Shown in pieces: positions 1 to 64,000 of a DNA stretch of 64,000 nucleotides. The stretch is from Bdellovibrionales bacterium (GTDB taxonomy: Bacteria; Bdellovibrionota; Bdellovibrionia; Bdellovibrionales; UBA1609). The stretch is taken from the NCBI GenBank assembly GCA_023301025.1, contig JALZUR010000015.1, forward strand, positions 1 through 64,000, in the 5' to 3' direction. Under the pieces are notes generated by a model. That model was not told where the DNA came from. It saw only the letters and a program-made list of their open reading frames with translations, and did not search any database. The translations under genes and the position numbers were made by a program. Positions within the stretch are counted from its first letter, which is position 1. Every line of letters begins with the position of its first letter.

Positions 1-132
1 AAGAAAGCTACGAAGAAGAAAGCTACTAAAAAGAAGTCTACTAAGAAAAAAGCTACTAAAAAGAAGACTACTAAAAGAAAAGCTGCAAAAAGAAAGCCTG
101 CTAAGAAGAAAACTACTCGTAGAAAGAAGTAA
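1..132 (+). CDS. Histone H1-like Lys/Ala/Thr-rich protein, C-terminal end only
   Basis: Reading frame 1 is open from the window edge to a TAA at 130-132 and gives a tail of 43 residues made almost wholly of Lys, Ala, Thr and Arg. It is built of imperfect KKATKK-type units and ends in TTRRKK. Such tails are typical of bacterial histone H1/Hc1-like nucleoid proteins, which bind DNA through charge and compact the chromosome. The start and any globular N-terminal domain lie outside the window, so the family is inferred from composition. A strong terminator follows at once. The track missed this gene because it is cut by the window edge. Confidence 0.75.
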   Translation, partial: KKATKKKATKKKSTKKKATKKKTTKRKAAKRKPAKKKTTRRKK

Positions 133-171
133 GAGCTTTTTTTCTCAAGAATTAAAATTATTTCGTTTTGG

Positions 172-201
172 AAGCCCAGTTTATGCTGGGCTTTCTTTTT
201 T
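172..201 (+). terminator. Rho-independent terminator after the histone-like gene
   Basis: An 8-bp perfect stem AAGCCCAG/CTGGGCTT encloses a 6-nt loop and is followed by TCTTTTTT. It lies 40 bases after the stop codon of the Lys-rich gene and separates it from mdh. Confidence 0.88.
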
Positions 202-299
202 GAATCAAATCGATGTCTTTAAGTCTTATGGACTTGCCCCTAAAATTAATTAGTGTTTTAAGATCTAATACTTAAATTTAATCAATCTATGGAGAATTT

Positions 300-1253
300 A
301 TGTCTGAAAAGATATTTAAAAGAAAAAAAATTGCAGTCATTGGGGCAGGTTTTGTCGGTTCGACTTGTGCTCATTGGGCAGCACAAAAAGAACTTGGTGA
401 TGTTATTTTATTAGATATAAATGAAGGTTCAGCTAAAGGAAAAGCCTTAGATCTTTTTGAAGCTGCTCCAGTTGAAGGCTTTGACAGTAATGTGACGGGG
501 ACTTCAAGTTACAGTGATATTGCTGGTTCGGACATTGTCATCATTACAGCGGGACTTCCAAGAAAACCAGGGATGAGTAGGGATGATCTGCTGGATACAA
601 ATGCTAAAATAATGAAGTCCGTGTGTGAGGGTGTTAAAGAGAATGCTCCAGAATCTATAGTGATTATTGTTTCTAATCCACTAGACGCCATGACTTACAT
701 TGCTCATAAAACTCTTGGCTTTCCAACCAATAGAGTGATCGGTATGGCTGGTATTTTAGACAGTGCTAGATTTAGGGCTTTTCTAGCAGAAGAAACTGGC
801 TGCAGTGTTAAAGACATCCAGGCTTTTGTATTAGGAGGGCATGGAGATACAATGGTTCCTATGCCTAGACATTGTACAATTGGAGGTGTTCCATTAACTG
901 AAATGATCTCGCAAGAGCGCATTGATAAAATTGTTGAAAGAACACGTAAGGGTGGTGCTGAGATAGTTGGGCATTTAAAAACAGGTTCTGCATATTATGC
1001 GCCCTCAAGAAGTGCTGTTGAAATGGCAGAAGCTATTTTAAAAGATCAGAATAGAGTTTTACCATGCGCAGCTTACTTAGATGGCGAATATGGATATGAA
1101 AAACTTTTTGTTGGTGTTTTATGTCAATTAAATGGACGTGGAATGGATAAGGTTTTTACATTAAAACTAAACGATGAAGAAAAAGCAGGTCTTGCAAATT
1201 CGGTAGAAGCTGTAAAAGGCCTAATGGCAGACTTAGAAAAGTTAGGATATTAA
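300..1253 (+). CDS. mdh: Malate dehydrogenase (LDH-like type)
   Basis: The 317-residue protein oxidises malate to oxaloacetate with NAD in the TCA cycle. The Rossmann motif GAGFVG is at residues 15-20, with an acidic residue (LLDI) after the second strand. The mobile substrate loop carries RKPGMSR, the arginine set of malate rather than lactate enzymes, and the catalytic His is in GGHGDTMVP near residue 181. Length fits the LDH-like MDH group (about 310). GGAG lies 6 bases before the ATG. It leads mdh-sucC-sucD: sucC starts 4 bases after its stop, so the three are surely co-transcribed and encode consecutive TCA-cycle steps. Confidence 0.95.
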
Positions 1254-1257
1254 AATT

Positions 1258-2427
1258 ATGAACATTCATGAGTATCAAGCAAAAAGTATTTTTAAAAATT
1301 ATAAAATTCCAGTTCTAGAAGGTGTAATGGTCACTTCTGAAGATGAAGTGGATGCAGCTTTAAATAAATTAGACACCAGTCTTTGGGTTGTGAAAGCTCA
1401 AATACATGCGGGTGGAAGAGGTAAAGCTGGTGGAGTTAAACTTGCTAAGACTAAAGACCAGGTTAAGCCACTTGTTAAAGAACTTCTTGGAAAAACTTTA
1501 GTTACACATCAAACAGGTCCAGAAGGTAAAGAAGTTCAACGCGTTTACATAGAGTCTGGATGTGACATAAAAAAAGAGTATTACTTTGCTCTATTAGTTG
1601 ATCGCGCTTGTAGCAGTGTTTCAATGATTGCAAGCTCTGAGGGCGGGGTCGATATTGAAGAGGTCGCTGACAATCGTCCAGAAAAAATCATAACCCTCTC
1701 TATTGACCCTTCAGTTGGGCTTACTGCATTTAAAGCAAGAGAAGCTGCATTTGCTATGGGTTTTGAAGAAAAGGTCGCTATCAAAGCCTCAACAGTGTTT
1801 ATGAAGCTTTACCAAGTATTTATGGATAAAGACTGTTCTATGGTTGAAATAAACCCTTTAGTTGAAACAAATGACGGTCAAGTTGTAGCTCTTGATGCAA
1901 AGGTTAACTTTGATTCTAATGCTTTATACAGACATCCTGATGTTGTTGAGTTAAGAGATTTTTCTGAAGAAGACCCTTCTGAAACAGAAGCTCAAAACCA
2001 TGACCTAGCTTTTATTAAGTTAGATGGAAATATTGGCTGTTTAGTAAACGGTGCCGGTCTAGCAATGTCTACGATGGATATTATAAAGCTATATGGCGGT
2101 AATCCTGCAAACTTTTTAGATGTCGGTGGTGGTGCTGACAAAAAAAAGGTTACAGAGGCTTTTAAAATTATTTTAAAAGATCCGGGTGTAAAGGCTATAT
2201 TGGTTAATATTTTTGGTGGCATCATGAAGTGCGATATTATTGCAGAGGGTGTAGTAGCAGCTTCAAAAGATTTAGGCCTAAACGTTCCACTTGTAGTTAG
2301 ACTTGCTGGAACAAATGTAGAAAAAGGAAAAGAAATCCTTAAACAAAGTGGTTTAAATATTATACCTGCTGATACTTTAGCTGAAGCAGCAGACAAAGTT
2401 GTTAATTCTGTAAAAGGAGAGTCTTAA
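1258..2427 (+). CDS. sucC: Succinyl-CoA synthetase, beta subunit (ADP-forming type)
   Basis: The 389-residue beta subunit has an N-terminal ATP-grasp domain (MNIHEYQAK start, [13 protein letters not shown] near residue 53, acidic metal ligands in MVEINPLV) and a C-terminal CoA-ligase domain ([30 protein letters not shown]). With SucD it interconverts succinyl-CoA and succinate while making ATP or GTP. Length is that of the E. coli protein. Its TAA overlaps the ATG of sucD by one base, indicating coupled translation of the two subunits. Confidence 0.96.
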
Positions 2428-3296
2428 TGTCTATTCTTGTCGATAAAAATACTAAAGTTATTTGCCAAGGGATCACAGGGTCTCAAGGTTCATTTCACAC
2501 AAGCCAAGCTATTGAGTATGGCACAAATATGGTTGGCGGCGTAACACCAGGAAAAGGTGGACAAACGCATCTTGATTTGCCTGTTTTTAACACTGTTAAA
2601 GAAGCAAAAGAAGCTACAGGTTGTAATGCTTCAGTTATCTATGTTCCTCCTGCCTTCGCTGCAGATTCAATAATGGAAGCAGTTGATGCAGAACTTGATC
2701 TTGTTGTTTGTATCACAGAAGGGATTCCTGTTCTTGATATGGTTCGAGCAAAAGAATACTTAAAAGGTAAAAAGACCAGACTTATTGGGCCAAACTGTCC
2801 AGGTGTTATAACTCCTGACCAGTGTAAAATTGGTATTATGCCGGGTTACATTCATAAAACTGGAAATGTTGGTGTGGTTTCTAAATCAGGAACTCTGACG
2901 TACGAAGCTGTTGCGCAGCTTAGTGCAGTTGGTCTTGGTCAATCAACATGTGTTGGTATTGGTGGTGATCCAGTGAATGGTACAGATTTTATTGATGTGC
3001 TTAAAATGTTTCAAGACGATAAAAACACGGAAGCCGTTATTATGATTGGTGAAATTGGTGGGACAGCTGAAGAAGAAGCTGCAGAGTATATTAAAGCTAA
3101 TTTTACAAAACCAATTGCAGCATTTATTGCGGGCTCTACTGCCCCTGCCGGTAAGAGGATGGGACACGCTGGCGCAATAGTTAGTGGTGGTAAAGGAACA
3201 GCCGAGGCCAAATTTGCGGCTTTAAGCGATGCAGGTTGTAAAATTGCTCGAAGCCCTGCTGATATGGGTAAAACAATTAAAGAGGCTTTAGGTTAA
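2427..3296 (+). CDS. sucD: Succinyl-CoA synthetase, alpha subunit
   Basis: The 289-residue alpha subunit has the CoA-binding Rossmann domain ([11 protein letters not shown] at the N-terminus, [10 protein letters not shown] in the middle) and the phosphohistidine loop [17 protein letters not shown] near residue 247, which carries the phosphoryl group between succinyl phosphate and nucleotide. GGAGA sits just upstream inside the end of sucC. It closes the mdh-sucCD block; ndk follows after 60 bases in the same direction, fitting a role in trading the nucleoside triphosphate produced. Confidence 0.96.
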
Positions 3297-3356
3297 AATT
3301 ATTTTTGAAATTATAATTTTATACTCATTTTTATATCTAATTTAAGGAGAATTATC

Positions 3357-3776
3357 TTGGAACAAACATTCAGTATCATAAAACCAAATGCTGTTAAAAA
3401 AAACTCAATAGGTGAAATCGTTTCTATTTTTGAAAAGAACAACCTTAAAATTGCAGCGTCAAAGCTGACTCATCTAACAAAATCTAAGTGTGAGGAGTTT
3501 TATGCTGAACACAAAGAACGTCCTTTTTTTGGAGAGCTTGTTGAGTTCATGACTTCCGGCCCTGTGGTGCTTATGGTTTTATCAGGAGAAGGTGCTGTAG
3601 CAAAAAATAGAGAAATCATGGGTGCAACAAATCCTGAAGAAGCAGCTGAAGGAACTATCAGGAAACTTTATGGTGATAGCTTAGGTGAAAATGCCGTTCA
3701 TGGAAGTGACTCTCCCGAGAGTGCTGATCGTGAAATCTCACTTTTCTTTGAAAAAGCTGAAATAGTTAACGTTTAA
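3357..3776 (+). CDS. ndk: Nucleoside diphosphate kinase
   Basis: The 139-residue enzyme moves the terminal phosphate of ATP to other nucleoside diphosphates through a phosphohistidine. The family signature [10 protein letters not shown] has the active His at residue 115, and the N-terminal [11 protein letters not shown] strand is standard. The start codon is TTG, supported by AAGGAGA 7 bases upstream; no better start is near. Length is normal for the family. A terminator hairpin follows the gene, so it ends the transcript that begins with mdh or has its own short unit. Confidence 0.96.
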
Positions 3777-3782
3777 TACGTT

Positions 3783-3818
3783 ACAAGGGCTTCAATGAGT
3801 TGAATTCCTTGTTTTTCT
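3783..3818 (+). terminator. Terminator after ndk
   Basis: The outer arms ACAAGG and CCTTGT and the inner arms TTCAA and TTGAA form a two-part hairpin with a TGAG loop, followed by TTTTTCTT. It lies directly after ndk and before the TPR lipoprotein gene. Confidence 0.75.
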
Positions 3819-3834
3819 TATTTAGGATGAACAT

Positions 3835-4644
3835 GTGAAATATTTATCCTTTATTCTATTATTAGTATTCTTTTCTAGCTGTGCCTCCAATAAAAAGATC
3901 AATGGTCAAAATATTGGTGTAAAAAAACAGTCAAAAATTGAAGCCCTGAACGAGAAAGCTGATCTTTATATTTCAATTGGAGACAACTTAGTTAATAGAT
4001 CAAAAGTTGCCAGGGCCACTGAAAATTATAAACGCGCTATTAAACTTACGCCAAATAATTATGAGGCACATTTTAAATTAGGTCGTCTTCTTTTGAAAAG
4101 AGGCTTTTTTAAAGAGGGCCTAGCGTCAATCAATAAGGCCGTAAAAATTAACAAAAACTATACAGAAGCCTACACATTTTTAGCGTATTATTTTTATAAA
4201 AGAAATAGAATTAAACTTGCAAAAAGGTTTGTTGATAAAGCCTCGGAAGATTTAATTTACTACAATCAAGAAAAAATTTGGGCTTTAAAACTTAAGGTTT
4301 ATAAAATGCTGTCTTTAAAAGATCAGATTAATGAAGTGGCGCTAAAAGCTTTTTCTACTATTCCCATGTCTTGTAGCAACAGAGTAAGTATTGCTTTGGA
4401 TCTGACTCAAATGAATTTTAAAAGACCAGCCTTAAAATCAATCAAACAGGCTTCAATGTTTTGTAAAACAAAGAAACAAAAATTAAAACTCTCCTACGTA
4501 AAGGGTTATGTGTATTACAAAAAAGGCGAATATGCTGTGGCTAAAGAACTTTTATTAAAAGTTTTAGCTATTGATAATTCACTTAACGACTTAGTACCAA
4601 ATCTTTTACTGAGCATAGATAAAAAAATGGAGTCATCTAACTGA
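3835..4644 (+). CDS. TPR lipoprotein, PilF/PilW-like
   Basis: The 269-residue product starts with a lipoprotein signal peptide (lipobox FFSSC, lipidated Cys at about residue 16) followed by tetratricopeptide-type repeats (for example YEAHFKLGRLLLKRGFFKEG). GTG is the start, with AGGA shortly upstream. PilF/PilW proteins are outer-membrane pilotins for type IV pilus secretins. In gamma-proteobacteria pilF sits between ndk and rodZ, and here it lies between ndk and a RodZ-like gene, which supports the assignment beyond the generic TPR fold. Its stop overlaps the next ATG by one base. The exact role is inferred from synteny. Confidence 0.6.
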   Translation: MKYLSFILLLVFFSSCASNKKINGQNIGVKKQSKIEALNEKADLYISIGDNLVNRSKVARATENYKRAIKLTPNNYEAHFKLGRLLLKRGFFKEGLASINKAVKINKNYTEAYTFLAYYFYKRNRIKLAKRFVDKASEDLIYYNQEKIWALKLKVYKMLSLKDQINEVALKAFSTIPMSCSNRVSIALDLTQMNFKRPALKSIKQASMFCKTKKQKLKLSYVKGYVYYKKGEYAVAKELLLKVLAIDNSLNDLVPNLLLSIDKKMESSN

Positions 4645-5594
4645 TGGATTTTGGCGATAGATTAAAAAGTGGTAGAGAAAGTAAAGGCTTAACCTTACAA
4701 CAGGTTTCTAGAGAACTTAAAATCAACTTAAACATATTAAAAAAAGTTGAAAATTCAGATGCTGGTGGACTGCCAAACGCGACATCAACCAAAGGTTTTA
4801 TAAGATCATACGCGCAACACATCAGCATCGATTCAACTCCTTTAATAGATAGCTATTTAGAAAAGCTAGAAAGTGAAAGTAAAAATAAATCAGTTCAGAA
4901 CTCTGTTTTAAATGAAGCGAATGAGCCAGCGCCTTTTTTTCTAAGTGTATTTATACAAAAAAAAGTTTTACCAGTTTTAGTTTTGGCTTTAGTACTTGGT
5001 TTGGGATATTTCTCTTATAATTACTTAGATGAAATTGAAGATCTTTTTTCTAAAACTAATTTAACCGATAGTATTAGTAGTGATACTGCATTAGATGATG
5101 AGCCTGATACTGAAACAATAATTTCTGAAGCTCAAGACATAAGACTTAAAGACGTTAAAGTATTAACGGCCAAATCAAGCGAACAAAAAATTGAGGAAAG
5201 TTCAGTTGAAAAAGAAGAAGTTAGCGCTTCTGCAGAAAAAAATAATTTAAATAAAAAAGTAGAAGAGAAATCTGACCAGAGCAATGCTGCTGCTAATATA
5301 TCTGAAGCAACAGATACAGCTGATGCAATGAAGAAAGAAAATCATATTGAGGCCAAACTTGTTATTGAACCTCTTTCAGAAAGTTATGCTTATTATAAAG
5401 ATCAAAACTCTGACAAAGTATTAACTTTAAAGTTACAGCCTACTGTAAAAAGAGTTCTTAAATTTACCACAGCTGAAATTACTTTTGCTGATGCTGGTGC
5501 TGTAAGCTTAATTCTTAACGGAAAAGACATTGGCTCTCCAGGAGTTTTTGCAGAGAGAAAAACAATTAAATTTCCTTCATTAGAAGGTTTATGA
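4644..5594 (+). CDS. rodZ: RodZ-like helix-turn-helix membrane protein
   Basis: Residues 1-75 form a cytoplasmic Xre-type helix-turn-helix domain (LTLQQVSRELKINLNILKKVE), a single transmembrane helix spans about 109-127, and an acidic Ser/Lys-rich linker leads to a periplasmic C-terminal domain near 230-316 that looks like DUF4115. This order defines RodZ, which links MreB to the elongation machinery in rod-shaped cells. Length (316) is close to the family norm. It overlaps both neighbours, by one base upstream and by four bases (ATGA) downstream, so the three genes are translated as a block. mreB is elsewhere in the window (42.1 kb). Confidence 0.75.
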   Translation: MDFGDRLKSGRESKGLTLQQVSRELKINLNILKKVENSDAGGLPNATSTKGFIRSYAQHISIDSTPLIDSYLEKLESESKNKSVQNSVLNEANEPAPFFLSVFIQKKVLPVLVLALVLGLGYFSYNYLDEIEDLFSKTNLTDSISSDTALDDEPDTETIISEAQDIRLKDVKVLTAKSSEQKIEESSVEKEEVSASAEKNNLNKKVEEKSDQSNAAANISEATDTADAMKKENHIEAKLVIEPLSESYAYYKDQNSDKVLTLKLQPTVKRVLKFTTAEITFADAGAVSLILNGKDIGSPGVFAERKTIKFPSLEGL

Positions 5595-6784
5595 AGTTTT
5601 ATTACTACTTGTTAGTAATACTTTTTTTATATCTGATAAGTGGCCTGTACTATTCAAATTTAGATTCAAATATAGTTGTGCAGAACACAGCACTCTCTTT
5701 TGATGAAACGCCAGAATTTTATGACTATTCAGGTGTCTTAAATGTCCACTCAAGAAAAAGTACTGGTAGTGCTTCAATTCAAGATATAATCAAAGTTGCA
5801 AATGACACAGACTTAGATTTTATCATTTTTAATGAAGAGTCGCCTTTAGGTCGTAAAGAGCCACCATCTATTAATTATGGAGGCTTGTCTGTTTTTTATG
5901 GACTAGAACTTCCTTATAAGAATACTTCAATCTTATATGTAGATCCTGAGAATAATAAAACGTTTACGACAAACTCTGAGATACAAATCTTTCTTTCAGA
6001 TTATTTTGTTAATGGTGGTGATGAATTTGTAGTTCTAGCACACCCTGAACGATTGGGTTATGAGTGGAAAGAAGATGTTCCAGATAAAATTACGGGTATA
6101 GAAATTTTAAATTTAAGAGAAGTTTGGAGAACCGCTTGGAATAGTAATAAATTTCTTTTCTTAAAGGCCTTAGTTTTTTATCCTTTTAATTCGGATTTAT
6201 TCTTTTTAAATATTTATTCTGATGCATCAGTTTCTAGAGACCTTTGGGATAAATGGAATTTAGGACAAGCTGTTTTTGGCTATTTAGGATCTGATGTGAA
6301 TTCTAAATTAAGATTAGGTGAAAAATTTATTAGATTCCCAAGCTATAAATCTATTTTTAAGATGGCTAAAAATCATATAGTTGTTAACGAAGAACTTACA
6401 TCTTTACAAAAAGATAAACTGATCTTTAAAGCACTCGCAGAGGGAAGTAGTTATTTTTCAATTGATATCTTTGGTAACCCCTCTGGTTTTATTTTTTATG
6501 CTTTAACAAATTCAAATAAAAAACTTTTAATGGGATCAAGTGTTCAAAAAGATAAGGTAAAAGAGTTAGCTGTTAACCTACCAAAAACAAAGGTAGAGAC
6601 AAAAGTACTTTTATTTAAAGATTCTAAACTTTTAAAAAAGAGTGATAGAGAGTTTAAACTTAATAACATACAGGCTGGCGTTTATAGAGTTGAAGTACAT
6701 CTTGAAAAAAAAAGTTTTCTTTTTAGTAAAAAGAAATGGGTTCCTTGGGTTATTTCAAATGCTATTACAGTTACGGAACCTTAA
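5591..6784 (+). CDS. Membrane-anchored PHP-domain-like protein, metal ligands largely lost
   Basis: After an N-terminal membrane anchor (residues about 3-20) the 397-residue protein follows the layout of PHP/CehA-type metallohydrolases: VLNVHSR for the usual HxH, DLDFIIFNEE where ITDHN is normal, VLAHPERLG, GIEILN, and LGSDVN where GSDAH is normal. Several metal-binding His/Asp residues are therefore replaced, so it may not be catalytic. A beta-rich C-terminal part (about 300-397) has no family I recognise. It overlaps rodZ by ATGA and so shares its transcript, suggesting a role in the envelope. PHP kinship is inferred from motif order. Confidence 0.55.
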   Translation: MKFYYYLLVILFLYLISGLYYSNLDSNIVVQNTALSFDETPEFYDYSGVLNVHSRKSTGSASIQDIIKVANDTDLDFIIFNEESPLGRKEPPSINYGGLSVFYGLELPYKNTSILYVDPENNKTFTTNSEIQIFLSDYFVNGGDEFVVLAHPERLGYEWKEDVPDKITGIEILNLREVWRTAWNSNKFLFLKALVFYPFNSDLFFLNIYSDASVSRDLWDKWNLGQAVFGYLGSDVNSKLRLGEKFIRFPSYKSIFKMAKNHIVVNEELTSLQKDKLIFKALAEGSSYFSIDIFGNPSGFIFYALTNSNKKLLMGSSVQKDKVKELAVNLPKTKVETKVLLFKDSKLLKKSDREFKLNNIQAGVYRVEVHLEKKSFLFSKKKWVPWVISNAITVTEP

Positions 6785-7067
6785 TCTCGATATTTTGTTC
6801 TAAGGGCCAACACTGGCATGATAGTCTTTCGTTATCTAAAAAGTTTCTTTCTTCTGCTCTTTCTTTTTCAAGTGGCGTACGTTCAGAGACTTTCCCTTTA
6901 ACAACGATCACTCTGCAGGTAGTGCAAATACCTTCACCGCCACAAGAGAATGGTACTGGTATTTTAAAAGATCTAAGTGCTTTTAGTAACGTCCATGTTT
7001 TTAGAGCAGTCTTCTTTAAAATTGCCTCATCATAATGCACCACATAAGAAGTCCTGGATTTAAACAT
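6771..7067 (-). CDS. 2Fe-2S ferredoxin
   Basis: A 98-residue plant-type ferredoxin with the cluster ligands in CGGEGICTTC (Cys42, 48, 51) and a fourth Cys near residue 84 in RLSCQCWP. It would act as a small soluble electron carrier. The track starts it at 7142, but that would run 40 bases into the divergent exonuclease gene; the ATG at 7067 is preceded by AAAGGAGA at ideal spacing and is chosen here. Its 3' end overlaps the end of the PHP-like gene on the other strand by 14 bases. Electron partners are not encoded nearby. Confidence 0.85.
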   Translation of the reverse strand: MFKSRTSYVVHYDEAILKKTALKTWTLLKALRSFKIPVPFSCGGEGICTTCRVIVVKGKVSERTPLEKERAEERNFLDNERLSCQCWPLEQNIEIKVP

Positions 7068-7102
7068 TTGTCTCCTTTTAAAAATAAACGTAATCTCAGA
7101 GT

Positions 7103-7708
7103 ATGAACTATATCGCATTTGACCTTGAAACAACGGGAACATTAGCCGGTATCGATAGAATTGTCGAAATTGGGGCTGTCCGATTTGTTAAAGGTGAACC
7201 TCAAGATATATTTTCAACACTGGTTGATCCGCAAATACCTATACCAGAGGGTGCCTCAAGAGTAAATGGCATCACGGACGACATGGTTACTGGGAAACCG
7301 AAGATTGATGAGTTTTTAGAGTCCTTTACAAAATTTTGTGGAGGTGATCCTTTGGTTGCGCATAATGCTAGTTTTGATTTTAATTTTTTGTTAAATGATT
7401 ATAAAAAATATGAAGAGCTTGCTCCTTCGGGCTTCGTTTTTGACACTTTGTCTTTAGCAAGACGAACGGTCCCAGGACTAAGCAATTATCGTTTGGCTAC
7501 CGTGGCAGGTCATCTTGGTTGTAAATTTGGTATTCTGCATAGAGCTTTTGAGGATGCTGAACTTTGTGGAATGGTTTTTGCCAAACTATTACAAAAGGCG
7601 AACATTGAAACTTATATTGATAGAAAAGTTATAGAACAGCTTCAAGGTAAGTCTTCTTTAAAGTTCCCTTATATTCAAAAATCCGAAGAGCAACTGACAT
7701 TAATATAA
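7103..7708 (+). CDS. DEDDh 3'-5' exonuclease (DnaQ/PolC epsilon type)
   Basis: The 201-residue protein has all exonuclease motifs in order: AFDLETTG (Asp7, Glu9), HNASFDFN (Asp92) and HRAFEDA (His146, Asp151). The spacing and the VNGITDDM segment match the PolC/DnaQ proofreading subfamily. It lacks the C-terminal extension of full DnaQ subunits, so it may be a stand-alone repair exonuclease or a minimal epsilon subunit. It is divergent from the ferredoxin gene with only 35 bases between starts. The Shine-Dalgarno sequence is weak (CTCAGAGT). Confidence 0.85.
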   Translation: MNYIAFDLETTGTLAGIDRIVEIGAVRFVKGEPQDIFSTLVDPQIPIPEGASRVNGITDDMVTGKPKIDEFLESFTKFCGGDPLVAHNASFDFNFLLNDYKKYEELAPSGFVFDTLSLARRTVPGLSNYRLATVAGHLGCKFGILHRAFEDAELCGMVFAKLLQKANIETYIDRKVIEQLQGKSSLKFPYIQKSEEQLTLI

Positions 7709-7758
7709 ATACTAGTTTTTTTAAAATTTATTAAAAGCATCAACATATTTTAAATAAA

Positions 7759-9423
7759 CTATTTTAATTTAAATCGAAAGTTGTGCGCTAAAGGCATTTG
7801 ACGTCCTCTTCCAAAGCTGTGTTTTGATACTCTTATTATTGGAGAAGCTTGCCATCTTTTGAATTCACTTTGGAAGCTCTTGTTCAAAACCCATTTTTCG
7901 AGTTCATTTTTTGCAGATTTTTGATTTGTGATAACGTTAGTAATGGCTTTATCAAGTTTGTCATAAGATGGTAGACTGTCAGAATCTTTTTGATTTGGCC
8001 TTAACTCTGCACTTGGCTCTCTATTAATAATTTCAATAGGAAAACTATTCTTAAATTTTTTTCTATACCATGAACATAAATCGAAGACTTCTGTTTTTAG
8101 TAGATCACCTATAGGCATTAAAGCGCCACATTGATCACCATAAAGTGTGCTGTAGCCAACGCATAATTCTGATTTATTCGATGTTGCTAATAGCAAAGAA
8201 TTATCTTGGTTTGAATAAGTCATTAAAAATAACCCTCTAAGTCTTGCTTGAAGATTTTCATGCATTAGGCCAAAACTACTTTTATCAAATATGCTTTCAT
8301 AATTTCTTAAAACACTTTTATAAGTGTCTTTAAAATCTAGAGTTTTTATTTTTGATGAATGTCCTGATACAAGCTTCTTTGCAAGTTTTAAGCTTAAAGA
8401 GCTACTATGTGGGCCAGGAAGTGCAATGGCTTGAACATTTTTTGTGCCTAATGCACGAACTGCAATAACATAAACGAGAGCTGAGTCGATGCCTCCACTT
8501 AGGCCTAAATGAGCTTTACTAAATCCAGTTTTCTTAAAGTACTCTTTAACAGAAAAAACCAAAGCATTGAAAAGCTCTTCATTTTTATTTGATTTTTTGT
8601 GTTTAATGAGTTTTGAGAGTTTTCCTTCGGTAAAGCTGACAGCTTCTTCAAAAGAAGGAAGTCTTTTAATTTCATTATCTTTTGGATTGATATGAAAAGA
8701 GCTACCATCAAATACAAGTTCATCTTGTGAACCTACCTGATTAACGTAGGTAAAACTACAGTTAAAATTTTTAGTAATCTCTTTTGCAATTTTAGTGCGA
8801 AGTTTAAATTTTTCTTTTGTGAAAGGGGAAGCGCTTATATTTATAAAATAGTCTATGTCGTTTTTTTTTGTAATTGTTTTTTTACTTTTGTTATTGAACA
8901 TTTTTGTAAGAGGATTACTTTCGTAATAATTCTTATTTTCATCAGCCCATATGTCTTCACAAATTGTAATAAAAAGTTTTTTTCCTTTAAGAGATATGCT
9001 GTTGTTTTTGAAGTTCCCACTCTTAAAAAATCTTTTTTCATAAAAAACTTTATAAGATGGTATTAAACTCTTATGAATTGTTTTTCTAATTTTATTATTT
9101 TGTATGAAAAAAGCTGAGTTGTATAAAAAATTTTTTTCTTTTGAAATTCCACCTACTATAATGCTTAAGTTTTTAGGTATGTTTTTAATAAGTTTTTTTA
9201 GATACTTATTTTGTTCTTTTAAAATCTCAGGTCTTTCCAAAAGATCAAATGGAGGATAACCCAATAAACTAAGTTCAGGAAAAACAATTAGGTCTGGTTT
9301 GAGATTTTCTTGGTGAGCTTTAGAAACTGTAGACTTACATGTGTCTAAAATCTTGTTACAATTGTATTCGAAATCACCTAATTTTGGATTTATTTGAGCA
9401 ATTACTATATTTAGCATCCTCAA
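7759..9423 (-). CDS. nadE: Glutamine-dependent NAD+ synthetase
   Basis: The 554-residue two-domain enzyme makes NAD from nicotinate adenine dinucleotide, ATP and glutamine. The N-terminal nitrilase-like glutaminase has the Glu-Lys-Cys triad in FPELSLLGYP (Glu50), HKSLIPSYKV and FITICEDIW. The C-terminal synthetase has the PP-loop LSGGIDSALV near residue 308, NLQARLRG and LLATSNKSELCVGY. Two starts are possible: TTG at 9423 or ATG at 9417, two codons later; the ATG fits the family better. The Flp-type pilin-like gene lies just upstream, 18 bases away, so they may be co-transcribed. Confidence 0.93.
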   Translation of the reverse strand: MRMLNIVIAQINPKLGDFEYNCNKILDTCKSTVSKAHQENLKPDLIVFPELSLLGYPPFDLLERPEILKEQNKYLKKLIKNIPKNLSIIVGGISKEKNFLYNSAFFIQNNKIRKTIHKSLIPSYKVFYEKRFFKSGNFKNNSISLKGKKLFITICEDIWADENKNYYESNPLTKMFNNKSKKTITKKNDIDYFINISASPFTKEKFKLRTKIAKEITKNFNCSFTYVNQVGSQDELVFDGSSFHINPKDNEIKRLPSFEEAVSFTEGKLSKLIKHKKSNKNEELFNALVFSVKEYFKKTGFSKAHLGLSGGIDSALVYVIAVRALGTKNVQAIALPGPHSSSLSLKLAKKLVSGHSSKIKTLDFKDTYKSVLRNYESIFDKSSFGLMHENLQARLRGLFLMTYSNQDNSLLLATSNKSELCVGYSTLYGDQCGALMPIGDLLKTEVFDLCSWYRKKFKNSFPIEIINREPSAELRPNQKDSDSLPSYDKLDKAITNVITNQKSAKNELEKWVLNKSFQSEFKRWQASPIIRVSKHSFGRGRQMPLAHNFRFKLK

Positions 9424-9441
9424 TAAATAGCATTAGAGTTT

Positions 9442-10356
9442 CTAATCAGTCCATCCTTTTCTTATACTGTTAAGCTGGCCTAATGTGAATAGACCAATCA
9501 TAAGTATAATAGCAATTATTAAAAACCATTTTGCCATCTTAATAAAAGAAAAGCCCTCATCATCTAAAGTGTCTGTATTCGCTTCAAGATCTTGTTTAGA
9601 CTTTTCAATGCTAAAACTAGAAATACGTCTTCTACCTTTACTTTCTTCATCTTCAATCTTTTTACTATTTGGCAAATTGTTTAAGTTTTTTTCATTTAAG
9701 ACCTTACTCTTTTTGGTAGTGAGAGTTGTCTTATTTTTGATTTGTTTTCCAACCTTTATTCTTCTAACAAGGACTAATTCATCACTGCTACCATCATTAA
9801 AAGAGAAGTTTGAGCCTCCTGAATCCTCATTATTTAGCTTAATTCTCTTTTTAGCATTTGTTATTTCACTTCCTGAGCTGTTATCCTGGCTGCCGCTACG
9901 ACCATCAACACTCCCTGTAGAATTTGAGTTTCTAAAACCAGTCCTGTCATTTGTGTTACTATTAGGTCTATTATTTGAAGTTGAGGCTTGATTGCTGTTA
10001 TCTGAAATAGAATTATTAGCACTAGAATTAGATGATTGGCCGCTGTTTAGTTCGCTCAAATCAAGACTTAAGGCGGCTGTTCCTCCGCATTTATCAAAGG
10101 CGATATCATATCTTTCACCAACACGAATCATACAGCCAACCATATTAAAGACCTTGTTTTTCATATAGTCTACTACTGGAACACCAACACCTCTAGCTAC
10201 AGCTGAAAGTATTGTTACAGTTAAAACTAATATTAAAAGGTATTCGATCAAGCCTTGTCCAATTTGAGTTTTTGAACCTAAAGTCCGAAATCTTATACCT
10301 ATGGAGTACTTTAATAAAAATTTTATAAGTCCACTTATAAATCTGTTAGCTCTCAT
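9442..10356 (-). CDS. Large Flp/TadE-type pilin-like protein with Ser/Asn-rich linker and C-terminal TM
   Basis: The 304-residue protein has a positively charged leader, then GQGLIEYLLILVL (Glu38-Tyr39), the class III prepilin signature of Flp and TadE pilins, and a hydrophobic helix to about residue 55. A short Cys-containing segment (about 75-95) is followed by roughly 150 residues of Ser/Asn/Gly-rich and then charged low-complexity sequence, and a second transmembrane helix at about 275-297. Flp pilins are usually 50-80 residues, so this is not a normal major pilin. No tad genes lie nearby. The only ATG start overlaps the start of the divergent gene by 56 bases. Confidence 0.6.
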   Translation of the reverse strand: MRANRFISGLIKFLLKYSIGIRFRTLGSKTQIGQGLIEYLLILVLTVTILSAVARGVGVPVVDYMKNKVFNMVGCMIRVGERYDIAFDKCGGTAALSLDLSELNSGQSSNSSANNSISDNSNQASTSNNRPNSNTNDRTGFRNSNSTGSVDGRSGSQDNSSGSEITNAKKRIKLNNEDSGGSNFSFNDGSSDELVLVRRIKVGKQIKNKTTLTTKKSKVLNEKNLNNLPNSKKIEDEESKGRRRISSFSIEKSKQDLEANTDTLDDEGFSFIKMAKWFLIIAIILMIGLFTLGQLNSIRKGWTD

Positions 10357-11359
10357 CTGTAAGAGCTATCGGTGGTTTTTAGTTATTCTTATAGCGCTCT
10401 TTTCTATGAAAGGCTTTACAGAAGATTTAAATTTTGAAAAATATTTAAAAGATAAAAAATTTAAAGAAATAGTGTCTTATTATGAAACAATTAAGAGCCC
10501 TCAAACCATAAAAGACTATGGCTATCTGGTTAAAGCCTACAAAAAGTTAAATAAAGTTGATAAGAGTATTTCGACCTTAGAAGAGGTTAATAAAAAGTAT
10601 AAAGATCTAGATGTTTTTAAAAGAGAATTAGCGAAAGCTTATGAAAAAAAATATGAAACATTCTACACGGAGAAGACCAAAGATCTTAAGAAAAGTTATT
10701 ATTTAAAAGCACTAAATATCCATGAAGAACTTAGATCAAAAAGACCTACAAAAATAAATTTTTATTCTTATATTAATTTTAATATGAGATATAAAAATTA
10801 TGATGAGATTGAAGTTCTTTTAGATGAGTACAAGACGAAATATAAATCAGATAAATTCTACTTTTCAACACTTTGTAGTCTTAAGTTTGAAAATAAATTG
10901 TATCAAGAGGCTTCAGAATTTTGTGTAAAAGTAAAAGATAAAGATGAACAGTCCTTTCTTTATTATGTGAAATCAAAAGAATTTGAAAAACAATTAAAAG
11001 GTGACAGTGAAAATTTGATTAAACAGTCAGGAAGATTTCCTGCGAGTTCATCTGTGAATTTTGAAATAGGAAAACGTCTTTTCTTAGAAGATAAATTCTT
11101 AGATAGCCTTACATATCTTGGAAAAGCTAGTAAGATAAGCCCAAGCGGTGAGATTTTTAGATTGATAGCCGAAAGCTACTTTGAATTAGAAAAGTATGTA
11201 GATTCATTAAAAAACTTTAGAAAAGCCTGTATGGTAGAGAAAAAATCAAAATCACATATTTTTAATAAGATAAGAGTTTTCTCAAAAAAAATACCAAAAG
11301 ACAATCCGATTCAAGAAAAGTTTATGTTAGAAGTTTCTCGCTGTAAGCATAGTCGTTAG
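10301..11359 (+). CDS. Exported TPR-like protein
   Basis: The 352-residue protein has an N-terminal hydrophobic segment at about 23-37 that looks like a signal peptide or anchor (FLVILIALFSMKGFTED) and a Lys/Tyr-rich helical repeat body with TPR-like units (DSLTYLGKASKISPSGEIF, YVDSLKNFRKACMV). It probably acts in the periplasm as a binding scaffold. No clear Shine-Dalgarno precedes ATG 10301 and the first 56 bases overlap the divergent pilin-like gene; the next in-frame ATG would cut off the signal sequence, so 10301 is kept. Function unknown. Confidence 0.65.
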   Translation: MEYFNKNFISPLINLLALICKSYRWFLVILIALFSMKGFTEDLNFEKYLKDKKFKEIVSYYETIKSPQTIKDYGYLVKAYKKLNKVDKSISTLEEVNKKYKDLDVFKRELAKAYEKKYETFYTEKTKDLKKSYYLKALNIHEELRSKRPTKINFYSYINFNMRYKNYDEIEVLLDEYKTKYKSDKFYFSTLCSLKFENKLYQEASEFCVKVKDKDEQSFLYYVKSKEFEKQLKGDSENLIKQSGRFPASSSVNFEIGKRLFLEDKFLDSLTYLGKASKISPSGEIFRLIAESYFELEKYVDSLKNFRKACMVEKKSKSHIFNKIRVFSKKIPKDNPIQEKFMLEVSRCKHSR

Positions 11360-11381
11360 CTTTAGCATTAAAGTGCATAGG

Positions 11382-11807
11382 TTAGATAAAGTCTAAATAC
11401 TGTTTAAGTTTGTCTCCAATTTTAATATCCGTATTATTGTTACTTGCGTGCATGATCCAAAATGAATGTCTAGAAAGGTCAAACACGGTGTTGTCATTGA
11501 GTAAGAGTTCATTTAATAAAACACAAAAATCTTTAAAGCTTTTTTCTTGTTTAAGTGAAAAATTCGTTTGTAGAGATGGTGTAAATAGTCCTAAAAGATA
11601 GTCTAAGAAATCATCGTGAACTTCAAGTAAACCGTTTGAGGGTTCAGACTCCATATCTTCATTGGGTGAAAGTTGGTAGATACCTTTAGCAGTTTTGCCA
11701 TCGGAAAAATCAAAGTAGACCCAGTCACCTTTAATTTTTTTTTCTACTGCTACTGATTTTTCAAAGGCATCTTTTATTTCTGAATCAATTATAATTAAAG
11801 ACTTCAT
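11382..11807 (-). CDS. Hypothetical protein, small acidic cytoplasmic
   Basis: A 141-residue protein with no signal peptide or membrane segment. It is acidic, with an N-terminal stretch MKSLIIIDSEIKDAF and a central FDFSDGKTAKGIYQL beta-like section. I do not recognise a family. It ends 22 bases from the convergent TPR gene and stands alone on the minus strand, downstream of tRNA-Asn. Normal codon use and a full-length open frame support a real gene. Confidence 0.55.
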   Translation of the reverse strand: MKSLIIIDSEIKDAFEKSVAVEKKIKGDWVYFDFSDGKTAKGIYQLSPNEDMESEPSNGLLEVHDDFLDYLLGLFTPSLQTNFSLKQEKSFKDFCVLLNELLLNDNTVFDLSRHSFWIMHASNNNTDIKIGDKLKQYLDFI

Positions 11808-11942
11808 ACACTTGAATTAGAGCTTTTGTTTTTTGAGGTCAACTCAGCATTTTCGTATACAAGCCATTTATGCATAAAAATAAAGCAAAAATTGGATACT
11901 AGCGGTTGAGAATTAGCTTTGGGTAATTGTTGTGTTCTAAAA

Positions 11943-12018
11943 TGGCTCAGGTGGAGAGGCTCGAACTCCCGACAAGGTGATTAACAGTCACCTGCTCTAC
12001 CAACTGAGCTACACCTGA
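11943..12018 (-). tRNA. tRNA-Asn (GTT anticodon)
   Basis: Reading the minus strand, a full cloverleaf can be drawn: acceptor stem TCAGGTG/CACCTGA, D-arm TAGCTCAGTTGGTAGAGCA, anticodon stem GGTGA/TCACC with loop CTGTTAA (anticodon GTT), variable loop, T-arm GGGAG-TTCGAGC-CTCTC, discriminator G and an encoded CCA. The length is 76 nt including CCA. It is the only tRNA in the window. Confidence 0.95.
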
Positions 12019-12045
12019 ACAATGTTTCAAGATCGAAACAAGAAT

Positions 12046-12076
12046 TTAATAAAGCGTAAATCGATTTAATTGTCAA
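12046..12076 (-). promoter_or_regulatory. Sigma-70 promoter of tRNA-Asn
   Basis: A perfect -35 box TTGACA lies on the minus strand at 12076-12071. An AT-rich -10 region (TTATTA or TATTAA, spacing 18-19) follows, placing the start about 20 bases ahead of the tRNA. The match is perfect at -35 and fair at -10. Confidence 0.6.
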
Positions 12077-12084
12077 TTCAGAAA

Positions 12085-12258
12085 CTAACGTGATGCTGGA
12101 ATAGTCACATTAGGTCTTGTTGGCTTTTTTTTACTTAAAGAGCTCTGAAAGATTAAGATTGAAATTAAGGCAAAAGCCATCAAGGAGACTTTCATAAAGA
12201 CCGGAAAAAACTCAAATTTTTTCTTTTCAATTTGTGGTTCTATTTCTTCAACGTTCAT
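12085..12258 (-). CDS. Small single-pass membrane protein (57 aa)
   Basis: An open frame below the length cut of the track encodes 57 residues: a charged N-terminus (MNVEEIEPQIEKKKFEFF), one hydrophobic helix at about residues 23-38 (KVSLMAFALISILIFQ) and a basic tail. AAAGGA touches the ATG, so spacing is short. It lies between the lysozyme gene (divergent) and tRNA-Asn. The alternation of charged and hydrophobic segments is typical of real small membrane proteins, but no family is known to me. Confidence 0.5.
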   Translation of the reverse strand: MNVEEIEPQIEKKKFEFFPVFMKVSLMAFALISILIFQSSLSKKKPTRPNVTIPASR

Positions 12259-12338
12259 TCCTTTATTTATTCATAAGAAGTCAAATTGATCAAGTTGTGT
12301 GAGTTGTTATTTATCTTCTTATCTTTTAGAATTTTTAC

Positions 12339-13058
12339 ATGAAGTTTTTCTATCTTGTACTGGTTTCTTTTTATGCTTCTTTAGTTGGATTCTACTTTTG
12401 GGGTAAAGAGCATAGAGTTCAGTTTAATTACCCTTCAAAAACACTCTACCCTATTGTTGGTTTGGATGTGTCTCATCATCAAGGTGAAATTGATTGGTCA
12501 AAAATTGATGTTGATACATATAAATTTGTATACTTAAAAGCAACTGAAGGTCTTGATTTCAAAGATAAAAAATTTAAACACAACTATAATTTAGCTAAAA
12601 AAAGTGGGATTAAGGTTGGTGCATATCATTTCTGGTCTTTTTGTAAAGATCCTTTAAAGCAAATTGATAATATCATTGATACTGTACCTAAAAGTTCAGG
12701 TGATTTAGTTCCGGCTCTTGATATGGAGACTATTCAAAAGTGTAGCTTTACTAATATTGGCATTGAAGCGCAAACTATTGAAAGTCACTTAAAGATTGCC
12801 ATAAAAGAACTTAAACTCAGATTTGGCAAAGAGCCTGTTATTTACACTACGATGGATTTTATCAGCCAACATAAAAATATTCTAAACTCTTCTGCTGTTT
12901 ACTGGGTAAGGAGTTTAGTTGCGCCCCCATTTCTAAGTAATAAAGCGTGGGAGCTTTGGCAGTTTCATAACTCTGGAGATGTCTTAGGAATTGAAGGACC
13001 AGTGGACCTTAATGTTGTTAGAGAACCCTCTACACTTAAACTTCTAAGCCAGCCTTAA
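12339..13058 (+). CDS. GH25-family lysozyme
   Basis: The 239-residue protein has an N-terminal hydrophobic signal/anchor (residues 2-20) and one GH25 muramidase domain: GLDVSHHQG (Asp43), VYLKATEG, GAYHFW and PALDME (Asp128, Glu130 as the likely acid). GH25 enzymes cut the MurNAc-GlcNAc bond of peptidoglycan. No wall-binding repeats are present. In a predatory bacterium it could act on prey or own wall; that is inference. It lies next to the peptidoglycan-recycling island. The gene ends at a strong hairpin shared with the convergent barrel gene. Confidence 0.88.
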   Translation: MKFFYLVLVSFYASLVGFYFWGKEHRVQFNYPSKTLYPIVGLDVSHHQGEIDWSKIDVDTYKFVYLKATEGLDFKDKKFKHNYNLAKKSGIKVGAYHFWSFCKDPLKQIDNIIDTVPKSSGDLVPALDMETIQKCSFTNIGIEAQTIESHLKIAIKELKLRFGKEPVIYTTMDFISQHKNILNSSAVYWVRSLVAPPFLSNKAWELWQFHNSGDVLGIEGPVDLNVVREPSTLKLLSQP

Positions 13059-13070
13059 AGCCTCATCAAA

Positions 13071-13102
13071 ATTTACCTTCGAGCCTAGGCTTAAAGGTAA
13101 AT
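13071..13102. terminator. Bidirectional hairpin between convergent genes
   Basis: Outer arms ATTTACCTT/AAGGTAAAT (9 bp) and inner arms AGCC/GGCT form a long hairpin between the lysozyme (+) and barrel (-) genes. Read on the minus strand it is followed by TTTTG, but there is no good T run on the plus strand. It probably ends transcription from at least the minus side. Confidence 0.6.
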
Positions 13103-13129
13103 ACAAAGCAATCTAAACTTTGAGTAAAC

Positions 13130-13936
13130 TTAAAACTTAAACGACAGTTTTACGTTTAGGCGATTGATACCAAAATCAAAGTAGCTGTACTCAACACCTA
13201 AGCGTAGAATTGAAAGCTTAAACAAAGCCCCTGCAGAGAGTTTTGTTGCAATAAATTCTGAGTCATAGGCCACTTCAACTGGTATAATAAAACTTCTACT
13301 CTCAGCTCTCAAGTCAGTTGAACCTTGAATATGTCCCAAACTTAAGTAAGGCTCAAAAGCTGGTAGTGATAAACCTGCGAGTAGAGTTAGCTCAGTGTTA
13401 TTGATATTTATATCTGCTTCTTCAGTAGAGTCTTGGTAGTTAAAGTTAGCACTTCCGTAGGCCACTCTCATTGAAATTTTTAAAGGTGTAAGCTCTTCAA
13501 TAAGTGGAAGAATTTCAGTGATCTCCCACCTCAATGCAATAGCTGTATTAGAAATACCAAACCCTTCAAAATCAAAATTTGGAATATAATTTAACTCTAA
13601 ACCAATTCCAAAAGGCATGGAAAGACCCGCGACAATACCACCAGAAGGGATGTAGCTTAAATCTTGCTGATCTCCAGAAGAGTCATTATCCTCTATTTTT
13701 TGTTGAAGTTTAGGTGCTTCAGTTACTCCAACAATTAAACCAAGTTCTACACCCCAGAGTTTACCTAAAGAATCTCCTCCAGAGTTTTTAGTAAAAGAAA
13801 AAGCTGCACCAAACTCTTTACTGATGCCATCAAAGTCTTCTTGACTAAAGTTGTTTAAAAACAAACTTTCATCAAATTGAGCAAAAGCAGTGCTTGAGAA
13901 AAGTAGAAATATAGAAAAAATTAAACTGTGCTTCAT
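13130..13936 (-). CDS. Outer-membrane beta-barrel protein, unknown
   Basis: The 268-residue protein has a clear signal peptide (LIFSIFLLFSSTAFAQ) and alternating amphipathic strands rich in Gly and aromatic residues, ending in LNVKLSFKF, a C-terminal Phe signature for Bam-dependent insertion. That is enough to call a beta-barrel but not a specific porin. It begins 4 bases after nagZ ends and so belongs to the dppB-dppC-nagZ transcript. A role in muropeptide passage is possible but unproven. Confidence 0.7.
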   Translation of the reverse strand: MKHSLIFSIFLLFSSTAFAQFDESLFLNNFSQEDFDGISKEFGAAFSFTKNSGGDSLGKLWGVELGLIVGVTEAPKLQQKIEDNDSSGDQQDLSYIPSGGIVAGLSMPFGIGLELNYIPNFDFEGFGISNTAIALRWEITEILPLIEELTPLKISMRVAYGSANFNYQDSTEEADININNTELTLLAGLSLPAFEPYLSLGHIQGSTDLRAESRSFIIPVEVAYDSEFIATKLSAGALFKLSILRLGVEYSYFDFGINRLNVKLSFKF

Positions 13937-13940
13937 AAAA

Positions 13941-14990
13941 TTATCCTTTTAGTATTTCTTGAGCTAAATTCTTGTGATCACTATGACCGATTAAATTTGT
14001 ATCAAAACTTTTTGATGGAAGTAGATCTTCAGGGTTCTCTTTGTGATTTAAAATATATGACAGTCTTTTTTCATCTAAATCAACATTATCATTTAAATAA
14101 GTTAAAGCCTCTTTTGCTTTTTCATGCCCGTGGCAAAATAACAGTTGGTGAAATCCTAGTTCATAAATTCTTAAAACAGACTCTTTAAAATCAAACTTAG
14201 TCATTGCACCCATTTCTAAATCATCTGAAATTATCAAAGCCCTACAGTTTAGCTGATCAAGTAAGATGTCTTTTATCCAAATCTCAGATAAAGGAACAGG
14301 GTATTTAGAGTCAACTTTCGGAAACATCAGATGGCCTGGCATAATAAAAGTTGGTTTGGCTCTTAAACTTTTTCGAAAAGCCTTAATATCAATAATGTCT
14401 TCATAGCTTCTATCATCAATTGGTAAATCTTCATGACTGTCGATAGCAGAGTATCCATGACCAGGAAAGTGCTTTACACATGTCATTACACCAGCTTTTG
14501 AAAAGCCCCTTATGACTGCTGAACCATAGTCACCTACTTGATCGGGATCACTCCCAAAAGCTCTATCACCAATGACATCATTTTTGACATTAAGAAGAGT
14601 ATCAACACAAGGAGAGAAATCCATATTGATACCAACAGACTTAAGCTCTTTACCCATAGCTAGAGCAAAGTCAAAAGCTTTGGCCGTGCTGTTTAGTTTG
14701 GGTAGGTTCACCATTGGTGGCCATACTGTAAAAGGATTTTTAAGTCTTTGAACTCTGCCACCTTCCATATCAATGCCAATGAAAGCAGGTTGCTTAAGGC
14801 CATTTTCAATACAAAGATTTTGAATGTCTGTATTAAGATTGTAGAGCTGCTCCGGTGATTCATAATTTCTTGTGAATAAAATCACGCCTCCAGGAGGGTG
14901 TTCTTTTATGAACTCTCTTTCTTCGGAACTTAAAGATGTACCTTTTAAACCAATCCAAATAAACTGTGCTAAACTCGTTTTTTTATTCAT
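13941..14990 (-). CDS. nagZ: Beta-N-acetylhexosaminidase, GH3 family
   Basis: The 349-residue protein has the NagZ fingerprint: KHFPGHG at residues 173-179 with the catalytic His in IDSHEDLP just after (His185), and the nucleophile Asp in LIISDDLEMGAM (about residue 256). Cytoplasmic NagZ removes GlcNAc from GlcNAc-anhydroMurNAc peptides during cell-wall recycling. No signal peptide is present, as expected. It follows the two oligopeptide-type permeases by 21 bases. The opposite flank holds anmK, amgK and murU, which act on the released anhydro-MurNAc. Confidence 0.92.
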   Translation of the reverse strand: MNKKTSLAQFIWIGLKGTSLSSEEREFIKEHPPGGVILFTRNYESPEQLYNLNTDIQNLCIENGLKQPAFIGIDMEGGRVQRLKNPFTVWPPMVNLPKLNSTAKAFDFALAMGKELKSVGINMDFSPCVDTLLNVKNDVIGDRAFGSDPDQVGDYGSAVIRGFSKAGVMTCVKHFPGHGYSAIDSHEDLPIDDRSYEDIIDIKAFRKSLRAKPTFIMPGHLMFPKVDSKYPVPLSEIWIKDILLDQLNCRALIISDDLEMGAMTKFDFKESVLRIYELGFHQLLFCHGHEKAKEALTYLNDNVDLDEKRLSYILNHKENPEDLLPSKSFDTNLIGHSDHKNLAQEILKG

Positions 14991-15011
14991 AATTTTCCTT
15001 AAACACTATTA

Positions 15012-15836
15012 TTAAATTACAGAGTTTTTCTTAGGGTCAAGCATCTGTTTTAACCCATCTCCTAGAAGATTAAAACCAAGAACTACTAAAACTATCGAAA
15101 TTCCTGGAAAAAAAGAAATGTGAAAGGCTTCTACCAAATAAAATTTACCACTGTTTAAAAGTGAGCCCCAAGTTGGAATATGTGCTGGGGCTCCCAAACC
15201 TAAAAAACTTAAGCCTGATTCAACAATAAGTGTTCCCGCAAGTGAAAAAGTGGATTGTACGAGTAAGAGTCCAGTTAGATTTGGTATTATATGTTTAAAT
15301 AAAATTCTAAAATCTGAAGAACCAATTGATCTTGCAGATGAAATATAATCAAGCTCTTTTAAATGAAGCACTTCCCCTCTGACAAGTCTTGCAAAGCCTG
15401 TCCAACTTGTTAAAGACAAAGCGAATACAAGGTTTAAAAGAGAAGGACCAAGAACACAAACAAGGGTTAAGGCTAAAAGAAAGCCTGGAAAAGAGTAGAA
15501 TAGATCTAGCAGTCTCATCATTGTTTCATCTACTTTTTTACCGTAGTAACCAGAAATTGATCCATATAAAGTTCCAATTATAAGGCCAATAAAGACAACG
15601 CTAAAGGCAATAAATAAAGACACTCTTGAACCAATCAAAACCTTTTTAAAAAGTTCAGCTCCAGTTTCATCCGTACCCATAAAGTGCGTAAAATTAGGGG
15701 AGATAAATTTTTGTGAGAGGTTAACTTGATTAGCTTCATCATAGCTGTACGTAAAGCTCCAAAAAGCAAAGCCAAAAAACAGAAGTATGAGCAAGGAACC
15801 GAAAACTAAAAAAATATTAATTTTATATTTTTTCAT
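15012..15836 (-). CDS. dppC: Peptide-type ABC transporter permease, DppC/OppC family
   Basis: The 274-residue membrane protein begins with one helix and an OppC-type HFMGTDETG motif, then the conserved inner-membrane domain with the EAA coupling motif (ISSARSIGSSDFRILFKH) near residues 160-180. Five to six helices are visible. It forms the permease heterodimer with the DppB-like neighbour. Its ATG overlaps the stop of dppB by one base. No substrate-binding protein or ATPase gene is adjacent, so these must be encoded elsewhere. Context with nagZ suggests muropeptide or cell-wall peptide uptake. Confidence 0.88.
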   Translation of the reverse strand: MKKYKINIFLVFGSLLILLFFGFAFWSFTYSYDEANQVNLSQKFISPNFTHFMGTDETGAELFKKVLIGSRVSLFIAFSVVFIGLIIGTLYGSISGYYGKKVDETMMRLLDLFYSFPGFLLALTLVCVLGPSLLNLVFALSLTSWTGFARLVRGEVLHLKELDYISSARSIGSSDFRILFKHIIPNLTGLLLVQSTFSLAGTLIVESGLSFLGLGAPAHIPTWGSLLNSGKFYLVEAFHISFFPGISIVLVVLGFNLLGDGLKQMLDPKKNSVI

Positions 15837-16753
15837 TATGAATGAATCCTTGGGTTGGCATAGGTGTAGAGTAAGTCTGTTAAAAAATTAATTACAACAT
15901 AGATAAAAGCGATAATTATAATACAAGCTTGAACGATCGGATAATCTCTTTGTTGTATAGCTTCAAACAAAAGAGTTCCAAGCCCAGGCCAATTAAATAT
16001 CGTTTCTGTAATAACAGTGCCAGTTAAAAGGCTACCTACTTGCAAACCCACAACTGTTATAATGGGTATGAGTGAGGCAAAAAGAGCGTGTTTAAAATAA
16101 AGTGTAAAGTTACTTATGCCTTTTGAGTAAGCTACTTTGATAAACTCTTGGGTGAGGGTTTCTTGTATAGAAGCCCTTGTGATTCTCATAAGTATTGCAC
16201 CTAAAGGAAGAGCTAAACTTAAACTGGGCAGTATAACGCTTGAAAAATTTTCGCGACCTCCAACGGGCAACACGTCAAAATAAATTGAGAACAGCCAAAT
16301 GAGCATGGGACCTAAGAAATAACCGGGAACAGACATTCCCAGCACACCAATGCTTGTAGATATAAAATCTAGTGGCTTATTTTTTGTAACTGCTGTGAGC
16401 ACGCCTGCAGGTATGCCCCAAAGACAAGAGAGTAGAACCGAATAAGCACTAAGCTCTAAAGTTGCGGGAAATCTTTGAATGATCATGTCTTTTACAGAAA
16501 GACCTGAAAGTAGAGAAAAACCAAAATCTAATCTTATAAGTCCAGTTAAAAAAACTAGATACTGCTTAAAGAGACTTTTGTTAAGTCCCATGGACTCTCT
16601 TAGTCGTTCTTTTTCTAATTCAGTTGCGAATTCACCTAAAAGTAAATCAGTGGGGTCTCCTGGGATCAGAGACATTAGCAGAAAGGTAACTGTGGCTACT
16701 AAAAAAAGTAGCGGGAAAAGCAGTATAAACCTTCTAAAAAAAACTTTAAGCAC
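15836..16753 (-). CDS. dppB: Peptide-type ABC transporter permease, DppB/OppB family
   Basis: The 305-residue integral membrane protein has the OppB-type N-terminus (first helix, then LIPGDPTDLLLGE), the long periplasmic loop and the EAA motif (FIKVAYSKGISNFTLYFKH) near residue 210. GTG is the start codon with AGGA 8 bases upstream. It is first in dppB-dppC-nagZ-barrel. Upstream lies the palindrome array shared with anmK. Cognate ATPases and binding protein are absent from the window. Peptide class is certain; muropeptide specificity is inferred from neighbours. Confidence 0.88.
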   Translation of the reverse strand: MLKVFFRRFILLFPLLFLVATVTFLLMSLIPGDPTDLLLGEFATELEKERLRESMGLNKSLFKQYLVFLTGLIRLDFGFSLLSGLSVKDMIIQRFPATLELSAYSVLLSCLWGIPAGVLTAVTKNKPLDFISTSIGVLGMSVPGYFLGPMLIWLFSIYFDVLPVGGRENFSSVILPSLSLALPLGAILMRITRASIQETLTQEFIKVAYSKGISNFTLYFKHALFASLIPIITVVGLQVGSLLTGTVITETIFNWPGLGTLLFEAIQQRDYPIVQACIIIIAFIYVVINFLTDLLYTYANPRIHS

Positions 16754-16798
16754 TTTTAAATTCCTAGATCTGGTTATAGGGTTAAGTCAAATTTTACT

Positions 16799-16875
16799 AA
16801 ACTGTAAGTTTATAAACTATAGGTTTATAAGTATTATTAAACTAGAAGTTTATCAGTCTTTCAAACTACAAGTTT
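16799..16875. repeat. Array of four 13-bp palindromes, putative operator
   Basis: Four copies of AAACTnnnAGTTT lie at 16799-16811 (AAACTGTAAGTTT), 16814-16826 (AAACTATAGGTTT, one changed base), 16839-16851 (AAACTAGAAGTTT) and 16863-16875 (AAACTACAAGTTT). Starts are 15, 25 and 24 bases apart. They fill the region between the divergent dppB and anmK genes. Such arrays usually bind a dimeric regulator that controls both directions. The regulator is not evident in the window. Confidence 0.75.
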
Positions 16876-16914
16876 GTTTTCTGCTAAAACATATATTGAA
16901 TTAAAGTGGGTTCT

Positions 16915-17973
16915 ATGAATGTTGTTGGAATAATGAGTGGCACAAGTTTAGATGGAGTAGATTTTGTTTTATGTGGTTTTAATGCACAAAAAACAATCTA
17001 TAAAGACCAAGCACATAAAAAATTTCCTAAAGTATTAAAACAAAACTTAGAAAGCTTAGCAGAGGGAAAGCTGTCTTTTAGAGAGGGTCAAAAGCTTCAC
17101 TTTGAACTTGGAAAGTTTTACTTTACAGCGCTTAAAAGTATTTTAAATACTAAAAAATGGTGCATTGATCTTATAGGACTTCATGGTCAAACTGTGTATC
17201 ATTTCCCACCTCTCGGAACGACTCAAATAGGAGAGCCCTCTTTTTTAAGAAAACTTGGAGTCCCAGTTGTAAGTGATTTTAGGTCAAAACTACTGACTTA
17301 CGGAACAGATGGAGCTCCTTTAGCTCCTATCTTTCATGATGAGATTTTAAAAAATAATAAAAGTTGGGGTTTTTTAAATTTAGGTGGAATGTCTAATTTA
17401 ACCACTAAATCACAGTCAAAGCCCTTGTTTGCCTCTGATTTTGGCCCTGCTAATATATTTTTGGATAAAGCTGTAAAAAAACTATTTAATAAAGAGTTTG
17501 ATAAAGACGGACAGAAAAGCTTAAAAGGCTTAGCCAATTTAAAAATTTTAGAATCATACGTAAAAGAAAATAGATTTTTTAACTTAAAACATCCTAAAAG
17601 CTGTGGCCGAGAAGAGTTTAGTGAAAAAGAATTCTTAAGGCTTATGAAAAAGATGAAAAACTTAGATAAGTACGATATTTTAGCAACTTTTTGTGAGATT
17701 TCACTCTATCCGATACTTAAGTACCTAAAGAAAAATCCTGTAAAAAAACTTATTGTTTCAGGCGGTGGGGCTAAAAATAAATATTTTATTTCAAGGCTTA
17801 AAGAAGAGCTACAAATCAATGTTTGCACCAGTGACTCTATTGGATGGCCAACAGAGTCTGTAGAAGGGGCAGCTTTCGCACTACTAGCGTACAAAAAGTA
17901 CATTAAAAAAGAAGTTAACCTCGAGTACTTAGGTTTAAAAGAACCTTTAAGTCCACTGGGTCGAATGGATTAA
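16915..17973 (+). CDS. anmK: Anhydro-N-acetylmuramic acid kinase
   Basis: The protein opens with VVGIMSGTSLDGVD, the AnmK signature, and keeps LHGQTVYHFPP, TDGAPLAPIFHD, LNLGGMSNLT, FDFGPANIFLD-type and VSGGGAKN segments of the family. It cleaves the 1,6-anhydro ring of anhydro-MurNAc and phosphorylates it to MurNAc-6-phosphate in the cytoplasm. The track begins at a GTG (16906); the ATG at 16915 has a plausible AGTGGG site and matches the family start, giving 352 residues. It converges on the murU-like gene, with a 27-base overlap of 3' ends. Confidence 0.93.
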   Translation: MNVVGIMSGTSLDGVDFVLCGFNAQKTIYKDQAHKKFPKVLKQNLESLAEGKLSFREGQKLHFELGKFYFTALKSILNTKKWCIDLIGLHGQTVYHFPPLGTTQIGEPSFLRKLGVPVVSDFRSKLLTYGTDGAPLAPIFHDEILKNNKSWGFLNLGGMSNLTTKSQSKPLFASDFGPANIFLDKAVKKLFNKEFDKDGQKSLKGLANLKILESYVKENRFFNLKHPKSCGREEFSEKEFLRLMKKMKNLDKYDILATFCEISLYPILKYLKKNPVKKLIVSGGGAKNKYFISRLKEELQINVCTSDSIGWPTESVEGAAFALLAYKKYIKKEVNLEYLGLKEPLSPLGRMD

Positions 17974-18942
17974 AAGTTTATCATCAAAAGTTAAGCTTTC
18001 ACTTGTTAGCTCTTGATTTAAAGTTAGTTTTTCAAAAACAGCACTGTTTGATAATTTAACAGCTCTATCAATAGAGCAGGTGTCTGGAACGCAAACAAAG
18101 TCTTTCGGAAGATCTGATCTATAAGTGTTAAGTCCCCAATGGTTTTCATTTAAAAAAAGTTCAAGTTTTTGATCTAAATTTTTTTCTAAACCCCAATTTT
18201 TATGTGTTCTGTAAACAAAAGAGTTTTCTTTTTTAAGCTTTAAGTTTTGAGCCTCTTTTTTCATACAGGTGATAAAGTCTTTTTCATTTCCTGTCTCAGA
18301 CCAAACAACATCTTTAGGAGCATTATAGACAAAAACTTTATCCATAACCTCTGGTTTTAAGAGAAGGTCATCAAAAAGTTTAAAGGCCTTAGGTTCAATA
18401 TATTTAAAAACATCTCTGTTTAAAAGATAAAGACCAATAAAGTGAAGTGAATCATTGTCACGATTCAAACCTTTGAATCTAGAGTATGTGTCATAAGACA
18501 AACCGTTTAAGCCTGTCTTTTTATTACCAGTACCAATTAAAGTAACTAAGGCTTTTGATTTTAAATGAAGGTCCACAGCTTCATTTAGAAAATCAGTGTT
18601 TTCATAGCTAATGAAAGAATCTCCATTTAAAATCCAAAAATGTTCATCATCTAATTGTTTAGAGTTTTTTAAATGAATCAAAGAGCCGCCACTATCAAGA
18701 AGTTCTTTTTCAAAAAAAGCCTCAGTTTTAAAATAAGGTTTAATTGATTTCTCTAGCTCTTCAGGCAGATGATGACTGTTGTAAAAAAAATCACTAACAC
18801 CAAATTCTTTCAAAGCTGAAGTAGAGTATAAGACCTGTGGAATATTAAAAAAAGGCAATGCAGGCTTGGGACAAAAATGAGTTTGTGGTTTAAATCTTGT
18901 GCCTAAACCAGCACATAAAATAAAAGCTTTATCGATTTTCAT
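17947..18942 (-). CDS. murU: MurNAc-1-phosphate uridylyltransferase-like nucleotidyltransferase
   Basis: The 331-residue protein has the sugar-nucleotide transferase N-terminus (CAGLGTRFKPQT, KPALPFFNIP) and a metal-binding LNGDSFIS. Its partner, which it overlaps by 14 bases, is an AmgK-like kinase; amgK-murU pairs make UDP-MurNAc from MurNAc in pseudomonads and others. The usual MurU is about 220 residues, so this one has an extra C-terminal section of about 100, whose end (CSIDRAVKLSNSAVFEKL) resembles left-handed beta-helix turns. Other sugar specificity cannot be ruled out, but the context favours MurU. Confidence 0.75.
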   Translation of the reverse strand: MKIDKAFILCAGLGTRFKPQTHFCPKPALPFFNIPQVLYSTSALKEFGVSDFFYNSHHLPEELEKSIKPYFKTEAFFEKELLDSGGSLIHLKNSKQLDDEHFWILNGDSFISYENTDFLNEAVDLHLKSKALVTLIGTGNKKTGLNGLSYDTYSRFKGLNRDNDSLHFIGLYLLNRDVFKYIEPKAFKLFDDLLLKPEVMDKVFVYNAPKDVVWSETGNEKDFITCMKKEAQNLKLKKENSFVYRTHKNWGLEKNLDQKLELFLNENHWGLNTYRSDLPKDFVCVPDTCSIDRAVKLSNSAVFEKLTLNQELTSESLTFDDKLLIHSTQWT

Positions 18943-19855
18943 GATTCATCCAGAGATTAGACGTTTCGGTTATAAAATTTTTGAGAATTGGAAAGTCTTT
19001 GTCTTTTAAAAAATCTGTTAATGTAATAAAAGTTACATTTAAATACTGTAAATAGTCTGAATTCTGCTTTTCATTAAATTGGGCTGAAAAGCTGCCACTT
19101 GCCTTAAAAAGTCTTTGAATTGCTGTGATTTTATAAAGCTCTTCATCTAAAGCGTTCTGTGTTTTTTCAGAATAAAAGTTTTTAAGTTTTGTTTTTAAGT
19201 CTTTGTTTAAAGCAACATATGGATCTTCTATGAGACTTACCAGGTCATAAAGTTTTGGTCCGAGCCGAGCATCTTGAAAATCTATAAGGTAGAGTTCATT
19301 CTGATTTAGCATTATATTTTTAGAATGAAAGTCTCTATGGCAAGCGGGTTGGTCACTGGTAAGTATAGCGTCGCAAATTCTTTCAAACTCAGAAGAGATG
19401 TTATAAGTGTTTTTTTGATTTGTTAATTCTTTTAAATGTTCAAATGCAAAGTTTAGCTCCCATAAAAATTTCTCTTTTGTAAAGTAAGCTTCTGAAATTT
19501 TAAAATCAAAATTTGTATCTATTTTTTGAAAGCTACAAAGCATATCAACTGCTCGTTCATAGTTATTCTCATTGACCTGGTCGTATAGACAAAGATCACC
19601 TAAATCCTCTTGTATAATAATAGGAAAGTTAGAGTAAAATATATCAGGATTTTTAATATTATTTTTAGAAAGTAGATTTTGTATATTGATGAAGTTTTTG
19701 AAACCTGTTTGATCTTTATGATAATGGCATAAAATGAAACCGTTCTTAATCTCTCTAAAGTACTCTCTGTTGCTGGCGTCCCCTTTGAGTTTTAGAATTT
19801 CAAAATCATTAAGATTTGTGTAGGTATTTAGTGATTTTATTAGTAAAGCATCCAT
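18929..19855 (-). CDS. amgK: AmgK-like sugar kinase (aminoglycoside phosphotransferase fold)
   Basis: The 308-residue kinase has KGDASNREYFRE near the N-terminus, the catalytic loop HRDFHSKNIM and the metal-binding segment LIDFQDARLGPKLYDL, which is the hallmark of the AmgK group. AmgK phosphorylates MurNAc (and GlcNAc) at the anomeric carbon, giving the substrate of MurU. It overlaps murU by 14 bases, a common sign of coupling. Together with AnmK and a MurNAc-6-phosphate phosphatase (MupP, not seen here) this would complete the recycling route that bypasses de novo MurA/MurB. Confidence 0.82.
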   Translation of the reverse strand: MDALLIKSLNTYTNLNDFEILKLKGDASNREYFREIKNGFILCHYHKDQTGFKNFINIQNLLSKNNIKNPDIFYSNFPIIIQEDLGDLCLYDQVNENNYERAVDMLCSFQKIDTNFDFKISEAYFTKEKFLWELNFAFEHLKELTNQKNTYNISSEFERICDAILTSDQPACHRDFHSKNIMLNQNELYLIDFQDARLGPKLYDLVSLIEDPYVALNKDLKTKLKNFYSEKTQNALDEELYKITAIQRLFKASGSFSAQFNEKQNSDYLQYLNVTFITLTDFLKDKDFPILKNFITETSNLWMNHENR

Positions 19856-19900
19856 TTTTATAACTTATAATATAAATAAGAGGGATGAAAGTGGTCTTTT

Positions 19901-20641
19901 TTAGTTTATTTCAATTTTTTTATTCTTGATAACCTTTAAAAAGTATTTTTCTGAGATTAGCTCTTTTTCAATTTCTGTCTCACTCTTTTCAGACACCATC
20001 ATAAGAGAGTTTTTTCTAATAACAGATGGAAGCATAGAGTAAAGTGTTAAAGATACTCTTTGTGATTTATTAAGATTCATAAACTCATGAATGTATAAAA
20101 ATGAGTTTTTAAACTCTCTTAAATCTTTTAATGAAAAAGAATGCCCCTCACTTATCCATTCCGATAGATTTATAAAAGAGGTGTAATCACCCGTGTTAAA
20201 ATGATCCATAGCTAAGCTATAGGCTTGAAAAGGGTCGACACCGTAAATTGAACCAACTATTTTTGTGTTTGAGCTAATCAGCTGATCATCACTAGAGTAA
20301 GATTCTGTTGGTATAACTTTTATAAGAGTATCTATGGCTTTATTTAGAGTTTTTTCATCAATACTCTTACTGTTACTTAGTTGCACAAAGCCCCAGTCTG
20401 AAGACTGTGATTTTATGGGAATGTAAATAGAGCCTTCAAAAACTATAGATGTCTTGTTTTGAGTCAACTTTTTTAGAAGTTCGAAACGTGTTCCACCAGC
20501 TTCAAGTAAGGCCATCTTAGCATCAATCTTTAAAGAAGACTTTAGTGTGTTTATATACTCAGAAATAGAGGCATAAAACGGATGGCTCTGATATAAGCTT
20601 TGGCTAGTTTTTTTCCCATTGTGGCTCACAAGTTGTAGCAA
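19901..20641 (-). CDS. Hypothetical protein upstream of amgK
   Basis: A 246-residue cytoplasmic protein with no signal peptide or membrane helix and no family that I recognise. It has an N-terminal Ser/His-rich stretch, a central alpha/beta part with SDWGFVQLSNSKSIDEK (which resembles small sensory domains only loosely) and an all-helical C-terminal half. It ends 45 bases before amgK, so the three could form one transcript. Its start region diverges from the sigma-54-dependent gene, so the sites upstream of that gene could also affect it. Confidence 0.55.
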   Translation of the reverse strand: MLQLVSHNGKKTSQSLYQSHPFYASISEYINTLKSSLKIDAKMALLEAGGTRFELLKKLTQNKTSIVFEGSIYIPIKSQSSDWGFVQLSNSKSIDEKTLNKAIDTLIKVIPTESYSSDDQLISSNTKIVGSIYGVDPFQAYSLAMDHFNTGDYTSFINLSEWISEGHSFSLKDLREFKNSFLYIHEFMNLNKSQRVSLTLYSMLPSVIRKNSLMMVSEKSETEIEKELISEKYFLKVIKNKKIEIN

Positions 20642-20728
20642 ATTTAGTTCCTTTTAATAGTGTTATTTATTTAATACTTATAAAAGCTTTGAGATGTAAT
20701 TGAGTTTTAAAATTTTGAAAATTATCCG

Positions 20729-20792
20729 TCTATGACCATAGAATCGACACTAGGACTTGAAGAAAGTGCAAGACTTTAAAAAGATAAGTCTT
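20729..20792. promoter_or_regulatory. Two dyads upstream of the sigma-54 promoter, candidate activator sites
   Basis: TCTATG-AC-CATAGA is a perfect 14-bp dyad at 20729-20742, and AAGACTT-9 nt-AAGTCTT is a 7-bp inverted repeat at 20770-20792. They lie roughly 30-95 bases upstream of the -24 element, where enhancer-binding proteins of sigma-54 promoters usually bind. The second repeat is followed by a T run and would also read as a hairpin in RNA, but nothing is transcribed into it from the left. Confidence 0.45.
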
Positions 20793-20821
20793 AATCGTTT
20801 TTTGTTAAAGAATGACAAAAA

Positions 20822-20838
20822 TTGGCACTTAAATTGCT
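20822..20838 (+). promoter_or_regulatory. Sigma-54 (RpoN) promoter
   Basis: TTGGCACTTAAATTGCT matches the -24/-12 consensus TGGCAC-N5-TTGC exactly, with the required 10 bases between GG and GC. Expected start is near 20849, some 30 bases before the ATG at 20879. The in-frame ATG at 20852 would leave no leader, which supports the later start. Confidence 0.85.
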
Positions 20839-20878
20839 TCATTAGGGTGTAATGAAGATAAATAAGGGGAGAACCAAA

Positions 20879-22423
20879 ATGAAGGCACCTAAACTGTATA
20901 ATAAATTAACAGGTGAACATATTTTAAAGACACTAGCATCTACAACAGCAGCTTTACTGCTAGTAGTTGCTAACAGTGCTAAGGCTTCTGAGCTATCAGA
21001 AGGAGCTCAGTCCCTAGAGGTTGCAAAGTACAATACATGTAGTGCCAATAAACAAGATGCCAACAGAATGGAGCAAGAGTTTATTAGAGCTTGCTCAAAT
21101 GCTGGTTTAGGTGGGAAGACATCTTGTATAGCAAAGCTTTCAGAATGTGACTCTTCAGACGGTGAAAGTAAATGTCCTGGCAAAGCCTTAACTGCAAAAA
21201 AGAGCAAACTTGAAAGTCTTAAAGAAAAGCTTTCAGCTATGCAAAACCAAATACAAGAGCTTAACGGATCTCAAGAAGAGTTGGTTGAACAAGCCATTTC
21301 ACTAAACAGAGCTAAAGCTGATAAACTAGAGCTTCTTGATCAAGCATTAGCAGAAGTCAATAGCAGCAGAACTCAAGCACAAGCTCAATTAAACACCGAT
21401 CTTCAAAAGTTAGAAATAGCAGTTGAAGGTGCAGGAGACCAGCTGTTAGTTTTAGAGCTTGGCTTAAGAGAGTTTGTACTTTCAAGATCTTCAGAGTGTG
21501 AGACAAGAGCAGAAACTTACAGAAGTACTATTTATAATAGATACGTAACTGCTGCTCGTAGTGGTAACATAAAATATTCACATGCATCTTTATTTGGACT
21601 TACAGGTATGTCTGTAAAAGAGCTTGTTCGAAAAAGAGCGAACAAAGAAATGAGTAAGTGTATGTCTTTAACTACAACTGTAGATTCTAAAACAAAAATT
21701 ACAGCTTACGGTGCTCGCTACCAATTAGAAAAAGATAAATTAAAGCTTCAAAGAAACACGTTAAGTAAATCTATTAAGCGCATGCAAGATCAAAAACGTC
21801 TTGTTAGAGAGGCTCATAAGCAAACTATGATCTCACTTTCTCGTGCAGAGACAGGGCAAATTTCAAAATATCAAAAAGAGGTTTTAGCCTTAAGCCAGCA
21901 AGGTGAATCTCTTCAAAGAAAAGAAAGCAGTGTTGTAGTTAGAACGACTGCATTAATTTTGGAAACTGGCAGTTTAAAAACTCAGATCTCTGATTTAGAG
22001 GGAGAGCTTTTGAGTGATTATGGTCAAGAGATACTAGCAGCTGATGAAGACGACGTTGAAGAGTTTTTAGAAGCTCAACAGGCTAAAGAATCATTATTAT
22101 CAGCTTTAAGACTTGCTGAAGATGGTGCTCAAAGATGTGGAGCTCAAAATTGGATCACAGCACTAAAAGAAAAGTTAGAAAGTGGATCAGTAGTAGCAGA
22201 TAACAGTTCAGTTGTAGATGAAGACAACAGTGAAGACAAAAGTGAAGATGAAATCGTTAGAACAGCAACTGATCTTTTAGAGTCAGACACTCAAAGTGCT
22301 GAATCTGAGATATTAACTGCAAGACAAGATCGCTTCAAAAGATCTAGAAACTTAGATTCTGAGCGTAAGAAAAGATTTGAAGACAGCATTGCACCAGCAG
22401 TAAGAGCTAAAACTACACGTTAA
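20879..22423 (+). CDS. Exported coiled-coil protein, sigma-54 controlled
   Basis: The 514-residue product has a signal peptide (LASTTAALLLVVANSAKA) followed by a Cys-containing N-terminal part (CSANKQ, RACSNAG, KLSECDS, ESKCPG) and about 300 residues of coiled coil (residues about 110-370), then an acidic Ser/Asp segment and a basic tail. No catalytic domain is seen; the family is not known to me. Start 20879 is chosen over the track start because AAGGGGAG precedes it by 7 bases and the predicted transcript begins near 20849. It would be a periplasmic or surface structural protein, made when RpoN and an activator are active. Confidence 0.7.
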   Translation: MKAPKLYNKLTGEHILKTLASTTAALLLVVANSAKASELSEGAQSLEVAKYNTCSANKQDANRMEQEFIRACSNAGLGGKTSCIAKLSECDSSDGESKCPGKALTAKKSKLESLKEKLSAMQNQIQELNGSQEELVEQAISLNRAKADKLELLDQALAEVNSSRTQAQAQLNTDLQKLEIAVEGAGDQLLVLELGLREFVLSRSSECETRAETYRSTIYNRYVTAARSGNIKYSHASLFGLTGMSVKELVRKRANKEMSKCMSLTTTVDSKTKITAYGARYQLEKDKLKLQRNTLSKSIKRMQDQKRLVREAHKQTMISLSRAETGQISKYQKEVLALSQQGESLQRKESSVVVRTTALILETGSLKTQISDLEGELLSDYGQEILAADEDDVEEFLEAQQAKESLLSALRLAEDGAQRCGAQNWITALKEKLESGSVVADNSSVVDEDNSEDKSEDEIVRTATDLLESDTQSAESEILTARQDRFKRSRNLDSERKKRFEDSIAPAVRAKTTR

Positions 22424-22512
22424 TTTATGAAACCTTGCTGCAATGTGAGGTTTAAAGTCTAAAAAAAACCCCAACATTTGATTGCCTAGACACTTATAAG
22501 TACCCTAGGCCT

Positions 22513-25275
22513 ATGAAAAAATTCTTAATACTCTCGTTTCTAGCTCTTTTTATTCTAGGTTCTGTAACCGCTCTATTTGCAGGAGCTTACATTTACATTA
22601 AGTACTCAAAAGGTCTGCCAGAAGTGAGCACGATCGAGGATTATGATCCTAAAAAAGTCTCTATGGTTTACGATAGAAATGGTGAGCTTATAGGACAGTT
22701 TTTTGATGTTGAAAAAAGACGTGTACGCTCAGAAGAAGATATTCCAAAATTTGTAGCTCAAGCTTTTATGGCAGCGGAAGATTCAGAGTTTTTCAACCAC
22801 AGTGGTATTAACTATACAGCCATATTAAGGGCCGCTATTAAAAACTTTATGGCAGGTCGAACAGTTCAAGGTGGTTCTACAATCACACAACAGGTTGTGA
22901 AAAAAATATTTCTATCTGATGAGCGATCAATTGAGAGAAAAATAAAAGAAGCTATTTTAGCAAAGCGATTAGAAAGAGCGTATTCAAAAGAAAAAATTTT
23001 AAATTTATATCTTAATCATATCTACTTAGGCGAAGGAGCTTATGGTGTCGAAGTTGCTGCGCAAACCTACTTTAGGAAACCAGTAGAAGAGTTAGAAGTT
23101 AAAGAGGCTGCACTGCTTGCAGGTTTAACCAATAGGCCTGGTAAAAACTCACCTCGCAAAAACCCTAAAGCTGCTAAACGGCGACAACTGTATGTGCTAG
23201 GTCGTATGGCTGAAGAAGGCTACATTACAAAAGAGCTTTCTGAAACTTCTGGGGAAGAGGATATAAAAGTTTATTTTCCCTCTAAATTAGAAAAAGATGC
23301 CCCATATTTTTTAGAGACTTTACGACAAGCGATCACAGAAAAAGTTGGGAACAAAGCACTTTTACAAGAGGGGCTTAAAATAACAACTTCGCTTGATCTT
23401 AAAGCACAACGAGCCGCTCAATCAGAGCTGAAAAAAGGTTTAAGAGAGCTTGATAAAAGACAAGGCTTTCGCGGACCTTTAAAAAAGATCAAAGAGCGAG
23501 AAGAGGTAGAAGAACTTTTATATCAAGTTAGAAATGATCAGATTAAAAAATTTAATCAATTTTTTACTGTAGACAAAAATGGTGATGTTATAGGAAAAAT
23601 AAAAGATCCTCTTAATTTGACTGTTTACAAAATAGGTTCGGAGACTGAGCTAAAACCTAATCTTCCTGATTATATCAAAAAAGGTGATATCCTAAAAGCT
23701 GTTGTCACTAAAGTCTCTGATAATGAAGGTTTGGTTTTTGTAAGGTTCGGTGAGCACAGAGGTGCTATTATCTTTGAATCAATGATGTGGGCGAGGCGAC
23801 CGAACCCGGATATTGTTTATAAATTTGATCAAATAAAAAAACCTTCATATGCTCTTAAAAAAGGTGATGTTATCTCTATTAAAATCATAAATGATAAAAT
23901 AGAAGATAAGACTGTTTTAAATACAAAAGCAGTTGAGTTTATTAAGAATCACGCTTTAGTAGAGCTAGAGCAGGAGCCTTTAGTACAAGGTGCTTTGCTT
24001 TCTTTTGATTTAAAGTCAGGTGATATCATTGCTATGGTAGGTGGGTATGATTTTGAAAAGAGCAAATACAATCGTACCTATCAAGCTTTAAGACAAACAG
24101 GCTCTTCATTTAAACCATTTGTGTATTCAGCGGCTTTAGATTATGGCTTTAATCCAGTTTCAGAAATTCTAGATGTACCCATGGTTTTTGAAGAAGAGGT
24201 TCCTATTGAGGAGAGTAAAGAGAATCTATCGTCTGATAAAGATCAAGTAGTAGAGATTAAAAAGTATAAACCTGCAAACCACTCAAAAGACTTTAGTGGT
24301 GAAGTTATATTTAGAGACGCACTTGTTAGATCTCTAAACGTTCCAACTTTGCAGGTTATAAATATTGTTAAAGTTCCTTGGGCTTTAACTTACGCGCAAA
24401 GGTTAGGAATTTTCTCTCCACTTAACAGCGATATAACATTGGCTCTTGGTTCGAGTGGACTCTCTCTTTATGAAATGACAAAAGCCTATTCTCACTTTGC
24501 ACGTTTGGGTAAAGAAATTATCCCTGTAATGGTTAGATCTGTAGAAAACCAAGAAGGTGAATCATTGCTAACTAACTACAGCTTTGATGAAAAGTTTTTT
24601 AAAGAGATTAAAAAATCTAGAGAGTCTTTTAATAAAAAAGTCGTAGAAGAAATGCGTTTTGGTGACCAAACAGAAGTTTTTCAATTGGCACAAAATGCTG
24701 AAGCAAAAGCAAAAAAAGCTAGTAGTAAAAGTGACAAAGATCCTAGCGAAGAGGTTAAGGTTACAGGTGTTGATTTAAACGAAGAGGCAAGACAGCTGAT
24801 CAGCCCTCAAACAGCCTATATTATGACAAATATTTTGTCGGACGTTATTTATGGGTCTCGAGGTACAGGTGCAAGAGCTAGAGACTTAAATCGCCCAGCA
24901 GCAGGCAAAACTGGCTCTACAAGTGATTATTTTGATGCTTGGTTTATGGGGTATACATCACAAATCGCAACAGGTGTTTGGGTGGGTTATGATCAAGAAA
25001 AAACTCTAGGCAGAGGAGAAGTAGGTGGACGTTCAGCGCTTCCCATTTGGACGGAATATATGAAAAAGGCTCACAAAGATCTACCTAAAGAGGACTTTAA
25101 AGTGCCCACTGGCATCACGTTTACTAATATTGATCTAGATACTGGAAAGCTTGTTGGGCCTAGAACCGAACGAGTGGCTAAACAGGCTTTTAGAGAAGAT
25201 TTTGCCCTTGATAAAGCAAACACTTTAGAGGAAACAGTAGATGAGCGGGATCTTTTTGAAGAAGATTTTGAATAA
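22513..25275 (+). CDS. mrcA: Penicillin-binding protein 1A, bifunctional
   Basis: The 920-residue class A PBP has an N-terminal membrane helix, a GT51 glycosyltransferase (AAEDSEFFNHSG with the catalytic Glu near residue 93, QGGSTITQQ, LERAYSKEKILNLYLN), an inserted OB-like domain around residues 330-470, and a transpeptidase with SSFK (Ser about 531), SLN (about 607) and KTGST (about 798). It polymerises and crosslinks peptidoglycan. A Lys/Ala/Ser-rich linker precedes the KTG part. No Shine-Dalgarno is seen; an inverted repeat ends 2 bases before the ATG. UvrA follows within 45 bases. Confidence 0.93.
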   Translation: MKKFLILSFLALFILGSVTALFAGAYIYIKYSKGLPEVSTIEDYDPKKVSMVYDRNGELIGQFFDVEKRRVRSEEDIPKFVAQAFMAAEDSEFFNHSGINYTAILRAAIKNFMAGRTVQGGSTITQQVVKKIFLSDERSIERKIKEAILAKRLERAYSKEKILNLYLNHIYLGEGAYGVEVAAQTYFRKPVEELEVKEAALLAGLTNRPGKNSPRKNPKAAKRRQLYVLGRMAEEGYITKELSETSGEEDIKVYFPSKLEKDAPYFLETLRQAITEKVGNKALLQEGLKITTSLDLKAQRAAQSELKKGLRELDKRQGFRGPLKKIKEREEVEELLYQVRNDQIKKFNQFFTVDKNGDVIGKIKDPLNLTVYKIGSETELKPNLPDYIKKGDILKAVVTKVSDNEGLVFVRFGEHRGAIIFESMMWARRPNPDIVYKFDQIKKPSYALKKGDVISIKIINDKIEDKTVLNTKAVEFIKNHALVELEQEPLVQGALLSFDLKSGDIIAMVGGYDFEKSKYNRTYQALRQTGSSFKPFVYSAALDYGFNPVSEILDVPMVFEEEVPIEESKENLSSDKDQVVEIKKYKPANHSKDFSGEVIFRDALVRSLNVPTLQVINIVKVPWALTYAQRLGIFSPLNSDITLALGSSGLSLYEMTKAYSHFARLGKEIIPVMVRSVENQEGESLLTNYSFDEKFFKEIKKSRESFNKKVVEEMRFGDQTEVFQLAQNAEAKAKKASSKSDKDPSEEVKVTGVDLNEEARQLISPQTAYIMTNILSDVIYGSRGTGARARDLNRPAAGKTGSTSDYFDAWFMGYTSQIATGVWVGYDQEKTLGRGEVGGRSALPIWTEYMKKAHKDLPKEDFKVPTGITFTNIDLDTGKLVGPRTERVAKQAFREDFALDKANTLEETVDERDLFEEDFE

Positions 25276-25317
25276 TATGTAGGTCGTGATAGTTTTCATA
25301 GCCTAAGAGTGTGGTCT

Positions 25318-28104
25318 ATGAAATCAATAAAACTATTTGGTGTAAAACAAAATAACTTAAAAAATTTAGATCTTGAAATTCCTTCAAGATCTTTTTCTGT
25401 TATTTGTGGTCCGAGTGGCTCAGGTAAAAGTTCTTTGGCTTTTGAAACTTTGTTTGCCGAAGGTCAAAGAAGGTATTTAGAGAGTCTTTCCAATTATGCC
25501 AAACAGTTTGTAGGGCAAGCCTCTAAGCCTTTATTAGATAGAGTAGAGAACATTTATCCTTCAATTGCTTTAGAACAAAAAAACCCTATTAAATCTTCAA
25601 GATCAACGGTGGGAACTCATAGTGAAATCTATGATTATTTAAGAGTTCTTTTTGCACGACTTGGTAAAATTTATTGTCCTGAGCATCAAACACTTATGAA
25701 AAATTATGATGCCTCTTCTTCATCAAAAGAAATTTTAAATAGCATGGTAGACAAAAGAGTTTACATACACACACCTTTAAAGTGGAAGACAAAAGCTGAG
25801 GGTAAAACATTAAGAGCAGAGCTTTTAAAATTGGGTTATACAAAAGTTCTTTGCACAAAGAAAAGTGAAGCCTTAGATGTTTTAAATTTAGATTCAAAAG
25901 ATCTACCTGCGAAGTCTAATCAACATTTTTTAGTAGTTGATAGACTGCAAGTTAATAAAGCTTCATCTGGCAGGATATTTGATGCTATAGCGCAAGCCTT
26001 TAAAGTTTCTGATCAACTTTATGCAATGCCTGTAGCGAGTGTTCTTACTGTAGAGGGTGAACATAAAAAATTTAAAAGACAGATCTCATGTAGTGAATGT
26101 GATGAAGTTTTTCCCAAACTTACACCTGATCTATTTTCATTTAACAATGCAATCGGTGCATGTGAAAATTGTCAAGGTTTTGGAAATACACTAAATCTAG
26201 ATAAAAAACTTGTTATTCCAAATGAGGAGTTAAGCCTTAATGAAGGAGCTATTCATCCTTTTTCAATGCCTTCAGGAAAATCTGATTTAAGAGATCTTAA
26301 GAAGTTTTGTAAAAAACATAAAATTGATTTGGATACACCTTGGAAAAAGCTAAGCAAACAAGACAGAGATGATATTTGGAGTGGTCTGGATGATTGGTAT
26401 GGTGTTGAAGGACTTTTTACTTATTTAGAACGCAAAAAATATAAAATGCATGTAAGAGTTTTTTTGAGTCGTTTTAAAAGCAGTCAACATTGTACAGTTT
26501 GTGAAGGTAAAAGACTTAACCGTATGATGGAGCAAGTTAAAGTCTCAAATCTTAGTATAAGTGAAGTCAGTAAATTCTCACTTATGGAGCTAGAGCTTTG
26601 GTTAAGAGAGTTAAAACTTAATAAAACTGATAAAGTACTAGTAAAAGAGATTCTTGATCAAATGATATCTAGGGTTAGTTTTTTAAACCAAATAGGCCTA
26701 ACGTATCTAACACTTTTAAGAGGGACTAAGACACTTTCAGGTGGAGAGTTTCAAAGATTAAATATTTCTAATCAAATTGGTACAGACCTTACAGACACAC
26801 TTTATGTTTTAGATGAGCCTACAATTGGTTTACACCCAAGAGATAACGACAAACTTATTGAAAAGCTTCATCAACTTCATAAAAACAACAATACAGTAGT
26901 TGTAGTTGAGCACGACCCTGAGGTGATAAAAAGTGCTGATTATGTCATAGAAATGGGCCCTGAAAGTGGTGTTAGAGGAGGTGAAGTTGTTTTTAAAGGA
27001 AGTCAGAAAAAATTTAAATCTTCAAAGAGTCAAACTTCAAAGTTTATATATAATCCTTTAAAAAAAGGTGTTTTTAAACTTGGAGATAAAACAATAAATA
27101 AAGATAAAGCCTTTGAATTTTTTGGTTGCAATGGTCACAATTTAAAAAATGTAGACTTCTCAGTTCCTTTAAATCAAATATCAGTAATTACTGGTGTTAG
27201 TGGTTCTGGTAAATCAAGTTTAGTCTCTCAAACTGTTTACCCAGCTCTTTTAAGAAAACTTCAGAGCAAGGCCTCAGGTTCAGAAGAGCTAGGCTATAAA
27301 AAATTTAAACTTCATAAAAATATAAAAGATATCGATTTTGTTAGTCAATCAAGAATTATGAAGTCCAGAAGGTCAATAGTATCTACATACGTTGGTTTGT
27401 ATGATCATATAAGAAAGCTTTTTGCTAAAGAAACACAGGCTCGAATTTTAGGGTTCGATGCTGGTTCGTTTAGTTTAAACACTCAAGGGGGAAGATGCCC
27501 GACATGTAAGGGACTTGGTTTTGAAGAAGTCGAAATGCTTTTTATGGATAATATAGAGCTTCCCTGTGAAACATGTGGAAGTAAGAAATTTACCAATGAA
27601 CTTTTGAGCGTTAAGTACAAAAATAAAAATATTAAAGAGGTCTTAGATCTAACTTGTGATGAAGCAGAAGATTTTTTTTCTGATCAGTTAAAAATTAGTA
27701 AAATACTAAAAAGTTTAAAAAACTTGAAACTTGATTACCTGTGTTTAGGGCAATCGTTGTCAACTTTAAGCGGGGGTGAGAGTCAAAGACTAAAGCTTTT
27801 AACTCACTTAACCTCTTCTAGTCTTAGTGGCTCTTTATTTATTTTTGATGAGCCTTCAACAGGGCTACATTTTAATGAGATTAAAGCTTTGATCGAAGTC
27901 TTTAGAAAATTAAAAGAGGGCGGTGCTACCATTGTAATTGTCGAACATAATTTAGATATTATGGCCTCTTCAGATTGGTTGATTGATGTAGGTCCTGAAG
28001 CTGGTGTTGAAGGTGGAAAACTCGTTCTTGAGGGAAAGCCCTTGAGTGTTGCAAAAAAATCTGGATATACTGCAGAGTATTTAAGAAAACATTTAGGAAT
28101 TTAG
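25318..28104 (+). CDS. uvrA: Excinuclease ABC subunit A (UvrA family)
   Basis: The protein (about 928 residues) has two ABC ATPase modules: Walker A GPSGSGKSS and LSGGEFQRLN in the first, GVSGSGKSS and LSGGESQRLK in the second. Cys pairs CSEC, CENC, CPTC and CETC form zinc sites, and GLHPRDN and VVVVEHDPE are conserved. UvrA recognises bulky DNA lesions and loads UvrB. Length fits full UvrA. Whether it is the main UvrA or a UvrA2-like paralogue cannot be settled here. The track start is GTG 25309; ATG 25318 is preferred. It sits between PBP1A and an exporter with short gaps. Confidence 0.87.
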   Translation: MKSIKLFGVKQNNLKNLDLEIPSRSFSVICGPSGSGKSSLAFETLFAEGQRRYLESLSNYAKQFVGQASKPLLDRVENIYPSIALEQKNPIKSSRSTVGTHSEIYDYLRVLFARLGKIYCPEHQTLMKNYDASSSSKEILNSMVDKRVYIHTPLKWKTKAEGKTLRAELLKLGYTKVLCTKKSEALDVLNLDSKDLPAKSNQHFLVVDRLQVNKASSGRIFDAIAQAFKVSDQLYAMPVASVLTVEGEHKKFKRQISCSECDEVFPKLTPDLFSFNNAIGACENCQGFGNTLNLDKKLVIPNEELSLNEGAIHPFSMPSGKSDLRDLKKFCKKHKIDLDTPWKKLSKQDRDDIWSGLDDWYGVEGLFTYLERKKYKMHVRVFLSRFKSSQHCTVCEGKRLNRMMEQVKVSNLSISEVSKFSLMELELWLRELKLNKTDKVLVKEILDQMISRVSFLNQIGLTYLTLLRGTKTLSGGEFQRLNISNQIGTDLTDTLYVLDEPTIGLHPRDNDKLIEKLHQLHKNNNTVVVVEHDPEVIKSADYVIEMGPESGVRGGEVVFKGSQKKFKSSKSQTSKFIYNPLKKGVFKLGDKTINKDKAFEFFGCNGHNLKNVDFSVPLNQISVITGVSGSGKSSLVSQTVYPALLRKLQSKASGSEELGYKKFKLHKNIKDIDFVSQSRIMKSRRSIVSTYVGLYDHIRKLFAKETQARILGFDAGSFSLNTQGGRCPTCKGLGFEEVEMLFMDNIELPCETCGSKKFTNELLSVKYKNKNIKEVLDLTCDEAEDFFSDQLKISKILKSLKNLKLDYLCLGQSLSTLSGGESQRLKLLTHLTSSSLSGSLFIFDEPSTGLHFNEIKALIEVFRKLKEGGATIVIVEHNLDIMASSDWLIDVGPEAGVEGGKLVLEGKPLSVAKKSGYTAEYLRKHLGI

Positions 28105-28157
28105 TTTATTTAAATATAGCTTTAATTCTATAAAGCTTTATTTCATTGGAGAACAAC

Positions 28158-29960
28158 TTGAACTCAATTAAAATTTTACTCTCAGATTTAAAAGGACACA
28201 AATTATGGATGTTCTTTATTCTTTTGTGTGGAGCTTTATCTAGTGCGTTTAAGGCTATTACCATTGGTTTTGTAAAAATAATGGGAGACCTAATTTTTTC
28301 TGACACACAAAATATTCCATCAGATTTAGCAACAGAAAAGATGTCTTTTTTAACGCGGTTTTTAGACTCTATTCAGACACTTATTAATGTTGAACCTATT
28401 TTTTCTGCTGTGTTTTTTTTGGGTGTATTTTTTATTCTGGCCAATATTATGAGGTATATTTTTTCATTTAATATCAGGAGTTTGGCTGAGTTTAAATCTA
28501 TAACTATGAGAGAGAATCTCATGATGAGTTATCTCAATATGGATTCAAGTCTTAAGGCCAATCTCAGTGATGGCTCTGGTGGACTTATGAGTCGTATTTT
28601 AAACGATGTCCAGGTTTATCAACAAGGGCTTTCTAGACTAACAGATTTAATCAAAGAGCCCATGCTCGTTGTATTTGCTGCAAGCTGGCTATTTATGATC
28701 AATTACAAAATTGGTGCTTTTATATTTTTAGGACTTCCGCCAATATTTTATGTTTTAAAAAGAGTAACTTCAAGCCTTAGAAAGCACAGTAAACAAAGCC
28801 AAGAGACTATGGAGAAACTAACCATGACTTTAAAAGAAAGTCTGGATGGTGCAAGAGTAGTTCATTCTTTTAGTTTGCAGAATAAAATGCAGGAACGATT
28901 TAAGATCCAGACTAGAAGCTATTTTTCTACAATAAAAAAAATCATTTCTAGAGAAGAGGTTTCGGGTCCGATTATGGAGTCTATCTCTTCAATTGTTTTT
29001 TGTGCGACTCTTCTTTTACTTTACTTTCTTGCTAAGGATTCAAAGTTAAGCTCTGGCGACTTTTTTGCCATAATTGCAGCAATTGGTTTTTTATCAGACT
29101 CTGTGAGAAAAACTCAAGGTGCATTTGTTAGAATCCAACAAGCTGCGACTGCGAAAACTAGAATTAATCAACTCTTTTTAAAGATAAATAGTAAAAAACA
29201 AAAAACAATTTCTAATTATAAAAATTTTCCTGAAAATCTTAGTGCAATAGAGTTTAAAAATATTCACCTTACCATTGATGATAAACCTATTTTAAAAAAC
29301 ATTGATCTTAAAATTGATGCAGGTCAGACAGTTGCTTTAGTTGGTTCAAGTGGTTCTGGCAAAAGTAGTTTTTTAAATTTAATAGACATGTATATTAAAC
29401 CTTCTAAAGGCTCAGTACTTTTTGATAAAGTTGATTCAGGACAAATTTTGCAAAAAAGTCTTTGTTCTAAAATTGCCTTAGTTTCTCAAGATCCTTTTTT
29501 ATTTAATATGTCTGTTTTTGACAACTTAAAGCTTGTTAAGCCCGATTTGACTGAAGAAGAGGCTAATGAGGCTTTAAAATTGGCTAACGCTAATTTTATT
29601 TTTAATAGAAAAGATACGATTCACTCTATTGCAGGGGAGAGAGGGCTTAACTTTTCTGGTGGTGAGAGGCAACGTTTAAGTATTGCTAGAGCTATTATTA
29701 AGAATGCTCCAATTCTGTTGCTTGATGAAGCTACGAGTGCTTTAGATACTCAAAGTGAAAAAGAAGTTCAAAAAGGTTTAGACTCTTTAAAAAAAGGAAG
29801 AACCTGTTTTGTTGTTGCTCATAGAATTTCAACTATTGTTGATGCAGATTTAACTCTTGTTTTTGAAAACGGTGAGATCCTTCAGAAAGGAACTCATACA
29901 GAACTTGTAAAAAAAGAGGGTCTTTACTCTGACCTTTGTCGCATGCAGTACTTAAATTAG
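28158..29960 (+). CDS. ABC exporter, MsbA-like half transporter
   Basis: An N-terminal six-helix membrane domain is followed by an ATPase with GSSGSGKSS, VSQDPFLFN, FSGGERQRLS and LLLDEATSALD motifs. The fused half-transporter layout and the absence of a peptidase domain place it in the MsbA/lipid-exporter group; lipid A or another lipid is the likely cargo, as inference. The track begins at TTG 28146, but GGAG there is better read as the ribosome site for TTG 28158, which lies 6 bases on, giving 600 residues. It follows uvrA by about 50 bases and ends before the regulator gene. Confidence 0.83.
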   Translation: MNSIKILLSDLKGHKLWMFFILLCGALSSAFKAITIGFVKIMGDLIFSDTQNIPSDLATEKMSFLTRFLDSIQTLINVEPIFSAVFFLGVFFILANIMRYIFSFNIRSLAEFKSITMRENLMMSYLNMDSSLKANLSDGSGGLMSRILNDVQVYQQGLSRLTDLIKEPMLVVFAASWLFMINYKIGAFIFLGLPPIFYVLKRVTSSLRKHSKQSQETMEKLTMTLKESLDGARVVHSFSLQNKMQERFKIQTRSYFSTIKKIISREEVSGPIMESISSIVFCATLLLLYFLAKDSKLSSGDFFAIIAAIGFLSDSVRKTQGAFVRIQQAATAKTRINQLFLKINSKKQKTISNYKNFPENLSAIEFKNIHLTIDDKPILKNIDLKIDAGQTVALVGSSGSGKSSFLNLIDMYIKPSKGSVLFDKVDSGQILQKSLCSKIALVSQDPFLFNMSVFDNLKLVKPDLTEEEANEALKLANANFIFNRKDTIHSIAGERGLNFSGGERQRLSIARAIIKNAPILLLDEATSALDTQSEKEVQKGLDSLKKGRTCFVVAHRISTIVDADLTLVFENGEILQKGTHTELVKKEGLYSDLCRMQYLN

Positions 29961-30078
29961 TGACACAAGCCTAGTGTTCCTAAGTCCAGAAAATAATTTA
30001 ACTATAAAGATTGTCTAAAATTTTTACGATAAAAATATAGACATATTATTTTAAATTTAATTTTCGGAGTGATACAGT

Positions 30079-31632
30079 ATGATGAATTGGGATGAGTTTG
30101 AGCACATTCATGTTATTAAAAAGTTAAAAAACATAGTTGGTCAGTGGTGGAATGTCGATATTATCTTCACTGATGAAACTGGAGCACCTACATTTACAGG
30201 TGTCGACAAGCTTACATCTTTTAATCCAATGACTTCTCACATTTTTTCTCAAAATGACTTTGTTGTAGATTTTAAAAAGACAGTTAACGAAGCTATAAGT
30301 GACTTAAAAATTACTGATAAAAGATACACTGTTAAAAGTTGGACTAATTTAGGTACAGATCTAGTTGCTTTTCCTATAGTGATAGAAAATGACTTTATTG
30401 GTACAGTTGTAGCTTTCGGATTTGTTAAAGATAAAAAAGACTTTAATGAAGATCTTCTCAGAAAAAATCTTTCTACAATAGGCTTGGATAAAGATGTTGT
30501 TGAAGGTGCTGTTTCTAAAATCTCTTGTATTGAAGATAAAGATAAAGATCACTTTATTGAACTTGTAGAGCTTGTAGGACAAGAGATCATAACACTTCAT
30601 TTAGAGATTTCATCTCGTGAAGAGAGAATCAATGAGCTTAATAAAGAGCTTGGTGGTCGTTACAAATATGATCTTATGGTTGGAAAATCAAAAGTAATGC
30701 AGTCGGTTTACAGTTTACTTGATAAAATTAAACACTCTGAAACAACGGTACTTATCAATGGTGAAAATGGGACTGGTAAAGAACTCATTGCTAAATCTAT
30801 ACATTATAATTCTATTAGAAAAAATGGAACTTTTATAATTCAAAACTGTTCTGCATTTAATGATAACCTTTTAGAATCTGAACTTTTTGGTCATGCTAAA
30901 GGTTCATTTACAGGAGCAGTAAAAGAGAAAAAAGGCCTTTTTGAAAAAGCTCATAGAGGTACATTTTTCTTAGATGAGATTGGTGACACTTCCCCGCAAA
31001 TGCAGGTTAAGCTTCTTAGAGTTTTACAAGAAGGTACTTTTACACCAGTTGGTTCAACAGAACAAAAAAAGGTAGATGTAAGAATTTTAGCTGCAACTAA
31101 TAAAGACCTAAAAAAAATGGTTGATGAAGGCACTTTTAGAGAAGATCTTTATTATAGACTTAATGTTATCAATTTAGTTGTTCCTCCTCTAAGAGATAGA
31201 AGTGAAGATATTCCCTTACTTGTCGATTTTTTCATGAATGAAAGAAATAAAAAAAGTGGAAGTAAAAAGATACTGACAAAAACAGCTATGGAAAAGCTCT
31301 ACTCTTATGCGTGGCCTGGAAATGTTAGAGAGCTAAAAAATGAAATTGAAAGATTGGTAGTTTTAAGTGGAAATGATCATAAAATTACTCACGATATGCT
31401 ATCTGAAAAGTTGATTGCAAAGAGCAATCAACCAAGTAATCAGGGTTCACGAGTTCATGGTAAGTTAAAAGATGCTATAGAAGAGCTAGAAAAAGAAATG
31501 ATCCTAGAAGGCTTAAGAAGAACAGGTTGGAACAAATCAAGACTTGCAAAAGAACTTGGCATCAGTAGAGCTGGTTTGATAATGAAGGTTGATAAGTACA
31601 ATTTAGAAAAAAGAAAAGTAAGAGCCGAGTAA
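30079..31632 (+). CDS. Sigma-54-dependent transcriptional activator (enhancer-binding protein)
   Basis: The 517-residue regulator has an N-terminal sensory domain of about 180 residues, roughly PocR- or GAF-like, a short coil, a AAA+ core with GENGTGKE (about 229), GSFTGA (a GAFTGA variant, about 274) and FFLDEIGD, and a C-terminal Fis-type helix-turn-helix (LAKELGISRAGLIMKV). It binds enhancer sites and opens sigma-54 promoters. No receiver domain is present, so the signal is likely a small ligand or partner. A sigma-54 promoter lies about 9 kb upstream in the window and is a possible target. GGAG precedes the ATG by 10 bases; ATG 30082 is an alternative. Confidence 0.9.
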   Translation: MMNWDEFEHIHVIKKLKNIVGQWWNVDIIFTDETGAPTFTGVDKLTSFNPMTSHIFSQNDFVVDFKKTVNEAISDLKITDKRYTVKSWTNLGTDLVAFPIVIENDFIGTVVAFGFVKDKKDFNEDLLRKNLSTIGLDKDVVEGAVSKISCIEDKDKDHFIELVELVGQEIITLHLEISSREERINELNKELGGRYKYDLMVGKSKVMQSVYSLLDKIKHSETTVLINGENGTGKELIAKSIHYNSIRKNGTFIIQNCSAFNDNLLESELFGHAKGSFTGAVKEKKGLFEKAHRGTFFLDEIGDTSPQMQVKLLRVLQEGTFTPVGSTEQKKVDVRILAATNKDLKKMVDEGTFREDLYYRLNVINLVVPPLRDRSEDIPLLVDFFMNERNKKSGSKKILTKTAMEKLYSYAWPGNVRELKNEIERLVVLSGNDHKITHDMLSEKLIAKSNQPSNQGSRVHGKLKDAIEELEKEMILEGLRRTGWNKSRLAKELGISRAGLIMKVDKYNLEKRKVRAE

Positions 31633-31650
31633 AAATCTCATAGCACAGTC

Positions 31651-31678
31651 TTGCCACTGCAATTACAAGTAATATAAG
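31651..31678 (+). promoter_or_regulatory. Candidate sigma-70 promoter of the M13 peptidase gene
   Basis: TTGCCA and TATAAG are separated by 16 bases. The predicted start near 31685 leaves a short leader that contains the GGGGAGG ribosome site before the ATG at 31701. Confidence 0.45.
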
Positions 31679-31700
31679 CTTGTCCTACCGGGGAGGCTTT

Positions 31701-33755
31701 ATGTCCTATTTATTTGCAATTATTTTAAGCTTTAGTTTTTTATCTATCAATGCTGGAGCTGTTTCTAAGAGCGATTTATCTGATCGCTCTTTTTATTTTG
31801 AAGGTTATTCTAATATTTTGGATACTAATGTTGTTAGTGCTTTAAGCTCTAGTGACATACCTGCAAGGCGTGAGTTTCCGGTAAACAAAGATATTAAACC
31901 ATGTGATGATTTTTATGCCTACACCTGCTCTAAAGTCATTGATACCTTTAAACTAAGAGAAGATCGAACTAGTCATACATTTTCATTTTCTGATTCAAGT
32001 GAGCGGCTCTTAGAGCAAAAAAAGAATTACCTTAAAAGCTTAGCAAGACAGCCTAAAAAGTCTAAAGGCGAAAAAGAACTTTCTGATGTTTTTTTGGCTT
32101 GTATAAATACAGATCAAAGGGCTCAAGATGAAAAAGAAAAAGTTAAAACTTTAAAAGAAGAGGTGATGGCTTTAAAAGATAAAGAGGTTTTTTTAAACTA
32201 TATTTCTAGTAGATACTTAGAAAATGAATACTCTTTTATGTGGTTTGGTGATGTTGTTAATCAAGACAACCCAAATATTAACGATATAGTTTTTGGTTTC
32301 GATGTACGAAATCTTCCAGAAAGAAGTTACTATGAAAATAAAAAGACCATTAAAGCCTATAAAAAATTAGTGAGTTCATTTTTTAAAGAGATTGGGTACA
32401 AAGATTCAAATGATAGAGCTGAAGCACTTGTTAATTTTGAAATAGGCTTTGATAAGATCTATCCTACACCACAAGAGTGGCGTGTTATTTGGACACAAAA
32501 AAACTATGCTTCAAGAAAAAAGCTTTTAAATGATTATAAGAATTTAAAGCTGCAGGCCTACTTTTCAAGTATATCAAAAAAAACTGCAGTTAGATTTAAT
32601 ACTCCCAAAATTTTTGAGTATGTTAACTCTTATTTTGAAAAAGAGAGTTTAGAAAATCTCAAAACTATCTTTTTATATAATGCTTTAAGCTCTTTAATGG
32701 ATGAGGGTTATAAAGAGTTTTACAACAGTAAATTTGCATTTAATAAAAAATATTTAGGCGGAGCAAACAAAAGACCTGTACTTACAGAAAGATGCACTCA
32801 GTATGTGATGTCTTCTTTTAGTAAAGAGCTTGATTATGAACTCTTCGCAAAAGTCTTTAAAGATTTTTCAAAAACAAAGTTTGTTGCTCTTGCAGAAAAA
32901 GTTAGGTCTGCTTTATTGGCAGAAATAAAAGAGAATACGTGGCTTAGTAAAGAGTCTAAAAAAAGTGCCCTTAAAAAAATGAAAACTGCAAAACTTAATC
33001 TTGTTAAGCCAGAAAGTAAAAAAGAATGGGACTTTTTAGAGCAAGCCAACTACTCACCTCTACATTATCTTGGTAACAATGAACTCAGAGGCAAGCTAAG
33101 AATAAAAAAGACTTTAAAGCTTATAAAAAAAGGACCTAATAAAGAAGCTTGGCATTATGGTCCACTTACAGTGAATGCTTACTACTATCAAAGAAGAAAT
33201 GCTTTTTATATGCTCGCAGGTATTTTACAGTACCCTTTTTATGATCAAACTTTGCCTGAGCACATAGGCTTAGGTGGAATTGGTATGGTTGTTGGTCATG
33301 AGCTTGGTCATGGCATTGATGACAAAGGCTCTAAGTATGACAGTAAGGGGCGATTAAAGCAGTGGATGACTGAAGCTGATTTAAAGAAGTTTGAAAAAAG
33401 AAGCGCAAGTCTTATTAAACAGTTTGATGATGCTGGTAACAATGGAACTTTAACTTTAGGTGAAAATATTGGAGACCTTGTTGGTTTAACTGCCTCTTAC
33501 AGAGCAGCTTTTGGAGATGGATCTAAGACACCTACAAAAAAGAAACAAGAGTTTTTCACTCAATACGGTAGATCATGGTGTGGGGTTATTCGTCCTGAAG
33601 CACGTAAGAAAAGGATCAAAACAGACTCTCACGCAAGTATGGAGCTTAGAGTAAATGAACAGGTAAAACACCAAAAGGGTTTTCATGAAGCCTTTGGATG
33701 TAAAGCTGGTGATAAGATGTTTCTAAGTGAAAAAGATAGAGTAAAAATCTGGTGA
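31701..33755 (+). CDS. pepO: M13-family zinc endopeptidase (neprilysin/PepO-like)
   Basis: The 684-residue secreted peptidase has a signal peptide (LFAIILSFSFLSINAGA), the substrate-binding NAYY segment, zinc motif HELGHG (about residue 532) and ENIGDLVGL with the third ligand (about 587). Domain layout and length match M13 enzymes that cut short peptides. The usual final CxxW is replaced by RVKIW, so the last disulphide is missing. ATG 31701 has a perfect GGGGAGG site 4 bases upstream and is chosen over the TTG used by the track. In a predator it may digest prey peptides; that is inference. Confidence 0.9.
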   Translation: MSYLFAIILSFSFLSINAGAVSKSDLSDRSFYFEGYSNILDTNVVSALSSSDIPARREFPVNKDIKPCDDFYAYTCSKVIDTFKLREDRTSHTFSFSDSSERLLEQKKNYLKSLARQPKKSKGEKELSDVFLACINTDQRAQDEKEKVKTLKEEVMALKDKEVFLNYISSRYLENEYSFMWFGDVVNQDNPNINDIVFGFDVRNLPERSYYENKKTIKAYKKLVSSFFKEIGYKDSNDRAEALVNFEIGFDKIYPTPQEWRVIWTQKNYASRKKLLNDYKNLKLQAYFSSISKKTAVRFNTPKIFEYVNSYFEKESLENLKTIFLYNALSSLMDEGYKEFYNSKFAFNKKYLGGANKRPVLTERCTQYVMSSFSKELDYELFAKVFKDFSKTKFVALAEKVRSALLAEIKENTWLSKESKKSALKKMKTAKLNLVKPESKKEWDFLEQANYSPLHYLGNNELRGKLRIKKTLKLIKKGPNKEAWHYGPLTVNAYYYQRRNAFYMLAGILQYPFYDQTLPEHIGLGGIGMVVGHELGHGIDDKGSKYDSKGRLKQWMTEADLKKFEKRSASLIKQFDDAGNNGTLTLGENIGDLVGLTASYRAAFGDGSKTPTKKKQEFFTQYGRSWCGVIRPEARKKRIKTDSHASMELRVNEQVKHQKGFHEAFGCKAGDKMFLSEKDRVKIW

Positions 33756-33766
33756 TTTTAGTTTGA

Positions 33767-33806
33767 AGTTAAGATCTTTTGTAAACTAAGGATCTTAACT
33801 TTTTTT
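33767..33806 (+). terminator. Terminator after the M13 peptidase gene
   Basis: The 10-bp arms AGTTAAGATC and GATCTTAACT enclose a 14-nt loop and are followed by TTTTTT. It lies 12 bases after the stop codon. Confidence 0.85.
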
Positions 33807-33839
33807 AATTGTAATAAGACGTCAAAAATTAAAAAAAAA

Positions 33840-33991
33840 GCAAGCTTGTGATGATGCGTAAACCTCAGTTAAATAGGTGGGTGCCATTATAGATGCTTTA
33901 GGCTTTTCACTCTAAGGTGAACTTGCTCACCACATCCAGGGACAGCTCCCGAAAAAAAACTTATAGGGTTTACTTTCTCATACAAGCTTGC
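33840..33991 (+). ncRNA. Structured RNA candidate, 6S-like architecture
   Basis: The 317 bases between pepO and xseA hold no gene. Within them GCAAGCTTG (33840-33848) pairs with CAAGCTTGC (33983-33991), and GTAAACC (33858-33864) pairs with GGTTTAC (33967-33973), leaving a symmetric 9 by 9 internal loop. Inside, CTTTAG/CTAAGG forms the top of a long arm supported by GTGG-TG/CACCAC, and GGGA-CAGC-TCCC forms a small hairpin on the 3' side of a central bubble. A long closing stem, a bubble with a 3' hairpin and a terminal arm in about 150 nt is the plan of 6S RNA. No conserved sequence confirms it, and it could be an xseA leader element. Confidence 0.4.
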
Positions 33992-34072
33992 AGCTATCTG
34001 AATATATCATTTTAGAAGGCTCTAATAAAGACCTATTCTTGCTTAAAGCCAAAAAAGGTCCTAGGTTGGGCT

Positions 34073-35461
34073 GTGCCTAATCAAATGGATCTATTCTCAT
34101 CTAAGCCTTCGAGTACTTCAAAACCACTCAGTGTTTCTGATTTAAATACGCAGATTAAATCTCAATTAGAGACCAAATTTGGAAGACTTTTAGTTAAGGC
34201 TGAGATTTCAAATTTTAAGGCTCATACTTCTGGACATTTCTACTTCACTTTAAAAGACTCTCAGTCTCAAATAAGTTCAGTGATGTTTAGAGGACAAACC
34301 TCTAAGCTAAACTTTAGACCAAAAGATGGTTTAGAGGTCTTAGTTAAGGGTAGGGTTAGTGTTTATTCACCAAGGGGCAACTACCAAATACTCTGTGAAA
34401 GTATGGAGCCCATTGGCTCTGGTGGATTAAAAGAACAGTTTGAGCAGCTTAAAAGAAAATTAAATGCTGAAGGTCTTTTTGATCAGGCTTCTAAAAAAAC
34501 ATTACCTTACCTTCCTTTTAAAATTGCTTTAGTTACAAGCCCTACTGGGGCTGCTGTTAGAGACATGCTTAATGTTTTAAGTCGAAAACACCCAGGTGCA
34601 GAACTTATAGTTGTTCCTGCAATGACTCAAGGGGTGGCAGCTGCAAAGTCATTGATTGAGTCTTTGGATTTAGCTTCTAAAATTAAAGATCTTGATGTCA
34701 TTCTTCTTGCAAGAGGTGGGGGCTCATTAGAAGATTTATTTTGTTTTAACGATGAGGCTTTAGCTAGAAAAATATTTTCTTTAAACGTTCCTGTAATCTC
34801 TGGCGTTGGTCATGAGATCGATTTCACAATAGCGGATTTTGTATCTGACTACAGAGCCCCAACACCATCAGTCGCTGCAGAAATTGTGTGTAAAAATATT
34901 GAAGAGATCAAAGAGAGATTTGAAGGTTCAAAAAGAAGACTTTACTTTAAACTAAAAAATGATTTTTCTTTTAGAAAACAAGCTTTAGGGCATTTTTCAA
35001 AGCGTCTTATTGATCCAAGAAAAAAGCTTGATGACAAACGTTTAAAAGTTGAAGATTTAAATCAGCGAGCTATAAGAGCTATTAAGAATAAAATAAATCA
35101 AAAAAGATCGCAATTGAGCAGTTATACAAATTCAGAGTCTGTAATTAAAAAAGAAATTTTAGTTCAAAAAAATAAAGTTGAGGCTCTAAATTTAAGGCTT
35201 ACAAAAACTTTTGATTATAACCAAAGAAATAAAGTTATGCGTTATGAAAACATGTGTTCAAAGCTTAGAGCACTAAGTCCATTTTCAATATTAGATAGAG
35301 GTTACTCAGTGGTTTACTCTGAATATGAAAATAAAATTATAAGATCAAACAAAGAGTTAAAAGCTGGAGATGAACTTAAAATAAGGTTTTCAAAAGGTTT
35401 TGTAAAAACAAATGTTACTAAAAGTTATGAGCTAGAGGAGGCAGGTAGTGGCAAAAGATAA
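34073..35461 (+). CDS. xseA: Exodeoxyribonuclease VII large subunit
   Basis: The 462-residue protein has the N-terminal OB fold (VKAEISNFKAHTSGHFYFTL), the catalytic core (VTSPTGAAVRDML, ARGGGSLEDLFCFND, SGVGHEIDFTIADFVSD) and a C-terminal coiled coil that packs with XseB. It degrades single-stranded DNA in both directions. Start is GTG 34073, or ATG 34085 four codons later; the upstream AGGTTGGG is a modest site. It overlaps xseB by 14 bases and heads xseA-xseB-ispA-tlyA. Between pepO and this gene lies a structured-RNA candidate that may be its leader. Confidence 0.95.
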   Translation: MPNQMDLFSSKPSSTSKPLSVSDLNTQIKSQLETKFGRLLVKAEISNFKAHTSGHFYFTLKDSQSQISSVMFRGQTSKLNFRPKDGLEVLVKGRVSVYSPRGNYQILCESMEPIGSGGLKEQFEQLKRKLNAEGLFDQASKKTLPYLPFKIALVTSPTGAAVRDMLNVLSRKHPGAELIVVPAMTQGVAAAKSLIESLDLASKIKDLDVILLARGGGSLEDLFCFNDEALARKIFSLNVPVISGVGHEIDFTIADFVSDYRAPTPSVAAEIVCKNIEEIKERFEGSKRRLYFKLKNDFSFRKQALGHFSKRLIDPRKKLDDKRLKVEDLNQRAIRAIKNKINQKRSQLSSYTNSESVIKKEILVQKNKVEALNLRLTKTFDYNQRNKVMRYENMCSKLRALSPFSILDRGYSVVYSEYENKIIRSNKELKAGDELKIRFSKGFVKTNVTKSYELEEAGSGKR

Positions 35462-35684
35462 TGTAAGCAAAGCTGAGAGCTTTGAAACAAAAATGAAAAG
35501 ACTTGAAGAGATTGTAAATAGTATGGAATCTTCTGATGTGGATTTAGAAGATTCTATAAAGTTTTTTGAAGAAGGTGTTGGTCTGTCAAAAGAGTGTCAA
35601 AGTTTATTAGATAAAGCTGAAGATAAAGTAAAGCTACTCACCAAAGATAGTTCAGGTGAAGTTAAAACTAAAGACTTTGAGTAA
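35448..35684 (+). CDS. xseB: Exodeoxyribonuclease VII small subunit
   Basis: The 78-residue small subunit has the expected helical hairpin with FETKMKRLEEIVNSMESSD and LEDSIKFFEEGV, which bind the XseA tail. GTG at 35448 is preceded by GAGGAGG 6 bases upstream inside xseA, so the two are translated together. The length is normal for XseB. Confidence 0.93.
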   Translation: MAKDNVSKAESFETKMKRLEEIVNSMESSDVDLEDSIKFFEEGVGLSKECQSLLDKAEDKVKLLTKDSSGEVKTKDFE

Positions 35685-35704
35685 GGTATAAAATAAAATT
35701 TACT

Positions 35705-36523
35705 ATGGATTTTAAACGACGCTCTAAAGAGTACTTTTCTAAGCAGGCTAGCTTTAAAATTTTGCCGGCACGCTTTTATGATTCACTTGAATACAGTTTT
35801 TTTTCAGGTGGTAAAAGAGTGCGACCTAAGTGCATAGAACTTGTAGGTGGTTCATTAGAGATAGCTTCAAAAAAACTTTTCCCTATAGCATTCGCAATTG
35901 AACTTGTGCATACCTACTCGCTTGTTCATGATGATCTGCCTTCAATGGATGATGACACCTACAGAAGAGAAAAGCTTACTCACCATAAAAAATATGGTGA
36001 AGCTTCGGCTGTTTTAGCTGGGGATGCTTTATTGACATTAGCATTTCAGGTTCTTGCAGAGAATTATTCGGGTAATATTTTAAAGGCATTGGTGCAAGAG
36101 CTGTCTCATTGCTCTGGAGTACATGGTATGGTTGGAGGCCAAGTTTTAGATTGCCTAACTAAAGATAGGTCTCTTGAAATATTTGAATCTATACACTATT
36201 TAAAAACAGCAAAGCTTTTTGAATTTAGTTTTGTTTCTCCTGGTATTGTAAAAGGCTTATCTGATTTCGAACGATTTGAACTCAAATCAGTTGGAAAAAA
36301 CTTAGGTCTATTGTTTCAACTTCAAGATGATTTATTTGATGAAGATAAAAAAGATGAACGAGTTGAAGAGAACATTTTATCGATAGTATCAAAATCTGAA
36401 TTAAATAAAATGATTGATACAAAAAAGAATGAGATTGAGCAGTCTTTTGAAAAACTTAGATCATTAAAGAAAAAAGACAGATTGATTGAATTTATAGATG
36501 TGGTTTTTAAAAGGACTCACTAA
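35705..36523 (+). CDS. ispA: Farnesyl/geranyl diphosphate synthase (IspA type)
   Basis: The 272-residue prenyltransferase has the first Asp-rich motif in HDDLPSMDDD, the second in QLQDDLFDED, and the GGKRVRPK substrate segment near the N-terminus. It condenses IPP with allylic diphosphates to give the farnesyl chain used for undecaprenyl phosphate and quinones. It is slightly shorter than E. coli IspA (299). The usual next gene in this operon type is dxs, which is absent here; tlyA begins on the very next base. Confidence 0.9.
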   Translation: MDFKRRSKEYFSKQASFKILPARFYDSLEYSFFSGGKRVRPKCIELVGGSLEIASKKLFPIAFAIELVHTYSLVHDDLPSMDDDTYRREKLTHHKKYGEASAVLAGDALLTLAFQVLAENYSGNILKALVQELSHCSGVHGMVGGQVLDCLTKDRSLEIFESIHYLKTAKLFEFSFVSPGIVKGLSDFERFELKSVGKNLGLLFQLQDDLFDEDKKDERVEENILSIVSKSELNKMIDTKKNEIEQSFEKLRSLKKKDRLIEFIDVVFKRTH

Positions 36524-37255
36524 ATGAGGCTTGATGTTTATTTAGTTAAAAATAACTTTTACCCAACAAGGGCTATTGCTCAGGAGTCTATAAAAAATGG
36601 ATGTGTTCAATTAAAGATTAATAATGCTTTCAAAATAGTGAAAAAACCTGGAATTCTAGTTGATGATTTTTGTGAGCTTTCGGTTAAAGAAGAGACTTTT
36701 TGGGTGTCTAGAGCTGCTAAAAAAATAGAATCTGCATTTTCACTTTTAGATTTAGACGTAAAAGATAAGTATGTTCTTGATTTAGGTCAATCTACTGGTG
36801 GGTTTACAGATTTTTTTTTAAATCAGGGAGCTTCAAAAGTTATAGGTGTTGATGTAGGCAAAGATCAACTTCATGAAAAACTTCGTGATGACCCAAGGGT
36901 TGAGTGTTTTGAAGGACATGATGCAAGAGATTTGAGTTTTTTAGATTCGCAAAAATTTGATTTTTTTTCAGTAGATCTTTCTTTTATCTCTCTTTTGAAA
37001 GTAGCTCCTGAGATTAAAAGATTTTTTGGTGAAGCATCAGTAGATGGTGTTTTTTTAGTTAAACCACAATTTGAAGTTGGCAAAGTCAACGTGGATAAAG
37101 GTGGAATTGTTAAGAAGTGGCAGGTTTTTATAGACTGTCAAAAAATGATTATAGAAGGTCTTGAAGGCATGGGATTTAGAGTGTTAAATTACATACCTTC
37201 ACAAATAAGGGGAAAAAATGGCAATCAAGAGTTTATTTGTCACGTTTGTACTTAG
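36524..37255 (+). CDS. tlyA: TlyA-family rRNA 2'-O-methyltransferase
   Basis: The 243-residue protein has an N-terminal S4 RNA-binding domain (RLDVYLVKNNFYPTRAIAQE) and an FtsJ/RrmJ-like SAM methyltransferase with LDLGQSTGGFTD and the K-D-K-E set in SRAAKK, VDLSFISL, VKPQFEVG and NQEF. TlyA enzymes methylate the 2'-OH of rRNA residues in 16S and 23S rRNA. It is last of the xseA-ispA operon and its end overlaps the start of the patatin-like lipoprotein gene by 38 bases. The name hemolysin A for this family is historic; ribosome modification is the known activity. Confidence 0.9.
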   Translation: MRLDVYLVKNNFYPTRAIAQESIKNGCVQLKINNAFKIVKKPGILVDDFCELSVKEETFWVSRAAKKIESAFSLLDLDVKDKYVLDLGQSTGGFTDFFLNQGASKVIGVDVGKDQLHEKLRDDPRVECFEGHDARDLSFLDSQKFDFFSVDLSFISLLKVAPEIKRFFGEASVDGVFLVKPQFEVGKVNVDKGGIVKKWQVFIDCQKMIIEGLEGMGFRVLNYIPSQIRGKNGNQEFICHVCT

Positions 37256-38165
37256 TGTATTTTTAACGTCATGTCTTCAAACACCAGGTATTGTGTTTAG
37301 AAAAAACCCAAATCAAAGATCAAACACTCAAATGGGACAATCAGATGTTGATGGGCCAAAAGTCGTAAGAATAAATGAGGTTAGCACTCACGATCAATCT
37401 AAACCTTTTCGTCCAAAACTAGGCTTAGTTTTAGGCCCAGGGCTTGCCTACTCTTTTGCTCATATTGGTGTTTTAAAAAAACTTATTGAAGCTAAGATTC
37501 CTGTGACAACAATTGTTGGCTTAGGTTGGTCAACCTTTTCTGCGATTGAATATGCAACCGAAGGTTCTGTTCATGGTCTTGAGTGGAGAGCGTCTAGATC
37601 TAAAGAGCTGCAAAGTTTATCAAATTTAAGTTTTTGGAAATCAAGTTTTGATGAAAAAAATATTCAAGATTTAAAAAAAGTGGCAAAAGCTATTTTAACA
37701 ACAGATCAAACACAAGATCATAAAAGTACTTTCTCTTGCTCACTGTACTCAAATAAAGTCTCAAAAATTGTATTTTCTAAACACAAAGGTTTTGAAGTGT
37801 GTGCTGCTGTTCCTCCTTTGTTTAATCCTGGTAAGTCCTACTCTCCATATATTATGGGATCTCGTGAGTCTTTAGCAGCGGCAAAAGACTTAGGAGCTGA
37901 AAAAGTGATTTATATAGATGTTCTTACTTCTGATGATTTGTGGAGAGATCAAAAAAACTCTATAAGCGGTTCGAGCTACTGGTACTGGGCTCTTGCTAAA
38001 GCTCAGTTGAAAGAAGATTTTCAGTTTTTTGACTATGTGCAAAGGGTCGATATGAACAGATCCGAAGGACTTTTAGACTTTTCAAAGGTTCTTAGCTTTG
38101 TTGGTCAAGGCGAGGTAGCAGGTGAAAAACTTGTTAGATTTTTAAAAAAAGAGTATCAGTATTAA
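37218..38165 (+). CDS. Patatin-like lipoprotein without catalytic residues
   Basis: The 315-residue protein has a lipoprotein signal (lipobox FLTSC, Cys19) and a patatin-type fold: LGPGLAYSFAHIGVL at about 72 matches the oxyanion-hole segment, PPLFNPG and AKDLGAEKVIYIDV follow in the usual order. The nucleophile elbow reads VGLGWS (101-105), where GxSxG is normal, so Ser is replaced by Gly103; the DG[GA] site reads MGSRES (about 213), so the catalytic Asp is lost as well. It is likely a non-enzymatic relative or uses other residues. AAGGGGA before the ATG inside tlyA supports the start and operon membership. Confidence 0.72.
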   Translation: MAIKSLFVTFVLSVFLTSCLQTPGIVFRKNPNQRSNTQMGQSDVDGPKVVRINEVSTHDQSKPFRPKLGLVLGPGLAYSFAHIGVLKKLIEAKIPVTTIVGLGWSTFSAIEYATEGSVHGLEWRASRSKELQSLSNLSFWKSSFDEKNIQDLKKVAKAILTTDQTQDHKSTFSCSLYSNKVSKIVFSKHKGFEVCAAVPPLFNPGKSYSPYIMGSRESLAAAKDLGAEKVIYIDVLTSDDLWRDQKNSISGSSYWYWALAKAQLKEDFQFFDYVQRVDMNRSEGLLDFSKVLSFVGQGEVAGEKLVRFLKKEYQY

Positions 38166-38220
38166 AATATAACAATAACTAAAGCAGTAAGAAGTTATTA
38201 CATAAAGATAAGGAGCTTTG

Positions 38221-39537
38221 ATGAGAAAGCCTTTAATAGACTCTAAGATTACAATGAACAGGCGAAAAAGCTTGGTTAAGTACGCTGAAAAAGATTCAGC
38301 ATTTATACTTTTTTCTGGTTCAGAGTGCACAAGAAATAATGATGCAAATTTTCCATTTAGAGTTCATAGTGATTTTTATTATCTCACTGGTTATGAAGAG
38401 TCTGAGAGTGTTGTTTTAATTAGGCCAGGTAAGTCTCCAGAAAGTGTGGCTTTTGTTAGAAAAAAAGACCCTTTACATGAAACTTGGGAAGGCTTTTTAT
38501 TCGGACCAGAAGGGGCTAAAGAACATTTTGGTTTTGATGAAGCCTACACCAATGATGTGCTTTTTGAAAAACTTTGTGAGTTTCTTGTTGATATTGAATC
38601 TGTTTACTACAGAATTGGTCTCAATGAAAAAAGAGATGCTGAAGTTTTTAAGATATTAAACAAGGTGCTTTTTTCTCGTGGTAGAAAAGGTAGTCCCTTA
38701 TCTAGAGTACTTGATCCAGAAGAAGTTTTAGGTCAAATGAGAAGGCGAAAAGATAAAACTGAAATTGAGCTTATGCGAAAGAGTGCTCAAATTGCTGCCT
38801 CTGCACATATTGAAGCCATGAGATCTATTAAACCAGGTATGAACGAAAGAGAAATTCAAGGTATTTTTTATCAAAAATCTTTATCACAGAATGCAAGAGA
38901 TGTGTCTTACGACTCTATTTGTGCTGGTGGAGATAATGCAACGACTCTTCACTACAATTCAAATGATCAAGAGCTAAAAGATGGAGATCTATTTTTAATA
39001 GATGCCGGTGCTGAGTACAATTATTATGCTTCTGACATAACTCGCACTTATCCTATTAATGGAAAGTTTAGTGAAGCGCAAAAAGAGGTGTATCAAGCTG
39101 TCTTAACTGTTCAAAAAAATATGATCAGTAAGGTAAAGCCAGGCGTGAGTTTTGAAGAGCTAAATGAAAAAGCTAACGAAGAACTCACCCAAGCCATGGT
39201 TGATATTGGACTTCTCAAGGGCAATGTAAGTGATTTAATAAAAGAAAAAAAATTTAAAAAGTACTACCCGCACAGTCTTGGTCATTATCTTGGATTAGAT
39301 GTACATGACACTGGTCCTTATATTTTAAATAAAGAGTCTCGCCCTTTTGATGAGGGAGTTGTTCTAACTATTGAACCTGGAATTTACGTACCTTTAAGTG
39401 ATGATGAAGCCCCTAAAAAGTTTTTAGGAATTGGAATACGAATTGAAGACGATGTTTTAGTTACAAGTGAAGGGTGTGAAGTTTTAAGTAGTGATGCGCC
39501 AAAAGAAGTAAATGATATAGAATCGATAATGAATTAA
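38221..39537 (+). CDS. pepP: Xaa-Pro aminopeptidase (aminopeptidase P, M24B)
   Basis: The 438-residue enzyme has the AMP_N domain (HSDFYYLTGYEES) and the pita-bread metal site: LIDAGAEYNYYASDITRT, HSLGHYLGLDVHD, VLTIEPGIY and GIGIRIEDD give the two Asp, His and two Glu ligands. It removes the N-terminal residue before Pro and is cytosolic, with no signal peptide. AAGGAG lies 5 bases before ATG 38221; the track start at the TTG one codon earlier is not used. It is a single gene that converges on the HAD phosphatase. Confidence 0.93.
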   Translation: MRKPLIDSKITMNRRKSLVKYAEKDSAFILFSGSECTRNNDANFPFRVHSDFYYLTGYEESESVVLIRPGKSPESVAFVRKKDPLHETWEGFLFGPEGAKEHFGFDEAYTNDVLFEKLCEFLVDIESVYYRIGLNEKRDAEVFKILNKVLFSRGRKGSPLSRVLDPEEVLGQMRRRKDKTEIELMRKSAQIAASAHIEAMRSIKPGMNEREIQGIFYQKSLSQNARDVSYDSICAGGDNATTLHYNSNDQELKDGDLFLIDAGAEYNYYASDITRTYPINGKFSEAQKEVYQAVLTVQKNMISKVKPGVSFEELNEKANEELTQAMVDIGLLKGNVSDLIKEKKFKKYYPHSLGHYLGLDVHDTGPYILNKESRPFDEGVVLTIEPGIYVPLSDDEAPKKFLGIGIRIEDDVLVTSEGCEVLSSDAPKEVNDIESIMN

Positions 39538-39546
39538 AATCTAGAT

Positions 39547-40311
39547 CTAAAGTTCAGGCGTATTTTGATTTATGTAATCAAAATAGTCCCAACTTTTTTC
39601 TTTAGCTAGTTTTAATGCTTTTATTTCTGAGTCATAAACTAATCCTGACGGGTCTGACCCATGCACTACAAGTTTTATATCAGAAGAGATTTCAATAAGT
39701 GGAACATCTGATGAAGTGTTTCCACTTACAAAAAAGGGCATTTTGCCATCTGTAACTTCTAAAAGTGCATCTACTTTCCCTTCAGCCCAAGATATTGGAT
39801 AGTGAATTTTATCTGTGATTACATCATCTTTATCAAGATAGGTTCTGATACCTATAATGTCTTCAGGTGGTATATCAAATTCAAGGGCAGCAGCTTCTAT
39901 GGTCCAGCTAATTGAGGCGGTTACAATTATAACTCTAACCCCTGATGCTTTTAAAAATTTAATAATTTCTTTTTGAGCTTCTACATAAACAGGTGGGTAT
40001 TCATTTTGGAACTGCGAAACTCTTTTTCTAAGCTCTGTTAGTTTTTCAGTCGCGAGTATCTGTCCCAGCCAGGTTAAGCCTTTCTCAATGCCTTGATCTT
40101 CAATCTTTTTATAGTCGTCCCAAGTGTATGTTTTTTTCTGTGGAAAGTAATTGTGCTTAATTTGAAAGTCAAAAAAATCACGCCCAACATCAGAAAACCA
40201 AAGCGTGCCATCAGCATCAAAAGCTGCAATTGGATTAGTTTTTGGGTTTTTTAGTGCTTTAGTGATTCGAGATTTTAAATTATTGATATAGTCTATTGGT
40301 GGATGATACAT
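39547..40311 (-). CDS. HAD-superfamily phosphatase, SerB-like (HAD-IB)
   Basis: The 254-residue protein has motif I in AAFDADGTLW (Asp32, Asp34), motif II in VRVIIVTASIS, and motif III in FVSGNTSSDVPLIE, with the inserted helical cap after motif I typical of the phosphoserine phosphatase and lipid phosphatase group. Substrate is unknown. It is divergent from glpD with about 60 bases between, so a glycerol-phosphate or phospholipid substrate is conceivable but unproven. It is not the MupP type needed by the recycling island. Confidence 0.82.
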   Translation of the reverse strand: MYHPPIDYINNLKSRITKALKNPKTNPIAAFDADGTLWFSDVGRDFFDFQIKHNYFPQKKTYTWDDYKKIEDQGIEKGLTWLGQILATEKLTELRKRVSQFQNEYPPVYVEAQKEIIKFLKASGVRVIIVTASISWTIEAAALEFDIPPEDIIGIRTYLDKDDVITDKIHYPISWAEGKVDALLEVTDGKMPFFVSGNTSSDVPLIEISSDIKLVVHGSDPSGLVYDSEIKALKLAKEKSWDYFDYINQNTPEL

Positions 40312-40373
40312 ATTAGTATTGATAGTATTTTTAAGAAAAATTGCAATAGCTATTTAGATTTAAGGAGTATGGT

Positions 40374-42002
40374 GTGAATAAATTCTCATTTAAAGATAGA
40401 TCCAAGAATCTAAAAAGTATTAAAAGTGATTCTTACGATATTGTAGTTGTAGGTGGTGGTATTACTGGGGCTGGAGTTGCAAGAGAAGCTGCTCTTAGAG
40501 GTTTTAAGGTTTGTTTGCTCGAAAAATCTGATTTTTCAACAGGGGCCAGTTCAAAATCTAGTAAGCTTGCACATGGTGGATTAAGGTATCTTGAAAATTT
40601 TGAATTTGATTTAGTAGCTGAAGCTTTAAATGAAAGACAGCATCTTTTAAGAATGGCTACGCATATGGTGCGTCCTTTGTCTTTTTTAGTACCAATTTAT
40701 AAAGGTGATAGAGTTGGCTGGTGGAAGATGAAAGCTGGAATGCTTTTGTATGATCTCTTATGTGCTTTCAGAGCGCCAAAACTCCATACATCGTTAAATC
40801 CTAAAAAAGTTACAGCATCAAATTCTAATTTAAAAACAGAAGGTTTGAAAGGTGGCTTTGTTTATTCGGATGCTTATATGGATGATGATAGACTTGTTGT
40901 TGAAACTCTTAGATCGGTAAGTGATAAAATTGATGTGATCTCTTACTGTGAGGTTAAAACGGTTAAAATCAGTACTGATAAAAAAGAAGAAACTGAAACA
41001 AATGGGGGAGGAGTTGAACTAAGCTGTTATGACTCTATTGAAGATAACGAGTTTAAGCTTAAAGGCACCCATCTTATCTCTTGTGTTGGGCCTTGGACGG
41101 ATACTTTTGGAAAAATTGTCGATGACAGTTGGAAAGATAAGATGCGACCTTCCAAAGGTATACACTTATGTGTCAAAAAATCTCTTTTAGAACTAGAAAC
41201 TGCTATGGTTATGGCCGCTGATAAAAGTAAGAGAATTCTTTTTTGTATCCCAAGAAAAGACTTTGATATTATTGGAACAACTGACACGGATTACAATGAA
41301 GATTTAGATAAGGTAAGTTCAAATGATGATGATATCTCTTATGTTAAAAAAGTTTTATCAGAGTATTTTCCAAAAATTGATATCAAAGATAGTGATATAC
41401 TTTCCACTTATGCAGGAGTTAGACCTCTGATTCATGATGGTTCCTCAAATGAGAGCAAAGTGAGTAGAAATCATAGAGTTTTCAATGTAGATGATAAGCC
41501 TATTACTTTTATATCAGGGGGCAAGTACACAACTTATTTAAGTATGGCAATTCACGCTGTGGATAAAGCTGTTAAAAGTAATAAAAAATTAGTTTCTTCT
41601 GCAGAAAATATCCGATCTGAAAGGCGTAAACTTTTTGTTGGTATCAATACAAAAGAGAATCAAAATTTAGCTCTTAATAAAATTATGTCTTTAAATTTAG
41701 ATTGGAGTATAGATAACATTAATGATTTTGTAGATAATCATGGCGCTCAGTCTTATGAGTTTATTTCTGAAAACTTAAACAAAACTTATTTGCAAACAGA
41801 GGCAAGTGTTGCAATTGAATATTACTGTTGTGGACATCTTTTGGATTTTTACGAAAGACGAACATCATGGTCTCTTTCAAGACGATTTACTGATGAAGTA
41901 AATATCAAAGAAGTTGCTCTTGAGTTTAGAAATCAATTTGGCTGGACTGATAAAATTTTGAATCAAGAGATTGAAGTTTTACGAGCGTTCTTAAGAAGTT
42001 GA
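40374..42002 (+). CDS. glpD: Glycerol-3-phosphate dehydrogenase, FAD-dependent
   Basis: The 542-residue enzyme has the FAD dinucleotide fold VVVGGGITGAGVAREAALRG near residue 23, the SSKLAHGGLRYLEN segment, and DTDY and GGKYTTY motifs of GlpD/GlpA, and a C-terminal helical domain. It oxidises glycerol-3-phosphate to dihydroxyacetone phosphate and feeds electrons to the quinone pool at the inner membrane. GTG is the start, with AAGGAG 6 bases upstream. No glpK or glpF lies adjacent. Confidence 0.93.
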   Translation: MNKFSFKDRSKNLKSIKSDSYDIVVVGGGITGAGVAREAALRGFKVCLLEKSDFSTGASSKSSKLAHGGLRYLENFEFDLVAEALNERQHLLRMATHMVRPLSFLVPIYKGDRVGWWKMKAGMLLYDLLCAFRAPKLHTSLNPKKVTASNSNLKTEGLKGGFVYSDAYMDDDRLVVETLRSVSDKIDVISYCEVKTVKISTDKKEETETNGGGVELSCYDSIEDNEFKLKGTHLISCVGPWTDTFGKIVDDSWKDKMRPSKGIHLCVKKSLLELETAMVMAADKSKRILFCIPRKDFDIIGTTDTDYNEDLDKVSSNDDDISYVKKVLSEYFPKIDIKDSDILSTYAGVRPLIHDGSSNESKVSRNHRVFNVDDKPITFISGGKYTTYLSMAIHAVDKAVKSNKKLVSSAENIRSERRKLFVGINTKENQNLALNKIMSLNLDWSIDNINDFVDNHGAQSYEFISENLNKTYLQTEASVAIEYYCCGHLLDFYERRTSWSLSRRFTDEVNIKEVALEFRNQFGWTDKILNQEIEVLRAFLRS

Positions 42003-42107
42003 CTCTGTAGTGACATAGGTGTGAAATGAAATTACAATTGTTTCAATTGAGTTAGATTTTTTACTGAATCGATTCCTTTTAAACAGTTTTATACTTAAGC
42101 TTTTTAA

Positions 42108-43163
<1,056 letters not shown>

Positions 43164-43170
43164 AGTTTTT

Positions 43171-43593
43171 ATGGACAGAGAAGAGGCTTTTATAAGAGCA
43201 GCAAAAGTACTTTTTTATGGCTCTTTAGACGAAGCCTTCTCTTTAAAAAAAGCTATACTCGTAGCACGAGAAAAATCAGATTTCGAACAGCTTAGGCTTA
43301 TACATAATCTCTTAGAAAAAAAACAAAACAATCAATTTAATTTCCATACTAAAAACCTTGAAGAGGGTCAGATACAAATAGCCAAAGGAATTAGGCTTGA
43401 GTATTGGCGTGAATTTAAGTTTAATTCTGTAGCTGAAGTTTTTTATCCGATTTTGTACAAGTGGATCGGTGATTTTAAGGATCATGATATTAAAAATCTT
43501 TTAAATCTATCTGGTGGAGCTATTCTAATGAGATACAATACTGGTGTCATAAGACTTGGTTCTTTTATTGTGAGAGAGGTATCTGGTGAATGA
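43171..43593 (+). CDS. Hypothetical protein after mreB
   Basis: A 140-residue cytoplasmic protein beginning 8 bases after mreB. The first half is helical and charged (MDREEAFIRAAKVL), the second half is more beta-like, with GGAILMRYNTGVIRLGSFIVREVSG. I do not recognise a family. It overlaps the next gene by 8 bases. Its tight coupling to mreB suggests a link to cell shape or to the following sensor, but that is only context. Confidence 0.6.
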   Translation: MDREEAFIRAAKVLFYGSLDEAFSLKKAILVAREKSDFEQLRLIHNLLEKKQNNQFNFHTKNLEEGQIQIAKGIRLEYWREFKFNSVAEVFYPILYKWIGDFKDHDIKNLLNLSGGAILMRYNTGVIRLGSFIVREVSGE

Positions 43594-43921
43594 TGAAAAG
43601 CTGATCTCTCAAAAAAAAATAAGTTCCTTCTTCTTTGAAAAAAAACTTTATCAGTATGCTACAAAATCATTAAATGAAAAAGACAGAGACTTGATGAAGT
43701 CTTTTTGTGAAAGTGAAGCTAAAGCAAAAAAGACTTTAGCCTCTGTCTTGATGAGTTTTGAGTATTTAGAAAAGCTTAAAGAAACAGAGATTAATAAAGA
43801 GTGGACAGAGCAAACAGTTTACAATGAGGTTAAAAAAGAAAATTTAACTAAATACTTAGTGATATCTTTTTTAGTACTTTTATTAATTGTTGTGTCTTAC
43901 TTAGCATACAAATTGATTTAA
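43586..43921 (+). CDS. Hypothetical tail-anchored membrane protein
   Basis: A 111-residue protein with a Lys/Glu-rich helical cytoplasmic part and a single C-terminal membrane helix (LVISFLVLLLIVVSYLAYKLI), the layout of anti-sigma factors and tail-anchored adaptors. GTG start overlaps the previous gene by 8 bases, so translation is coupled. It has no zinc motif of an anti-sigma factor. The helical first half resembles a short anti-sigma or ZAS-like region only in size. Function unknown. Confidence 0.6.
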   Translation: MNDEKLISQKKISSFFFEKKLYQYATKSLNEKDRDLMKSFCESEAKAKKTLASVLMSFEYLEKLKETEINKEWTEQTVYNEVKKENLTKYLVISFLVLLLIVVSYLAYKLI

Positions 43922-43941
43922 TCAGTAAGTGAGGTGACTAA

Positions 43942-45621
43942 ATGCAAAACAACACCTACAGTTTAAGACAGATTATCTTTGCTTGGATTTTAGTTTTTAA
44001 GATTTCTTTTTTTATCTTCATATACATTTTACTCTCAAAACTTTTTAGTCAGTATGTTGATAACTCTTCTTTTAAAGACTTAAGGTATTCAAAACTATTA
44101 ATCGAAAAAGAAGTAACTAAAGAAGAGATAAATCTTAAAAATAATCTATCAAGACATATAAATTCAAGAATGTTTACCTCTGCTTTAAAAGAGAAAAACG
44201 TTGAAAGTGTTTTAAAGTACATAAAAAATTGGAAGTCATTGGGACGACTTTACAGAATATCTTTGTTCAACAAAGAGGGCTTAAAAGTTTCATTAATAGA
44301 CTTAAACCCCATTTCTGACAATGCACTAATGTCTAACTCCTTAACTGCAAAACTAAAAGGGGGATATGAGGTTACAAAATATTATATAGAAAAAGAAAAT
44401 CTTTTTATTCAAGTTACAAGAAATATCTTGGATCAAGAAGGTCTATCTATAGGATATATACAAGAGTCTAAGCAGCTAGATTTAGGAAGAGTAAAAAGTA
44501 TTTTACCAGAGCAAACAAAATTTTTAGTATCTGACAACAGCAATATTTTTTCTATAAATGATACTTTAAGTGATAAATTTAAGAGAAAACTTTTAAATAT
44601 TAAGTCAGAGGCTTTTGAAATTTCGTCTGGAAAAGTTTTTTTTGATGGTTTAGTTTATAAAGTTGATGATCGTAATAATATTCTTATTCTAAAAGAAAAA
44701 CTTAAAAATATATTTTATCTCTCTTTTTATAAAAACTATTTACTATATTTTGTCATTTATATTCTATTAATCGGACTTATCTTTTATTTATCTTTTAATT
44801 ACACCGTAACTAAGCCTTTAGAAGATTTATGTTTGTATATAAAATCAAACTTTAAAGATAAGAAAACTTCTATGTCTCAGCTTAAAGAGATAAGAGAGAT
44901 TGAGAGTTTAGTACAAAGTAGGGTTGGCGAGTTTAATACAGTTATAAGTGAAGCTCATGCTGGTAAAAAACGAGATGTTAATATGATGGTTGCAAGTTTA
45001 GCCCATGAACTTAATAATGCCCTTTCTTATATTGGTGGAAATATTAGTTTTTTAGAAGACGAAATGAGTGAAAAAGAACCTGATAAAGAAGAGATAAATG
45101 AGTCACTTGTTGATATCAAAAGTGGTTTTGATAGCATGAAAAATATCGTATCTGATCTGAAAGTTTTTTCTTCGCAATCTGATTATAAGATAAAAAGTAT
45201 ATTTATTTCAGAAATATTTGATCAAATTAAAAAAGTTTTTAACAATATTGAAATTACTAATGAATTAGAAAATAGAAAGATTTCAGTTGATTCTGATAGG
45301 CTCTTTCAGGTTTTACAAAATATAATTCAAAACGCAAATCATGCAAAAGATAAAGATGAGATTTTAGTAAAAATAGCTGCTTATAAAGTCCCAAATGAAG
45401 ATTATATGTTCATTGATGTTTCTGACAATGGTCTTGGTGTACCAAAAAATATTCAAGATAAGATCTTTCAACCTTTTTTTACGACTAAAAAAAATAAAGG
45501 GGGTACAGGCTTAGGTCTTGCTTTATCTTTAGATATTATGATGGGCATGGAAGGAGACTTATTTCTAAAGGACTCTAGTGAACAGGGTAGTATTTTTTGT
45601 TTAAAAATTAAATTGGTTTAA
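43942..45621 (+). CDS. Sensor histidine kinase, orphan
   Basis: The 559-residue membrane kinase has an N-terminal helix (about 12-35), a periplasmic sensing region, a second helix (about 265-285), and a HisKA/HATPase unit with SLAHELNNALS (phospho-His about 354), an N box QNIIQNANHAK, DVSDNGLGVP, FQPFFTTK and GGTGLGLALS. No response regulator is adjacent. GAGGTG precedes the ATG by about 6 bases. It shares the strand and short spacing with mreB and the two unknown genes, so an envelope-stress signal is a fair guess. Confidence 0.88.
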   Translation: MQNNTYSLRQIIFAWILVFKISFFIFIYILLSKLFSQYVDNSSFKDLRYSKLLIEKEVTKEEINLKNNLSRHINSRMFTSALKEKNVESVLKYIKNWKSLGRLYRISLFNKEGLKVSLIDLNPISDNALMSNSLTAKLKGGYEVTKYYIEKENLFIQVTRNILDQEGLSIGYIQESKQLDLGRVKSILPEQTKFLVSDNSNIFSINDTLSDKFKRKLLNIKSEAFEISSGKVFFDGLVYKVDDRNNILILKEKLKNIFYLSFYKNYLLYFVIYILLIGLIFYLSFNYTVTKPLEDLCLYIKSNFKDKKTSMSQLKEIREIESLVQSRVGEFNTVISEAHAGKKRDVNMMVASLAHELNNALSYIGGNISFLEDEMSEKEPDKEEINESLVDIKSGFDSMKNIVSDLKVFSSQSDYKIKSIFISEIFDQIKKVFNNIEITNELENRKISVDSDRLFQVLQNIIQNANHAKDKDEILVKIAAYKVPNEDYMFIDVSDNGLGVPKNIQDKIFQPFFTTKKNKGGTGLGLALSLDIMMGMEGDLFLKDSSEQGSIFCLKIKLV

Positions 45622-45731
45622 TTGATAGAAAAAAGCTGACACAAAACCTGAAAGTTTTTTTAGTTGTTTTGTTAAACTCTAAAACAATAGTAAGTGTTTA
45701 AAATTAATACAAAAATGCCGATAGGTTAGCT

Positions 45732-46235
45732 ATGCGATCTAAAAACACAACGCTTGATATTATTTTTATCGTCATTTTTTCTATACTTGTTTTCTTTGGC
45801 GCTCTATTTATTTTTTTAGAAATAAAAGATCCATCTAATAAAAAAAAGGTTTCTGTTAGAAGCTTAGAGCGTGTCATGAATAAAAAAGTAAATAAAAGAA
45901 TTAGAAGTCTTGAAGGTAAGAAGGTTTTTTTTAAGAATAAAATTAGAAATGGTACTGATGTAGAGAATATGGAAAATGAAGGTGCTGTTAGTGCTGAATC
46001 ACAAAAAGATAACAGCTTTCAAATTTTTAAAAAAGATGAAGATTTTAATAAGGATCAAGGTGCTAAATCTGTGTTTGATGGTGTTTTAGAAGAAGCAAAT
46101 ATAGAAGCTCAGTCTTACCCTTCAAATGAATTAGAGTTTTATAAAAAAGAACTAATTGAAAGGGCTAGAGATGCTGGTTGGTATATCGAGTTAAACGATG
46201 ACCTTGAAGTGATAAAGCAAGAAAAAATAAACTAG
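45732..46235 (+). CDS. Hypothetical single-pass membrane protein
   Basis: A 167-residue protein with one N-terminal transmembrane helix (about 8-30, IIFIVIFSILVFFGALFIF), then a basic stretch (KKVNKRIRSLEGKKVFFKNK) and an acidic Ser/Asn-rich region. It ends in an amphipathic segment with ELIERARDAGWYIELNDDLEV. Nothing recognisable. It is 110 bases after the kinase and converges on the RadC-like gene with 2 bases between stops. Confidence 0.6.
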   Translation: MRSKNTTLDIIFIVIFSILVFFGALFIFLEIKDPSNKKKVSVRSLERVMNKKVNKRIRSLEGKKVFFKNKIRNGTDVENMENEGAVSAESQKDNSFQIFKKDEDFNKDQGAKSVFDGVLEEANIEAQSYPSNELEFYKKELIERARDAGWYIELNDDLEVIKQEKIN

Positions 46236-46237
46236 CT

Positions 46238-46651
46238 TTAAAAAGCAATATTTGAATCTTTAAATGAGTAGTATCTATTTTTCGATATAATAATGTGATC
46301 GATTAAATCTATTCTCATTAATTTCGAAGCTTTAAACAGATCACATGTTATTTCTATATCTTTTTTTGAAGGTTTTGGGCATTCACTTGGATGTGAGTGA
46401 TAAAGAATGTAGCTATGAGCGTTTTGTTTTATAAGTGATTGAAAGATATCTCTTGGATGAAAAGTGCATTCATTAAGTGTTCCAATAAAGTGCCTGTTTA
46501 AGAATAGCGGTTTTTTCAGCGTGTTCAAAGATAGAGTCCACACCTCTTCTTTTTTATAAGAGATTGTATCTTTGATTAAAGAAAAGGCTATCTTACTTGA
46601 TGTGACTGACTTGTTTAGTTTGTGCATTTGCAAATTTAAATGCAAATGCAT
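46238..46651 (-). CDS. Stand-alone RadC-type JAMM domain protein
   Basis: The 137-residue protein consists of the C-terminal MPN/JAMM part of RadC: Glu61 in LNECTFHP and HSHPSECPKPSKKD (His85, His87, Asp98) give the full zinc site, followed by LIDHIIISKNRYYSF. The N-terminal helix-hairpin-helix of ordinary RadC (about 220 residues) is missing. The role of RadC in repair is unproven. Its first 10 codons lie inside a perfect inverted repeat, so the true start may be ATG 46627, nine codons later. Confidence 0.78.
   Translation of the reverse strand: MHLHLNLQMHKLNKSVTSSKIAFSLIKDTISYKKEEVWTLSLNTLKKPLFLNRHFIGTLNECTFHPRDIFQSLIKQNAHSYILYHSHPSECPKPSKKDIEITCDLFKASKLMRIDLIDHIIISKNRYYSFKDSNIAF
46623..46650. 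repeat. 28-bp inverted repeat at the RadC-like start
   Basis: TGCATTTGCA and TGCAAATGCA are perfect 10-bp complements separated by 8 AT bases (46623-46632 and 46641-46650). The repeat spans the first codons of the RadC-like gene. It could be an operator or an RNA hairpin at the start site. Confidence 0.55.
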
Positions 46652-46675
46652 GTGCCTTAGGTAGGCTCGACAGAT

Positions 46676-47236
46676 TTAGTCTTGAGGTTCAAAATTTTTA
46701 TTATTCGGATTCGGCAGATTAGGAAGTATTTCCATGTACGGTTGAGTCTCACCATCAGTGAGAGTTTCAGTTTGCCCCATAAGCATAGCTGCTGAAGCAA
46801 CTCTTTTTTCTAAGGTCTGTCTGACCTCTTCAAAGGGAGTATCGCCTTTTTTACTTCCGCTAGAATTGGTAGGAAGATCAATTCTTTGTGGTTTTTGATT
46901 TTCATACTCTTCTAAAGGAAAAGCGCCTAATTTAGCTAAAAAAGCAGATATACTACTATTTTTGTGTTGAATGATTTCTCTAAGTGTCTTTAAAGGCGCA
47001 TACTGAGCTGACTTTTTTTCTGCTTCGAAGATGATTTGTGTTAAAGTAGCTGCTGTGATGTCGTTTTTTGATTTGTTATCAATAACAACAACATGTTCAT
47101 TTGAACGAACCATTTTGGCAATGTCATCTAAAGTGACGTAACAACTCTGTTGAGTGTCATAAAGCTTTCTATTTTGGTATCTTTTGACTATTTTCGGGCG
47201 CTGCTCGCTTTGATTAAGTTCGTCAGTGTGATTCAC
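46676..47236 (-). CDS. phaR: PhaR-like polyhydroxyalkanoate regulatory protein
   Basis: The 186-residue protein has the PHB accumulation regulator DNA-binding domain at about 15-75: RYQNRKLYDTQQSCYVTLDD is nearly the family signature, followed by DDIAKMVRSNEHVVVIDNKS. The middle part holds a second conserved region (about 75-110), and the tail is Pro/Asn-rich. PhaR binds PHB granules and represses phasin and synthase genes in other bacteria; here no pha biosynthesis genes are nearby. GTG start with AGGAGGG 7 bases upstream is clear. It may be a general carbon-storage regulator. Confidence 0.83.
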   Translation of the reverse strand: MNHTDELNQSEQRPKIVKRYQNRKLYDTQQSCYVTLDDIAKMVRSNEHVVVIDNKSKNDITAATLTQIIFEAEKKSAQYAPLKTLREIIQHKNSSISAFLAKLGAFPLEEYENQKPQRIDLPTNSSGSKKGDTPFEEVRQTLEKRVASAAMLMGQTETLTDGETQPYMEILPNLPNPNNKNFEPQD

Positions 47237-47298
47237 AAGTCGTCCCTCCTACATCTTTATGTGTCATTTTAGACAGAGTGTCATACACAATTAAGGGT

Positions 47299-47326
47299 AC
47301 AATATATGTATGTTGGCTAGTGTCAA
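47299..47326 (-). promoter_or_regulatory. Sigma-70 promoter of the PhaR-like gene
   Basis: Minus strand TTGACA (47326-47321) and TATTGT (47304-47299), 16 bases apart, give a perfect -35 and a 4/6 -10. The start would be near 47292, about 55 bases before the GTG. Confidence 0.5.
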
Positions 47327-47449
47327 GAATCTAGGCAAATAAATCTATTTAAGTTTTTTAAGCCCTTAAAAACCAGTCTAATGGAGGGTTTAAGGTATAA
47401 TCTGCTGAAATTGCCTATATATAAGGTTGTTTTTTACCGATATTAAAAG

Positions 47450-49279
47450 GTGAGATTCATACTAAAAACTGGTTTTTTGACGCTACTTTTAGCCGCTTTT
47501 GTGGCCTGTAGCACTGCCCCTAAAAAAAGTACTGGATCTGAATTTTTGGGCAAAAATCAAAAAAAAACTCCTCAAATGAGTCTTGATTTTGTGTATCTAA
47601 AAGCCCAACTACTAACCTATAGCGGTGATTTAGATGAGGCAAAAAAACTTTTACAGACATTTCTAAATCAAGAAAATACTATTACTGATAAAGCGAGTGA
47701 CTCTTCTGCACTTAAGATAATGCTTGGTCGGATATTAGTTCAACAAGAAGAACACTTTGAGGCTAGTAAAATTTATGCTGGTTTGTTAGATGAGCATCCA
47801 GAAAATAAGACAGCTCTATCAGAAGTGGCTAAATTTTATTACGGCATCAAAAACTTTGATGCAGCATTAGAACTATATCAAAAATTGATAGTACTAGAGC
47901 CAGAAAATGAAAATCATCTAATTTATGCTGGTCTTGTATTTTATGAAAAGAACAATACAACGAAAGCAAAAAAGTACTTCTATACAATAACTAAAAAATT
48001 TCCAAAATCTTCACACCTTGGTCATTACTATCTTGGTCATTTAAAGCGTGAAGAGGGAAAAGCTGAAGCTTCATTGTGGCATTATAAAAAATGTGAAGCT
48101 GTTGCTCCTATAAGTTTTAGTGCATGTCATTTGGATCACGCCGATCTTTTACAAATTTTAGGACAAGAAGAAAAGGCGTATAAGTTACTTGAAGGGTATA
48201 CAAAGAAAAATTCTGATTACAGCATTCTTGAAAAGATGGTTCAGTTTTCTATTGAAAAACAAAACTTAGATCAGGCTTTAGTAAATCTCTTTGAGCAAGA
48301 AAAACTTAAACCAAAAGATTTAGAATTAAAAAGAAGAATAGGACATGCTTTACTTATGCAAGAAAGTGTACCTGAGGCTTTATCTAGGTTTGAGTTTGTT
48401 TCACAAGATAAACTTTCAAAAAATGAAGATCATTTTAATGTCTTAAGAATTTATAAAAGTTTAAAAAAAGATATAGAATTAAAATCTTTTTTAAACACTT
48501 TGACTAAAAATAGAGATTTGAATAGTAATTTTTTTATTGATCAAAGATACTACTTAGACAAAACAGATATAAATTTTACATCTATGTGTAAAAGTGTAAA
48601 GAAAAGCAATCGCTCTCATTGTTATCATGCTTTAGGTCTTTTTAGTTTAAGAGATCAAACTTACAAAAAAGCTAAAATATTTTTTAATAAATCACTTAAA
48701 TATAACAGTAAGAATTTTGAGTCTTTGTATATGCTCGGAAGAGTTAAGATCGAGTTTATGAGCCAATCAGAAAGTGGCGAAAAATTAATGTTAAAAGCTC
48801 TAAAAATAAAACCAGAATACTCGCAAGCACTTAACTATTTGTCCTACAATTGGGCGAAAAGAGATGTAAATTTGGAAAAATCTTTTGAGTTTTCCCAACG
48901 TGCATTAATGCAAGAGCCATTGAATGGACACTTTTTAGATACATTTGGTTATGTACTTTATCGAATGAAAGAGTATGAGAATGCACTTGGAGTGCTTAAA
49001 AAAGCTTCAAAAATATCTCCTGAAAATGCAGAAATTTATGAACACATTGCAGACACCTATGTTGGCTTAAGCTTTCCAAATAAAGCCATAGCTTTTTATG
49101 AACTTGCCTCTGAACTTATATCAGGTAAGAATCTTGAAAGACTTGGGAGTAAAATTGCAGATGTTAAAAAAACCTATCCAGAACGTTTTAAAGAATCTCC
49201 ATATAAAACTACTATTGGCACTAGTGATGATATTAAGCGCCCAACTAGGATGCCAGCAGCTATCAAAAAGGGAAAGTAG
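47450..49279 (+). CDS. Large TPR lipoprotein
   Basis: The 609-residue protein has a lipoprotein signal (AAFVAC, Cys20) and about ten tetratricopeptide repeats through residue 590 (for example NAEIYEHIADTYVGLSFPNKA). Such proteins act as scaffolds for outer-membrane or secretion complexes. GTG is the start, but there is no good Shine-Dalgarno; a TTG at 47477 is an alternative. Its last 119 bases overlap the next gene in another frame. Its partner genes are not otherwise clear. No catalytic domain is seen. Confidence 0.75.
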   Translation: MRFILKTGFLTLLLAAFVACSTAPKKSTGSEFLGKNQKKTPQMSLDFVYLKAQLLTYSGDLDEAKKLLQTFLNQENTITDKASDSSALKIMLGRILVQQEEHFEASKIYAGLLDEHPENKTALSEVAKFYYGIKNFDAALELYQKLIVLEPENENHLIYAGLVFYEKNNTTKAKKYFYTITKKFPKSSHLGHYYLGHLKREEGKAEASLWHYKKCEAVAPISFSACHLDHADLLQILGQEEKAYKLLEGYTKKNSDYSILEKMVQFSIEKQNLDQALVNLFEQEKLKPKDLELKRRIGHALLMQESVPEALSRFEFVSQDKLSKNEDHFNVLRIYKSLKKDIELKSFLNTLTKNRDLNSNFFIDQRYYLDKTDINFTSMCKSVKKSNRSHCYHALGLFSLRDQTYKKAKIFFNKSLKYNSKNFESLYMLGRVKIEFMSQSESGEKLMLKALKIKPEYSQALNYLSYNWAKRDVNLEKSFEFSQRALMQEPLNGHFLDTFGYVLYRMKEYENALGVLKKASKISPENAEIYEHIADTYVGLSFPNKAIAFYELASELISGKNLERLGSKIADVKKTYPERFKESPYKTTIGTSDDIKRPTRMPAAIKKGK

Positions 49280-49796
49280 TGTGCAAAAGAATGGCCTTCA
49301 CTATTGGAGTGCAAAAATTGAGTTTATTAATAAATTAAAAAACAACAGGCAATCAGGTTTAGCTAAAATATATATTCAAGGTGAAGATCATTTAAGAATG
49401 GATATTATGGATCCTTTTGGATTTGTTAAAATTGGATCAGTAGTTGTTAATAAAAACCAAGCTAAGGTAAACTTTCTAAAGCAAACTCCCTACGAAGGTC
49501 CAGTCTATGATGAAATGCTTTCGGATATGCTTAAGGTAAATATTACTGTTAAAGACTTTTTTTCTCTTTTCACTCAAAATGATTTTTCTAAGAAAAATTG
49601 GAAATGTGATAAATCAAGCTCTGAAGCCCCACACTCTTGCACTCACCTAGACCAAGAGATAACTATATCTTGGTCTGGTTCTATGAAAAATGTTGGAGCT
49701 CTTTGTACTGTAAATCACAGTAGGGCTGATATTTCTTTAAAAGTAAAAGACTACAGACTGATAGAAGAAAAAAGAGATTCTCTTTTTAGCTTATAG
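49161..49796 (+). CDS. Lipoprotein, LolB- or DUF4292-like
   Basis: Translation from ATG 49161 gives 211 residues with a hydrophobic signal segment (LLLALVMILSAQLGC, likely lipidated Cys) and a mature part with alternating strands (LAKIYIQGEDHLRMDIMDPFGFVKIGSV). That strand-and-loop order recalls LolB/DUF4292 beta-sandwich proteins, which carry lipoproteins to the outer membrane. The track start at 49098 adds 21 residues that overlap more deeply with the TPR gene; 49161 is preferred, though a start within the helix (GTG or ATG near 49224) is also possible. Homology is a guess from pattern. Confidence 0.5.
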   Translation: MLKKPIQNVLKNLHIKLLLALVMILSAQLGCQQLSKRESSVQKNGLHYWSAKIEFINKLKNNRQSGLAKIYIQGEDHLRMDIMDPFGFVKIGSVVVNKNQAKVNFLKQTPYEGPVYDEMLSDMLKVNITVKDFFSLFTQNDFSKKNWKCDKSSSEAPHSCTHLDQEITISWSGSMKNVGALCTVNHSRADISLKVKDYRLIEEKRDSLFSL

Positions 49797-49971
49797 ACTC
49801 AAAAATTTTAAAAAATTAAGAATCTAAAGCTAAAGAAACCTTAACAAAAAAATAGATTTTCTTTTTTAAAAAAAGAAAAAGCTTATTTATAATATAAATA
49901 TTATTCATCCTTGAATATTTGTAATTTTATAAATTAGTAGAGACAATCTATTTAGTGGAGGTATTGGTCTT

Positions 49972-52059
49972 ATGAGTCAAAAAACAGAAAAATCGCTAAA
50001 TCTAAAATCAATTATTGATAAGGTAGACAAGGTTAGAGGTGAGAGTGATCTAAGCTGGAGTGGCACGTTTTCAGAATATTTAAATATTGTTAAAACCAAT
50101 CCATCAGTCACAAGAAATGCATATCAAAGACTTTATGATCTTATTATTGGCTACGGAACTTCTGAATACATAGACGTAAAAAAGCATGTTATTCACTATA
50201 ACTTTTTTGATGATGAAGAAAATGGTGGTAAGGATGCAGTTTTTGGACTTGATATACCTTTGATGAAGCTTGTTAATGTCTTAAAATCTGCGGCCTTAGG
50301 TTATGGCACAGAAAAAAGAGTTATCTTACTTCATGGCCCAGTGGGTTCTGCAAAATCTACAATTTGCAGGAGAATAAAAAAAGGGGTTGAAGGCTACTCA
50401 AAAACTGATGAAGGATGTTTATATACGTTTGATTGGATAGATCCAAAAGGAGAGCATGAAGACATCTTTGGTGAAGGAGTTAAAGTTTTTCCAACACCTA
50501 TGAATGAAGAGCCTCTTTTACTTATGCCTCTTGATTACAGAACAGCTTTACAAGATGAAATCAATAAAGGTGCTAAAGGTAATTTTAGAGTTAAAATTCA
50601 AGGTGATATTTGCCCAGCCTCTAGATTTATTTTTAGTAAACTTATGGAAAAGTATGATCGTAATTTAGAAAAAGTTTTAGAGCATATAAAAGTAAAGCGA
50701 CTCGTTTTAAGTGAAGCTGATAGAATTGGGATTGGAACATTTCAGCCAAAAGATGAAAAAAATCAAGACTCAACGGAACTTACAGGTGATATCAACTACA
50801 GAAAAATTGCACAGTATGGCTCAGACTCTGATCCAAGAGCCTTTAACTTTGATGGCGAGTTTAATGTGGCAAACAGAGGAATCATTGAGTTCGTAGAAGT
50901 TTTAAAATTAGATGTGGCTTTTTTGTATGACCTTTTAGGTGCCTCACAGGAACACGTTGTTAAACCTAAAAAGTTTGCTCAAACACATATTGATGAAGTC
51001 ATTATCGGTCACACGAATGAACCTGAGTACAAAAGACTTCAAGATAATGAGTTTATGGAAGCTCTAAGAGATAGAACTGTAAAGATTGATATTCCGTACA
51101 TCACAAAGCTAAAGTATGAAACAAACATCTATAAAAAAGATTTTAACAGTAGAGTTTTAAGAGGTGTAAGTATTGCGCCTCATACGATCGAAGTAGCAGC
51201 TATGTTTGCTGTACTTACGCGGTTAGAAAAGCCAAAAAAAGCAAATCTTACACGCGTGCAGAAGATGAAGCTATACGATGGAAAGAGTCTTCCAAATTAT
51301 ACAGAAGACAATATTAAAGAGTTAAGAAAAGAAACTATAAGAGAAGGCTTAGAAGGGATCAGTCCAAGATATATTCAAGATAAGATTTCAAATGCAATTA
51401 TACAGGCTCAGCAAGTGAACAAAGGTTCAGTTAATCCGTTTATGGTGATTAATGAATTAGAGTCAGGTTTAAAAAATCACTCTTTAATTTCTAATGAAGA
51501 TTTAAAAGCAGATTATAGAGAACTTCTTGGTGTAGTAAAGCAAGAGTATGAAGAGATTATAAAAGGTGAAGTGCAAAGAGCAATTAGTGCGGATCAAGCA
51601 GCTCTCTCTAGGCTTTGTGGAAATTATATAGATAACGTTAAAGCATATACACAAAGAGAAAAAGTTAGAAATCAATTTACTGGTCAAGATGAAAATCCTG
51701 ATGAAAGGTTAATGCGCTCAATAGAAGAAAAAATTGATATTCCAGAATCTAGAAAAGATGATTTTAGACGTGAGATTATGAACTACATTGGTGCACTGTC
51801 GTTAGAAGGTAAAAACTTTGATTACAAAACTAATGAACGTCTTCATAAAGCATTAGAGTTAAAACTTTTTGAAGATCAAAAGGACAGTATCAAATTAACA
51901 TCTCTTGTAACGTCAGCAACTGATAAAGATACGCAAGAGAAGATTAATATAGTTAAGACTAGATTGATTAAAGATTATGGATATGACGATGTGTCAGCAA
52001 CAGACGTTCTTCATTATGTAGCAAGTATATTTGCTCGAGGTGACGTAAAGGATCAATAG
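49972..52059 (+). CDS. prkA: PrkA-family serine protein kinase
   Basis: The 695-residue protein has the PrkA AAA domain with [11 protein letters not shown] (Walker A near 122), a long conserved central part ([29 protein letters not shown]) and the C-terminal kinase-like domain. In E. coli YeaG and in Bacillus PrkA act in stress and starvation or sporulation control. GGAGG lies 10 bases before the ATG. It leads an operon with yeaH and spoVR with gaps of 3 and 1 bases, the same trio known as yeaG-yeaH-ycgB. Confidence 0.95.
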
Positions 52060-52062
52060 ATC

Positions 52063-53148
52063 ATGAGTATTCTTGAAAATCATAAACGTTTTAAAGATAT
52101 AGTTAAGGGTAGAATCAGGGAAGATTTTAAAAAATTTGTCACACAAGATGAGATGATTGGTAAGTCTGAAAATGACTATGTTAAAATTCCTGTAAGCCGG
52201 ATTAAGCTTCCAAAATTTATTTATGGAGCTAAGAATCAAGGTGGTGTCGGTCAGGGTGAAGGCCAAGAAGGAAAAGAAGTTCCTTCTAAAGGTCAAAAAG
52301 CTGGCAATAGCCCTGGAGAACATCAAGTAGAAGTTGAAGTAGAAATTGATGAGCTTGCAGAAATTTTAGGAAAAGAACTTGAACTTCCTAGAATTGAACC
52401 AAAAGGAAAAAAGTTAGTATCTTCTGAGGACAAACGCTACACAAATATTTCTGATGTGGGGCCTTCAGGTCTAAGGCATTTTAAAAAAACGTATAAGGAA
52501 GCACTCAAAAGATCGATTGCCTCAGGTACGTACAATGCAAAAGATCCTATGATTGTTCCTATTAAAAAAGACTTTCGCTACAAAGCTTCAAAGCCAGTTT
52601 CAAAGCCAACAGCAAATGCGGTTGTGATTTATATAATGGATGTTTCTGGTTCTATGGGTGAGGAACAAAAAAAAATTGTTCGTATGGAAAGTTTTTGGAT
52701 AAATACGTGGTTAAAATTTAATTATAAAGGATTAGACACCCGATTTATAATTCACGATGCTTCTGCAAAGGAAGTAGATGAAGAAACTTTTTTTAGCACA
52801 AGTGAATCTGGTGGAACTTTAATATCTTCTGCTTATAAAAAAGCATTAGAGATAATTGATAAAGATTATCCTGTTAATGAGTGGAATATTTATATGTTTC
52901 ACTTTAGTGATGGGGATAACTGGAGCAGTGACGACACAAATCTTTGTAAAGATATTATAAAAAATGAATTTTTAAAAAAGATAAATCTTTTTGGCTATGG
53001 GCAAGTTGAAAGTAAGTACGGAAGCGGACAATTTATAAAAGATCTAAAAAAAGATTTTGAAGAGGAAGATGCAGTAGTTTGTAGCCCTATAAAAAGTAAA
53101 GATGAAATTGTTAGATCAATTAAAGATTTTTTAGGTAAAGGGAGATAA
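52063..53148 (+). CDS. yeaH: YeaH/YhbH family protein (DUF444)
   Basis: The 361-residue protein has the DUF444 layout: N-terminal NDYVKIPVSRIKLPKF, an acidic Gly/Lys-rich linker (GQGEGQEGKEVPSKG), and a von Willebrand A-like domain with the MIDAS motif DVSGSMG near residue 192, then SESGGTLISSAYKKA and FSDGDNW. It is the standard partner of PrkA (YeaG) and SpoVR (YcgB), thought to bridge them. Tight spacing on both sides confirms the operon. Confidence 0.93.
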   Translation: MSILENHKRFKDIVKGRIREDFKKFVTQDEMIGKSENDYVKIPVSRIKLPKFIYGAKNQGGVGQGEGQEGKEVPSKGQKAGNSPGEHQVEVEVEIDELAEILGKELELPRIEPKGKKLVSSEDKRYTNISDVGPSGLRHFKKTYKEALKRSIASGTYNAKDPMIVPIKKDFRYKASKPVSKPTANAVVIYIMDVSGSMGEEQKKIVRMESFWINTWLKFNYKGLDTRFIIHDASAKEVDEETFFSTSESGGTLISSAYKKALEIIDKDYPVNEWNIYMFHFSDGDNWSSDDTNLCKDIIKNEFLKKINLFGYGQVESKYGSGQFIKDLKKDFEEEDAVVCSPIKSKDEIVRSIKDFLGKGR

Positions 53149-53149
53149 A

Positions 53150-54649
53150 ATGCTAAAACTGCCGCAAGAGTTAGTTGCTCAGCAAAAAAAGATTTCTAAA
53201 CTTGCTGCAAGTTTAGAGTTAGATTTTTATGACACAGTATTTGAAATGGTTACCTATAAAGAGATGAATCAAATTGCAGCCTTAGGTGGTTTTCCAGTGA
53301 GATATCCACATTGGAGATTTGGGATGGAGTATGATTCTATCTCTAAAAGTTACGAGTATGGTCTTTCTAAAATATATGAGCTAGTTATAAATAATGATCC
53401 TTGTTACGCTTATCTTTTAGAAGGAAATTCTTTTGTAGATCATAAATTAGTTATTGCTCATGTATATGGGCATTGCGATTTCTTTAAAAATAATAAATGG
53501 TTTTCAAAAACAAATAGAAAGATGATGGATCAAATGGCAAATCATGCCACACGTGTAAGGCGCTATATAGACTTACACGGTATTGAAAGAGTTGAGCGAT
53601 TTATTGACTGCTGTTTATCTTTAGAGAACTTAATAGACAGGCACAGTCCTTATGTTGATGAGCAAATTCAGATAGTCAGAAGTGAATCAGAAGAAAGTAA
53701 TGATAATGATAGAAAGAAAAATACAGATAAAGACTCTTCACCAAAAAGATATTTAGACTCTTATATAAAAAGTCTTGAAGTAAAAAATCCTGAGATTGAG
53801 AAGCCTATTGAGCTAACCAGAAAGACTCAGATTAACCCTGAAAAAGATGTACTTAAGTTTTTAATTCAAAATGCTCCATTAGAAGATTGGGAGCTTGATA
53901 TTATAAGTATAATTAGAAAAGAAGCGTATTACTTTGCTCCACAAGGTATGACTAAAATTATGAATGAGGGCTGGGCCTCTTATTGGCATGCTAAAATGAT
54001 GACTGAGCATATTTGTAATGACAACGAGATTATTGATTTCAGTGACACTCACAGTGGGACTATGGCTATGAAGCCTGATGGTTTTAACCCTTATAAAATT
54101 GGTATTGAGCTTATGCGAGATATTGAAATTAGGTGGAACAAGGGACAATTCGGGAAAGAGTGGAATGAGTGTGATAATTTAGATGCAAAAAAAAATTGGG
54201 ACAGAAAGCTTGATAAAGGTCGAGAAAAAATATTTGAAGTTAGGCGTGATTACAATGATGTGATGTTTATTGATCATTTTTTAACAGAAGAGTTTTGTGT
54301 TAAAAATAAATTTTTTGTATATCAGTTTAATAAAAAGACAAAAAAATTTGAAATTAATACTAGGGATTTTAAAGCTATTAAAAACAAACTTTTATTTCAG
54401 CTTACAAATTTTGGTCAACCAATTATACAAGTTGTAGATCATAACTTTGAAAATAGAGGAGAACTTTTGCTCACTCATCTATTTGAGGGTGTTGAACTTC
54501 AACCTGACTATATGAAGCAGACTATGACCCGTCTTTTTATGCTTTGGAAAAGACCTGTATGTTTAGCCACAGTCTTAGATAAAAGTCCTGCTCTTGTAAG
54601 TTACGATGGCACTGACTTTGTTCATAAAAATTTAGATCAAGCTGCTTGA
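53150..54649 (+). CDS. ycgB: SpoVR family protein
   Basis: The 499-residue protein has the SpoVR signature blocks FPVRYPHWRFGMEYD, YAYLLEGNSFVDHKLVIAHVYGH, NEGWASYWHAKMM and NPYKIGIELMRDIE. It is the third member of the PrkA-YeaH-SpoVR set. In B. subtilis SpoVR contributes to cortex formation; in other bacteria the set responds to starvation. GGGAG ataaa precedes the ATG. The stop codon is inside the terminator stem that ends the operon. Confidence 0.94.
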   Translation: MLKLPQELVAQQKKISKLAASLELDFYDTVFEMVTYKEMNQIAALGGFPVRYPHWRFGMEYDSISKSYEYGLSKIYELVINNDPCYAYLLEGNSFVDHKLVIAHVYGHCDFFKNNKWFSKTNRKMMDQMANHATRVRRYIDLHGIERVERFIDCCLSLENLIDRHSPYVDEQIQIVRSESEESNDNDRKKNTDKDSSPKRYLDSYIKSLEVKNPEIEKPIELTRKTQINPEKDVLKFLIQNAPLEDWELDIISIIRKEAYYFAPQGMTKIMNEGWASYWHAKMMTEHICNDNEIIDFSDTHSGTMAMKPDGFNPYKIGIELMRDIEIRWNKGQFGKEWNECDNLDAKKNWDRKLDKGREKIFEVRRDYNDVMFIDHFLTEEFCVKNKFFVYQFNKKTKKFEINTRDFKAIKNKLLFQLTNFGQPIIQVVDHNFENRGELLLTHLFEGVELQPDYMKQTMTRLFMLWKRPVCLATVLDKSPALVSYDGTDFVHKNLDQAA

Positions 54650-54660
54650 TCTAAATTTTT
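54626..54660 (+). terminator. Terminator overlapping the spoVR stop codon
   Basis: AAAAATTTAGATCAAGC and GCTTGATCTAAATTTTT are perfect 17-bp complements around a single T, with the TGA stop inside the 3' arm. The arm ends in a T run. It ends the prkA-yeaH-spoVR transcript. Confidence 0.82.
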
Positions 54661-54842
54661 AATTTTACTAGATACTCAATTCTACATATTTAACATTCCA
54701 ATAAATAAATCTCTAGCTTAATCATTCTGGACTAAAAGCCCAATCCATAGACTTTTGGTATGTTTTGATTTTTGAACCTTATAAACTTTTAGAATACTGT
54801 TTAAACTATTTTATGTTGATCATTGATTCGTGAGGTACGTTT

Positions 54843-57800
54843 ATGCGCTTTGAAAAATTATTTAAAATACTCTTAATAGCTGTTCTTTCTTTATCCACAG
54901 CAGCTTGTGTTATTGAAGATGTATCTGATGGTGCATCTTCTGGTTCTGATGATGGTGGAGCCGGTGGTGAAGATGATGGTAACTTTGTTTACGATGGTTG
55001 CATTAACGGACAAGGTGTTGGTACTCAGAGTATTCAAATAAACTATTTTTTCCCACCTGAAGCCAGTCGTGTTCGTATCAGAAGAAATGGTATTGAAATT
55101 GCTCAATTCTCTTCAGACAATCTTTTAACAAGTCATATTGATGATAATGGTCTTCGTGAAGGTGCTACTTACTTATATACGTGTGAGGCTTTTGTTGATG
55201 GTCTTTGGTCTGAAGGAACTGTTAGTTTACAACTTTCAACGCTAGCAGAAAATGCACCTTCTAATTTCAACGGTATTGATACAGCTACAGCACTTGACCC
55301 AAATACAGTTCAAGTTACATGGGTACCAACAATTTCTGATACTCCAGTTCCAGCTTTTTATTACGCTATATACTCTAATGTTGGAGACACCGTAGATTTT
55401 ACAGCTACTCCTAAAGGGACTGTTCTACAAGGAAGTCCTGCAGAATTTGATGTTACAGGTTTAGGTGATGAGTTAAGTTATGCCTTTGGTGTTAGAGCAT
55501 GTAGTGAAGGTGATGTTTGTGAGACTAATACAGTTCAAGAGTTAGTTTTTACACCTGACAGTGGTGCACCTACAACTCCTGGAGCAACACAAGCGGAACT
55601 TTTAAATGGTCGAATTGCAGTAACAGCACCTTGGACAGAAACTGACGGTGGATTACAAAGACGTTTTGTATTTGTACGAACTGGACCAGTTGGCGGAACT
55701 AACCTTGGCGATTACAGACTTGAAAGAACCTACTCTTTAACTGGAGAAGAACTTTTTTCACCTCCTACTGATTTAGAGATTCTTAATTTGGTGGAAGGCA
55801 ACACCTATCACATTATTGTTCAAGATGAAGATCCAAGTGGTCAAAGATCAACTGTCAGTCAATTTCAAACTATAGTTGTTGATGATATCACCCCTCCTGC
55901 TTTTGGTGGAATTACGAACATCACTCAAAGTACTCCAGCAGACACTACACTAAATGTAAGTTGGACAGCTATTGATACTGAAGCTGTCGACCCTATAAGT
56001 GGTGGTACATTTTATTCAATCTTAGCTTTAACGGATGCAACACCTATACTCGGGAATCCTTGTACTGCAGGTGATGAACTTGCAAGACTTAATGTTGCCG
56101 ACTTTACAGCAGGTGCTACAGCTAATCATGTACTAACAGGTTTGGCAGAAAGATCTTATTACAAGGTTTGTATCAAAGCCATAGATACTGTTGGTAACAT
56201 TTCTGTTAATGACAATTCTTTACAGGATAACACTTTAGATATCACTGCACCTGAGTTCTTTGGTTTAGAAACTATTACTTATGAAAACCAAGCAGCAACT
56301 TTAAGCTTATCTTGGAACCAAAGTACAACTCCAGATATTGAAGATTATAGAATTACGTTGTGGGTAAACCAAGCCACTCCTCCTGCTACGCCAGCAGTAC
56401 TTTTTAGAAGTCATGCTGATTTTGCTACAGGTACATCTATTGATGGTGGCGAATTTGTAATCAATGATAACGATGAAGTCTTTGCACTTGTTGAAGGTTG
56501 TGATGGAACAGAACCTCCTTTTGGAAATCAAAACTGTTCATCTATTGGAATCATCAGATCTGTAATTGTTCCTGATGTTACTCCACCACCAAATTTTGCA
56601 GGTATACGTGGACCTACTGAACTATCAAGTACAGTTGAAGGTTCTGTTGATGTTTTATGGTCGATGCCACCTGATTGGTCTGATTATCGTGGGTTTAGAG
56701 TATACAATGTTAACCCAGCAACGAATGAGCTTACATTACTCAGAACTTGTCCGTGCGTTGATTACGGCTGCTCAGATGAGATCACTCAGTGTACTGTTAA
56801 TGGACTAGATCCTTATAGAACTTATAGATTTCATGTTAGAGCTTATGATGACGAGAACAATGAAACTTTATATCTTCAACCAAATGTTAGTTTTGCAGAT
56901 AGAAGAGTTATTGATACAACTGCTCCTGCATTTGCTTCTAACTTAGCTGTTGGTGCATCACCTGATTTTGAATTGTCTTGGAGTGCTGCCGTAGACAATC
57001 AGTTTCCTACTGAGCCTGGGGCAGAAATTACGTATAGAATCTATCAAAACAATGGACCTTTTGATTTTACAGACCCTACACGACCTGATGGAAACTTAAA
57101 AACCGAGACTTTAGCTACTAACTTTATTGATAGTAATTTTGCAGAAGGTGAGACATTTTTCTATACAGTCTGTGCAGTGGACTCATCTGATAATGTAAGT
57201 TGTGATCAACTTACAAGATTCTTTACTGTTCCAGATGTTACAGATCCTGAAATCATAAATTTGACTACAGATAAAACTGTTAAGACAAGAGTCTGGGAAC
57301 TTAGTTGGACTATGAGTGACAACATCTCAGCCTTTGATGATCTAGCTGTTGAAATCAGAAGAAGGGTTTCAACTACAGGAGATCTTGCAACTTTAACTGA
57401 TCCTGTAATTTACACAGGTAATGGTGCTGATGTTTTAGTTTCAGGAAATGATTCCTCAACTTCTGTTGTGGCTTCACTTGATCCTTTATTCGGAGAACAG
57501 AATTTAAATCGTGATATCAATTACCTTGTTACTGTTAGGGATGAAGCTGGTAATACATCTAGTGCAAATATAGGTGTTGTAAGTAATAACTCTGTAACTA
57601 TAACAGATGTTAGTCCTGAGGTAGGGCCTATAGCTGGTGGACAGCTAGTAACAGTTTTTGGTACAGGGTTTTTAACGGCACTTGAAAGTGGTACAGGTTC
57701 AGATACAACTATTTTAATTTCAGGAAGAGCGTGTGTAGACGTTAATATCTTAAGTGATCGTTCTATGTATTGCACAACACCTGCAGTTACAGTTCCTGGT

Positions 57801-59618
57801 CAGGTTGAAGTTAGAGTGAGAGCACAAATTAACAATCCTGCAGATCCAAGTAATGCTTTATTTTCTGAAAATGCAACAAGTTCAGAGTATGCTTACAGCA
57901 CTACACCTGTTCTTTGCGATGATCCAGGAAGTTGGAATCCAAACTATGCAGCTGGTACGGGAACAGAAGTTGATCCTTATATTATTTGTGATGTCACACA
58001 TCTTAACCAAGCCAGAACCGATGCCCCTGGTGGAAACTTCTACATGCTAGGTCAAAGTATTGATTTAGCTGCAGAAACAAACTTTGCACCTCTTGGCGAT
58101 ACAACAAATGAATTTTCTGGTGGTTTTGATGGTGATGGAAAGCTTATTCTAAATTGGGCTTACACAGGGTCACAATCAAATATAGGCTTTTTTGGTCATG
58201 TAAATAATGACTTTACAATTAGGGATTTAGGTCTAGTAAATGTAAATATTGATGGAGCGCAGTCTGTTGGTGGACTGATTGGTTTGGCTGAAGGTGGGAC
58301 AAATAGATCAGGATCAATCAGTGGATCATTTGTAACAGGTGCAATTATTGGAGATGCTTTTGTTGGTGGACTTGTTGGTCGAAAGCAGGCAGATCATATA
58401 AACTTTAATGTTGTAAATTCTTACTTTATTGGAACAGTTGAGGCGGTAACTTCAACTGGTTATGCTGGTGGAATTTTTGGACTTACTGGAACAGCACTTG
58501 GTGGTAATTTTAACTCTGTATTTTCTGAAGGGACTATTACAGGAACTTCAAGAGTTGGGGGACTTTTTGGTAACCTTGGAGATAACAAACAGTTAATCAA
58601 CTCATTCTCACGTGCAACAGTTATTGCAACGGATACAAACTCTGGAGGCTTAGCCGCAGAAGTCGGTCCAGGTGCTTTGATTGAAAATTCATTTACTGAA
58701 AGTGGATCAGTAACTGGTGTAGACTCATCTGGTGGTTTAGTTGGAAGCTTAGAGGGAACTTTAAGGGATTCAGTTTCTGATATATCAGTTATATCGACTG
58801 GTAGACGAGCTGGTGGAGCAGTAGGTGTCGCAATTGATGCAACAATTGATACAGTGTCATCTCTTGCCGATCATACGTTTGATAGAACGTCTGGAGGTTT
58901 AGTTGGAGAACTTTTAAATTCTGATCTAATAAATTCTTTTTCTAGCGGAGCTATCACTTCAACTGCTGCTGAAGTTGGTGGATTGATTGGTAAAGTTACT
59001 GCTGGGGCAAACGAATCCTTACAGATTACAGATGCGTACTCTGATGCAAGCGTATCTTCAGGTTTAGGAAACTCTATTGGTGGTTTAATTGGTATCATTG
59101 AAGCACAAGGCAATAGTACTGTTGATATGAACGCTGTTTTTGCAACAGGTAACATTGGTGATGACTTTGCTTCTGCTACACAAAATTATGGCGGACTTTT
59201 TGGTGTTATTGATACACAGAGTGGATCAAATGTTAATGTACAAGACTGTTACTCTTCAGGACAGGTTTTGGCTGGATCAAATGTTGGTGGTTTGATGGGT
59301 GGATTTTTGCTGAACCTTGGAAATATAAGTCTTACTAGGTGCTATTCAGCAGCAGCTTTACTTGGAGGATCGACAAATAGAGGGGGTTTATTTGGAAACT
59401 CTGATACTCACATTACTGTAACTGATGTTCTATGGGATAGAGATGCGACCAATCAAGATTTTGCAGCTGGTTCTGGTATTTTTGGTGGATCGCCGATCAG
59501 TTATACAACACCTGAAATGCAAGATTTTTCAAATTCAGTTTATACAAATTTTGATTTTGTAACTATTTGGAGAGAACCAAATGGTGTGGGTTACCCTGAG
59601 CTTAGGTTTGCAAACTAA
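54843..59618 (+). CDS. Giant surface lipoprotein with FN3, IPT and GLUG repeats
   Basis: The 1591-residue protein has a lipoprotein signal (STAAC, Cys22) and an acidic Gly/Asp-rich linker. About six fibronectin type III-like units follow (residues about 70-900), each with a Trp in a core strand (VTWVPT, VSWTAI, LSWNQS, VLWSMP, LSWSAA, LSWTMS), then an IPT/TIG domain (VSPEVGPIAGGQLVTVFGTGF, near 920-1000) and about 500 residues of GLUG-type repeats with VGGLIG, GGLVGR and GGLFGN turns. Such proteins are exported adhesins or cell-surface fibres. GTGAGGT precedes the ATG. The motAB locus follows in the same direction. Confidence 0.85.
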   Translation: MRFEKLFKILLIAVLSLSTAACVIEDVSDGASSGSDDGGAGGEDDGNFVYDGCINGQGVGTQSIQINYFFPPEASRVRIRRNGIEIAQFSSDNLLTSHIDDNGLREGATYLYTCEAFVDGLWSEGTVSLQLSTLAENAPSNFNGIDTATALDPNTVQVTWVPTISDTPVPAFYYAIYSNVGDTVDFTATPKGTVLQGSPAEFDVTGLGDELSYAFGVRACSEGDVCETNTVQELVFTPDSGAPTTPGATQAELLNGRIAVTAPWTETDGGLQRRFVFVRTGPVGGTNLGDYRLERTYSLTGEELFSPPTDLEILNLVEGNTYHIIVQDEDPSGQRSTVSQFQTIVVDDITPPAFGGITNITQSTPADTTLNVSWTAIDTEAVDPISGGTFYSILALTDATPILGNPCTAGDELARLNVADFTAGATANHVLTGLAERSYYKVCIKAIDTVGNISVNDNSLQDNTLDITAPEFFGLETITYENQAATLSLSWNQSTTPDIEDYRITLWVNQATPPATPAVLFRSHADFATGTSIDGGEFVINDNDEVFALVEGCDGTEPPFGNQNCSSIGIIRSVIVPDVTPPPNFAGIRGPTELSSTVEGSVDVLWSMPPDWSDYRGFRVYNVNPATNELTLLRTCPCVDYGCSDEITQCTVNGLDPYRTYRFHVRAYDDENNETLYLQPNVSFADRRVIDTTAPAFASNLAVGASPDFELSWSAAVDNQFPTEPGAEITYRIYQNNGPFDFTDPTRPDGNLKTETLATNFIDSNFAEGETFFYTVCAVDSSDNVSCDQLTRFFTVPDVTDPEIINLTTDKTVKTRVWELSWTMSDNISAFDDLAVEIRRRVSTTGDLATLTDPVIYTGNGADVLVSGNDSSTSVVASLDPLFGEQNLNRDINYLVTVRDEAGNTSSANIGVVSNNSVTITDVSPEVGPIAGGQLVTVFGTGFLTALESGTGSDTTILISGRACVDVNILSDRSMYCTTPAVTVPGQVEVRVRAQINNPADPSNALFSENATSSEYAYSTTPVLCDDPGSWNPNYAAGTGTEVDPYIICDVTHLNQARTDAPGGNFYMLGQSIDLAAETNFAPLGDTTNEFSGGFDGDGKLILNWAYTGSQSNIGFFGHVNNDFTIRDLGLVNVNIDGAQSVGGLIGLAEGGTNRSGSISGSFVTGAIIGDAFVGGLVGRKQADHINFNVVNSYFIGTVEAVTSTGYAGGIFGLTGTALGGNFNSVFSEGTITGTSRVGGLFGNLGDNKQLINSFSRATVIATDTNSGGLAAEVGPGALIENSFTESGSVTGVDSSGGLVGSLEGTLRDSVSDISVISTGRRAGGAVGVAIDATIDTVSSLADHTFDRTSGGLVGELLNSDLINSFSSGAITSTAAEVGGLIGKVTAGANESLQITDAYSDASVSSGLGNSIGGLIGIIEAQGNSTVDMNAVFATGNIGDDFASATQNYGGLFGVIDTQSGSNVNVQDCYSSGQVLAGSNVGGLMGGFLLNLGNISLTRCYSAAALLGGSTNRGGLFGNSDTHITVTDVLWDRDATNQDFAAGSGIFGGSPISYTTPEMQDFSNSVYTNFDFVTIWREPNGVGYPELRFAN

Positions 59619-59673
59619 ACTAATCCTTTGAATAGAATAAATGAATAAAATAAAAATGATGGAGAGTAAAAAA

Positions 59674-60309
59674 ATGACAGGTCTTAAAAAGATAAAACAA
59701 ACAGTTGTATGTGTTGCAGCTTTAGCAAGCATGAGTTGCAGTCTTCTACCTAAAAAAGGAGAAGTTGTTAAGATCAATTCAAATCCAAGTGCTGAAGTTA
59801 TATTGGGTGATGGCAGTCATGATATAGGTAACTCAATTGGTAGAACTCCTTTAGAGGTTAACTTTAGTGAAGTAGCAAAAGGAGAGCTTATTTACCTTAA
59901 GCTTGTATCTGATAAATATGAAGATTATCAGCTTATACTTCCTTCAGCCTGGAAGCAGGGTGAAGTAAATATTAAGCTTAGCAGAAAAGAAAATATTTTA
60001 CCTTCTGACGTTGAAGATAAAATGATTGAAAAGATGAAAAATCTTAATACTTCACAAATTCTTGGAGTGCTTCAAGTTCAAAAACAACTTCAGCAAGGTG
60101 ATTTTGGTAAAGCCTCTTCAGAAATTGTGAATTTAAAAAGATTAAGAGCACCAAGTGCTATTGTTAATCTACTTGATGGTAACTTAAGTTACTTAAAAGG
60201 TGATAAAAGAAGAGCGTTAAGTTTTTATAAAAGATCTTTTATTCAGTACAATAAAAACTATGAAGTTAAAGCATTAATAGAAAGATTAGAAAAACAGGTG
60301 GGAAACTAA
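59674..60309 (+). CDS. PEGA-domain lipoprotein
   Basis: Start ATG 59674 has GGAGAG 8 bases upstream and is preferred over the track start, giving 211 residues. A signal segment ends in LASMSC (Cys22), then a PEGA domain (VKINSNPSAEVILGDG, GRTPLEVNF, YLKLVSDKY), and a C-terminal helical, TPR-like part (KKGDKRR... region, residues 140-205). PEGA domains bind glycans or outer-membrane partners in envelope complexes. It ends one base before motA, so it probably helps form the MotAB-linked complex. Confidence 0.78.
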   Translation: MTGLKKIKQTVVCVAALASMSCSLLPKKGEVVKINSNPSAEVILGDGSHDIGNSIGRTPLEVNFSEVAKGELIYLKLVSDKYEDYQLILPSAWKQGEVNIKLSRKENILPSDVEDKMIEKMKNLNTSQILGVLQVQKQLQQGDFGKASSEIVNLKRLRAPSAIVNLLDGNLSYLKGDKRRALSFYKRSFIQYNKNYEVKALIERLEKQVGN

Positions 60310-60310
60310 T

Positions 60311-61099
60311 ATGAGAACTCTATCAGCCATTATTGGTGCACTATTAGCCGGAGCCATTATAACTCTAACATTCACATCTTCTGGTGTGGATATAAAGTTT
60401 TTCATAAACATTGTTGGACTTTGTATTGTTATTGGTGGAAGTCTTTCTGCAATATTTTTATCTTACTCTTTAAAAGATGTGATGAGAGTTTTTTCTGTTA
60501 TTTCTAGTATTTTTTTAAGAAAGAGTCAGAGTATGAATATGTTAGGTGAAAATCTAATGAAGTTTTCAGAAATATGCTCTAAAAAAGGTGTTCCTTCAGG
60601 TACAAAAGGAAAAATTCACTTTTTCTTAGATGATTGTCTTGTACTGATAAACGACGGTTATTCAGATAAAGAGATGAGAGAAATGCTAGAGCAAAGAATC
60701 ATGTCTACTTATGATGTTGAAAAGTATCAAATGGGTCTAGTCAGATCTATGTCAAAATACCCTCCAGCTTTTGGAATGATTGGAACAGTTGTTGGTCTTA
60801 TTGCATTGATGGCAAATATGGGTGGAGCTGATGTTGATATGGCAGAAATTGGTGGATATATGGCCATCGCCTTAACGACAACACTTTATGGTTTAATGAT
60901 TGCAAACTTTATCTTTAAGCCTATTTCTGACAACTTAGAGTTAGGCAGCAAAGAAAATCTAAAGACAAGACAACTCATTTTAGAAGCAGCTCTACTTATT
61001 AAAAATGGTGCATCCCTTTTAGTTATTCAAGATACAATAAACTCACTACTTCCTCCAAGAGAAAGAGTTAGTTATATAGGAGCTCAAAGTGCAGCGTAA
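60311..61099 (+). CDS. motA: MotA-type stator proton/sodium channel subunit
   Basis: The 262-residue protein has four membrane helices: N-terminal pair with INIVGLCIVIGGSLSAIFLS and SLKDVMRVF, and a later pair with PPAFGMIGTVVGLIALM and MAIALTTTLYGLMIANFIF. The TTLYG and GTVVGL motifs are those of MotA/PomA rather than ExbB/TolQ. With MotB it makes an ion-driven stator. It lies between the PEGA lipoprotein and motB, whose start overlaps its end by 11 bases. No flagellar genes are nearby in the window. Confidence 0.92.
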   Translation: MRTLSAIIGALLAGAIITLTFTSSGVDIKFFINIVGLCIVIGGSLSAIFLSYSLKDVMRVFSVISSIFLRKSQSMNMLGENLMKFSEICSKKGVPSGTKGKIHFFLDDCLVLINDGYSDKEMREMLEQRIMSTYDVEKYQMGLVRSMSKYPPAFGMIGTVVGLIALMANMGGADVDMAEIGGYMAIALTTTLYGLMIANFIFKPISDNLELGSKENLKTRQLILEAALLIKNGASLLVIQDTINSLLPPRERVSYIGAQSAA

Positions 61100-61835
61100 T
61101 TCAGGACGATTAATGATCCCTGATGACGAAGAAGGGGGAGATGACAGTGGTGAATGGATCATGTCCTATGCCGATACTGTTACTCTTCTTTTATGTTTCT
61201 TTATTATATTTTTTGCTGAATTTAAAAAGAAATCAGAAAAAGATCTTCTTTTAGATTTAAGTAAAAATGTTAATCAAAGTGCTGATGAGTCAGACTCTGG
61301 AAGAAAGAAAGCAGAAACACTTTCTAAAATTGAGTCAGAGGTAAGATCTGAATTAGCACAGTTTGAAGTAAAAAAGTTAAAACTAGGTATTGTAAGGCGT
61401 AGAAAAGAGATTTTAGTTAGACTTTATGAAAGAGATTTTTTTCATATTGGAAGCTATTTGCTTAAAGATAATGGTAAAAATGTACTTAAAGTGGTTTCAA
61501 ATCTTTTAAGACCCCATCAAGATAAGATTATTTTAAGGGTTGAAGGGCACTCCGATAGTCTTGCAGTAAATCCGTTGTCTCCATATAAGACAAACTTAAA
61601 TTTAAGTTCTTTACGAGCATCTCAAGCTGCAAATGTTTTAATAGACAATGGTCTATATGAGAACAAGATTAGAGTACTAGGCTTTGGCTCAGCAAATAGA
61701 ATTGTAAATGATAGGCTTCCCGCAAGTGAGGGTGGCAAATACCTACCAAAAATGGGTCTCAAAAACAGACGAATTGAGATCCGAATTCAGACATTAGACG
61801 AGAACGCCGACAAATTCGTTAATGTTGGAGAATAG
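61089..61835 (+). CDS. motB: MotB-type stator subunit with OmpA domain
   Basis: The 248-residue protein has a cytoplasmic N-terminus, a transmembrane helix starting with the ion-binding Asp in MSYADTVTLLLCFFIIFF (Asp29), a helical linker and a C-terminal OmpA/MotB peptidoglycan-binding domain (VEGHSDSLAVN, NLNLSSLRASQAANVL, FGSANRIVN, NRRIEIRI). GTG 61089 is supported by GGAG 6 bases upstream and overlaps motA by 11 bases. It would anchor the stator to peptidoglycan. The periplasmic linker is shorter than in classical flagellar MotB. Confidence 0.92.
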   Translation: MQRNSGRLMIPDDEEGGDDSGEWIMSYADTVTLLLCFFIIFFAEFKKKSEKDLLLDLSKNVNQSADESDSGRKKAETLSKIESEVRSELAQFEVKKLKLGIVRRRKEILVRLYERDFFHIGSYLLKDNGKNVLKVVSNLLRPHQDKIILRVEGHSDSLAVNPLSPYKTNLNLSSLRASQAANVLIDNGLYENKIRVLGFGSANRIVNDRLPASEGGKYLPKMGLKNRRIEIRIQTLDENADKFVNVGE

Positions 61836-61847
61836 TGGGGGTAAAAA

Positions 61848-63512
61848 TTGAAATCACTTAAGTACTTAGCTTTATTAGGTTTGTTTGTATCGGTGCAAGC
61901 ATTTGGTTTAAAGGCAGATATAAATACTGTTAAAGCTTATCATAACGATGAGATCAATCAGCTTTTAACGGACTATACACTAGAAGACAGTTTAAACATT
62001 CGTGTGGAACTAAAAAGAAAAGACACTAAGCTAACAGAGCAAGAGATTGTAAGTATTCCTGGTTTGTACCAAAAAACTGGAGAATTTTCTGAAGTTGATT
62101 TAGGAAAAGTTTTAAATTTATACGACAGAAAAATTGTTTTGATCCAAAAAAGACAAGTTTCTAACGAAGAGATGGATTTAGTAAAATCATCTTTAAAAGA
62201 CAGGCTCTACCTTCCAGAAGATGTTCAATACACTGTCTTAGACGACACTCCAAAGATACAAGAAGCTGTATCTAATATTTCAAATGATTTCTTTTTTGGA
62301 GCTTATGTAACTTTGATCAAAAAAGGTCAATTTTTATGGATTCTTATTTTTTCAATTGGTTTCATAATTGCTCTTTATGTACTTGCTAAAGTTTGGAAAG
62401 GAAAATCACAAGGTGCAGATGCTGGTGGTTCTTCAGAACTTTCAATGTCTGGTGGTGGATTAGAAGCATCTAATGATAAGATTTCTGATAAGAATGACGA
62501 TAATACACATGGTGCACAAGGTGGATTTACAGAGTCTGATTTAGAAACATTCAATTTTAAGTCACTTTGCTCAAATTTAACAGAGGCATATGCACAATCT
62601 CCTGGATCTACATCTCAAGTTTTATGGCAACAGATTCCTGATTTTAAATCTCAAATTCAATTTTATGAAATAATTAAGATACAAAAAGATATATCTGATA
62701 ATGTATATCAAATTTTAGATAGCATTTTTAGTTTTAAATCTAGATCAAATTCTGCTAGCAATCTTAGATCGCAAGGTTTTAGTAAGCACACGCTTTCTAA
62801 TATCTCTGTTGAATTAGCAAAAATTAAATTTTCTGATGTGCATAATGAACATGAAGAAGTTTTATCTGAAATATATCCAAACTGTGCAGATCATAAGTCT
62901 GAGCTCTATGAAAAAGGTTTGGAGACACATTATCTTGTTTTGTATAAAATTTTTAAAGATGATTTTATGAACTATCTATCTACAAGTAAGAATTCAAATA
63001 TTATGGATAAAGTTAATGATCTTTTAACTTTTGACCCATCATCTGATCATCCTGAGTCTTCAAAATATAAAGCTTTTGTTAGTTTCTTAAAAGAGAGTAA
63101 CTTTGGTGTTAAAGATAAGAGTCAAAAAACTGTAAATAATAAAGTTGTTCAGATGCTTTATAATCTTTCTGAAGATGATCTTTCTAATGTAAAAGCATTA
63201 AAAGAAAGTGATGAACTTAAATCACTAGTACCAAGACTGTCTTGGGTAAACAGTGAAGATTCAAATAGACTTAAATCATTTTTGACTAATCTTGATGGAC
63301 ATCAACTTAAACTTTTTCTTGATGAAGAGAGCACTTACAGCAGCGCGATTTCTGAATTAGATGATAGAACAAAGTTTAGATTGACTGAAAAAGCCTCAAA
63401 GGGTGATCAAGAAAAAATTGATTGGACGTCTTTAAGAGAAAAAATAAAACTGTTTTACAGTTATGAAAGCGACAAAGGTAACGAGCAACATTATGAGAAA
63501 AAAGCCAGTTAG
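61848..63512 (+). CDS. Membrane protein with FliF-like periplasmic/TM part and FliG-like C-terminus
   Basis: The 554-residue protein has a signal-type N-terminus (1-19), a periplasmic domain of about 140 residues, a membrane helix at about 162-182, an acidic linker and a cytoplasmic domain to the end. The periplasmic part (NIRVELKRK, KIVLIQKRQVSNEEMDLVKS) follows the order of the last ring-building domain of FliF/SctJ, and the end (DGHQLKLFLDEESTYSSAI, SELDDRTKFRLTEKA) recalls FliG repeats. It directly follows motB. TTG start with GGGGG upstream. Homology is by eye; without a search it is not proven. Confidence 0.5.
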   Translation: MKSLKYLALLGLFVSVQAFGLKADINTVKAYHNDEINQLLTDYTLEDSLNIRVELKRKDTKLTEQEIVSIPGLYQKTGEFSEVDLGKVLNLYDRKIVLIQKRQVSNEEMDLVKSSLKDRLYLPEDVQYTVLDDTPKIQEAVSNISNDFFFGAYVTLIKKGQFLWILIFSIGFIIALYVLAKVWKGKSQGADAGGSSELSMSGGGLEASNDKISDKNDDNTHGAQGGFTESDLETFNFKSLCSNLTEAYAQSPGSTSQVLWQQIPDFKSQIQFYEIIKIQKDISDNVYQILDSIFSFKSRSNSASNLRSQGFSKHTLSNISVELAKIKFSDVHNEHEEVLSEIYPNCADHKSELYEKGLETHYLVLYKIFKDDFMNYLSTSKNSNIMDKVNDLLTFDPSSDHPESSKYKAFVSFLKESNFGVKDKSQKTVNNKVVQMLYNLSEDDLSNVKALKESDELKSLVPRLSWVNSEDSNRLKSFLTNLDGHQLKLFLDEESTYSSAISELDDRTKFRLTEKASKGDQEKIDWTSLREKIKLFYSYESDKGNEQHYEKKAS

Positions 63513-64000
63513 TAGATTTTTATTTGTTATATTTTTAGGAACTTGCTTTTCGCTTCCGAGCTTAGCAAGTTCTTTGTCGTTGACTACAGCTCTACAGCAA
63601 GAAAACTTTGTCTCTGACAGCAATCAAGATGTATCAAGAACAGCTATTGGTGCTGTAGGTGCTGAATTTGAAATGAATGTTGATCATCATTGGTCTGCAG
63701 GTATCTTTGGTGGTGCACAAACAAGCATTATCTCTCAAGAAAACCTAAGTTTTGGTGTTGGTGGTTTTATAAACTATTACTTTAAAGGTAGTCCTATAAA
63801 ATCTGAGTTTAAAAACTCTTCATCTTATATTTCTGGGCTTAGCAGAACTTCTTTTTTTGGTGGTCTTGGTGTAGAGCAAAGATTTTTAAATTCTGAAAAT
63901 GTTAAAAGTGAAAGTGCTGGTGGTCCATTTTTAAGAGTGGGTGGGCGCTACATTTGGAATTCAAACTTATTCTTAAGTGCTAACTTAAAGTTTTTACTAG
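63493..64000 (+). CDS. Outer-membrane beta-barrel protein, 5' part
   Basis: ATG 63493 overlaps the end of the previous gene by 20 bases and opens a frame that runs off the window, giving 169 residues. A signal peptide (FLFVIFLGTCFSLPSLA) is followed by Gly- and aromatic-rich strands (WSAGIFGGAQTSI, GVGGFINYYFKG, SFFGGLGVEQRF), the pattern of a porin-like or OmpA-like barrel. It belongs to the motAB-linked unit. The track lacks it because no stop is in the window. Confidence 0.75.
   Translation, partial: MRKKPVSRFLFVIFLGTCFSLPSLASSLSLTTALQQENFVSDSNQDVSRTAIGAVGAEFEMNVDHHWSAGIFGGAQTSIISQENLSFGVGGFINYYFKGSPIKSEFKNSSSYISGLSRTSFFGGLGVEQRFLNSENVKSESAGGPFLRVGGRYIWNSNLFLSANLKFLL

Follow-up and report, generated by a model that had tools for sequence, protein, structure and literature searches.

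What is the protein that is encoded directly behind a flagellar-type motAB pair in this genome of the order Bdellovibrionales, and what could it do together with these stators? The sequence in question belongs to contig 15 of a genome of 2.03 Mb (97.5% complete), whereby the first 64,000 nucleotides of the contig, referred to here as the window, were analyzed. The gene starts 12 bases past the motB stop codon (Table 1), and the original prediction had read its product as a possible FliF-FliG fusion. The architecture claimed for it, namely a signal peptide, a periplasmic part, one membrane helix, and a long cytoplasmic part, agrees with the open reading frame and with the AF2 model. The latter shows a signal helix, the succession H23-42/E49-57/E92-101/H106-119/E127-132 within a periplasmic domain of about 110 residues, a membrane helix from residue 146 on, and helices only thereafter, at a poor mean pLDDT of 57. 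Pfam, NCBIfam, and PADLOC yielded nothing significant within the 554 amino acids, and BLAST-type searches with the protein returned no relatives from genomes, plasmids, or genome contigs, nor did a scan of genome contigs with the MotA of the window.

Table 1. Features of the window and of two further rotor loci (positions refer to the window unless a contig or locus is named).
Feature	Position	Strand	Basis or remark
Predicted FliF(RBM3)-TM-FliG fusion (“rotor”) gene	61848..63512	+	554 aa, TTG start; divergent class I member
Signal peptide region, residues 1-21	61848..61910	+	Sequence; helix 2-19 in model
Periplasmic RBM3-like domain, residues 23-132, alpha-beta-beta-alpha-beta	61914..62243	+	Model, Foldseek FliF RBM3 matches, FliF profile comparison
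Single transmembrane helix, about residues 155-180, FliF TM2 equivalent	62310..62387	+	Hydropathy; model helix 146-192
Cytoplasmic helical-repeat region, FliG equivalent, residues 237-542	62556..63473	+	Models; low-confidence in window protein, high-confidence in relatives
FliG_C stator-facing segment, about residues 483-525	63294..63422	+	Family alignment to FliG; Arg/Glu at E. coli FliG R281/D288 positions
Giant surface lipoprotein, 1591 aa, FN3 and TIG domains	54843..59618	+	Pfam; Ig/FN3/PKD/NHL giants adjoin most relatives
Small lipoprotein, 222 aa	59641..60309	+	TPR/PEGA-like lipoproteins in same slot of relatives
MotA, 262 aa, flagellar-type, large cytoplasmic domain	60311..61099	+	Pfam MotA_ExbB E = 1.3e-19; NCBIfam PomA/MotA; clusters with class I MotAs
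MotB, 248 aa, plug/TM with SYAD aspartate, OmpA peptidoglycan-binding domain	61089..61835	+	Pfam OmpA E = 1.1e-14, MotB_plug E = 7.7e-9
Small outer-membrane beta-barrel-like exported protein, about 197 aa	63463..64000, to contig position 64056	+	Overlaps fusion gene by 50 bases; conserved slot
Second rotor gene, class II	C37:64554-66164, genome of the window; with lipoprotein and barrel: L241:11776-14805		Adjoined by lipoprotein, barrel, and giant 1099- and 2304-aa lipoproteins (FG-GAP, FN3 repeats)
Class III block	L243:9421-16191, genome G004, near 2.91-2.92 Mb		MotAB pair, 302-aa lipoprotein, further on 577-aa fusion above Pfam FliG_N/M/C cut-offs

A Protein Family Reached Via the motA Context

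Relatives were reached only via the context of motA, whereby the window MotA was compared to 141 whole genomes of the same order and the open reading frame past motB was inspected. At the loci with the closest MotAs, this slot is occupied by a protein of 550-610 amino acids with a signal peptide, about 130 periplasmic residues, one transmembrane segment near residues 155-165, and a helical cytoplasmic part. The signal peptides of these relatives end with A-S, A-Q, or A-N, followed by a conserved RVxEVE/PRVxELE motif. Profiles of these proteins, designated class I, were built from 10 (A1) and 30 relatives (A2 and A3). The class I profile matches 35 of the 141 genomes of the order; in the phylum as a whole, 73 of 369 genomes are matched, which belong to 50 of 182 genera. 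Two sister classes were found. Class II (profile A4) shows the arrangement lipoprotein - fusion - barrel with MotAB present or absent and has strong matches in about 30 genomes of the order; class III (profile A5) occurs in Bdellovibrio-like genomes in the order MotA - MotB ... lipoprotein - barrel - membrane protein - fusion. Between the profiles of classes I and III the alignment spans 507 columns (E = 4.9e-9), between those of classes II and III 536 columns (E = 1.4e-22). The fusion family is phylum-wide and comprises at least three classes.

The window protein is the most divergent member of class I, with 12-18% identity to the others. Its E-values in the genome and phylum scans are inflated since its sequence was part of the respective profile; a class I profile built without it gives E = 0.054, and the window protein is then the best match among the tested open reading frames of its own genome. 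In an hhalign comparison to its nearest relatives it reached a score of 40.0 over residues 14-126, compared to a maximum of 29.1 for shuffled controls (n = 60). The strongest argument for its class I membership is the position within the gene block (see below), and a chance finding is unlikely, as the same gene holds this slot at 26-27 of the 28 loci, which stem from several families. At the C-terminus, nearly all class I fusions carry -AA (or -VA, -SA), which may serve as a degradation signal or be a conserved contact; the last residues of the window protein are -KKAS.

The Cytoplasmic Part and FliG

Because the AF2 model of the window protein is poor, the fold was taken from the class I relative L040, for which the model has a mean pLDDT of 82.4, with values mostly above 90 in the cytoplasmic part. 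A Foldseek search of the PDB with this model returned FliG structures at all of the ranks 1-13, including full-length and cryo-EM FliG, with probabilities of 0.94-1.00 over 220-353 columns, and the comparison to FliG_C of the MotAB-bound structure 8ucs_H gave an rmsd of 1.4 Å and a TM-score of 0.78 (Foldseek). The low-confidence model of the window protein matched only 8umx among the FliG structures, with a Foldseek probability of 0.09. Profile searches point in the same direction as the L040 model: Pfam FliG_C is matched by 8 of 10 class I members (best E 3e-5), and the best PDB matches of the class I profile are FliG structures (1lkv, E = 0.0031). Two class II members exceed the FliG_C cut-off of Pfam, and class III exceeds the cut-offs of FliG_C (40.2 bits), FliG_M (32 bits), and FliG_N (25.5 bits), with E = 3.8e-26 against FliG crystal structures.

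The original prediction had placed FliG repeats in the last 80 residues of the window protein, based on the strings DGHQLKLFLD and SELDDRTKFR. The likeness to FliG stands. Both strings occur within residues 483-512, in the FliG_C segment, and the class I columns of this stretch pair with DTRDLALALK...NMSKRAAALL of T. maritima FliG in an ungapped alignment. The extent has to be revised, since the L040 model matches full-length FliG and thus the whole cytoplasmic region, not just its last 80 residues, is the FliG part. The residue at the position of E. coli FliG R281 is basic in all 30 aligned class I proteins and that at D288 is acidic in 25 of them, whereby the window protein has Arg and Glu, respectively; the equivalents of FliG K264 and D289 are not conserved in class I (n = 30 aligned). 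In class III the FliM-binding EHPQ motif is replaced, which is consistent with the absence of FliM/FliN from the window genome.

Many genomes of the order also encode small stand-alone FliG_C proteins (about 145-280 amino acids) beside flagellar FliG, e.g., at G003:C1:328766, G132:C1:181076, and G136:C2:73648.

The Periplasmic Part and FliF

For the periplasmic part, the order of the FliF ring-building domain had been claimed. The L040 model matches FliF RBM3/S-ring structures with Foldseek probabilities of up to 0.99, and the weak model of the window protein likewise matches FliF RBM3 (8ftf, 6sd1, 7d84, and others; probability up to 0.89). An earlier hhalign comparison to a FliF set from one order was marginal, whereas a diverse FliF alignment, which included 12 FliFs from plasmids of several phyla, gave a clear score: the class I periplasmic part covers FliF columns 241-419, i.e., the whole RBM3, over 123 columns with a score of 35.3, while the maximum among 150 column-shuffled controls was 19.7. 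For class III, the alignment to FliF extends over 243 columns (E = 4.6e-6) and runs from RBM3 across TM2 to the C-terminal tail. The region of TM1, RBM1, and RBM2 (Pfam YscJ_FliF, PF01514) had no match in the window genome, and the fusion has a signal peptide instead.

Judged by these profile matches, class III is unambiguously a FliF-FliG fusion. Since class I aligns with class III, which itself matches FliF and FliG in order, class I is homologous from end to end to a FliF(RBM3-TM2)-FliG fusion, and the order of the domains equals the order of the flagellar genes fliF and fliG. We regard it as very likely that the family with the window protein constitutes a natural fusion of this type. The comparison of structures and profiles to FliF and FliG had been set beforehand as the check, and both were matched by the L040 model and the class III profiles. 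Accordingly, the claimed fusion and the claimed domain order are borne out mostly at the level of the family; the window protein by itself is too divergent to prove the reading and supports it weakly.

The Gene Block and Its Stators

The class I block has the order small TPR lipoprotein - MotA - MotB - fusion - small beta-barrel, and a giant Ig/FN3/NHL lipoprotein is encoded close by. A script check of 28 class I loci found motB as the next gene upstream of the fusion in 26, motA before it in 27, and the lipoprotein in 25 cases, as well as the small barrel as the next gene downstream in 26 and a large lipoprotein nearby in 25; the stretch covered by the script missed the FN3 giant of the window, which does lie upstream. 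The barrel-slot protein of one relative matches OMP_b-brl (E = 0.0019). Since the lipoprotein, the beta-barrel, and the giant adhesin-like lipoprotein belong to the unit, the term “minimal” motor, under which it had been introduced, does not hold. Just upstream of the giant lipoprotein (49972-54649), consecutive genes encode a PrkA-like kinase, a YeaH-like protein, and SpoVR, whereby SpoVR was assigned with Pfam and the other two were assigned by eye. Two flagellin-like genes (L183:264-2348) are located a few genes from a class I block in a single genome of the phylum, which is probably a coincidence.

The stator genes show the features of flagellar stators, namely a MotA with four transmembrane helices and a large cytoplasmic domain and a MotB with a plug, an ion-binding Asp, and an OmpA domain (Pfam/NCBIfam). 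The MotA of L040 matches solved stators with E = 1.6e-35, and the conserved prolines P173 and P222 are present in all MotAs that were aligned. In E. coli, MotA R90 and E98 make contact with FliG; according to the alignments, which are uncertain in this loop and give the residue mapping as a lead only, class I has not retained these two residues. In the MotA tree, all class I MotAs, including that of the window, fall on one side of a branch with a support of 93/96. The class I MotA is a separate lineage that is co-inherited with the fusion.

A Genome Without the Tested Flagellar Genes

Searches of the 97.5% complete window genome for YscJ_FliF, FliG_C, FliMN_C, and FlhA returned no match, and the same searches succeed in flagellate controls. 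In spite of these missing flagellar genes, the genome contains two genes for rotors and two MotAB pairs of the flagellar type. The second pair lies about 23 kb from the class II rotor gene on the same contig (C37). With motA and motB directly upstream of the fusion, the claim of an own MotAB outside of a flagellar locus is confirmed for the window. G138 (86% complete), a further carrier of the block, does not belong to the genomes with a FliF match either. Most other class I carriers are flagellate, i.e., they have FliF and FliG. Since most other carriers are flagellate and the window genome is not, the block neither needs nor substitutes for a flagellum.

Proposed Machine and Alternative Explanations

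Starting from the domain homology, the gene block, the co-inheritance with an own MotA, and the absence of the tested flagellar genes, all of which were computed here, we infer how ring formation, stator contact, rotation, the link to the outer membrane, and a role in surface motility might come together. The signal peptide would export the fusion in place of TM1, RBM1, and RBM2 of FliF. Many copies would most likely assemble into a ring in the inner membrane, with the RBM3 ring in the periplasm and the FliG ring in the cytoplasm, whereby the ring of FliF itself has about 33-35 subunits; ring assembly is suggested by engineered FliF-FliG fusions, which form rings, and by a Salmonella FliF-FliG fusion mutant, which is motile and swims (PMC6079021). 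Dedicated, peptidoglycan-anchored MotA5MotB2 stators could then act on the charged helix of FliG_C and drive the ring by the ion gradient. In this system, which lacks a rod, a hook, a type III export gate, and a FliM/FliN switch, torque or stroke would leave via the periplasmic ring, and the force might be passed on from there to the TPR lipoprotein, the small outer-membrane barrel, and finally the giant Ig/FN3/NHL surface lipoprotein. The device would thereby set an adhesin in motion or operate it, for instance during gliding or prey contact. We consider the full reading, i.e., a fusion ring that is driven by a dedicated MotAB and works an outer-membrane adhesin, to be reasonably probable. 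That the fusion serves gliding or prey contact in particular is a tentative suggestion.

The same parts could also act without a rotating ring. The FliG-like part might dock on MotAB and the RBM3-like part pass strokes to the outer membrane, comparable to Tol-Pal or TonB, e.g., for envelope constriction or the pulling of lipoproteins. Such a force transducer would fit the TPR lipoprotein, the outer-membrane barrel, and the giant lipoprotein of the block as well as the altered stator-contact residues of MotA, and related 5:2 motors (Tol, Ton, Agl) do perform envelope work (PMC13104615). However, RBM3 is a ring-forming domain and FliG a rotor protein, and the stators have kept the large flagellar-type cytoplasmic domain of MotA and the plug and OmpA domain of MotB, unlike TolQR and ExbBD, so that we consider this explanation unlikely. 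Less likely still is an auxiliary module of the flagellar motor, whereby the extra MotAB and the fusion would regulate or slow down the flagellum or provide it with alternative stators. FliF and FliG are also present in most carriers, and a study of B. bacteriovorus from 2024 regards each of the three MotAB pairs as a stator of the flagellum (PMC11323537). Yet the window genome, which has no FliF, FliG, FliM/N, or FlhA, keeps two rotor genes and two MotAB pairs, the block lies outside of the flagellar gene clusters in the loci inspected, and class I MotA forms its own lineage. Outside of the window genome an accessory flagellar role is possible because most carriers are flagellate as well.

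Two further explanations were considered. The fusion might be a sensor or scaffold unrelated to FliF and FliG, in which a periplasmic domain of the OsmC type and a solenoid of the MgtE_N type resemble them by coincidence. OsmC structures do occur among the Foldseek matches (probability up to 0.87), and some members show a weak Pfam MgtE_N match, but FliG dominates the matches with probabilities of up to 1.00, FliF RBM3 reaches 0.99, class III is significant for FliG_N/M/C and for FliF RBM3-TM2-tail in order, and the neighbor is MotAB. We therefore hold this reading to be very improbable, and at the family level it is largely refuted. The block could finally be an anti-phage system of the Zorya type, in which MotAB-like ZorAB act with effectors. 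The window MotB indeed weakly matches ZorB profiles (E = 4.5e-12, 44 bits); PADLOC, however, gave no match for MotA or the fusion, both MotA and MotB score higher against flagellar models, and the block is conserved together with envelope proteins, with no ZorC- or ZorD-like gene seen, which leaves this option with hardly any probability. As identities of the proteins, the OsmC fold, the MgtE_N solenoid, and Zorya were thus judged unlikely, the FliG/FliF matches and the composition of the block being against them.

Relation to Known Systems

The rotor-stator unit shares with the flagellar motor (FliF MS-ring and FliG with MotAB) the arrangement of RBM3-TM2 followed by FliG, the fliF-fliG order, and a partly kept charged helix of FliG_C, and the MotAB pair shares the large cytoplasmic domain of MotA and the plug and OmpA domain of MotB. 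It differs in being one polypeptide with a signal peptide, from which RBM1, RBM2, and TM1 are missing, in its occurrence in a genome without FliF, FliG, FliM/FliN, and the FlhA export gate, and in its ties to a lipoprotein, a barrel, and a giant surface lipoprotein. The FliF-FliG fusions of Salmonella and Vibrio have FliF in frame with FliG as well, but they contain full FliF and are flagellar, whereas those described here are natural, shortened, and located outside of flagellar loci (PMC6079021; PMC11481574). Searches of the open literature returned FliF-FliG fusions only as mutants or constructs, and a description of the block was not found there.

The class III block of genome G004, which we take from the locus-tag rank to be that of B. 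bacteriovorus HD100 around bd3021/bd3020, probably holds the MotAB2 pair Bd3021/Bd3020. If G004 is HD100, a MotAB pair whose role was investigated as that of a flagellar stator adjoins a FliF-FliG fusion, and at least one B. bacteriovorus MotAB pair counted as a flagellar stator may serve another machine. In the passages of the corresponding study considered here, bd3021/bd3020 (motA2/motB2) are presented only as a flagellar stator, and a FliF-FliG fusion adjoining MotAB2 is not mentioned there (PMC11323537).

The gliding machineries Agl-Glt of Myxococcus and GldLM/T9SS of Bacteroidota are similar by analogy, in that an ion-driven motor is coupled to outer-membrane or surface proteins; their stators, AglRQS or GldLM, work without a known FliF/FliG part, in contrast to the true MotAB and fusion found here. 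According to a review from 2026, the gliding motor and the adhesins of Bdellovibrio are an open problem (PMC13104615), and the block is a candidate for a Bdellovibrio-type gliding motor. It is conceivable, if somewhat doubtful, that the blocks, which are widespread in the phylum in three classes, including Bdellovibrio itself, represent an unrecognized class of envelope-spanning rotary machines. These would have arisen from the flagellar rotor when half of FliF was fused to FliG and export, rod, and switch were given up; with their own MotAB they would drive outer-membrane adhesins and be the missing motor for gliding or prey contact of these predators. Homology ties the parts to the flagellar motor, and it is the load moved by the block that decides whether the machine forms a class of its own. 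If the proposed reading is true, the rotor-stator pair of the flagellum would have found a second use as an envelope motor that works without a flagellum, which would amount to a natural experiment on which part of the flagellar motor suffices to turn ion flow into work. The window genome also contains ExbB/TolQ-type motor genes in L242 (C37:20000-36000) and at C15:84271-85130, which possibly belong to AglRQS/Glt-like clusters and would be a rival candidate for gliding.
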